A stretch of 64,000 nucleotides of DNA from Amia ocellicauda (Eukaryota > Chordata > Actinopteri > Amiiformes > Amiidae), in NCBI RefSeq assembly GCF_036373705.1, contig NC_089858.1, positions 9,720,001 through 9,784,000 on the forward strand, written 5' to 3'. The notes under the pieces are model-generated. The model had not been told where the DNA came from and did no database searches. It saw only the letters and a list, made by a program, of their open reading frames with translations. Position numbers and translations under genes: made by a program. Positions within the stretch are counted from its first letter, which is position 1, and every line of letters starts with the position of its first letter. Positions 1 to 64,000 of this stretch are shown here, in pieces.

Positions 1-269
1 CTACTTTGCATATACATATACTATATATAAGTAGGCTATTGGATTTGTTACAACCTCTTTATGCGTTTGTATGGTTTGAGTTATTATGTTTTAAGTCACG
101 CTATTTACTTTCTTTATTTGCCGTTTAAAAAAGTAGTGCACACATTACAAAGCAAGATACCCTATTGACACTGAGTCAAATTAAATATGCTTCAGATGAT
201 TCAACGCCCTTTTTATTTTATATCAAAGGTGTCTGTTTAAATCTCCCTCCCTGCCTATGTCTTCTTGAT

Positions 270-480
270 TATTACCCGGGTCGCCTTCGTATAGCGCAGA
301 TGCCCGCAGTTCGGCGCAGATCTGCAGAACTGTCCGACCCCATTGGTGGAGCAGCGCAGATGTGCGGAAACCTGCGCTGCACTGCGCGGCTCTGGAGTCT
401 GTTGCTTGACACATGCGCATTGGGTCGCTCTCATCAACGGACCGACGGCAGGCGGAGACAGACAGAGATCCCCATAGAGA
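270..480 (+). promoter_or_regulatory. camsap1: CpG-rich block, probable camsap1 promoter / untranslated first exon
   Basis: This is the only clearly CpG-rich stretch in the first 16 kb, in otherwise AT-rich DNA. The octamer GCGCAGAT occurs three times (294, 314, 354). Inverted CCAAT boxes (ATTGG) lie at 342-346 and 419-423, the second overlapping an NRF1-like CATGCGCA at 412-419. Together these suggest a TATA-less, CpG-island type housekeeping promoter. The first coding exon begins about 1.15 kb downstream behind a good splice acceptor, so this block probably carries an untranslated exon 1. A possible donor is CAG/GTTAAT at 540/541. The transcription start itself cannot be read from the sequence. 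Confidence 0.5.
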
Positions 481-1633
481 CCAGCCTTCTGCACGGAATA
501 TGTCGGGAAGATTTATTTTTTCATTTTATAGAAAAGCCAGGTTAATTTGCTGAATGGTTGACTGGGAGGAAGACGGAACTCGCCTATAAGCTAATATAGA
601 CGGACGTGTTAGTATTTTCAGGGCTTTTCATTTTTTATGTATTGGGTTTTTGCTCTCCCTCTCTCCCCGGTGGCGGTTGACATGTAGGCCGCAGATTGGA
701 TTGTGTTGTTGGGGAGGAGACCTTTTGATTCCGCGCTGCTGCTGCTGCGGGGCTCAATCGCACCGTGACATCCACTTCTTTTATTTGTTCTTTCTTTGGT
801 GCTTTTACTATTATCTAAAGCTGGATTTTGGATCCTGGACGGTTCTGAAGGTATTCTCAAAAAATGCCATTTTGTTCCTAAGAAATATGTGCTTGGCTTA
901 TTAACACGAACCTTCATTCATCTAAAAGATGTTCCTGCTTGTCCTGCTGTCAGTGTTTTGCCATATGTCAAAATGTGAATGCATTGCAAGAAGAAGTCTA
1001 GATTTTGAAATGTCGCCGTTATTATGGTCTTTTGTATGGAAAACAAAAAGACGTGTATAATTGATTCAGCTGATCGTTTACAGAATTAGACATCTTTCAT
1101 TGTGAATATGCTCTTTATGACTGCATTTTATATTTGAACTGGACTTGTACCTGTTTTGGCCATGATTGCATCGGGGTGATACCGTGCAATTTGCTCGGGT
1201 GCTGCCGGTGAAGAGGCAAGGCCCCAGCCCACCAAACCATTTAATAATAATGCGAATAAACAACTTGCTAAACCAATTACTCGGATGCAAGGTTGGGACA
1301 ATTTCACGGGCGGTCCAGTATTGCTTAGGAAGCACATTCCCATTGTGTTGTGCTTTAGGGCTGCTCTGTATTTTAGCCTTTGTTTGTTGTCATATTTGTC
1401 CAGCCAGACACGAACAAATAAATGAGGCTAATCGGTTTAAAATCAACGGTCTCCAATTAAGCACCTTGTCGATGTTAATATGATACTTAATGCTAGATCT
1501 TACCAATTTGAGCACAGATACGCGGTCAGTGTTTGTTTTCTGCTTTGTACAGCCATTCTTTTGGATCAGGTCCTATTATCTGAAAAATGGCATTCAGTCT
1601 AAGCAAGCACACCTGCTTTTCTTTATTCCCCAG

Positions 1634-1794
1634 GATGGATGTCGATGTCTGTGCTGGGGCAGACAGCAGCAGAAGGAAGATGGACACCGGAGGGGACGGG
1701 GCGCTGGAGGTTGTGCCATTGGAGCTCTATGATTCAGCCAGGGCCAAAATAGATGCTAATCTGCGATGGCTGTTTGCGAAATCTTACGGTATAG
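1634..1794 (+). CDS. camsap1: camsap1 coding exon 1
   Basis: The acceptor TTTATTCCCCAG precedes GATGGATG, so the start codon sits one base inside the exon. The donor is ATAG/GTAAGT, phase 1. The exon encodes a variable, Asp-rich leader followed by the conserved LYDSARAKIDANLRW and LFAKSYGI block. Two candidate Met codons, 1 and 16, share the frame; the first is longer and follows the acceptor directly. In mammals the start codon lies, as far as I recall, in the CpG-island exon, so the split seen here is a small difference worth noting. Confidence 0.85.
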
Positions 1795-4700
1795 GTAAGT
1801 GAAGGATGCTTTAATTATTCACTTAACTCTGATCTCTTAATTAAAACATCAAAAAATGAATCTGATAAGGCCTCTTTGTCATTATATGGAAATCAATTGT
1901 CTGATAGTGGCCATACAGGATGTAGAGTTTATTCAAATGGTATGTTGTAGATGGTTTGATATCAAGTTTTAATGCGAGCTCATATCATTTATGTAGATTT
2001 AAAAGGTATTTCTCCCCATTGTATGTTACCTTGACCCACTGATCACAGGGGTTAGTTCTGAACCACACAGCCACGTTTCAGTGTAAAGTGAGCGCATGAG
2101 ATTCTGTTCAATGTAAATCTATTCAAACAAAATCGAATTAGGGGTTTCTTTCTGTCATTTTATTGATTGTGCAGGATCTTTTTTTTTTATATCCTTCTAT
2201 GGCAGCAAACAAGGGGAGTTGTAGTTGGACATTATGGGCTGGATTGAGAGCAGGAAGTTAATGCTCAGGAATGTAAACAGACCGCAGGAATGGGGCCTGC
2301 TTAGTTTTTGAGCTGTTTGCGCAGTTTGTAAACAAACAGCAGAGATGCATTTCATTATAAAAGTGCATATCAGGGTTAATTTAGATTTAATTGATATCAG
2401 CCTCATTCAGCTTAGAAATTACACTGAGGCATTGGTTTCTTTGAAGGAAGATCCTAATGTGTGGGATGGGCAATAAACAGACCCTAACACCTTATATTAA
2501 GGGAGGAGGATATTAGCCCTTCCAGATTTTATGACAATTTTTTTGGGGTGGGGGTTAAAATTCTTGGAAGGACAAAAGGCTGAGCTAAATTCCTAAAATT
2601 CTCACATTTCACTAAAACAGACCTACATACCTCAAAAGGTCACCAGCCAGAAAGCCTCTTATCTTTAATTGTTAAGAGATTAGTGTTGTGGTAGTAGCCT
2701 TGCTAAAGTATTCAGACCCTCTCACAGTTTTCATGTTTTGTTGCTTTAAAGGTTGCATTCATGACACTTTGGAGTAGGAGTTAATATGCATTATGTACAC
2801 AACCTACTCCACACATTCAAAGCAAAAACAAAATAAAAGGAGTAAATGGATAAATAATATGAAATAAAAGAAGGAAGTCATGATTGCACAAGTATTCAAA
2901 CCCTTTGCTGTGGCAAACCTTAACGAGTAGCACAATGAGTTGAATGGCCTTCAATGTGTAGTAAGTCTCATGATTTCAGAATAAAAACACCTGTCTCTGT
3001 GAGGTAATGAAAAGTAAAGACTCAACCATGCAGACCAATTAGCTTTCAAAGCAAGTCCGGGATAAAATAATTGAAAAGCACAGATCAGGGGAAGGGTACA
3101 ACGAAAATAAACGTCTCTGAATATGCCTGTGAGCAGAGTGTATTCAATCATCAAGAAACAGAGGGTGCAATTGTACCACCTAGATTAGGCTGTGTCTCCA
3201 AACTGAGTAGCTGGGCATGGAGGAAACTTAGGGATGCCACTGCGAGGCCAACAAATGTGCATCAGTCAACAATATGCAGTACACGATACAAATATAGCCT
3301 GTATGGCAGGGTGGCAAGAAGGAGAGCTTGAGCAAATTACCAAGAATATTTGGTAATTGGTTGTAATTGCGATTACATTGGTGCTATTGGGTATGAATAT
3401 TTATGCAATCAGTGCTATTCGTTTTTTCTCTTTAGTTTTTGCTGACATTTATTGTATTTTATCTTATTCTTAGAAATCTTCAGTTTGAGCATTCAAGTTT
3501 TGGAAAATAGTAAGATGTGTGTATCAATGGTAATTTCTCAGAATGGGACAACATAGGAAGAGTCTGAATACTCTTGCGAGATGCTGTATAACCGATCTCA
3601 TCATAGGTTATTTAATGAGGGAAATCGGCTAACACTGCAAAGAGTTTGCATATGATTTATGTTGATTGTGGGGCCATTGCAGTTTGAGACTCATCTGACT
3701 GAATAACTAAACATGGTGTAGTATTTCTGACATTTAGTGGATGTGACAGAAAAAAAGGACATGGAGAAGGCCTGTGTGTAACCTATAGTCTTGTATTAGC
3801 TTGTGACTGTATAGAGAGCTGAATTGCAAGAGTCCAAGTAATTGCACCGGTTTATGCGGTACTTAGTTTCATCTCTGAGATTGTAGAATTTTATATTGCT
3901 GTATTCGTAACAAATAAACTTTGAATTAGTTACTGTCCAAGACCAGTGATTACTGTTGGACTGAGTGCACTAACATAGCATGTTTGTGAAGAATTGTGGA
4001 ATCTCATGCAATCATATTAGTAGCTGGTTGTAAGTGGCTATTACTCTTTTTGTTCCATATGGACAAGCATGGCTTGTAAATTAAAATGGACAGATGAGGG
4101 AGGAAGTCTTTACTTCTGTCACAACAAACTAGCTTTCAGTATCCCATGTGTTCCATTCAGACCTGATACCACTGACATGATAGTTTCCACATAGTATAAT
4201 TTTGTCTTCTGTAATTGCACTGAATGGGGAATAAATAAAAACCACATTGTACACCACAGTTATTGAAGCCTTGATAAGTATACTATGTGTTTATGAAATA
4301 TTGGATATTTGGATAGATGGTGTGCACCTCATTAGATTGTGGTAGAAAATCTTTCTGTAAAACTAAAGTGTTTAATAAAAAGTGACCTTATGGCGAAGCC
4401 TATATTGTAAATTGTGAATTCACATTGTATCTTAATTGCCCCTTTAATGAAAGTGTGGTATTTTTATATACATGGCTATTCCAAAGCTTTGCATAACATT
4501 TGTTGAGTAGTTGTTATGAGCCTAGTTTATTTTGTTTGATATTTTGATTATACAATCTTTATTGATTGATTTTGGTTGCATAGCAACTGAAACAGTGTGC
4601 TGTGGTATAACTACATTCATTTTCAGCTGATAAACTTTTACAGTTTTTAATGCACTGTAGGAATTTGAGGTGTGCCTCAAATTGCAGGGAGATGGTATTT

Positions 4701-7700
4701 TAAAAGTGAATAACACTGCTTTTTTAGTTTCTAAATGTTGTCTGGTCAGCAGCCTAACTTGGACCTTATCTTTGTATGAAGACTTTTTTTTACATCTTTA
4801 ATCTTGCATTTTCTTTTTAGAAATGTAGTAAGTTTGGAGTGAATTAAATAAGGCCGTCACTTTTTTAAGAATCATTTTGCTAATCCTTGATTTGATTGAA
4901 CTGTTAATTTTATTATTTGTTCGTCATATTGTACTTCAGTTATAATTTAATTTGCAAAACCAGAGAACAACTTTCTGGGTTAAAATCATTTTGAGTTTTA
5001 TCTCCTCTGTCATAGAGACTGATGATTAGTGTCACAGTTGCTGATTGAAGCAAAACTGTGCCCTGCTTATTTTTATTTATTTTTCTTCTTAAACTATTAA
5101 ATGTGATGGGGGAAGGATGTATTTAATATAGTATCTAAGGATTCACCATTTTGCTTGTTACATAAGGAAAGGTAATTTTCTTTATTGAAAACAAGCATAT
5201 TGCCAACATTATCTTGTAATTGATTCCCTAAGTACTGAACCTAATGGACTGAGAAAGTGGTTGAGTCCAGATATTAGAATGCTTACTCTTCTTCCACTTT
5301 TCAAACAAACGTGACATCGGTGTTTCACCTTTTGAAAAGGAGTGTGATCAAGTAAACACTGGTGTAACATTGCTGAGACCGACAAATCCAGGCCAAATGC
5401 TTTTCTAATCTTATGAGCAAAAAAGCAGTTATTTTGCAAATCCAAGATGCTACTCCATTGCCAAGCTTATTTTAAGGATAATGAGTGCTTGTGAAGTTCT
5501 AAAGGTTAAAGTGCTGCACAGATCCTTCTCCTTGTCTGACCTGTTTTTCTGAGCTCAGTGTTATTGAAAAGCTGTTAGGATGTTACACTCTGTTCCAGGG
5601 ATTGTCTGCTTGTACTTACTCCCTATGAATGTTTCAATATGTGGCACAAAAAGAGAGGGATGGTGTTGACATGGCTTCTCTTCCTTGTACTAGGAAATCA
5701 TCATAAATAATGAGGGCTCATAGTCCTCATAATTAACTTCATTATCCATTCTGTTTTAATATGTGATCCTGATTTAGGAAGTCTAATAGTAGTTCCTAAG
5801 TCCTAGCCATAGTGATTTCGATACCATTAAGTATGTAGTCCATGTCTTTTTAGTCTAGTAGTCTAGCTGCACTCAACTAGATTGCATTACTTAGACTGTG
5901 TTTTCTGGGTTGTTTGAATGTCTGAGTGGGAGATTTTAACTAAGAATTGAAGGCCATCTGTTCAAATGCTCAATAGTGGGGAATAAAATGTTTCAAACTG
6001 TATCATACAAAATTAATTATTTAAATTGTTATATTCTCCATCACCTAAAGGACAAACTTTGCAGCAGAGGAAAAATAGCAGCACCTGTTCTTTAATTCAA
6101 GTGAATATGGTTCTTTAACCATCATTTTCAAGGTATGTCTGTGAACCTCCATTTATTAAGTATCATCATAGGTGTGGCTGAAATCCTGAAACAAATGGAA
6201 CTGGCTTTTGAGGTTTTTTGTTAAGCTTTAATTTGGTAGGAATGCCAATTTGCTCTCACTTAAATCCCCATATTTACGAATACTGCAAACATCATTCTGA
6301 ATCTGCTGAAATATAATTACACAAGGCAACTGACTTACTGTAATGACCATCTATCTCCTGTAAACTGAGTGGACATTAAACCTGTCACATTTTATTTTGT
6401 GTAGAAACAGAAATGCGGTAGGATGCTCTGCTGGTATTTGGCTTCTGCTACATTGTCCCGCTGGCACACAGGAAATTACAGCTTTCATCCAGACCGAATG
6501 ACCTTTATCGGTAGAAAGGCAAAGTTCTTGGAGCGTGGTGTAGCTTTTGATATGTTGACCAAGACTGTTGAATTGAACTCATTTAAACAACAACTGCAAA
6601 AAAAAAAACAACTCAGAGTATTGATTCATCAGATTGTTGAGCAGTTGCAGCAATGGAATTCGGCGTAAAAAACATGAACAGCAGATCATAGAAATACATT
6701 TCTACTGTACAGTAAATGTATGCATGGTCTAGAGAAAATAACGGCCTTAAACAGGTGACATTGTATTTCCTGACATTAATCCACTTCCATTGTAACACAG
6801 TGGTGGTAGTTCTTTAAAGGCTGATGGTGTACACTTCGAATTTTCCTGGTTGAAATGTGAAAAATGAGAAATGAAAAGCATGTTTAGGGTATACTGTCTG
6901 AAGAATTGTTTGAAGAATTCAAATGACAGAAATGATTGTCAGATTCAACAGTGTGCATAGAGATCTTGAAAGACTATAAATCTTGCGATGTGATGTTGAT
7001 TACAATACATAGAGGCCCTGTACTCTTGTCTACATGCTTCTGTTTGGTTAAGCATTCTAACTGGCCCAGACGTCTCTCTAATCGGTCTCTTCAGCTGTCA
7101 GTGAGTCACTGGCTGTCTGTGGTCCATCTCAAGGTGGTGCTGCTTTGTGCTGCAGTCTAAATTTATTCTCATGCAGTGATCGTAGATCCTGCTCCCCGTC
7201 TTGGTGCTAATATCCCAGCTTCTGTGGTCAGTAGTAGTTATCTTGCAGAAGAAACTGGCCTGTGCCTACCTTATCTGTATGAATAATATTGTAACACAAA
7301 TGGGGTTTTGTATGATATCAATTTGGAATGTCTTTTTGCATCAAAATTCATCACCATTACTAGGACTCCTCCCCATAGCTGGTTAATGAGACGCATTGGA
7401 TCGAAAGAGCTGGACACCGGTGCAGTGTCTAAAAGTTCACCCAAGGACTTGCAGTGGTACTCTTAGCTTGACTGGCAGGAATATACAGTATTGTTAATTT
7501 TGAATCTTATGTTGACATCTGGTTATGAAAGAGGTGGGGAAATAACTGTGTGCTGTTGTGTCTGGGTGAAATGAAAGTGAAGTGGCTTAATTTACCTCAG
7601 AATGACCTCCTTTGTAAAAGTAATGAAAGATTTAGAGATTAAGCCACGGTTAAATAACACTGGATATCTCGATTTAAAAGCTTTGAATAAGCGTGACAGT

Positions 7701-9018
7701 CCAAAATAGAAGCTTATTTATACTGAATTTATTTTATAAGGGAGCTTTCAGGACAATTCAATAGATAGTGTTACTGCAACATAATGTCCTCTGTTCTGTG
7801 TTTGTAACGGAAATCAAAGCCTTTATTAGTGTTACTTTGTCACGTCTTGTTTGTCAAATCAGTGCAAATAAATACATTAGATTGGCTGCTTTTTTCTGCC
7901 TCTGCAGCAGTGCTTTCAAAGTGTGAAACCCTTTGTGGGTCAAAGATGGTTTTTAAATGACAAATTCAACATCAAGTGCTATTAAGTTCTTTTTAGGTGT
8001 ATTTGTTCTAGTTTAACTGTAAACTATGATTTAACATTAAATCTAATTACCATAGTCTCTCTCAATGATGACTGTTTCATTAACAAAGCACTTCGAACCC
8101 AGTACTCTCTCTCACATAATTAACTTCTGTGTTTTAGGTGTGTTTCGTATAACCAGTTTGAGTTCCCCTTACCGATCAGTGTGAATGTACCTCTGGTATG
8201 TTTTAAGTATAAAATATTTAAACCATCCTTAGCAAAAACAATGTACAAAACTTCAGCTTTTTTTAAACAGGGGCTTTTTTAGAAGGTATTTAAAGATATG
8301 TGTCTGTTTATTTATTTTCTACAGGTATGTTTTCCAGACTTAATTTGTATTTCTTAACTTTCGTGTTTTCCTGCATGGTTGTTTGTTATTGAAATGCTGC
8401 AAGTCACCGGTACACCCAAGTTGCAGGTCTAGACCAGACTCTGGTAATCAACGCAAACATTATGTTGAACCCGTTGTCAGTAAGAGAGTACCTTCTCATG
8501 ACAAGGCATGCAGAGTCTGTCATGTGTAATACCGTTGACCTATTTTTGCCAAAAGCAGTCGCACAGGTTATTAATTTTTCATGAGAATAATCCTTGAATC
8601 TTCCATCTATGATGGTGAAGCATTATTTAAATATAAATCACACCATGTTCACAGGTTCCTACATCTTCCTTTTCTCTGCAAAGCTGAAAACTGAAATAAA
8701 TAATATAACCACAGTTTTAGAGCAGTCGTTGACTTTTTGTAACGTGTATCCTCTTCATAAGATAATGGGTTTTAAGGTTAGGTAATTGGATTTTGCAGGG
8801 TGTCTGGTTAGGTTGTTTCTCCCTTTTACGTAAGCGTTTGTGTAGCTTGAACCAGTCTAGTCACTTCTAATCTGTTGGAATGATATCATCATATTACATT
8901 TATGTAGGCCTGTTGTTCTTTTTTCTTTAATATGTTAATGACCTGATAAGTATAATACAATTGTCTTGCATTATATTGAGCAGGTGGCTAAATTCAAAAT
9001 TCTGAAAGCTCGTAATTA

Positions 9019-9091
<73 letters not shown>

Positions 9092-12000
9092 CGCAGCACA
9101 AACATATGGAGCACCTTTGTGCCAAAAGTGTTCGTTCGTCAGTTAGTTCATTGGCAAATTAATTCGGAAATTCGTCAATTTGGCAATTCAGCCGGCCGTT
9201 TTGGCCATATATTAGTAAATTCATCCAGTAATCTGTCAAGTAATTTGTTAATTTGTCTGATTCGTGTGTCAGTTAATCCGTAATTACATTGATCAACTAT
9301 GTAATTAATGTGGCTATTAATTCATATAAACAGACAAACTTCCAGACAACCAGACCAACTTCCAAATGGACCAGTGAACTTCCAGACAAACTTATGGACA
9401 AACCAATGAACTTCCAGACCAACTGTCAATCATGCACTGTGCCGAACCCAGTTGAGTCTTTCTAGCTAATTAAACTTCAGGCTCACATAAAACTGCTTTC
9501 GCCACTAATGGTGCAGTTTATTAGAAACTGTCTCTGTGTAATCGTATGAAAATTAAAATCACAATTAACATAGGCTTGTTTATGAGAAGATTAATTGTTA
9601 GAATAGGCAAGGCTTATCCACATCTTTGCCTAGAGTAAAATAAGTATGTTTAATCACTAGATATTGTACATGCAGCGTAACACATTTTTAAAATACTGTT
9701 GAAATAAGTGAAAATGTGATTTATTTTTTCCTAAGAAAGGCTTTGAAATATTAAAATATAGAAAAAGTTTTAAACTTGGTTGTTGTTTCATGTGTCTGTA
9801 CTAAACACTTATTTAAAGTATTTATTACCGACTGAATATAATTATTTAACTGGTTACAGCGACCTGTGTCTTCTCTGAATACATAGATACATGCATACAT
9901 ACATAACTTTATGTTTAGATGAGCTACAGATTTATAAAAGGTGAATTCCGTGAGCAGATTCACCTTCATAGAGCGGATGGAGCAGTGGCGGCTCTTGGGG
10001 GGAGCCTATGTGCTATCCCAGTGCACAGTGGTGTTGACCCAAACATCTGTATATTTGAATGATAACGGCGGGTCGGCAACCCTGAGAGCTGCTGGAAAAA
10101 TACTGCTTTTAATACAATTAGCAAGGTGTTTAGTGTTAGTGTGTTTTATTTGGCTTTAGTATGTATTGTTTAGTTTATTTTCGAGAGCACATATTTAGAA
10201 AAATACAGTACATTATCTGACTTAAAATAATTAGCTAATATTGCAATGATTTGCAATCGGTAAAGTTTAAAACCAAAATCTTTCTGTATGAACACCTATA
10301 GTGCGTACAGTTAAATAACTAAATACATATGTGTACCAACAAGGTGTAAAGTAAAACCCCTCCAATATAAAGTCAAGCCCACCTCACCCCCCACTGAGAG
10401 GAGGCTGGCCCAGCCCCACAACCCCACAATCAAGGATCCAATCTATTCTGAAATAAATATAATCCATTGATGCTTGTCCTTCTATCTCACGGAGTAAAGA
10501 CTGCATGTGCGATTTTATAGCCTGATGGACTTCTGATGAATGATTTGGATTCATAGTGTGGATTTTCTAATATGGGGAATATGGGCTGGTTGGATAGAGG
10601 GTAAAAAACATAAAAACAGGTGAGAAATTGTGTACTCTGTGCCAATAACCTGCTATTGACATGTCAACTGAAACAATTATATTTATTTTTGTTGAATCAT
10701 GAAAATATGTGCAGTCCTATTGACTCAGTCTGGCTCATATGTGGCCAACTGCTGTGTTTTGTGCCGTTGTCTCTGTGATACAGTGGCTGCAGTACACACT
10801 GAAAGGGGAATCTTGCTGTTTGTGTGTGCACAGTGCACATCAAACCTTCACTGCAATATCAATCTGATCAGCTGAGTCATTGGAATGAGGTCATTTTTGT
10901 GCCTTGGGTCGTTGGAGATGATGAGTGGACTGTGGGTGTGTTTCACAGAAGCTTGCAGTTGGTCAGCTATAGACAAAGCAACGGTGGCCTTAACTGTAGA
11001 TGTTAGTCACGGCTCAGCAGGCTGTGCATCAGACATTAGCAATTCAGTCATAACTAGGATGGGGCCTGTGTGATGCACCTCATTTACAATTATCAAATGT
11101 GGCCTTGCTTTCTTGCTTTCGTTCATGCTTTGAAGAGCTGACATGGGCTGTCTTTCATTATTTCCTCTATTTAATGTAGGTTACAAAATAAGATTACAAA
11201 TATATATTTTTAAATGTATTGGCTTATTATTAAAGAAACTGTTTTTCAATACATATTGTTTACAATATAGTACATAATGCTTCAGTTGTCTTACAATTAG
11301 CTACAGCTTGGTTTCTCTCTTCACAGAAGCAGAAATTAATTGTGATACTGGCTTACTTTGCCATATTATAGTAAGAATGTTTTAATTGGTAAATTGTCTC
11401 ATCTGATATAGACACAGGACACAGGGAAATCATCTAATGCATAATGAAAGTAGAGACCTATAGGCTATATGGATGAAGAAAAAACTTTTCGTAAACCTTA
11501 CATTTACATTGCTTGATCATTTAATTTTGATGCTGTATTTCACCCCATCTCCCTCTGAAAAAAATAATCACAACAATAGTTCCCATTTAGTTTTAATTAA
11601 GAAATGCATATAATTATTTATGCTGTGGTTACTAGTAGACTTTGATCTTCCCTTGCCCACAGCAAGGTAAAGTCAATTACCTCGTTCAAAATAAGCCTTT
11701 CAGCCTTATTTTCCCAGTCAGGAAGAATAAGCAACAATATTTTTAAACAAATACTCATGTATAAAAAAATCTTAAAGCATTATTATAAAGAATACATTAA
11801 AATCTTATCACTGAGTATTGCAGCCTCTTTTTTTTTTACATTTTAATAGTAGGAATCCCCCTCTTTCACACAATTGTAAAATTAAAACTTTCATCATTGC
11901 ACTAGATTTGTTTGAATTACATTATTTCTGGAAGTTAAAGCATTCGTAGAGGACAGCATATCATTAGCTTGAGAGATTAATGAGTTATTTTATTTGGTAG

Positions 12001-15000
12001 TTAAGGAGAGAAGTAAACAATTTTTGTGCAATGTTTTCTGTACATTTTTTGTGCTTTAATTTGGTGCCAAAATGCCACGAAGGCTGTTCATTGTAATTTT
12101 CTCGAAGTTTATTATCATATTGCCAAAAAGACTGTACTGAACTTTATTTCCCTCCCTTTTTATATAAATAAAGGGCTTGCTTGGCAGGTGACCAGTCTGC
12201 CAATCCAGCTTGGTTATTTCTGGGTTGTTAAAGTTCAAGACTAAAGATCCAGCTTGCAACACACAAATGGTTACCCTGTGCTATAAATGGATGCATGATC
12301 CTATGGTGTTTTTTAAGCTCAAGAGTATTTCAGTTCAGTTTGGCTGGTTATGTGAAAATTGTGGTATTCTCATTTTTATTTATAGAAACTTATGCTTGTT
12401 TGAAAATTTTATTTTACAATTTTTCATGCATTTGGTTTTAATTTTTCTAGATGTTATGTCCTCCTGTACTGCATAATAAAACTGAATATTCAGCAAATAA
12501 TAATGAGCAACCACTACCCTGTGCATACAGCTGTTTAAGTGTTATGTACATTAAACCATATTTAGCATTTTTCACCAGATACAAAACTAGTTTAATGTAA
12601 ATTATTTTTTAAATCAAAATCAAAAAAATGTATTTTTAATTGAGCTTAGTTTTAATTTAATTAGTCTTTATTTTTAAAACATTTGCATTGAATACAACTG
12701 CTCAGACAATCATTAAAAATGTCATTCTCTATTTGATTGTAAAAATGTAATAGTTCGTTTAACATTCAAGGCAGCAGTGTGGAGTAGTGCTGTGGACTCC
12801 TGAGTGGAGTGTCATGGTTCCCAGATAGGGGGATACTGTTGTACACTTGAGCAAGGTACTGTACTCCACTGTATCAATGGGTAATTGTTTGTAAAAAATA
12901 ATTCTATATTGTAACATTTGTTAAGAAATGTAATTACACTTCATGCTAGTAGATTAACCCAGCAAGACACGTATGGCAAATATATATTTGGCAAATAGGC
13001 TTAATACATTTTCAAAGCTGTTAAATGAGTTCATGTGATTAAAATGAATACCTTACTCTATTTTTTCTTCTAGCAATGCGAATAGTTGATATTACATATG
13101 ATTTATACACACACAAAATAGCTCATGGGTTCTTTGTCTTCCACTGTGAACACCTTTTTCCATGGCTCAAGCTAAGAGTGTTTACTCGGAATCACGGCCC
13201 TGTGTGAAGTGCTTTGTCAGACAGAAAAGGAAAGGTTAATCTTGGGATTAGAATGGAGCTCTGGTGAACAAATGGAGGGAGGTGGCAGTTGTGATTAGAA
13301 GCTACACCATTTCTGCTGGAATTTACTTTGAGAATAACAATATTAAAATGTTTAAGCAATATTAATTCTGTGTCTTGGTAGATCTAGCTTGTATTACATA
13401 AAAAAACTTAATTTTAGTTAAATACATAGGCCTATATTAAATTATTAGCAGGCTTACAATTTGTAGGTTTGCGTTGTAACCTACAATGCAGAGAAAAGGG
13501 ATTTCCCCATCTGTTTGCCTCTGCATAGCCCATTGTTACTGGGCATAATGAATGCTTGCCAGGGGAATTGATAAAGTCTGTGACACCAGCAGGCAGCCAA
13601 GCAAGGAACAAAGCCATACTAGTGTCCAAAAACAGTAAGTAGATGATGCCTCCTGATTGCAATCTGGGTCCAGTTCTGTAGCTTGGACCTAAACATTACA
13701 AAGACCGCCTACAGGGAATAAATCATTCAGCTGGTGTACTGTGGTCACCACTTGGGATTTTATGGTCATTAGGAATACTGCAGTGTTCAGCAGTGTCCCC
13801 ACAATGTCCAGGCTTCTCTGAACAATTTAATATTTTACATCCTTTACATCTTGAGGATGGACGTCATGTTCCATTAACATGTCTGGCGAAACCTAACATT
13901 AAGAGGGGGGTGTCTGTGCTTAAAGGCTTTGTTTCAACACTTAACTGCAGCTTCGTATTAAGATCATTAAAGCATGCAGTGATAAATGCGCAATGATTTA
14001 TTTTTGAGCTTGTGGATTGTACTGATAGAGAACATTATCTGTTTTAACCCTTCATTTGTGCACGTTTTATGTGGAGGGTGCTTACTTGAGTTTACTTTAC
14101 AACCTTGTAATTCCTAGCACAGGAAGTACGATATATATATTTTACCTGCCCATGGAGAAGAAGCTTAAACCGTTCATTTTATCAAAAGGAAAAGTCAGTC
14201 AGCCACCGTCTTAGTTTGGAGGATTCCAACAAAACATTTAATTAAATTAATATGTATAATTGGACCTGATGGAGTCATGACCTCGACTGTTAAAAATAAA
14301 CTGTGCCTGCTGTGAAGATTTGGGTCCCTAGAGTTGAGAAGGCAGAGGCACACTTTCTGTGAGGCTTACAAATTGGGTATTTCCACCTCCAATATATTGT
14401 AGTGAGGTGAACAGTATGTCATTTGGACAAGGATAATTAAAGAACAAAAAAATATTTGTTATTGTTCTCAGAGATTAATCCCAGTGATTTATACTGTCCA
14501 TACCAAATAATTAATGGATTAAAAAATATATATTGCTCAGGAGGAGTGGTGGTGAAGAGTCCAGCGTTGCACAGGGCTCTGCAGCTCATTAAGCATTCTG
14601 CACCAGAATAAGATTAAGTAACATCCATAAGCTTCTCCTGTTTATTTCATTACTTGGGTCACTGAGGGCCCTTCCTGACTCCTAATGTACTTCTCTGGGT
14701 TCATTAATGATAATGGTTGATTACTAAATTGTATACTAGGCCCTACAATAAGATTGCTCCCAAAGAGGTCTAACCAGAGACCAAGGATACAGAGGAAAAG
14801 GAGTTCTCCTGTAACGCAGTTCTGTGAAAAGTGTGCAGCTCTTGTTTGTTGGCTGGCCGCCCTCAGAGAGGATCTGTGCTGTGGGGGATTTATGGTCCTG
14901 CATCACTAGGTGTGGCTGGCCAGTGTGCTGCAGTGGAGTAGGCAGAATTGCACGAGTCGTCTTAATAGCTACCGAAGGGGAAAGGAGAGAGATTAACACA

Positions 15001-18000
15001 GTTAGCAATAGTAACTTAGATCATTGCCATTAATCAAATGCAGAAATTAAGTTTTAAGGACTGCATGGTTTAGAATTTTAACATTATAATTTGGGCCAAT
15101 AATTTACTTTCCACATGTACAGATCCGTGTTTTGAGACTCTCAAAGTTTTAGCTCAGGATACGGTACCAGTTAACTATTGTTTTTAATACCAATAAAACA
15201 ATTGCTAATTTTTTTTAAATCTATTGTTTGGGAGAGAGCTACTGTGGCTGGGCATAGTTTCTCTGTACCTGTGGACCAACAACTCCCAAGTTGTCAGTGC
15301 GATTGAGCTCAGAGAAGCCGGATGCCTGGGAAATTGAGACCTCCAGTCGTCAATGAGACGAAACCCTGTACATGACAATACATTCAAGTCAGCCTGTACC
15401 TTCTCAATTCTAGCACCGGAGAAACACTATCCTCCCTGACCTGTATTGATTACAAGTTACTGCTTTGGAAAAACATTTGTTATTCCTATAAAGTTCTGTG
15501 TGATCCATATACACGTCCAATTACAATGTAGAGCAGTGTTGCACAAAAATGTATCTAATGGTGTCAGTGAGACCCCTTTTTCTCGTGGCGGTTTTATTAT
15601 CTGCTCTGAAACCCTTTTCTTGGGAGCACAGTCAGTATCTTCGCAAACAGGCCTTCTGCAGCTGCTACTATCATAAGTCTTAATACTCACAATTCTGCAT
15701 GACATCTTACAATCCTGAGCAATTATCATAAAAGGCTAATTGCTTTCCTCTGTAAAATAATTTTTGTATATTATTTTTTGCATAATAGACACATGCACAT
15801 AACAAGAACAACTTTCAGTGAACTGGATATCTAAAATAGACCTAAAATCACTCAAGGGAACCAGATCCTGTAGAGCTTTTGAAAATCATTCCAAACCCGA
15901 GGAGCATTTAAATGATAAACTTTCATGTTAAAATCAGTAAAAGGAAATGGTATCAGAACTTGCTGATAAACACAGTAAATGTAATTTCCCCTCCCCACTT
16001 GCTCTCCAATTTGATGACCGCTGAAATGTTATTGCCGATGTGTGCCACTTTATCCTTAGTAGATAACCCTTCCCTGTCATATGAAGCCTGTTGAAATGCA
16101 TTTCTTCGTACTCATGGCCAGCTTGTTTCTGCCTTCCAGACCACATCCCAGAAGATCTGCGAGACCCCTTCTACACAGACCAGTACGACCAGGAGCACAT
16201 CAAGCCGCCAGTGATCAAGCTGCTGCTCTCCAGTGAGCTGTACTGCCGTGTGTGCAGCCTCATCCTCAAAGGGGATCAGGTGGCCGCTCTGCAGGGGCAC
16301 CAGTCTGTCATCCAGGCCCTGTCTCGGAAGGGAATCTACGTCATGGAGAGTGACGACACCCCCGTGTCAGAGTCTGATCTCAGCTGCGCCCCCATCAAGA
16401 TGGTGAGTGAGGGGGGGCCAGCAGCCTGGCTGCCGTTGTGCTACAAGCTGCTTTGGTGTCGCATCCAACTGTATTATCAAAGGCTGCAGCAAGCATTTTT
16501 TCTATGAAGGGCTTTGACTTCTGCAATTGTTACAACAGCTGTAGAAGATTATTAAGGTTTGTTAGTGATTAAATGGGCGAGGCTTATTAGTATAGAAGGC
16601 AAAAGAAAGACACACTTCCTATAATTTGTTTTTTGTTGAGTTTCCTTTTTAAGCATTCTATGAATTGAAACATGACCAATATTCCTCCCCTTGTAAGATA
16701 TAGATTTATTTATTGTTCCCTTTTTAAAACTTTGTTGATCTTGTTAAGTAATATAATGTTTTGGCAAACTGTATTAAGGGTTTGGATCTGTGTTGCAATG
16801 TGTTATGAGAATTTGGTATTATATATGGCCTGTGTTAGAGGTGATCAGTTTGAATGTAAAGACTGGTCTCTTTAAGGGAAAAAACAAAAAATGGTTCAGT
16901 GCTGCTATCAGGATATTTTTGCTAATGGGATTCTTCCTGCATTTGATTACTTATCTAATTCATAATGTCGTTGGTGAATAAGCTCCATTGTACAGTATTT
17001 GGAGCCATCACGTGTTTACCTTCCTCTTATTTTTTTTTTTTTTCGAATGGATTATATGTCTACTTATGTAGAAAAAACAAAACGCAAAAGAGTGTTCAGT
17101 GGGCTGTATGAGAAATGCAGGAAAGGTCATTGCATTGGGTCTTCAAAAGTAAGGCCTAAAGGTCTTTGACAATGGCAGGGTGGTTGAGTTAATTTATAGA
17201 TGGTAGTGGTTGTTCTGTTGTCACCACCTGTATGCCAGGCTGAGACTGTTAGAAGGATGCAACCACACCTTTGCTAGCATCTTCTGGAGAAATACAAACA
17301 ATACATGGTTTGATATTTAATTAGTTTTTTAATGTTAGGCACTTTGTATGATCTGTACATGGAAATGAGCAATCAGGGCTTTCGTGCATGCAGAAGTAGT
17401 GTGCTGTCTTGTTCCTTTATTTGGTAGTGTAACTTCCCATTTTGGGCCCTAGTTCCAGTCAGTCAGACTGGGTAAGGCAAGCAGATGCAATGCACAGGAG
17501 AGGAGTGCTGCAGGGTGGTGAGGTCAGTGCCTGGGGAGGGGTGGCTGGGAGATTAGGAATTGGGAGCTCCATGTAGTGTTGGCAGCTGGAGTTCAGGCAC
17601 ACAAGGTTTGGCCATTCCGACAATAGCTGATTATTCCCTGGTACGATCCTCTGTGGCACTCCTGAAGAGGAGTCAAAATTTTCAAGCACAGAAAACATGC
17701 ATCCAAATTAGATTTTTAGGTTCAGTTTTATTGCAGAACAAAAGCTTTTGGGATTTTGTGTGTGAGTTGTATAACATTTAAACAAACAATATTTCTGTGA
17801 AAAATGTCCTATAGTCATAATTTTCAAGTATCTTAATCTGAAACTCATGATCCAATGAACTTGCTACTCAGGATGCATAATATCTTCAGCCTCCTGTGCC
17901 ATGATTTGACCAGATGGGCAGATTTATCCCAGCCCTGGATTTGCTCAGAGCACATTGACCCCCTAGCTGGTGCATTCAAGGATTCAACAGGGTTTTTCTG

Positions 18001-21000
18001 CCCTCCTTTGGCCCCTGTGTAGTTTTTATATGCCCCCCATTTGCCACAGAAAACGCATTGCACTTGGCTAGTTGCCCTGCTGACCTTGCCTATTGTCCAG
18101 TATTATTAAATTAATGTTTTAAGGGGGCTCAGCTTTGTTTTATTTTGATTATTTATATATTTTTGAAAAGGAGCCCATAGTCATGAACCCTCCAAATTCA
18201 TGCAAATTCATTCATTAAAAAAAAAAAAAAAAAAAAAAAAGAAATGCTCTAGGATTTAAGCAATATAAAATGTTGGCTATGAGGTGGTGGTGTTACACGT
18301 TGTTTATGCCGAAAACTAGTCTCTGTAGAGCATGTGATGGTATTGACATTTTTTGGGGTAAAAGTAGGTCAGGAGACACTGGGGTTCAGACATGATCATT
18401 TTAGCAAAGGGAAGTAATTGTTGAGACCTGAACAGGTTTACAGGGATTTCTTCTTATTCAAAATGTCTCCTTAAATAGACTTTCAGAGAATACTGTTGGC
18501 AGAGAGGTTTCCCCTTTACTGAAACATCAGAGGAAATTGTGCTTGCTCGGTGCATCTGAATTACCTCACCTTGAGCCAGCTGCTGCTATGGAAACAAATA
18601 TTGACGTACTGCTCTCTCGCTCACACTAAAGTTATCCTACTGGCAGGCTTATTCTGTTTACAGGGACATATTATGGTACTGCCACTGTAGTGTGCATAAG
18701 CAGAAGCATAAGCAGAATCATACCAAGTCACAAATCCTTTTAAATGTGTAGTAAATGTTCCAAAATACTAAGCATACTCTAGGTGACGAGGGTATTAACA
18801 CAGGAATGACTTGCTTGGTTTCCATAGTAACTGTATAGCTCCGACAGCTGTGGGGCTTTCTATAAATCTCATACCTGCAATGATAAGAACTTGTCTGCAT
18901 AGTATTGGAAGGAAACTGAAAAATGTGATGGAGAATTAATTGTAAAAATGGCACCTTTTGCTCAGAGTTTGCTCAGCATGTTCCCTAACAAGGAAGGAAA
19001 GCAATATGAACACATAATTCTTAGCAACCATACTGCAATAAAAAAATGTGTATGACACGAATCTGATGACATAAGCTCACTAATATAGGCCTGTGTTTAA
19101 ACATGCCATTTTCCATTCATTTAGATGTTGCTTGTATTGGTATTATCTACACCTAAAAACAAATCGGGTCTAATTGTACTCTCTGTGTAAGGCTTTTATT
19201 TTTGGTTGCTGTGGCTCTAATCCAAGGTTGAGATCTTTGCATGTGTCATTTTCAGCTGACTGCTAAGCTACCCTGCAGACAGACTTATTAGGATTGTTCA
19301 ATGCCTTGTAATATATATATAAAAATAAAATAAAATAAAAAAATGTGCTCAGCTTTCCTAAGGAGTCTTGCCCAAGATATTTTGATTCCAGTCAGCTGGT
19401 CATGCAGTATTGCAGATGATAAAAACATGGAGATAAGATGGGGCTGTTTTTGCCAACGTTTTCTGTCTTGACTTTAACATTCGTTCCCTTTAAAGAATCG
19501 AGAGATTGATCTTTTGCAGCTGGCTTTTTCAGCATGTCGGATGTGCATATGCACAACACGCGTTGTGCTAAATGTTATTCCTTGGAATATTGTATATTTT
19601 TTCTTCTCTTTTACGCTTTTCTTCAGTAATGGAAGCTGTAATGCTTCTGCTAGATTTTTTAAACATTTTTTTTTTTTTTTTTTTTAGACCAGGGGAAGAC
19701 ATGGGGGGATTGGGAGCTTCTTATACAAAAATTAAAATCTTTGTAAGAGCAAGAATGAGAAATGTTGTCCTTAAGCCTGTTTTTTTTTTTTTTTTTTTTT
19801 ACTGATGACTGATGACTGGTGTCCCCATTGTCTTGCTTTTGTTACCTACATGAGTGGCCTAGAGCCTGCTAATCAACGGAGACCTTGTGATGCAAGAACT
19901 TCACTCTTGGCTCTCCCCTCCTCTTATTGACCTGACTTTTGATTCCTTCCAGTATAAACCATGAATCTCAAAATCATTGAAATGTTTCACTGCCCTTTAA
20001 TCCTATACTCTCACTCTGGGCCCTGTTATCAAACAATGTTATGTTAAAGACACCTGTATAATGCCGAATAATTCGCCAGTGGTCAATAAATAGTCATTTG
20101 GTACTCCTGTAGTTGTCAGGTAGTCTGTACGTGGCAAAGGAGGAAAACTGGTGTTATTTGAAAACACTCTGGGATTAAAGAGCAGTTTATTCTGCTCTTG
20201 ACTAATCACAGTCTGTCCCGTAGTCCGAAGATGGGATTACATCACCTAAGAGGGTTGTACATGTGGAATGGGCCAGTGCTATTTAAGTTGGGTGGCAAGC
20301 GGCCCTTCTCTTCTAGCTCCATTGTGCGAACTGCTGCGCACTGGATCCTGTTACACCAGACAGATTTCTTAAAAATAAATAAATAAATAAATAAATAAAA
20401 AAAAATCTCCCTAAATGTAATTGCTTAAGTGTTTTATCAACGACCTCCAGAGTAAGGGTACTGTCAGATTTGAAACCTAATATTAATGGCTCATATGGAA
20501 AAATTTACTAAACATGGGAAATTGGTGGGTTCAAAACGGAAGAGGTTTAGGGTCAGGGTAAGTTTACATGCGCTCTATCCCTTGGTATTTGTTTTGCCGT
20601 CTCTGTCTTTGTTCCTTTTCTTTTGATTCCAAATAGTAAATTATGATTGTTTGTAGTTTTCTGCTGAAGTGTCTTTGAGCATGCAGCTGTAGGCAAGCTA
20701 TTACAAAATGTATACTACTTCTTAATGAATGTGTAAGTCCTACTGGAGGATATATTTGTTTTTATTTACATTATTCAATGCATTTGTAGGCACTATAATC
20801 CTGAAGTGTTTCCTCGGTTTCCTTCGTTTTAAACAGTCTAATGAGACTAGTTTATCCCATTCTTTTCATTTTTTTTTTTTAACCTGTTTTTTTGTTTCTG
20901 TCAACAGAGTACACACATGCCAATGATCGATGCCCTAATGATGGCCTACACAGTGGAAATGATCAGCATTGAGAAAGTAGTGGCCAGTGTGAAACGATTC

Positions 21001-24000
21001 TCCACATTTAGTGCCTCTAAGGAGCTTCCTTTTGACCTGGAGGATGCAATGGTCTTTTGGATAAATAAGGTAAGGACTTTAATTGCGGATGATTCAGTGA
21101 CTAAAGAGTAATAGCAGATGGAGGTTGAAGATGTCTGTTTGTGTGTGTGTGTGTGTGTATATATATATGTATATATATATAATATGAAGAGAAAAAACAA
21201 TATTGAAAACAAAGGTTGAATAAAAATTGATAACTTGATAAACTGATACAAAAATGTATCTGATATGTAAGGGGTAGGGAGAGCGAATATATTTGCATAT
21301 ACCATAATGACTTAGTCTTGTTAAGTATAGGATTTGCAGTATATATACAATTCATGTAATGTCTGGCAGGGTTTACAGTACCACTACCCAGCCACCTTGA
21401 GCTTATCTCTGGCCTCAGGCACCATTTATTTCATAACCGTCTCTTTGCTGAAAAGCACACCTCACACTGCTGCCCCATATGCCAAGTTGGCTTCTGGGGT
21501 TTAAATATTTTGTCACTCTTGGCTGCTAAGGTTTGTACCTTTTATACAAGTAAATATCTTTGCTGCTTTAAAGACTGGGTGATTCAGCAATTTAGGCAGT
21601 GTCTAATTACGTATTTATTAATGATGCATTAGAGCTGGAATAACGTATATATAGTCTACCCCTGGAGATGAAGCTGTGATTTGTTAGCCTTTCACTGCAT
21701 TTCACTTTCTGCGCTGCACTTTCTCTGTCCGACACTCTGATGTCAAACGGTCTGGTAATGACCTTTCTTCATAATGGCATTATTTACACACTATTAAATA
21801 GCTAACTGAGACATTTACTGACTAGGACATTCTTCATTTGAATTTTGTCTGGACAGCAAACACCGTCCTGTAAGAACTCAGATGTACAAGATGAGTTTTT
21901 AATGTTGTGATTATTACTTTGTTTTTTCAGTATTTCGATTTTGGCATCTCTGTGATATTACACTGACCACAGTCTAATGATTTTTTCAAAGAGGTAATGG
22001 TTTGTGTGCGCCAAGTGTTTTGCAAGGACAAGGACAAGCTTCCCTCTGCAGCCAGTAGTGCATTAGAAAAGGAAGTTAGGTTGATGGACTGCATAGTCCC
22101 TTTAATGGGTAATCTGAAGAGCCATTTGCATGCAGTGGAAAGACTATCAGCAATCTGTTACTGTTATTTAGGGTGTGGTGAGAGAGGATGTAATTCCAAA
22201 AACTTTTCATGTGAAGTCTGATTACAAGATAGTCATCTGTCAATCGGAACCCAGAACCTAGTAGTAAGTTGAAGATTGAATGAAAGCTTTATGTACCTGA
22301 TTGAAAACATGTATAGAAATGTCCCCCTCTCCTTGATTGATAAGCTGAAGTGCATTGCATTATTGATTTCATGTTTTAGGTCAACCTAAAAATGAGAGAG
22401 ATCACAGAGAAGGAGCTTAAAGTGAAACAACAGCTGCTAGAGTCTCCAAGTCATCAAAAGGTAATGGAGAATAATTGAAAATATATCTGTGGCCGAGATA
22501 CTTATTTTGTGTTCAACAGCAAAGGGTTTTCTGTCCTGGCTCAATTCCACCTGTGTGTGGATCTTCAGATTTTTTTTTGTTTGTTTTTGTTTTAGGTTTA
22601 AGTTTTCAGTTACGCATATTTTTCCTCACAGGACAATATTCGATTTTAACTTTATAAATCTTGTGTTGGTATACTTGATTTTTCGGTGGATTGCTGCATT
22701 GTTTAAATTATATTGAAATGTATTTTATTTAATAAAAGTCTGACTATTTTGGAGTATACAGCCTGGAGACTGTACTGTACTCTCAGAATTGTATTTCCAT
22801 GGCCATCCTTAAAGTCAATCTACTATCAGTCAAGTGTGTTTTATCCCATGTAACTTTCCTTATATTTCCTAATAATGTTTAATCTTGCTAGAGAGATCCT
22901 TTGAGTAGCATGTGACCCCGTATATTTTTCTTTTGTATGGTTATTAACCTATTCATTACATGCATGTATATTACTGTAGATTCCTAACTGAAAATCCATT
23001 TAAAGTGGAGTGCAATGGATTTTTCCTGTTGAATGATTGTGTGATTAACCCTTTGGGTCCCTACTCAAACCCTGATCTAGTAGTTTTGATCCCATTGACT
23101 TGCATCTGACTCTCTCTGCTGCTTTTCCTGTTTGTTTCCTTTTCCTAACTCCTACCCTGCTACTTGGATAGTCTCCTTCCAAATGGTATTGGAAACTAGT
23201 ACCTGTAAGTTGACTGCTAGCTCTTTTCACTCTGTCAAAAGGCATTTCCTACCACTGGGCTGTTTGTCTCTCAATGTATGCCTGCTGCCTGCAGCAATAG
23301 AAATTTGTGTGCTGATAAAATGGAGGATTTGGCTGGTTTCCAGATTATTTGTTTTAGAGGTCTGTCCTTCCTATGCACTTCTGATAAAACCACACTGCTT
23401 CAGAATGGCCTTTAGTTACTATGCAAACTTTCTGACTAGATGGCCAATCAGTTCTAATTTAAACACACAGTTCTTTTGTATTATTCTATAAAGAATAGCT
23501 CAATACTGTCAACTTACTTATTGGCAGATGACGGAGCATAATTTTCCCTTGCTCTTCAGCTTGGCTTTTAATTCGGACACTAATATCCTAACTGAGAATG
23601 TTTTATCACTTTCCTGCTAAATTATTTCCAGTGGAATATTGTGTGGGTGTTCAAGAATATGAACATCATAATGCATGCTTTCATTGAGAGCGAATGACAT
23701 GCCTTGAAGAACTTGAGTAGAACACAGTCTCTGTGAACCTCATTTTCACAAACCCCCCCCACCCCCCTTCCCCAAGATTTATTTCACGCTGAAATACTGA
23801 CACTTGCCTCTGTCTCGTCTCAGCCTCACCATATCTTTTGTGTTTGTTAGCCTGATCGTATGCATGCCTTAGCTCATTGCATGTTGGAGCCATTGGAATA
23901 TTCTCATGTGGTACAGTATACTTTATATTTGCTGTACTGGTAAAAAGAAATAATATAGATGCTGTAATATTGATCTTAGAAGATGCTTTGTGTTGCAAAT

Positions 24001-25680
24001 AGAATCCTTAACCTTAAAGCTTCTCCTTTAAAAAGCAGCTTTATAGTATTTAAAGCTCCTTTTCAAGTTTTTAAAAATGGTTTGAGTAAAATGGTAGAAT
24101 GTGCTGCATCGGGCTGTGATTGTAGTTAATTGTACAATCAGCTGTTGCAGATCTATATCATGAGAGGTCTGTGTGCTGCAGTAAAGTGTCCCTTATAAGC
24201 CAACACTACAATCTTTCTTGTTTGTCACAGGGAGCACCAAGGCCAAATAATTGATGCAGAAAATGTTGCATTACAAAACGAAGTCTCTGCAAACCATTTA
24301 TTTTTTGGCACCTTTGTAATCTGTTAAGATATAGCCTAGCAAAATTATCATACCAAACAAAAATGAGAAAAGGAGGTACTCTTATACAAGCGAATCATCT
24401 ATATATACTGAGAAGCTGCACCAGAATGCTTTCATTCACACGCTTGCTTTGCGCATTATATACTTTATATGCATCTGTTTCAGGCCAGCCATAACACAGC
24501 GTTCATTTTAACCCTTTGACTTCATCCCGTCTGCTGACTTGAAGCTGATCCTTTTAGCACTGGTGATAATTAGTCAACCCTCAGCACTCAGGCTTAAGAA
24601 ACCGCACGCCACGTTGTGCAGGTGGTCTTCGACATGAAGTGGTTCCCTTAAGACCTCAGGAAGCGGGCTGTCTCATAGTGTCATTTCATAAACCAAACCC
24701 CACATGCTGCTGGGTAGCTGTAGATTCCTCATGTTTTCTTCGTATGAGAGTACATGTAGATCTGGAACCTCATGATATGTACCTTGTCGTTTTCTTCTGT
24801 AGGTGCGTTATCGAAGGGACCATCTGTCTGGGAGGCAGCTGCCGTTCTTCCCTTTGCTGGAGGACCTGATGAAGGATGTTTGTGATGGTGCGGCGCTCCT
24901 GGCTGTGATACACTACTACTGCCCTGAACTCATGAAACTTGAAGGTGTGCTTGTCAGTATGGTTTCTTTAAAAGAAATACCAAATCTTGAGGTCAGATTG
25001 TGACCTTTGACATTAAAAATATTTATTTGTGGGTTATATAACAGCAAGATGGAAGCTTGGCGTAAATATCAGTGCCAAACAGCTGTTTGTCATCTTGGCT
25101 TGGGTTTGCATGCAATTCATAGGAAAATGTCACACTAACTCTGTCAACCTTTATTTTGTTATTTTGTCAGATATCTGTTTAAAAGAGGTGACCTCTATTG
25201 CTGATAGTTTATACAATATACAACTGCTGAAGGAGTTTGCCAACGAGTATCTGAACAAAGGGTTTTATCTGACTACAGAAGACATGCTGTATGCACCTTT
25301 AGTGCTAAAGGTAAGGGGAAACCATGAATTTCCATATCACATTATTGATATGACTTTATCATATCTTGCTTATGTTTTTATTAACTAACATTCTATTCTT
25401 TTACATTGTAGCACAATGTAATGGTGTTCATAGCCGAATTGTTCTGGTGGTTTGAGATTGTCAAGCCTGACTTTGTGCAACCACGGGACTTTCAAGAAAT
25501 TAAAGATGGTAAGAAATATCCAAGTGAGCACTTTTTGCCTTTATTAAACTGATTATAATGACACAATGATTGCCCTGAACGATCATTTCAGGTGTGCTGA
25601 ATTTTTCATGATTCTTAATAGTTTAGAAGCATCCAAACTAACCTGTATAACCAGTTTCAGGTGTGGCGGCAGTAAACAGG

Positions 25681-25732
<52 letters not shown>

Positions 25733-28700
25733 ACATATACAGGCACTAAAAAATAGTTATCTGGTTGCGTTGTTTCTAATCTGGGGTGCCTTGTCCCGGG
25801 AATTTAACATGAAAGGAATATCTAACTGTGATAAACCACAGAAGATAAGGAACAGCGACTCCCATGGAATAATCCAAATTTGTATACTTTTATTTTTTAC
25901 ACTTTCATATTTCAAAAGATCAGCAAACAACAATGTTGACGCGTTTCAACGGTTCGTCTTCATCAGAACATTGCATGGAAGTCAGGTGTTGGTTTGTCTA
26001 ATGTAAACCTGACCACACGGGCAAGTTAACATACAGATTACACCAGTGGTATTACAAGTTATAAATATAAACTTTGAACACACTGGAACCTTTGGAACCT
26101 GATAATTGTACCATAATGTACCATAAATGTACCATCCGCTAGGATTAGTGATGCATTAAAAAGCTCCTGTGATGCATCTTAAATGGAACATGATCCTGTG
26201 TCACATAGAAGTTCTTAAGATGGGGTGAAGTCCAGAAAGATGGCCCGTTATCTCAAGAGCACGTGGCCATTGTTTGCAAAACTTTGCCTGCTTTTTCTTC
26301 CCCCGACTCGTTTCTTTCCTTTGCAAAAGCTGTTTTTAAACCGAATTGACCCAAATCTAAGAAAATAAGATTTGTCAAAATACACCTCAGGGTTTGTATT
26401 CTAATAGGGTAATAGTCAAAAACATCAATGTGTTGTGTAGCTTGATGAACACACAATTTGCAGATGTATCATGTTACTGATCTTATGTAATTTTCTACAC
26501 CTTTCAATAGCAAGATAAGTTCAGAATAGGACTGCACTGAAATCTCATTTGTTTCCCCACAGCGAGAGCAATGCTGCAGCCTAAGAGCGCCCGGCCCCCA
26601 GTGCCCATTTCCAATGCAACCAAGCGCAGTTTCATGGTGAGCCCGGCCAGTGTGGCGAGCCCAGCTGATCCGGCAGTGCTGACCCAGAACAACCCTGAAG
26701 TCTGTAACAGGTACTACCTGCACCCCGAAGAGTCTGACTCTCTGTAAGTCTGTCTTGTTGGTGTGGTTCCTTTCGCTTCTGTGGTATTCCTGCTGTACTG
26801 CATGCAGCCGGGGCAAGCAATTGTGATTCTGAATTAAAAAATAAAAATACAAAACACAAACTACGAATCTTGGATTGTGCCCTTTGATTTTACCTTGTAA
26901 GGCAAGGTCATATTTCTTCTTCAGTTTAACCGGAAGGAAAATATTACAGCCAGTGCCTCAATGGATTCTAGAATGACAGTGGACAACTTGACCTTGTTCT
27001 GTGCTAATTGTCTTTGCTTGCTTTGTCCAAGTTATATGTGGATAGTTATTAATGCAACACATACGATTATAGTAAAATGGTCCATTTATAGTAGGAGGAA
27101 TATATGAATATTTATTGAAAATAAAAAGGACATGGGTTTTGAACACCTTGTTACTATTGCTTGCCCAGCATGTTTCCAGCCCAGTTTACACTTAACAATT
27201 AAAACATTTCAGCATGTTACTTAAAGTTTTCTAGGCAAATTTGAATTAAATGGATTAAAGTGACACTATGCAGAGATTAGGAGAAATATTTTAGAAATGT
27301 TAATATTTCATATCTTAACACTGAAGCAAGACTATAATTTAAGTCTAAGAACTGTAACTTCACATGCCACAGATCCTGCTAAAACACTGCTTTTGTCAAA
27401 TGTATACTGGGTGCTTCTGTCTCTCTTGACCTCTGCTGTACTCTTAACATTTTCATGTTCTATTTTTGTTCAAACTATTTCGTTTTCATTCATCTGCATC
27501 TGATTTGTTATCCTTTATCAATGAAAATTAGTCAATTTCTAGAGAATATTATAGCATCCTTGTAAGCCTTTCTTTGTAGTCACAGTGTAACTAAGAGGAT
27601 TTCACTTGTCTGTTGCAGTCAGCAGTTTCTGATCATATGTACATTGTTTTTCCACGGTCTTCAGAATTGTTTTTATTTGTGTGCCTTGATTTATTAGCCT
27701 TGTTTTTTCACACCTACCTCTGCTTTGTGATTTAAGTATCCAGTGTTAAAAAAGTTAGTGACTGGGGTCTTGAAAGTAGTTTTCTTTCTTGATTCATACA
27801 AAACATTGAAATATAGATGTAATATAAGCCATGGTCAGGCAGATTATTTACTAAAGTATACACCAGTCATCGGTTTGGTTTTTGGTAAAATACATTTGTT
27901 GTGTATAATTTATGCTGCTTCCCATCTCTTAATGTCATTGACTTAATAAACATGGTCATAGCTTTGGTAGTGAGGCAATCTTAAATTCCTTTAGTAATTA
28001 ATAAAAACACTTTGAGAGCATCATGTTGACACTCGTGGTGTTGGGAATGTACTTGGGATGTGTAACAGCAGATATTCATGCTTTCGACTTTGCGATTGTG
28101 GGAGTTTTGGAAAGGGTATTGAACATGTTGTTCTTTTGATTTTAGGAGGCTCACATTGAAACTAAAACCTTCAATTTGTCTCTTATGTATCATCAGTGCT
28201 TATGGAAAATAATTTCTTATTTTTCTTGCAGTAGTAAGGGAAGCCCAGCATTCAGTCCTTCCCATCCCTTGCTTCCTCTGAGGCAGAAACAACAAAAATC
28301 CCTACAAGGAGAAGAAAGCCCAGGTAATGTCAGACTGTAATAATGCCTTTGCTGCCCTCTAGTGGGTAGATGCGTCAGTCCAATGACATCAGACATCGTG
28401 ACTAGGCAGGGAAATAGCATATTCCCATAATGCTAATTTACATTTATTAATTTGATGTAATTGCTTTATGGCAAACTCATATTGCTAAGTTTAAAATTAT
28501 ACATTTAAAATACAATTAGATTTTACATGCAAAACTAGAACATTGCCACCACATTTAACTATTTAATATTTTTTTGATTTGTGTATATAATTATTGCCTC
28601 TGGATGTACAGATACTTATCCTGTGTGGTTTTTTTTTTTCGTTCTTCCTTAATTAGGTCATCGTCATCGTTCCAACTCCCTCACTCGAGTGGATGGACAG

Positions 28701-31700
28701 CCAAAGGCCTCTCTGGTGGCCTGGCCAGAGAAGAAACAGAGGTATACTGACTAAGCTCTATTTTTAGACTTGGCACTTGTTAACTTATCATTGTCAGCTT
28801 TGAACAAATGCAACTTGTGTGATATTTCATCATATTTATAGCTCAGAATTAGTATTTGTAAATAGTTTTTATTTTTAGATATACTATAGGGCACAGAATG
28901 TATGGAAGCCAATGTCAACAGCCAATAGATTAAGAAAACTGTTCAGATTTGGTAGAGGAACTCACCTCAGTTAAACTACTTTTGTACATATTACAAATAT
29001 TTGTGTTGTCTCTGCTATATATTCATATAATCCATATCATTATAGTGGTAGAAGAATAGAGCTTATTTTACCTCTATAAACTAAATGTATTGGATATAAC
29101 TGGATTTAACCTTTGTATTTGGATGTTTTTCTTGACAGACCTCTATCCCAGCCTACACCATATGCTCTTCATTTTGCGACAGACAGTGATGTGGACATCG
29201 CCTCAGGGGACAGCGTCAGTCTAGCCAGGTCCATCAGCAAAGACAGCCTGGCTTCGAATGTAGTCAACGTGACGCCCAAACATCAGCCTCTGACTGCCCC
29301 TCGCAAAGTCAACGGGCAAGGGCTGCTGGGCCATGTCAACATCGAGGATGAGGATGAGGAGGAGGAGGAGCTAGTGGCGATCATAAAGTCTGAGAAAGGA
29401 CTCAATAACATTAGTCTTCCTAATCAAGGGGACCTTCAGCTCCAAAGCTTTTCCTCCAGGGCCACAACAGCAAGGTCCCCTAAAAGTAAACCAGACGAAA
29501 CACCCTCAGAAACCAGACCCGATAGCTTTTTCTTAGAACCATTGATGCCTGCGGTCTTAAAACCTGCGAAAGAGAAGTCTGTAAACCATAACAAAGAGGA
29601 GGAGAGTGGAGAATGGAGACACAGGGGGTCTTCCTCCAGGAGAGGACTAGATGTACAGTTGCCTTCGACCAGAAAGAAAGTTTCCATGAACACTGCCGAT
29701 CCTGATCTAAACCGGACCTTCACTCCCATTTCTAGTTCTGATTTTGCTACCGGGACTGACCCTGTGCTTGCAGAACCAGTCCAACTCCCAGCGGAGAGTT
29801 TGCATGGTGCATTTAGACCTTTGGTCACCAGCAGTGTCGATCCAGCATCTCTCGACCCTTCAGGAGGGTTCTTCCTCCATTCTGCTGAGGCCGAGGAAAG
29901 GACTCCTGCAGTGGCTGGCCATAGTAGAAGTAGCCCGTTTTGTCTGCCTACGGCAGCATGGGACATTAGGCAAGATTCAGATTCTGAGGTTCTTGATACG
30001 GACGAAGACTATCCAGATTTGGAGCTAACCAAGGAATTGCATCCTGTTAGAAGGAAATACTTCGAGGAAGAAGAATCTGCCAAGCTGCAGGAGGACATGA
30101 AGGTAAAGGAGCATGAGGACAAAGATGGAGCCAGTGGACGCTCCAGTCCCTGCCTTAGTACCATCTCCCAGGCAAGCAGTGTATCCATGGCCAGTGGCAG
30201 TGTCCGGATGACTAGCTTTGCAGAGCGTAAGCTGCAGAGAATTAACAGTCACGATGCTAAATCAAGCACGAGCAGTTCACAGAAGACAACTCCAGATGGC
30301 TCCGAATGCTGTCCTTTACCCCTGACCACATGGAGGCAGAAACGAGAGCAGAGCCCCACCAGACAGAGCAAAGACAATGTCCACGTCCTTGCATCTGAGC
30401 TGGTGCAGCTTCATATGCAACTAGAGGAGAAAAGAAGAGCCATAGAGACACAGAAGAAAAAAATGGAAGCCTTATCTGCAAGACAGAGGCTAAAACTGGG
30501 CAAAGCTGCCTTTTTGAACATTGTTAAGAAAGGGAAAAGCGAGACACTTCCTCAGCCCTTGAAATCTGATTACTTTTCAAGAGAGGACCAAAAAGTCAAT
30601 GGTGAAAGTTTAATAATAGCCGGACAGGATTCTAGAGCTAAAGACGTGTCTTTGAAAGATGAATACAGAGAGGATATACTTAGAAATTCTCAAGATATGC
30701 CCAAGGAAAAGGAAATGCAGGAAGGCAAGGCCACAGTCAGATGGGCAAGAGAATCTCCAACTCCACCAGGCAGTCTAGACAATAAATTAAATCCGTCTGC
30801 CCTATTGGATGACAGTGCTTCTGAACTTGACTTGAACGAATGCAACCGTTCAATTGAAATGCTGAACGAAGCCATAAGTACCATTCAGCAGCAAATGATG
30901 CAGCTTTCCCTGCAGCAGGACCAACTGATGAAGCAGAATGTTCAGTCTCCCACTCCGACTTCAACCAATGGGAAAGGCAACCCACCAGAACAAAAGATCA
31001 GACCTGCAGTGCATTTTGTGGAACCGCTTTCACCCACAGGGATCAGCACAGTGCGTAAACCCCCTCGGTTGTCTTCAGGGCGGGGGACACGCTCAAAACC
31101 AGCTGACCTTAAGCTACCGAAGGAAACTAAGCAGTCTGCATCTCGAGTTATCACTCCCACGCACAGTGTTGAAACCCTTCCTCATTTAAGACAGTTTCCA
31201 GGTAACAGAACAAAAGTGGAGCAAGAAGATGCAAGCTCTGCAAGTGGAATACCTCTAGACTCTGGAAGCAGCACCTTGGAAAGGGGCAATCTTAGACCTA
31301 CTTCCAGCTTCCGGCTTCAAGATGAAGCCAACCAACGGACACTAATACTTTCCACTTCTAGAGATACAAACAGTGTTTCTGAACAAACGTTCGATGAATG
31401 TTTTCCTGAACTTAACTCTTCAGATGGCTCTGGAAAGGAGAACGTTTCTCGTGAAGAGTCCTCGAAAGCTAAAGGTCATCTCATTGAGGTGGATCTTTCT
31501 GACCTGAAAGCGCCTTCCGAAGAAGGAGGCTCTGACATTCAGGATATGACTGCAGAAGTCATTGGCGATGGAGAACAAAAGTCTGTGTTGGGATTCTTCT
31601 TTAAGGTACAGTGTGTGTACATGCTTGTGTGCAGCTCTAATAAAGACCAAATGGGTTATTTTACCTTCACGGCCTTTACTTTTATTTAATTGTTTGTAAA

Positions 31701-34700
31701 AGCACTTTTTTTTTATCACGTAGTCCCATGCCTCTGTGCAAGCAAATGTTTAATTTTCAGTGACATTACTATTTTTATGTATTTATGTTTAAATCCAGGA
31801 TGATCAGAAGGCTGAAGATGAGTTGGCGAAGAAACGTGCGGCTTTCCTGCTGAAGCAGCAGCGCAAGGCCGAAGAGGCTCGTCTGAGAAAGCAGCAGCTT
31901 GAGGCCGAGATTGAAATAAAACGGGATGAGGCAAGGTACAGACCGGCCGTGGCTGAACAAGAAGATCCTTTAAGAATTACTACATTCATAGGGAGGATGC
32001 TTTGGGACAGACATGGGAGAAAGTTTGTGTAGCATATGTACAAAAATGTGGATAGTAAAAGATTATCACCCCCCACCCCATACCCCAAATCTTGACTTTT
32101 ACACTTACACTGATATTAAACTGGGATATACATAATTCACATTCATGTCTTACTCATTGCAATGTGTGCAAGAGGTTTTGACGATGTACTTGGTCATGTG
32201 CTTTGTGTTCCTTGAAGGCGGAAGGCTGAAGAAGACCGAATCAGGAAGGAGGAGGAGAAAGCACGCAGAGAGCTGATTAAACAGGAGTACCTGCGACGGA
32301 AACAGCAAGAGATGTTTGAGGAACAGGGGCTGGTCAAACCCAAGGCTAAACCCAAGAAGCAGAGGCCAAAGTCTGTTCACCGAGAGGAGTCGAGCAGCGA
32401 GTCGCAGTCCAAGTGCTCTTCAACTCGTAAGTATTCAGTCTTCATACCAAGAATCTCCTTCAGGAGTACTGCGGACCAATGCTGTTAAATTGTCGGCTAT
32501 GTCATGCGCTTGAGTAACCTCCTTGGAGAGGTTTACCCTCATTGTTTGCAAAAAGCACACTTTAAAGGAGTGGGTATCTCTTGAAAATTAATAATTTAGA
32601 GATTGCACCATTCAATCTTAGACCTATGTTTTTTGGCATGAGTCCATTTACAAGTATCTCTTATGCTTCAGTGAGTATTGACAGAGACAAAGATATAACA
32701 TTGGACCCAGGCTTCTGCTTGTTGTCAAGTGGATTGGTGGGGGTATTTTTCATGCATAATGCATGTAGGTTTAGTTGAAGATTTAAATCTTTACAAAGTA
32801 CTACATTTTCAACTGGAACATTAGTCCACCTATAATACCAAAGTTCTTCCCCCCCAAAAATTCTATTGAGGTGTTTCATAGACTCCAATAACAGATTGTT
32901 TCCAAAGGCTTTATAGATTTGCAGGCTGTATCTCAGGGCTGATCGATACAGGAACATGCATGCAGTAGTCGAATATATTCCATAAGTTTGCATGCTCAGC
33001 CCCTTCTCTGTTAAAAAAAAAGAAAAGTATTTCTTGAAGATCCCTCTCCGCTTTAGCTGTTCAGTTTTCCCATGTATCTTGCACACAGGACAGTCTCACA
33101 GGAAAGCATTATGGATTGCCTGCCAGAGTCGAGATGAAGGTGTGGGAGGTGACTGTTTTCTAGTACCCGCGCTATGCATGACGCACCATTTGCCATACGT
33201 TTTGTAGGGGTGGATGGTTTTTTCAATGCAAAGGATCATCACATAATGACAGAACTGAGAAGAGAGGTTAAGGGAACAGTGAACACGTAGTGAAATGCTT
33301 GCCTGACTTTTACACCTGTGAGTGTTTAACGCAGTTGTTTGGTGGGCATTTTCCTAGCCTTAGAGTAAAGGGAAAACATAAATAAACTCAGTAGTCTGCA
33401 GGATTTAATGGTGTGTAAGGACACGGAGTAGAATTTTTACTAACAGACACGGTGTGCAAATTTTGAATTTAACCCGTTGCACAGAATGAGAAATTCATAA
33501 AAGGCAATTGACTGATTCTCACGTCATGTTTTGATTTGACTCATCGTGCATTTATTTTTCAGCATGTACCATATCTCGTAACTTCGCCTTTTTCCTGGAA
33601 ATGTCTTTGTCCACTAATGCGCTCCCTCCCCCCCCACTCTCTTTTCAGCTGACAATCTGAGCAGCGCCCAGTCTGGCTCCAGTTTGTCCCTGGCATCGGC
33701 CGCAACCACAGAGGCTGAAAGTGTCAACTCTGGGGGGGCTGGGTCACAGCGGTAAGGCTTATTAATATATAGCCGTTTTATGTGAATTATTGTGAGGATA
33801 TTTTAGAGGAGAACCCTTCTTTGTCAGCAAAATGTGGTGCCATTCTTTGACTTGTATATTGGGGTGGGGGTAGTGTAATGTGAAATTAGTACACTGCAGC
33901 ACTAATCAGAATCCAAATGTTTTTTCCCAGATATAGTTATTAATGGAAAATCAATTTTAGTCGATTTAGAGTAATCAAATGTTTGTTGCAGGGGAGAATC
34001 AGTGGAGTCTTTCCCAGGACTGAGCAGGAACGCCAGCAGGAACACCGAGCGAGACTGGGAGAACGCGTCCACTGCATCTTCCATCGCGTCTGTGGCGGAA
34101 TACACTGGTAAGGACATGCGGGCTACTCTGAGGGTCCCGTCATGGCCATGGCAGCTTCGTTTGCTTTGTATCGCCCATGGCACTTCAGTGTGCCTAACAA
34201 AGTTCCAGGGCCTGGATGAGATCTGAAGGGGAACTATGACAACATTTACTTGCTTAAATTCCATATTACATTATAATTGACTGCAAGAGATACATGCAAT
34301 GAATAATCTGTCTGCATGAGAAGAGCTATTACATTAGAGAAATAATAGCGAGATAGTGGCCCCTGGCTATGACAGGAACTAGAAGCGGGAAGTCTGCCAG
34401 ACTTTGAAAAAGGCCTTGAACAGTGTAATATCTTCTAATGTTTTAAGCCTTACTGGTTTGCATCTTTCCCATATCTTAATCCGAGGTGAAGACTTATCGT
34501 TGATGGGTTTTATTGCAGGTCCAAAATTGTTCAAAGAACCCAGCGCCAAGTCGAACAAGCCTATCATCCACAATGCTATTTCACACTGTTGTTTGGCAGG
34601 GAAGGTAAATGAACCACAGAAGAATTCAATTCTAGAGGTATGTTGACCTGACTGGGGGGGGTGGGGGGGTGGTTTGTCTGGGGTGTAATAAAGATATTGG

Positions 34701-35290
34701 AGGATTACTTTCTGACAGATGCTCTGGTACAGGCCTCACTGAGAATCCAAATATTTATTTTGTATGTGATTCCTGCCAGAGAAAGAAATAACCGACTAAT
34801 TTCAGTGTACCAAATATGTAATTTGAGTATGTATTGAGTTAAAACCTGACATTTGAGAAGCATGATTATCAATTATTTCAATGAAAATCTGTAAGAGTGT
34901 GGATGCTTTGCACAGAAAATGAGTTCATCATAGTGAAAGAGTTTAGTTCTGCTGGGCTGTGTGGCAGTGACTATAACACTGTTGTGTTTTCAGGAGCTTG
35001 AGAAGTGCGAGTCCAACCACTTGATGATCCTGTTCCGTGATGGAGGCTGCCAGTTCAGAGCACTTTATTCCTACTTCCCTGAAGTGGAGGAGATCCACAA
35101 GCTGACAGGCACGGGGCCCAAGAACATCACCAAGAAGATGATCGACAAGCTGTACAAGTACAGCTCCGATCGCAAGCAGTTCAACGTCATCCCGGCCAAG
35201 ACGGTGTCCGTCAGTGTGGACGCCATCACCATCCACAACCACCTGTGGCAAGCCAAGAGACCGACAGTGCCAAAGAAGACCGGGAAATAA
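1635..35290 (+). CDS. camsap1: camsap1: calmodulin-regulated spectrin-associated protein 1 (microtubule minus-end binding), complete, 17 coding exons
   Basis: CAMSAP/Patronin proteins bind and protect free microtubule minus ends in the cytoplasm and also bind spectrin and calmodulin. Coding exons by GT-AG junctions: 1635-1794, 16140-16402, 20908-21069, 22380-22460, 24803-24944, 25171-25310, 25412-25508, 26563-26743, 28232-28323, 28657-28741, 29139-31605, 31799-31935, 32218-32426, 33649-33751, 33992-34107, 34519-34637, 34994-35290. All phases agree and give 4,851 nt, or 1,616 aa plus TAA, close to the roughly 1,600 aa of human CAMSAP1. Order: conserved N-terminal block (LYDSARAKIDANLRW near residue 30), calponin-homology domain (about 215-335), disordered acidic and Ser-rich middle with coiled coils, and C-terminal CKK domain (about 1478-1612). 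CAMSAP1 rather than CAMSAP2/3 is chosen from residue-level similarity along the whole length and from kcnt1 nearby. The start was chosen as the first ATG after the acceptor; a second in-frame Met lies 15 codons on. No break or stop was seen. Confidence 0.96.
2693..3588 (+). mobile_element. Tc1/mariner-like relic, about 0.9 kb
   Basis: The left end (GCCTTGCTAAAGTATTCAGA) and the right end read in reverse (CATCTCGCAAGAGTATTCAG) are similar inverted termini of the kind found on fish Tc1 elements. Inside, the plus-strand frame 3071-3331 keeps pieces resembling the helix-turn-helix part of a Tc1 transposase (NHQET, then VSKLSSWAWRKLRDATARP). The catalytic half is missing and the frame is degraded, so the copy is dead. 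It sits in camsap1 intron 1. Confidence 0.7.
9018..9089. repeat. CA microsatellite
   Basis: About 34 CA units with one early TACA interruption, directly before a degenerate minisatellite. Likely polymorphic. Confidence 0.95.
9105..9440. repeat. degenerate minisatellite-like tract
   Basis: Two halves. At 9125-9290, variants of a GTCAGTTAATTNGT-like unit recur at irregular spacing. At 9335-9425, AACTTCCAGAC or a close variant recurs four times with interspersed ACCAGT/ACAAAC. No known family recognised. Confidence 0.55.
12770..12935 (+). mobile_element. degenerate tRNA-derived SINE-like repeat
   Basis: The order of blocks GTGGAGTAGTGCTGTGGACT, then ATGGTTCCCAG (decayed B-box), TTGAGCAAGGTACTGTACT and GTATCAATGGGTAATTGT matches a SINE family that I recall from sturgeons and other fishes. 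It is old: A-box and B-box are eroded and no clear target duplication was seen. Confidence 0.6.
16140..16402 (+). CDS. camsap1: camsap1 coding exon 2
   Basis: A well conserved 88-codon exon begins with the split Asp of DHIPEDLRDPFYTDQY and ends in CAPIKM with donor ATG/GTGAGT. It is GC-richer than the introns around it and near-identical in sequence to the CAMSAP1 family N-terminal region. It follows the 14.3 kb first coding intron. The next exon (20908-21069, 54 codons, beginning STHMPMIDALMMAYTVEM) continues the same conserved block. Confidence 0.93.
16403..20907 (+). other. camsap1: camsap1 intron 2 (4.5 kb)
   Basis: No gene seen. Contains A24 at 18217-18240, T runs near 19668-19685 and 19779-19800, an AAAAT-type run near 19319-19343 and an AAAT microsatellite at 20370-20408. 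The segment between the two T runs looks like ordinary intron. Confidence 0.75.
20370..20408. repeat. AAAT microsatellite
   Basis: Seven AAAT units followed by an A run, in camsap1 intron 2. Confidence 0.9.
21070..24802 (+). other. camsap1: camsap1 introns 3 and 4
   Basis: Introns 21070-22379 and 22461-24802 flank the 81-nt exon 4. Intron 3 has a GT/TA microsatellite at 21139-21181; intron 4 has C-rich runs at about 23751-23774. No other structure was recognised. Confidence 0.75.
21139..21181. repeat. compound GT/TA microsatellite
   Basis: About ten GT units pass into TA units with one GTA interruption, 70 nt after camsap1 exon 3. Confidence 0.9.
22380..25508 (+). CDS. camsap1: camsap1 exons 4-7: calponin-homology (CH) domain block
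   Basis: Four short exons (22380-22460, 24803-24944, 25171-25310, 25412-25508) encode residues 196-349. Recognisable blocks are the helix INKVNLKMREITEKELK, the core DLMKDVCDGAALLAVIHYYC, the stretch ADSLYNIQLLKEFANEYLN, and AELFWWFE. This is the single CH domain of CAMSAPs, which in this family is not an actin-binding tandem. All four introns have consensus ends; the 24944 donor is G/GTGTGC. Confidence 0.92.
25685..25740. repeat. compound TA/CA microsatellite
   Basis: About 19 TA units followed by short CA units, close to the Penelope-like fragment. Confidence 0.9.
25790..26060 (-). mobile_element. Penelope-like element fragment (start of GIY-YIG domain plus downstream region)
   Basis: Minus strand 26056-25991 reads CNTTGVICM then LTCPCGQVYIRQT, which is the start of the GIY-YIG endonuclease domain of Penelope-like retroelements (second Gly of GIY-YIG type motif replaced by Arg). 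Immediately downstream come CTGATGA (25966-25960) and GAAACGCGTC (25947-25938), a core like that of hammerhead ribozymes known from Penelope ends. The reverse transcriptase and the rest of the endonuclease are absent. It is a short, internally deleted relic in camsap1 intron 7, and its outer limits are approximate. Confidence 0.6.
28354..28365 (-). promoter_or_regulatory. CTCF-like site
   Basis: GCCCTCTAGTGG; the minus strand reads CCACTAGAGGGC, an exact fit to the core CTCF consensus, with CTGC adjoining as in strong sites. It lies in camsap1 intron 9. Occupancy is unknown. Confidence 0.5.
29139..31605 (+). CDS. camsap1: camsap1 exon 11: large central exon
   Basis: A single 2,467-nt exon encodes residues 468-1290, about half of the protein. 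It is mostly predicted disorder: an acidic run (EDEDEEEEEL), many Ser/Thr-Pro sites, a coiled-coil stretch LHMQLEEKRRAIETQKKKME followed by RQRLKLGKAAF (the spectrin and calmodulin-binding part of the family), and a Gln-rich helix near QQQMMQLSLQQDQ. It ends in SVLGFFFK with donor AAG/GTACAG. Reading beyond the donor runs into intron sequence (residues VQCVYMLVC onward), which is not coding. Confidence 0.95.
31799..32426 (+). CDS. camsap1: camsap1 exons 12-13: highly charged coiled coil
   Basis: Exons 31799-31935 and 32218-32426 encode a long Glu/Lys/Arg helix (AEDELAKKRAAFLLKQQRKA, then RKAEEDRIRKEEEKARRE) and a basic segment (KPKAKPKKQRPKSVH). In CAMSAPs this coiled coil and linker sit just before the CKK domain and contribute to microtubule association. 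The exon 13 acceptor is weak by eye (CCTTGAAG), but the frame and family alignment require it. Confidence 0.9.
32427..34993 (+). other. camsap1: camsap1 introns 13-16
   Basis: Introns 32427-33648, 33752-33991, 34108-34518 and 34638-34993, with consensus ends. C runs and G runs occur near 33630 and 34655-34670. No gene or repeat family was recognised. Confidence 0.7.
34519..35290 (+). CDS. camsap1: camsap1 exons 16-17: CKK domain and stop
   Basis: Exons 34519-34637 and 34994-35290 encode the CKK domain, the CAMSAP signature that recognises microtubule minus ends. Motifs seen: PIIHNAISHCCLAGKVNEP, ILFRDGGCQFRALY, TGTGPKNITKKMIDKLYKYS, FNVIPAKTVSVSVDA. The protein ends in KKTGK followed by TAA. 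This is the most conserved part of the gene and fixes the family assignment. Confidence 0.96.
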
Positions 35291-37150
35291 GGAGGTCGCT
35301 CCAAACCTTTGCTTTTCATCCTGGATAGACCGCATTGACATCCACAGTGTATATTTTCCAGTAGATGCATTACAGACCTATAGTAATTTCAGGTATGACG
35401 CACGCAAGGGACATGTCGTAGGGTTCCGATATGAAGGAGTCTATTATTTTAATATTGGAAAGTGTCTGGATCGACAGAAATCTGCTGGATCTTAATGCCA
35501 TCCATTCAGGGTTGTTAGTTTTTTTTTTTTTTTTTTTTAAACAAGTCTCTGCATGTGGCAATTTTTCTAACTGGTGGATTTATTTTTACTTGAAGTATTT
35601 CTGTTTGGCACTAATTGTGGAGTTTTTCTGTTGCGGATCCACTCTATGATAAGACAGCACATTAGGGTGGGGGATAACATACTCATGGGGACATGACTTT
35701 TTCCTCGCCTTGTACCAAGAAACCTATCATGAAACTCTGAACATTTCTTCCTCAGCAGGCAAAACACGTGTCCTTTAGCTGTAATCTGGCATCACATAAT
35801 GCAAAACATCAGATATGTACTGCTGACATGTCTCCCAACTTCTCTCAAAACATGCTGCTCAGAATACTGTTTACTGTTTTAAAGAGAAAACTGACAGAGA
35901 AGGTCCAGCAAGGCTTTCACTTATTGTGGTGCTGTTGTTGGTTTATTTATTTTTTGCTTTTAATAGACAAAGGCTGTTCATTGTAATTGAAGCTACAGGA
36001 CTTGTGACAAGGAATTGTGATGGAAAAGTTCTAAGAAAAATATGGAAAATGGTACTAAAGGGATAGGAAAAGGCCCTGGTTCACATGTCAAATGCTCTTT
36101 CTTTTTTTTGAAGCAGTGTGTGGTATAAAGATTTAAAACGGGCGTTATTTGTTCCAAAAAATGTTAGCGATAGAGGTGTTTCTGCACAGGGCACAATATT
36201 CCTGTATGGAAGTGCACTCACGATCACGTTTTTAATGGTTTTATCATGCGTTATGAACATAACCAATGTTAGCAATTACAGTTTATTTTTCTTGTTTTTT
36301 TTAATTGAGTGAGCAGCATGCTCTGTTATGAAGAGTGTGCGCTGTTAACTTTTTGGGTGACAGTATTTAATATATTCATAATGGCTTACTCTTTGGGATT
36401 GTTGTCTAATTATTTACAGTTATTAAAGCAGACACTCATTGAACACTTCAGTGCAAACCTTGAAGCTTTTTTTTTTATTTGGGTGACAAATCAATATAAA
36501 ATGGTTTCATGTTGGCCTGAAGATCAAAATACTTGCACATTGCCTTTGCTTGCTGATCAAAGGAGAGCTGACAATTGGGACCCTATCAGAATGTGTAAAA
36601 GTTTGGTTATTTATAAGCTTCATATATTATTCCAAACTGAGATGTACTTATTACCAAAAAACCCAGATAGATTAACACTAACCGGAGCAAGCTTAGGGTC
36701 TTCCGTGGCTAATTTCATAATTCCAAAACATCGTTTTCAAAAAGGCTTTAGAATACTTGATAATATAAGTAGCTGCATTTTGTATATATGTTTTGAATAG
36801 CTGTTCTGTAAATAACTTTTGGTTTGTTTACTAAAGATTGGTATTAAATTTGATCACATTAGTTTTTTGTTTTTTTTAAATACCATGCTTTTCATGCTTG
36901 TGCATTTTTTCCTGTTTGTTTGATATTATTATTATACCATATATTTATTTTAAAGAAAAGCACTGAACTTTAATAAATATTACCAGTAAAGAAAAAACAC
37001 ATTTTCTTTCCTTATGAATACCTGGTCAAATTTCAGTTTTTGATTTTCCTTTGCAACATTATTTCCTTCATTTCTGTGCTTTACATTCCATGTATTTTTC
37101 CATCACACAAAAGGGAGGTCTGGAATAAATTGAGACTTATGAGAGAGCAA
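35291..37150 (+). other. camsap1: camsap1 3' untranslated region (probable)
   Basis: AT-rich sequence after the stop with a T18-20 run at about 35518-35538. AATAAA hexamers occur at 36972-36977 and 37124-37129, suggesting alternative ends about 1.7-1.85 kb after the stop. A 163-codon open frame at 36309-36800 has no recognisable features and lies in this UTR-like sequence. From 37150 to 37897 nothing was recognised apart from a G-rich run near 37418. Confidence 0.55.
36972..37129 (+). terminator. camsap1: candidate camsap1 polyadenylation signals
   Basis: AATAAA at 36972-36977 and again at 37124-37129. Which one is used cannot be told from sequence alone. Confidence 0.4.
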
Positions 37151-37897
37151 TTGCGATCACAGCTACAGTCTTTGGTAAACCCAGCCTTGGATAAAATGCT
37201 TTGATGTGGAGAGGGGATGATTCAACCTTCATATCATTAATGCATTTAGATCTTTTTAAAGCTTGTGAAAAGGTTTTGAATCTTGTAGGCTGTATCTTGA
37301 CTCTAATATAATATGAATGCCATAAATGAGGCAACAACATCTTTATATGTTGGAATTGGATTTGTGCATTCTCATTTGTTGCGTGAGAAAAACAAACTCA
37401 AAGTGTTTCTTATTCGGGGGAGGGGGGGGGGATGAAAAATATTAGTGTTATTCTGTGTTGAATTTTGATTGGTCATGGACTTAATTAAATGCTTTGGTGC
37501 ATTTTAAAGATATGAGTAACACACTTCCTGTAATAGTAATAAATACATGTTATTTCAACAAGGCTTCTAAGCAATGATCCACCAACACTTGGTTTATCAT
37601 TAATGTAAATTCATTTCACACTTAGTTCTTCATAAAATATGCTACTGATATCTGCGGTCCAGTGTACCTGTCTTCACATCCCCTGGTCATTTTGACAAAT
37701 GTCTTCTACATCACTGGCCATGTGGAACAGGAATTCCACCACAGCCGCTATGGAAACTGCAGAAGACAAAGCAAAACCATAGAGACCGCAGGATTTAAAA
37801 AAATACTTTCAAGGCACTTGCCTCACATTGAAGACCTGACTGGCATGGCCTTATTGTCAATTTATAACAATATTTTAAAGGGAATCTTTTAAAGAAA

Positions 37898-40800
37898 ATG
37901 AAGCGTAAGTACTTCCATATTTATCCCTTGTTTAAATGGATTAATATCTTATATTTTGCCACAGCACTCTCAGTTTTTGTAGAGGTTGTGCTTCTCACCG
38001 TAATGTCTCGGATACTAAATGGGGAATGTTTATTTTGCATGTATCATTTGCATTTGTAAAGAAATTTTAAAGTATATTTGTAAAGCATGCAATTTTTCAC
38101 AAATGAATTTCAGGAAACTTAGCTATTTAATACTACATATGGAAGAATTAATTACTTCAGTCAAAATAATTAACTGAAAGAACAAAACTGAAAATGATCT
38201 TGTTTTTGGCAGACACTTGCGTCTTCCTTGCAGTAGTTGTAATCGCTGGATATTTGAAGTCTGCTGGCTGTGAGTGTTATTTTGAATTGGTCTACATCTG
38301 CACTACTGTACCACAGAGTAAGTGCCATTTTTATTAGGGAAGAAGTGGTTGGTTTGGACTCCTTGTGCTAAGAACTACTACTCGTCTTTAATTATAATCT
38401 TCAATACATTGATCTCACTTAATATATGGTGATAATGACATTGCCTTTTCAATTATCCTCACTCTGTAAAACTATGCAGGAGTCATCTGAACACAGCAGT
38501 GATTGATCGAATTTTTAATGTATATAATCTTATAAAAATAAATTAAAAGTTGCATGATAAAGTAGAGATTTGAATTTTATTTATTTCAATGTTAAGATTT
38601 ATCTGTTTATTTCAATTTATTTCAGGTTTCCCTCCTGGCCTATCATCAATAGTTTTCCTAGTGAAGGACGTTGGAGTCATTAACGCATCAGCCTTTGCCA
38701 GTGACAATCTAGGCTTTGTGTCTAGTGTGTCTATGGCTAATGCTGGCATTGCTCAAATTGAATCTGGGGCTTTTAAATCCTTCAATCAGCTGAAGAAACT
38801 CAGCTTGTACCGTAATAAACTCACCCAAATCAGCAGCGTCTGGCTGTCTAGGCCGGAGGCCCTGGACAACCTGACCATGTTTGAAAACAACATTCAGAAA
38901 ATCGACGGAAAAACGTTGTCTCCCTTCTCAAATCTGCAAGTCCTTAACCTGGCAAGAAACCAAATTAATGCAATTGCACGGGACAGCTTTCAAGGACTGG
39001 ACAAACTTGTCTTCCTGGACCTGTCAGGAAACAGACTGTCATATGTGGACAGGGATGCGTTTCTCCCTTTGCCATTCACCATGATCAGACTGGATGGCAA
39101 TCCGTGGGATTGTTCATGTAAAGTAAAGGATTTTGCACATTTTCTCAGAGGTAATGGTACAACCTATCTTCTATGACTGTTTCTTTTCTTGTTTTTGACT
39201 CATGGATTATTATAACCATCATTAACAAAGTGCCTTAATTCTACCTGGCTTGTTATGGATGAGACCTTTTCATTTCTGTAGTGCTGCATGAACCCTTATG
39301 CGACTTCAGACAGTGAGGTCATGGTGCTTTAGAGTCCAGCATCCTGAAATCTGGGTCATCTGGAGGGAGAGGAGAGCCATATGCTGGTGTTCGGCCTCCA
39401 TTTCTCCTGTGTGTGATATGAAGGTGAAGCGGCTTCAAAAATGCTGTATACTGGGTGCCTAACAATTTACAAAACCAATGTTTAATTTTTTCCCTTAGAT
39501 CGAATGAATGCTTCTTTACTTGAAAATGAAATGGCTGTTACCTGTGAAACCCCCGCCACTCACAAAGGCATGCCTGTGTGGAACATGTCGGAGCTGAACT
39601 GCTCGGCCCCCAGCACGGCCCCGAGCACGGCCCCCAGCACACCTCTGCCGCCCATAGATGCACTGGTTCATATAGGAGTACCTGCTGTCATCAGTTTCCT
39701 GGGTAAAGCCCTTACTCGTTCCTTTCTTAAAGATAACTAAGGCTGTAGGCTTTGTGGTTCTCCTAATATCTACTTGTTAATATTCAACAAGTATTTGAAT
39801 TTTGACCCCCCCCCCAACCCCCTCCACCTTTCACTCCCAGGAGGTCTTGTAGTCAAATGCTGTCCAGTCTTTATTACCTCCTGAATACATCCCCCTAACA
39901 GATCTGGCCATAATCCAGTGAAAAGCTAAAACATGCATTCAAATGTGAAATTTGACCGAATGTAACCCTCCCTCTGCAGGGTCTGAGTCATACTTCCAAG
40001 GGACTGGGAGCTTTCCTTATGAACTAAATGGCCGAGAGAGAAGGGCGCATGTGAAATCCCAAAATTATAATACTTTTCTCATTACTAACGCTATCTTTTG
40101 TTTTACAGTCATTCTCTGTATCCTGCTCTGCATCGTTCTTATGTACAAAAGGAAGCAAGAGAAAAAACAAGTGAATCCGGACAGAGAGGGACTAGAAGAG
40201 CGCAACTTCCCTAGGACAGAAGGAACGACAGCAAAGGCTGGACAGGAGGCTGCCACTGTCCTGCAAGGGAGGCTAGAGGAAGTGAGTTGTGGTACAGGTA
40301 TTTCCAAGAACAGCGTCATGAAGGGCAGGGCCAAATCCGCCTCTGCTGTTCTCTCCATATGTGAGTTCACACAGCACAGTTACAGGGGGGAGGGGATGAA
40401 ACTCGAAAACATGGCCCTCTCTCAACCTCAGGGCGATAACTTTACAGATCAGAGTCCCGGAAAGCAAATAAAAATCATTGAAAGTGGCATGATTAAAGAG
40501 GGGGCCGTTGTGTCAGTGTTTGGTTTCAAAGCCTTCCCACTCACCATTGCTCAGTACACTGGTGAACACTATGTAGACTATCAGACCAAAGAAACCAAAG
40601 GGAACTCAAGCGCTACGGTGGAAAAGGCATACATGTGTGAGTCTGCCAGTGACACGAGACAGATTTCTGAAGGAGCTGAGAACTTACCTTACCTTAGCAT
40701 TGACACTAAACCAGCCAAACAGACCATGGAAACCACAGCTCAATGCCACCCAATTCCCAAAAAGAGCCAGGGACTCAGCCGCACTATCAAAAGGATGTCG

Positions 40801-41406
40801 ACCTGGCCACCCACAAAGACTGAGTGGAAGCAACACCAAGTGGACACACATGATATCCAGAAAATAGCCCTGCAGCAGGGGGACTCCTCTCATGTGTGCC
40901 AGAAGGTGGATTTCTTATTCGGAGACAACTCTCAGAGCAAACTCCAAGTGCACCCTGAACCAGAGAACGTGGGTTTCTTCAGAGATAACTCTCAGAGCAA
41001 ACTCAAAGGAAACCATGACTGTGAGTCTGCGCCACAGACTGATGGACTAGATGGGACCAGCGTGGATAATCCCGATGGGAAATGCTCGTCTATAAGTGAG
41101 GAAACGTCCAAAGGAGGGGAAAGGCCTCGGCAGTTTACGATTGAAGACACGGCCAAAGTGAATCATGGGAAAAAAAGAGCCGGCTCCCAAACTGCAGGCG
41201 AGAAGAAAAGAACCCGGCTTAAGCAGAGCGCCGCCCTCTACCCCCGGGCCAAAGAGGAGGAGAAGAAGGATGACTTGCAGGCTGCTTGTGTGAGTAGCTA
41301 CCCGGGGGATGCAAACCTGCTTCAAGAAGTCGTGGAGAATCAGGGCAGGTGGACCAGAGACCGATGGAAGCAGACTCACCAAGTCAGACACAAGTTCAAA
41401 CAATAG
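37898..41406 (+). CDS. LRR-TM gene A: type I leucine-rich-repeat membrane protein with long cytoplasmic tail (712 aa, 5 coding exons)
   Basis: Exons 37898-37904, 38213-38317, 38626-39150, 39499-39702 and 40109-41406 join in frame (2,139 nt). The start is the ATG of the 7-nt first coding stretch, donor C/GTAAGT; it gives a clean signal peptide (MKHTCVFLAVVVIAGYLKSA). Next come a degenerate Cys-bearing LRR N-cap (CECYFELVYIC), five to six LRRs (LSLYRNKLTQI, LNLARNQINAI, LDLSGNRLSYV), an LRR C-cap from residue 196 (NPWDCSC with two later Cys), a short APST repeat (249-260), a transmembrane helix at about 271-292 and YKRKQEKK as stop-transfer. The roughly 415-residue tail is hydrophilic, with basic KKRAGS and EKKRTRLK patches, a duplicated DNSQSKL and LPYLSI around Tyr475. 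Function unknown; the family's ectodomains usually bind ligands or partner proteins. Organisation resembles LRRC53/LRRC66-type proteins, but orthology is not established. AATAAA lies 115 nt after the stop. Confidence 0.82.
39607..39642 (+). repeat. 12-bp tandem repeat encoding APST units in gene A
   Basis: Three nearly identical 12-bp GC-rich units encode Ala-Pro-Ser-Thr three times just outside the membrane. The result is a short mucin-like, possibly O-glycosylated stalk between the LRR C-cap and the transmembrane helix. Such units readily change copy number. Confidence 0.7.
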
Positions 41407-41520
41407 GGCTGGTCCCTATAGCTCACAGCACACGATCCTCTTAAATGTCATAACGTAAGGCAGAGACTGTTTTTGGTACTTTATCTTCAGCTATGCAAAG
41501 CCTGATCACACTATGAAATG

Positions 41521-41526
41521 AATAAA
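41521..41526 (+). terminator. gene A polyadenylation signal
   Basis: AATAAA 115 nt after the gene A stop codon, the first one downstream. Confidence 0.55.
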
Positions 41527-42740
41527 TATATTGGAAACTCTTAGCATTCGTATTTGTTCCATGATTTTTCTGGTTGAAAGAATGATGGGATACCACTAAC
41601 GGACAGATTCCTTCAACACTTTGAGCTTATTTACAGTAACCAGACTTGTGTTTTAATTGCATTGTCTGTTTTTCAGTGGTAGTTTCCAAAAAGCAATGAA
41701 TGCAAATGAAATGTATTTTGGTACTTAAAAACAAATGTATGTAATAGTTTGATATACAATTTACACAATTAATCATTCAGCACAAATTCACTGTATTTTT
41801 CACTGTTTTTCTATTTTGTAATTTCTCTATTTAAAAAGTTAAATCTCTATATTGGACTCTTTTTAAAAATTATAGAATAGTACAGAGGCATTTTTAGAGA
41901 GTATAATGAAATGTAAGATTAGAAATATCCTTTTATCTGTACTATATCAGATTTCAGGGTCTTCTATGAAGAATGTGCTTGATTTGTGCAGAATGGCTAT
42001 CTGCTGCCCTCTGTTGTTTGTTTTAGGGAATAAAGCAAAACTGTGTGGAAAAAAATGATATTGTAGTTTTCTGTTGCTCCGTAGAAAACAACTGCAGCAA
42101 AAAACTATTGAGAGTTTCAAGACACCTCAAACTAAATTACATTACCCCGACAACTACTGTTCCATCCTCTTCTACAATTGTCCTTCACTTCATCCCATAT
42201 TAAATAAAACATACAAAAACAGAATACAAATACATTTATAATACCACAAAATCATTCAAAATATTCACACATGCATCTGACACTTTTCTTGTACAAATCA
42301 CTCAATACAATATAAAAATACATTATTTACAGCAATTAACCAGTGAGGAACGAGCTGCTCTTATTTTAACATGGGTTTTATCATGAGAAGACCTTGTGTG
42401 TTAGTGTAGAAGTAAATGCATACATAAATGATGCGCTTAAATTGTGATTTTATTTTTTTAACGAGCAAGCTGACCACATGCTGATACATTAGCATTTCAG
42501 AACAGCTGTAATTTAGTAGCTTCATGTTTGGGCTTGTGGACTGGGTTAATGTGTAAAGGGAAAGTCATATGGTTGATTGGACCGGGTGTTCATCTCTAAG
42601 CCAAACAAAGGAAATATCCATCCATCCATGAATATTGGCAGTTAGGAATGCAGCATCAATAAACGGGTTTCAAAACCCCACACAGACTGCTGCTGTTGAG
42701 ATCTGGACATTGGCTTCTTGCAACTTCTATCAGCAGAAGA
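41527..42740 (+). other. spacer between LRR-TM genes A and B
   Basis: AT-rich spacer of 1.2 kb. It holds a CTCF-like site at 42001-42020 and presumably the promoter and 5'UTR of gene B near its end. No TATA box or CpG island stands out. Confidence 0.6.
42003..42016 (-). promoter_or_regulatory. CTCF-like site
   Basis: Minus strand reads CAACAGAGGGCAGC, a good but not perfect CTCF core, in the spacer between LRR-TM genes A and B. Confidence 0.35.
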
Positions 42741-45700
42741 ATGGATAGTAAGTTACCTTCAGTTGTTACAGTATCTGCTTACCATTACCAAAGCTCTACT
42801 GGGCTGGGATTACATTACTGTTGCGATTTTTTTTGTTTTTGTCTATTTATATTAATATTAATAGCCCATGAACACAAATGAAATATTTGAAGTTACCAGT
42901 GATTTTATTTTTAAGTTTGTCACAGGTTCGCTGTATGCTTGTTTGCAGAGGTGCTGATGATTCTTGCCCTGCTGATGCCCCCCTGTAGCCTGGCACAGCT
43001 CTGTCCCACAAACTGCAAGTTCTGTTCGACTGGCCTGGCAGACTGCGAGGACATTTCCTCTCTGGTGCTTGGTAAGAACAGTGTACAATTGTACTCATTA
43101 GAACTGGATACATTCCTCTGTTACTTTGAGTATAAGTACATGTGATTGTATATCTCAGTTGACAAACCCAGGACACAGCTCTATTTTTTTTTTTTTTTTT
43201 TTTTTTTTAATATTGTATTAATTTGATTAATTTTTTTTACATAGGTGTCTTAAGCAGTGTTTAAATGACTGTTGTCATACTTGTGTGCATTGAAGATACC
43301 GATCTTATACGTGCATTATTACAAAGTAATGTGTATATTACAAATAAACTAGTCTGATTTTCAAAATTTCATTTTTTTAATTAACTATGTATGCCATTAT
43401 TAGTCATCCTTCTATTACATTTCATGACCTTAATTTATTCATGATTGACAAAATAGTACAATCCAATAGTCTCTAAGAAGAAGAAAAAAAAATATATATA
43501 TAAAAAGATCTGGATTGTTAATTAATTCACACATGAAAGGAGTTTGCTGATTTCATACTAAATGAATCTCTGCCATTATGCTACAATAATATATGTACAT
43601 AACTTAATATTAAACAAGATTTTAATGGGAATATTGTGCTTAAGTTTTGTCAGGGATCCCCACCTCTATTGATAAGATCTTACTTCGTGGAGGACCTGTA
43701 ACCCACTTCCCAACAGGAGCGTTCAGGAACTTTTCCCACCTCAAAGTGTTATCCATCAACAACTTCCCCATTTCCACTATGATGAACTACTCGTTTGACC
43801 TGGGACAAAGCAACCACTTAAAAGAACTGGACCTCAGCAAGAACCGACTCACCAGCTGTGGAATAGAAGCTGCCAGCTTTGCAGATCTCATGAACCTTAC
43901 ATCTTTCACCTTGTCTAACAATGCGCTCAATACCTTGAGAAAACCCTGGTTTCAATCCATGGTGAGTCTTGAGAATCTTCAATTGGAAAACAATGGAATT
44001 ACCTACCTGCAACCAAGACTTTTTGAAAACTTGCTTCATCTCAAGAAACTGAACTTGAGCTCCAATCTCATCAGCTACGTGTCCACTGATACATTCTTCG
44101 GTTTGAGAAATTTGATTGAACTGGACTTGGCTGATAATAAGGTGATGTCAATCAGTGATGACGCCTTCAGCCCCTTAAGAAACATTGAAGGCATTGCTTT
44201 GTTTCACAACAATTTAAAAGTACTGCCCACCCTGCCAGCGTCCACAAGTACATTGCAACTCCATAGCAACCCCTGGCTGTGCAGCTGTGTGCTGGTGAGC
44301 ACTCTGACTGTGCTGAGAGAGAGAGTTATGCTTCCTGCCAGTGTTGTCTGTGCCAGTCCCGCTGAGGTTAAAGGACGCCAAGTTCTTGATGTCTACAACT
44401 TTGTCTGTAAGACAAATACTACTGACAGTGGGTACCCTAACAGTGGCTCAGAAACACAGCAATCCTGTCAGTCATGGGTCTACGGATTGATAGGTAACCA
44501 AAATACTCATACTAGAGACAGAAAAACTTTTTATTTTTTTTATTTACAAGTATAAATGTATTGTGATAAGTATTTTGTGTTTATGAGCATTAGCAGTTTC
44601 CAGATGGAATTGGTAACATGGTAACGCCAGTGACATGCTCAGTTTAAAACTGTTTTTTGATTAGTGAGAAATACCGTGGTTTTATGATAGTGGTGAGTAC
44701 AAACCCAAACCATTATGATGTTTTTTCCCAGAACAAACTAAATTATTTAGCATTCTCACTAAACAAGTTGTGAAAGATATAATTAATAGTGTGCATTTAA
44801 ATATAAAACTAAATATGATGCTTTAGGGAAACTCTTTTCTAAACACTTTTTTTTTGTATAAGTTATTTGTACGAGAGCAAACAAATATCTGTAAAGGTTC
44901 AGGTGTCCATTGGCTTTATAGATGCTTTTCGAATTAAAAATGTTTGCCTTCATCTCTTGCAGGGGGGTTCGTACTGGCAGTCTTTTTATTGTTGTTGATC
45001 TGTCTCCTTCGAAAGCACTGCAGACAAGGCAGTGTCACTGACCCACTGAGCGATAGGAAGGAGGGGGACGGCAGTGCATGTAGGGGACAGGCAGCAGTCC
45101 TGCAGGAGACATACGCTGCTGTGGCAGCTCTGACCCACATGCCTCCCTCTGCTGCACACGGCTACACACGGGACACTGGGCTCCAGGCACAAACTGAGCT
45201 TGACTGCCTTGGTGGAGAGAAGGAAGAGCAAAGCACAGGAAGGGAAGATCAGATTCGCTTATGTAGGACAGCTCCAGGCTTTCTTACAGCGGTTGATGAA
45301 CTCCATCAAGTGACAAGTGGAGAAGAGATGTCCAATGCTGAAACATCTGGTGAGTTGTACATTTGCAGGCCATGTTTATATGTTTATTGCAGATCATCTG
45401 TCTAAACATTGAAATATGTGCCTTGACACAACAAAATTGTATGTTAGATTTTCTTTTCATTGTCATTGCAGTCTAGTTTGAAGGTGTTCAATAAAAACCT
45501 TTTTCTTTTCCTTTCACAGGTATGAAATACTTTGAGACTGAGTTTGCTAACCTCTGTGATGGTCCCAACATCTGTTTTCCAAATCCTGGCCTGCAATTCA
45601 CAGAGCACACTGAATCTCACAAACAGGATACAGGCAAGTACAGAATGAGAAAAGTTTCAGGCAAAAGAAGCAAATCCCTTAATAATTTGTCTCTTAATAA

Positions 45701-46538
45701 GAGAGATTCATCCTTTGAGGTGGAGCACAGTACCAGGCTGTGTCATTTTGAGCTTAACTACTCCTCTGCCCCTAAGAATGACACACTTACTGATACCAAG
45801 GTGACCAGAGACCAATTCAAAGTTAAGGACCAGTGCAATGCAAACACAGCAGGCTTAAAACTGTGGGAGAGATGTATGGAATCCAATGAGAACTTGTTCC
45901 CCAAAGTTGACTATACCCAGCAGAGCAGCAATTCGGTTTATTCAGATGGAGTGTCTAAAGGTTGCTTGGGGCTTATTCAACCACATTGCATAGAGGTTGC
46001 AGAAGATGATGGGTATGTGAAACTGGGTGCCTCCTCTTCATCCAGCTCCCCCTGTAGTCCAAGCTTAAACAAAGCCAGCAACACAGCAGAGAGCAAACAG
46101 GGCAGCAGGCTTTCAAGGACAGAGACGGAGGGCGTTTTGTTAAGTAAGCCACATAGAAACGGTCTCTGCAAAAGCCCTGCATTGTCAGCAACCAAAGGTA
46201 ATCTACAGAGCACTAGGGTGTCTCGTAAGGGTGAGAAGCAGGCAAAGCCAGGGAAGAGAAACCTCGCCGTCTCATGGACAGGTGCGGTTCTGACCAGAGA
46301 GAGGTTCTGGAAGTATCATCAAAACTGCTGTGACGAGTACAGGCCCTGCCCATCTGCCAGGACTGTACTGCAGAGGCTTCCACGGCCCTCCTGCCCCCGG
46401 GCTGCTGGGGAAGCCTCAATCAGCAGGCCTCCAGGAGACAGCGAGCTTCTGAAAAACAATCGCATGCTCACAGTCAATCTCCTACTGCAGCTCCAGGAGA
46501 GAGAGGAAAGAAAAAGGAGTAGGATGAATTTAAAATAA
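42741..46538 (+). CDS. LRR-TM gene B: type I leucine-rich-repeat membrane protein with long cytoplasmic tail (791 aa, 5 coding exons)
   Basis: Exons 42741-42747, 42949-43071, 43654-44493, 44963-45349 and 45520-46538 join in frame (2,376 nt), every intron phase 1. As in gene A, only ATG plus four bases are coding in the first exon (ATGGATA/GTAAGT). The start gives a signal peptide (MDKVLMILALLMPPCSLAQ) followed directly by a classic LRR N-cap, CPTNCKFC with a further Cys. About eight LRRs follow (LDLSKNRLTSC, LSNNALNTL, LQLENNGITYL, LNLSSNLISYV, LDLADNKVMSI). The C-cap starts near residue 249 (NPWLCSC), and a transmembrane helix spans about 319-341 (GGFVLAVFLLLLICLL, then RKHCRQ). The roughly 450-residue tail is Ser-rich and basic in patches (GKRSKSLNNLSLNKR; a run of six Ser near 46,040). 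Function unknown. The N-cap and the NALNTLRKPWF repeat recall mammalian LRRC53, from memory only. Tandem relative of gene A. Confidence 0.84.
43072..43653 (+). other. gene B intron 2
   Basis: AT-rich intron with T25 at 43184-43208. Consensus donor G/GTAAGA and acceptor TTTTGTCAG. No other element seen. Confidence 0.75.
44494..44962 (+). other. gene B intron 3, inside the transmembrane helix
   Basis: Phase-1 intron between LIG and GFVLAV. Donor G/GTAACC is weaker than the others; acceptor CTCTTGCAG. No repeat seen. Confidence 0.75.
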
Positions 46539-47363
46539 AACAAAGATGTTTTTAGTAAAAGCGGACTAAATCAAATGTTTTGTATTCGCAGTTCAGATTT
46601 TCATTGTATGTTTTATGAAGTTCAGCTAATAGTATTGATTATAATCTAATGTATATATTTGTATTTATGTCACACCACCAAAGCAATAGGATTCTTATCT
46701 ATAATAATGGATTCAAAACCAAAACAATATTTTTCCTTTTTTTAAATTCCCCCTTCGAAAACCAAAACGCCAAGTAGTATCTAGACAGGAAGTAAGAATG
46801 TGTGCTACTCTACCACCATCTCGCAACCGAGGCGTGCTGGTCACTGAGCAGCACCTCCCCGTGCCCTGGACGGAGAGCCCGGTGGCAGCTGGAGGCCGTT
46901 CGGTACATCAGAGAGAGAAGTATTTAGTGGATTCAGGAGATGCCAGCACAGGGTTTTACTTTGGAAAACCTCAACTGTTCACAGTCCAGCCTGCAAGCTG
47001 CTCTCTCAGTATGATTACATCTTCAAATGCCCCGCATTTCCCATGAAAGAAAAACATGAATCGAGTGGGGCTCCTGCTGACTGCTCATGCAAATAAGAAT
47101 GGGACACAAAACTGATAATTTAAAGAAGCACTTATTTGTGTGTGATTTTGTTGTGTAGAAATGTGGCCCACCACAAAAATGTCAACAGAAAAAATAGTTA
47201 CTGAAAATCATGACGTTAATTTGAATTTACACCAATGACTAAACTGTGATCATGTTAAAAAATATGGACAATTTGTTTGCATAATGTGTAAGTGAAAGAA
47301 ACCTATGTATAAAAATGTAATTACACAAATATATGTACTGGCCCAATACCTTGAATTATTGAG

Positions 47364-47451
47364 AATAAAGAAGAGATTATCACGGTGAAAAGTCTGTATA
47401 ATGTACAAGTATAATCCAATTTTCTTCCATGGCTTTCTTGTTTCAAATAAA
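47364..47451 (+). terminator. candidate gene B polyadenylation signals
   Basis: AATAAA at 47364-47369 and 47446-47451, about 0.83-0.91 kb after the stop. Another AATAAA overlaps the stop codon itself and is probably too early. Confidence 0.4.
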
Positions 47452-47856
47452 AATTTACGTGGTCAAAAAGAAAGGGCTGGGTTATAGAGAGCATAAGTAA
47501 GTATATGAGAACATATGCAGTTTAAGTTCCTCTGGGCAGATATTTTTGTAATTACCACTGGTCGTCCAATTAGGATATCCCAGTTTGGAAACTGTAATAG
47601 ACATTAACTCATTGCAACCAGCAATTTAAAAAACAACCAAAACCATTTAAACCATGAAATAGGCATTATACACACAACAAAGAAAGACAGACAGGGTATT
47701 CATGTGCACTCAGTTGTATAAAATCTCACTGAAGAAACGAAAGCACCTACAACCACAAAGAACATTGCACTTACCGTGACTTCCAAGCCTTGTCAAATGA
47801 AACTGCAGGAGATATTCTTTATGGCTGCATGCAGCTAGTTTATTGATTTTTCTTTT

Positions 47857-47860
<4 letters not shown>

Positions 47861-47894
<34 letters not shown>
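47861..47894. repeat. TA microsatellite
   Basis: About 16 TA units after a T-rich stretch, between gene B and kcnt1. Confidence 0.9.
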
Positions 47895-47895
<1 letters not shown>

Positions 47896-50800
47896 CATAC
47901 AACAATGAAGTACACAGACTTCATAGAATAAATTGTACAAAAGTGTTCCATTCTGTCACAGTTAACAGAATATTCTGCACATTCAGAAAAACAGACCTCG
48001 GGACTAAAAATCAGTTCATTTTGTTGGTTTTGGCAAGAAGAGAACATGCACTTTTGATATGTAAAACTCATTATATGATGGTGCATTGAGGATACATTTT
48101 TTTAAAGTGGAATATTAAATGCATTAAAAAACATTTGATAATTTTGCAAATAGCTTACAGAGGATTCACTACAGTAGACAATTTTTATTTTTTTAACAGA
48201 TTGCAATGCATGATAAAACCTGCAAAGGACAAGCAATTTCTATCAGTTTTGTTAACTACAAAACACACACAAACACCTGTTCTGTCTGTTTGCAAAAAGA
48301 TTTGTACATTATCCTGGAAAGGTAATCTCAAATCATTATTTTTTGAAGTCTTCTATGATTTTGAAAACAATATATGAATCACTACTTCAGTGTTGCATAA
48401 CTGCCCAGCTGCTTAATATGTAGTATTGTCAGATATGAAGCAAGTTGCTCATGTTTCACAGAATACAGGAAAGGTTATTACTGTAGCATGCATTGAACTA
48501 TTAGTTGGGAACCCCTCTAAATCACATTATAAAAACTCCTATATGAAACTGCAAATGTGTCTTTTACAAGAAAGAAAATGCAGTTGTGTGAGTCTGTTAT
48601 TGTGTCTTCAGTTCTGTCTTGAATTCTGTAAGTTGAGAGCATTCTAGTGGATTGCAAAGGAAAGGTGCACCAAATGTCACTAGGCTAACTGAATTGCCAA
48701 TCTTTTGGCTTGTTTCACAGACCTCGATAAGCACAAATCTAGGTCTACTCTACCCAAAATTACATTGCGTAATCCTTGACTAGTGCTGATTTGGGTCTGT
48801 GAAACCAGCCCGTGATGTACACATGGAATAACTGTCTTATTACTTTTAGACATACATTTAAAGGGTAGATAGAGTTCCTATAAGAACTGTAAACATTCTG
48901 GAAAACTGTTGGTATAAAAATGGAAAGTACACTTTTATCGGTTTAAATACAAAAGAAACAGCCACATACCTATAGCATTTTAAAATTGAAGTCCAAAAAT
49001 GATTAATGCCTTCATTTACAAAAAACTATTTCCATTTCCTGCTTCGTGTATTATTATACCTTGTAATAAATCAAAGATTGTCTTCTATTTTTGCAGTCTG
49101 GAATGATCATCTGTCTCTCATATAAAGACTCTCTTATAGACTCAACCATTGTGATGGATTTTAAAATACCTAATATTCCTATTATTATTATTATTATAGA
49201 TACATTATATGAGTACAGTGACAAACCAAATGAAGAAAGAAACCATGACCTTGTGCTATAGCTTCCATTACCTGATAAAACAGAAATGTGAATAGATGCC
49301 CTTGTCAATACTCAATGCATCTGATGTGATTCTCACTTTTTGTGAGTCCCAGTAAACTAGAATAGACCTCATGTTTGTGGCAGTGCATTAATCACAATAG
49401 TGAATCACCCAGATTTCTCTGGTAGGTTTAAATCAAAATGAATAATTTCTAAATACAGCCATTAGGATGATGGTAAGATGCTTTTACTGGAAATTTCCCT
49501 TGTCACATTGTGATTCTAACACTCACTCACTCATTGTCTGAATCCAATGTAGAAAACAGAAAATACTCAACCATTTACTAAAGTGTTTAATTTCTGTTTT
49601 CTCTCAAATTAGGCTTGAACGAACAAACTATAATGAATACCTTTCAAGAGTCTAAACCCATTTATATTGTAACACGAAAAGCACTTAACTACTTTTAGAG
49701 TACACTGAGCCAGAAAATGCCAAAATATTGATGATAAAATCTGAATGAGTAAATCTGAGTGAATTCCATGAAATAGTAATGTTATTGCGGCACACTAAAA
49801 CTGGAATGTTACTTGACACTTCGCAGTTCTCAATCTATAGTGATCACCTTTGATGAGATTGAGAGACTCAGTGTTGGATTTTGTAGTGTGGAATATCGAA
49901 GGAAAAATCTCCCTCTGCTAAACAAAAGCTAACTGTGCAACAAAATGTCATATTAAAAATCAAAGAAGGTATAGAAGTAATATGTATAATATTACATAAC
50001 AATGCCCAAAACCTACCAAATATGCTACACAATATGCTCTGTTTCTCTCATGATATGTACTACATACACTCCGTCATCATATATAGTTTCACACGTAATT
50101 TTCTCGTGGGCATTTGACACAATGGTGGTTTAGCCTCCTAATACAGTAATGCAAATTATGGTGCCTTCAGATGAGTGAGGGACAGGAAGCAGAGCTATAG
50201 AAGTACCTATTAAAACTATTCTTGAACGAGAACTTATGGCACAGTCTCCCTGAGTGTTGCATACTAGTTGTCAAAGCAGGTTATGCAACATCAGTTATTA
50301 CCATCTCAAAAAGTGCTGCCTTTTTAAATGTTACCCGTTGGGATTCCTCATGAGGTACAGAATAGTTGCTGGGAAACATTTAAATAATAATAATTCTGAA
50401 GTGGTATTTGACATGCAAATGAAGCACTTGGATGACATCATACCAAAACCTATGGTCTGCTTCACAATCCCTCACATAGTAAAACACTGAAATGTGGGTG
50501 GCCTGCTTCGTTTATGCAGTATCCAAATAATTTTTTTTTTTAGTAAAATATAGATCTGTTTGGGTACATTCATGAAACAAACTAAAACTGTGAGAAAGCC
50601 TGTTGGATATGCAAATAGTTATTTACAGTTTAAAGGGTTCATAAATATACTTTAAATATAAAGTCATGACAGTTTCATACAGAAAGTGGCTAATTTCCTG
50701 TCTCATGACTTGTGTGTCTGGTTCATGCATTTATCCCTTTGAAAAACATGTTTCAAAAGTAAGACAACAACAGGGTGTCTTATGTACAGAGCGACAGAAA

Positions 50801-53227
50801 ATGCCCTTTTTGAAATGAGGGCGACATCCAGATGTAGCCCAAGCAGTATTGCCTATGTATATGCTATTAATAATCAATTAACTTTAGTTTCTAGTGGCAT
50901 TTCTTTCATTTACAAGATACAATTTGGCAGGTTGACAGAAAACACAGTTTTTCCAGAAGATATTTACAGGTACTACTTATAAAATCTGAATATACACTGA
51001 ACAAATAGTACATAAATACACATTTACAAATCATACGTTTTACCATCACAAAGCCCTGCTCGGTTTATACAACTCAAGATGGCGTCAAAGCACGACTCCT
51101 GACCACCCACCACAGCCTGGCATCCTAGCAACAACAGGAACTGCAGCTCTTGCAGACGGTAGAGGGAGTCTACACACAGAGACTGACACAGAACTCTCTT
51201 CACATTAAACGCGATTCCAGTGTCCCTTCAGAACACACTGAGTGCAATGTGTTTATCCCCATTTATACATCACTGAAGTACCTTTTATGCATTCCTGAAG
51301 ATATGGTTTACAGACGTGTTGACTAGACAACCAGCGTTTTCGTCTTTATGAATTTCATGGTTTGCAGAAATGTCAAGAAGCAAAAAGGCCACACTGGCAG
51401 AGCTGAATACACTCTCTTACTGTGCAATGCAATGTGCAGAATAGATTCAGTTTAAACCAAAATAACCAAAATGGGTTATTAATATTGATTAATTCTGATT
51501 GTATTGTTGTCATTTTCTTTTCTTTAACTGTTTATGACAGTGACTGAAATACAATAACCCCTTCCTCATCAGATCAAATCAATGAATATATATGTATGAT
51601 AGATAGAGAGATCATAGAAAATAATTTCCTGTTGTTCTGTGAGCCTAAAACTGTTTTAGCTTTTAGTTTTAGCTGTTGGCTTATGCAGTAACACCACTTG
51701 CTTGCTCAGCATTGTAAACAAAACAATTCAAACATTATCAGACCATCACAGTTATATATAAGCTACTTGTTGGGTAAAGATAGGCATAAAAAATAAACAA
51801 ACAGCAGTTATTCCTCAGAGGACAGAATCTTGATATATTATGCTTCCTCTTCAATGAGGACAATACATAAATTCATGATAAATTAATATATAAATAATTA
51901 AAGGTATACATTACATTAATTGGATAGAATAAATGATGACAGAAAAACTGTATTAGTCATTATTCTTTAACTTCTTCAAACTGTAAACTTGATTCTGCCT
52001 TGCTCAGACTCCTTATTGTAGAAAGGAAACTCGTAAACGGTTTAAAGTTTTAAAAACTGAACAAACAAACATCAAATCTCTCTAACCGCATATCTTTGTA
52101 TCCTATGTTTTGTAACATCCTGTTATCAGGATCAGTTTTTGACTAAAGAGCAATATAAAACCTATGATAAATCCAGGGCTATATGACCAAAAAGAAAAGC
52201 AAACTGCAGTATCTTAGCCTTATGTTATGTTTGCAAGATAAAAGGAAACCTAAAGTTAAGGGAAATCCCATAGCTTCACAGAATCACCACCAGAGGTTTC
52301 AATCAGAAACCCTACATTACTCCGACCACAGATATGATTAATTTAACTTTATGAAGATGAGCAGGGTGTCTTTGCATCAAAAGCAGCAGAAAAGGAAATC
52401 TGGTGCAAACTCAGTAGTCTCACAACTGACATCGTACAGCACTTTACACACAGACTGACAGAGGGGACACCTATTGCAAATCCCTGAATCTCCCCTGTTA
52501 TACGATAAGCTGAAAAGCTCCAAATATATATTGTAATGTTTATACCAGTCTCTTTATACAAACAAATAACCGAGATGATCGTGTGTAAGATTTTAGCTGC
52601 AGTTACAACCCCACCCCTTGTTCTAGGAAGGTTTTCCCCATGACACTGAATTTCTTTTTTTAAATTGAAGCCAATTGCATGAATAAGCTTGGTGTTCAAT
52701 GATAAATCAAATGGGTAAATATGTTAATAATCTTTCCATTCCATCATAGTACAAGCTGTTGAACATTGGTCTTATTCTGTAACTATCCTTGTCCTTTAAC
52801 TGAATAGGCATTACTGGATTACTCATATAGACAGCTAATGACCCCATCACATTACTATGGAAAAAAAAAAAAAAAAGTTTTGATCCAAAACTAATCATAA
52901 TTAAAGGACTTTCTACTCCAAACAGTACCTTTTGAAAGCAATCCTTCTTGTTATATTCTGGCTCACAATATTCCTGGGATCGGTAAATTGTGTCTTATTA
53001 AATTGGCTTACGTTGACAGCAAGGTGGTGTTCCTTTAGTGAAAGGCAAATATCAAAAACACACAATGCAATTCAATCATACCCCCTCAGTGTTGACCCCG
53101 TCGCTGCAGTCTTCTCTCTGCTGTCCTGGACCAGGTGACCATGCCTGGCCAATAGCTTCTCTGTTGCTGTGGCGCTCCCACAGACCTCGGCTAAGCAACG
53201 TGGTGGCAATAGAGTCTGGCGCAGGCT

Positions 53228-64000
<10,773 letters not shown>

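Follow-up and report, generated by a model that had tools for sequence, protein, structure and literature searches.

Two adjacent genes lying between camsap1 and kcnt1 in Amia ocellicauda, here called g1 and g2, are best read as type I membrane receptors of the LRRC53 family arranged in tandem; we give their membership of the family a probability of about 0.78. They occupy positions 37898-41406 (g1) and 42741-46538 (g2) of the window, the 64,000-nt stretch of contig C9 that was analysed. We assign them to the LRRC53 family because they have a gene structure in common with lrrc53 and lie on a chromosome paralogous to that of lrrc53; gene models, topology, the shared intron architecture and the pairing of the chromosomes were all obtained from sequence. 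The flanking genes are convergent, as an earlier note on this DNA had described: the CKK domain at the 3’ end of the upstream neighbour camsap1 was matched at 34940-35233 on the plus strand (C9:9754940-9755233) together with a CAMSAP_CC1 domain, and a coding piece near the 3’ end of kcnt1 was matched on the minus strand at approximately 60337-60615 (E 1.4e-42; the limits are those of the searched piece). No further related LRR copy was found elsewhere in the 64,000-nt window, and Rfam gave no match there at the gathering threshold. Mammals are not known to have genes of this kind at the camsap1-kcnt1 site. No paper joining camsap1 and kcnt1 with synteny or leucine-rich repeats was found in the searched library.

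Both genes, proposed in that note to be complete and multi-exonic, were modelled with five exons, GT-AG introns and a terminal stop, and all exons are on the plus strand. The g1 model encodes 712 aa, and its CDS starts exactly at 37898 with a first coding exon of only 7 nt (ATG AAG C|, phase 1, 37898-37904); ATGnnnnGTAAG lies within 400 bp 5’ of exon 2, an outcome reached by chance in 0.8% of base shuffles. Exon 2 (38213-38317) encodes the signal peptide and a degenerate LRR N-cap, exon 3 (38626-39150, also supported by Pfam) the LRR repeats and the start of the C-cap, and exon 4 (39499-39702) the remaining C-cap, an STP-rich stalk and the first half of the TM helix. Exon 5 (40109-41406) encodes the second half of the helix and a cytoplasmic tail of about 420 aa carrying an ITIM-like LPYLSI. 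Its acceptor is best set at 40109, within an open frame of 39949-41406, because a clean TM helix (273-291) results; a last exon beginning at the frame start, 39949, was dropped. A polyA signal follows at 41521. The g2 model encodes 791 aa and likewise begins with a 7-nt coding exon (ATG GAT A|, phase 1, 42741-42747; 0.9% of base shuffles), followed by exon 2 with the signal peptide and LRR N-cap (42949-43071), exon 3 with the LRRs, C-cap and first half of the TM helix (43654-44493, also supported by Pfam), exon 4 with the second half of the helix and the proximal tail (44963-45349) and exon 5 with the distal tail up to the stop (45520-46538, codon score). The CDS ends exactly at 46538, and its stop codon shares bases with an AATAAA at 46534.

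Both proteins have a hydrophobic N-terminus acting as predicted signal peptide, Pfam LRR_8 matches (5.4e-21 for g1, 2.1e-33 for g2) and one strong TM segment, in agreement with the earlier description of LRR type I membrane proteins. Of the LRR N-caps that had been attributed to both, that of g2 is intact (CPTNCKFC...C), and that of g1 has lost cysteines and is degenerate (CEC...C). Pfam LRRCT reached 15.6 of the 20 bits required in g2 and was uncalled in g1, while the C-cap cysteines are present in both, and each ectodomain carries 5 N-glycosylation sequons. The tails, about 420 aa (g1) and 448 aa (g2), are mostly disordered and, as claimed before, contain no named domain, since Pfam gave nothing above threshold beyond the LRRs in either protein; a sub-threshold SRPRB match in the g1 tail (13.4 of 25 bits) was taken as chance. 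Tail motif counts in g1, g2 and lrrc53 are mostly near chance, with NLS-like sites above expectation in the lrrc53 tail (8 vs 1.6) and slightly so in the g2 tail (2 vs 0.6), and R-x-x-S/T mildly above expectation in the g1 tail (6 vs 3.4). The scored matches from a search of the whole 988 Mb genome include no second copy of either tail, and no relatives of the g2 distal tail were confirmed in viral and prokaryote contigs. IGFALS, LRIG1, LRRC15, LGR4 and Toll-like receptors, which have the LRR fold in common with g1 and g2, lead the solved-structure matches (among the best 60 of 238 and 295). Toll-like receptors differ in having a TIR domain in the tail, whereas g1 and g2 gave no Pfam match to TIR up to E 1.

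The gene that ties g1 and g2 to a known family lies in the same genome at C25:16248868-16254710, flanked by an erich3-like gene and fpgt. It was identified as lrrc53 from its position, the adjoining ORFs being assigned by eye to erich3 and lrriq3, and fpgt being confirmed by Pfam. Four introns, all phase 1, are common to g2 and lrrc53: behind the 7-nt first coding exon (a candidate exon in lrrc53), at the N-cap/LRR1 boundary, within the TM helix and within the tail. With the family layout defined from this genome's lrrc53 alone, g2 thus has 4 of 4 introns, and g1 has 3 of 4, with an extra C-cap intron and without the tail intron. In the alignment g2 and lrrc53 coincide at all three shared introns; g1 is offset by two columns at introns 1 and 2 and by four at the TM intron. 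The architecture also corresponds, as g1, g2 and lrrc53 all have a signal peptide, extracellular LRRs with N-cap and C-cap (CPxxCxxC N-cap in g2 and lrrc53), one TM helix and a long disordered tail. They differ in that the lrrc53 tail, 914 aa long, bears no sequence relationship to the g1 and g2 tails, ectodomain identity is 29% (g2) and 28% (g1), and g1 has the degenerate N-cap and the intron changes given above. Even so, g1 and g2 are probably not of an unfamiliar kind; the family is already known, though unstudied. The choice put forward earlier, between a gain on the fish side and a family lost or moved in mammals, needs revision, as gene structure and paired chromosomes point to LRRC53, which mammals have kept elsewhere, in human at 1p31.1.

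Chromosomes C9 and C25 are read as a pair from the early genome duplications because both carry miga and camsap. In the genome search every one of the 19 miga matches fell either at C25:15.74-15.76 Mb or at C9:7.83 Mb, and two of the three camsap loci are on C9 and C25, the third being on C7. FUBP_C was rejected as a further pair, as its matches are confined to C25. For the corresponding human regions, a passage of PMC2211742 places LHX6 at 9q33.2 and LHX8 at 1p31.1, and BARHL1 at 9q34.13 and BARHL2 at 1p22.2. The location of g1 and g2 on the chromosome paired with that of lrrc53 suggests that they are probably ohnologs. An ancestral lrrc53 would have been duplicated in the early vertebrate genome duplications, one copy staying on the camsap1/kcnt1/miga chromosome and later giving rise to the tandem pair, and the sister-chromosome copy being lrrc53, still beside fpgt. 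The option of a loss in mammals then fits a putative loss of the C9-side copies. Alternatively, duplication or transposition of a single gene at a later time may have brought the LRRC53-family genes to C9, an account we consider rather improbable although not negligible: the immediate neighbours of g1 and g2 differ from those of lrrc53, and miga lies 0.5 Mb away on C25 and 1.9 Mb away on C9, yet landing on the paired chromosome would need chance. On C25 itself lrrc53 is 5.3 Mb from camsap, with no related LRR gene within 30 kb downstream of that camsap and no second related copy in the 100 kb around lrrc53.

LRR sequence alone does not settle LRRC53 membership. We compared the ectodomains with 26 other LRR frames, in 15 of which an N-cap, and in 14 a TM helix, lies in the LRR frame, the rest being unassigned. 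The CPxxCxxC N-cap occurs in g2, lrrc53 and 1 of the 15 other frames with an N-cap, and the repeat N-x-[LI]-x-S-C-x-I, picked after the alignment was viewed, occurs in g2 and lrrc53 and in none of the 26; a looser form of the 26-residue repeat occurs in one of these frames. A W[FL] repeat motif was dropped as a family mark, being present in 6 of the 26 (two from one gene). Aligned in register to lrrc53, g2 takes first place among 28 (score 268 against 231 for the runner-up; z 7.7 against 6.6), and g1 is tenth by z. Among 99 matches in a genome search with the lrrc53 ectodomain, counting its own exon 3 (first) and exon 2 (sixth), g2 is ninth and g1 twentieth. In the reverse searches the C25 lrrc53 is the best off-locus match of g1 and ranks sixth among those of g2. 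The ML tree of LRR ectodomains left 17 of 25 inner branches open and did not unite g1, g2 and lrrc53 (grouped in 12% of 200 bootstrap trees), and was set aside as support. The three tails have no similarity to one another (best E 0.88), so g1 and g2 are classed as LRRC53 paralogs and not as LRRC53. The low ranks in the lrrc53 genome search, the open tree and the dissimilar tails would also fit a separate LRR receptor family not specially related to LRRC53, its intron likeness being coincidence or an older common layout. We regard this as unlikely, given the match of intron positions and phases down to the 7-nt exon, the lrrc53-like N-cap and SC-x-I features of g2, and the pairing of C9 with C25.

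That g1 and g2 are decaying or untranscribed is very unlikely; the cysteines gone from the g1 N-cap would fit, and the full open frames, consensus splice sites and coding-like codon usage of the last exons argue against it. The last-exon frames are 432 (g1) and 339 (g2) codons long, stop counted, and have the top codon score among six frames, which is more than chance would give; in 46600-59900 the longest stop-free run is 138 codons. The short N-cap exons (exon 2 of each gene) are unsupported by codon score, and in the LRR exon of g1 the sense frame is slightly outscored by an antisense frame that contains 10 stops.

LRRC26-type proteins are accessory (gamma) subunits of BK channels, and LRRC26/38/52/55 share with g1 and g2 an LRR ectodomain and one TM helix. 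That g1 and g2 serve the adjacent Slack channel KCNT1 in the same way is suggested by adjacency and topology and is highly improbable, as the tails of BK gamma subunits are very short, against about 420 and 448 aa here, and no paper in the searched library brings together LRRC26, auxiliary, Slack, KCNT1 and leucine-rich repeat. LRRC66 is another functionally uncharacterised LRR protein, and the human protein is not known to show an obvious match to g1 or g2. Zebrafish lrrc66 is induced by pneumococcus, according to a passage of PMC9858863. There is almost no literature on LRRC53, which is named in 7 papers of the searched library, one time in each, and its function is unstudied; human LRRC53 is entered as 'Protein predicted' in a list within PMC5787479.

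As LRRC53-family receptors, g1 and g2 may signal along a route that we sketch tentatively: the LRR ectodomain would recognise either a protein ligand or an adjacent cell and signal across the single TM helix to the disordered tail, and the tail could serve as a phosphorylation-controlled docking scaffold, g1 offering one ITIM-like LPYLSI. Since the paralogs retain one ectodomain plan and each has a tail of its own, they have probably diverged in signalling targets. There is about an even chance that the fuller account holds, in which an ancient LRRC53 ohnolog pair was kept at camsap1-kcnt1 in a non-teleost fish but disappeared from mammals, with each member evolving its own long signalling tail. 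If so, vertebrates would have a receptor family with at least three members that is known so far only through one orphan human gene. Two paralogs with differing tails would make orphan LRRC53 a family open to comparison, the 7-nt first coding exon would be a gene start that annotation might overlook, and contrasting the tails and expression of its members may offer a route to LRRC53-family function.

Two plus-strand genes, g1 and g2, are located between camsap1 and kcnt1 in the window, and the claim of the earlier note that both are complete multi-exon LRR receptor genes was borne out, with 5 exons in each. On their two sides, camsap1 was identified by a CKK match at 34940-35233 as well as a CAMSAP_CC1 match, and kcnt1, on the minus strand, by its match to solved KCNT1 (E 1.4e-42). 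The exons of g1 (37898-37904, 38213-38317, 38626-39150, 39499-39702 and 40109-41406) encode 712 aa and those of g2 (42741-42747, 42949-43071, 43654-44493, 44963-45349 and 45520-46538) encode 791 aa. All introns (8/8) have GT-AG ends and are in phase 1, a 7-nt coding exon opens both genes, and an intron interrupts the transmembrane (TM) helix in both. Base shuffles gave a 7-nt exon with GTAAG, no more than 400 bp upstream, at a rate of 0.6-0.9% for g1, for g2 and for lrrc53, an LRR gene on contig C25 of the same genome. Codon scores, for which exons of camsap1 and lrrc53 served as training set and the 46600-59900 flank as background, preferred the correct frame in exon 4 and the last exon of both genes and in the g2 LRR exon; they gave no support for either of the short N-cap exons, and one antisense frame, having 10 stops, slightly outscored the sense frame of the g1 LRR exon. 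The interval between g2 and kcnt1 (46600-60000, about 13 kb) shows no obvious gene; runs of AT dinucleotides occur there at 47.8 kb and at 57.7 kb.

Both proteins have a hydrophobic N-terminus, a single strong TM segment (g1 273-291; g2 321-339), five N-glycosylation sequons on the outer side, and a tail of about 420 aa (g1) or 448 aa (g2); of the 51-residue windows in these tails, 73% and 77%, respectively, score as unfolded. Only LRRs exceeded the Pfam cut-off, in agreement with the earlier description of tails having no recognisable domain. Among the best 60 of 238 and 295 solved-structure matches, generic LRR proteins lead (IGFALS, LRIG1, LRRC15, LGR4 and TLRs). Scoring of 57 and 63 of 254 candidate genome matches revealed no second copy of either tail. 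Within the g1 tail a short stretch occurs twice, as GDNSQSKL and RDNSQSKL (40900-41020), which suggests an internal repeat.

When the genome (988 Mb, 385 contigs; window at C9:9720001-9784000) was searched, the best off-locus match of g1 was C25:16250403, in the LRR gene that ranks sixth among off-locus matches of g2. The 100 kb read there contains a glutamate-rich erich3-like gene, this LRR gene, fpgt (Fucose_pyrophosphorylase, 1.5e-122, Pfam) and an lrriq3-like gene; the names erich3 and lrriq3 were assigned by eye, Pfam giving no match or a sub-threshold match only. We take erich3, fpgt and lrriq3 to be the neighbours of human LRRC53, and because of this match we call the C25 gene lrrc53. 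It has a candidate 7-nt exon 1, ATGACAA followed by GTAAGT, at C25:16248868 (locus L044), and further exons, all phase 1, at C25:16249251-16249370, 16250200-16251009, 16251446-16251958 and 16252438-16254710. As the human protein starts inside the equivalent of exon 2, the annotated human start may miss the signal peptide. Frames that by eye resemble Tc1/mariner-type transposase remnants are found around lrrc53 at C25:16225125-16225821, 16264784-16265468 and 16299212-16299925 (loci L042, L046 and L049).

The exon layout of lrrc53 is that of g2, whereas in g1 the tail intron is missing and an additional intron interrupts the C-cap. The three ectodomain and TM introns fall at the same alignment columns in g2 and lrrc53, and those of g1 are offset by two, two and four columns. 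Comparators were 26 other LRR frames (27 distinct frames minus lrrc53, two of the 26 from one gene), from 40 of the loci matched in the two gene searches (77 and 70 matches), whose sequence was retrieved; in the frame of the LRRs, a TM helix was resolved in 14 of the 26 and the N-cap in 15. A CPxxCxxC N-cap occurs in g2, lrrc53 and one of these 15; N-x-[LI]-x-S-C-x-I, a motif picked post hoc from the alignment, occurs in g2, lrrc53 and 0/26 comparators, and a looser form also matches one comparator frame (L031). By in-register score to lrrc53, g2 is best among 28. Several results count against the relationship: g1 is only tenth by that score, g2 and g1 rank ninth and twentieth in the lrrc53 genome search (99 matches, including two of its own), the LRR tree does not firmly unite the three genes, and the tails of g1 and g2 have nothing in common with that of lrrc53. 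The tie of g2 to lrrc53 is based on structure and more weakly on sequence, and that of g1 on gene structure and tandem position.

Genome matches to camsap CKK lie at three places only (C9, C25:21.528 Mb and C7:1.168 Mb), which suggests that there was no teleost-specific duplication. All miga matches (19/19) belong to one of two clusters, at C25:15.741-15.758 Mb, 0.5 Mb from lrrc53, and at C9:7.827-7.835 Mb, 1.9 Mb from g1/g2; FUBP_C has a single match, on C25, adjoining miga. WDR47 (C25:21516609-21517496, L058), like camsap microtubule-linked, is separated from the C25 CKK exon by about 10 kb. We infer that g1 and g2 are C9-side ohnologs of lrrc53 that arose as a pair by tandem duplication; the 100 kb read around lrrc53 contained no further lrrc53-type copy. 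The human homeobox pairs LHX6 9q33.2/LHX8 1p31.1, BARHL1 9q34.13/BARHL2 1p22.2 and LHX3 9q34.3/LHX4 1q25.3 have published positions that agree with a pairing of 9q33-34 and parts of chromosome 1 (PMC2211742).

A role for g1 and g2 as KCNT1 subunits would draw on adjacency to kcnt1 as its sole basis and is disfavoured by their long tails. Judged from anatomy alone, the LRR ectodomain would serve recognition at the cell surface, the signal would cross via the one TM helix, and the disordered, phosphorylatable tail would be a docking site, for which an ITIM-like LPYLSI in the g1 tail (1 observed, 0.25 expected) is a weak candidate feature.

The literature searched contained no joint mention of camsap1 and kcnt1 with synteny or with leucine-rich repeat; LRRC53 is mentioned there by 7 papers, a single time in each, and one paper enters it as 'Protein predicted' (PMC5787479). 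We file g1 and g2 as new members of the LRRC53 family, itself known but unstudied.
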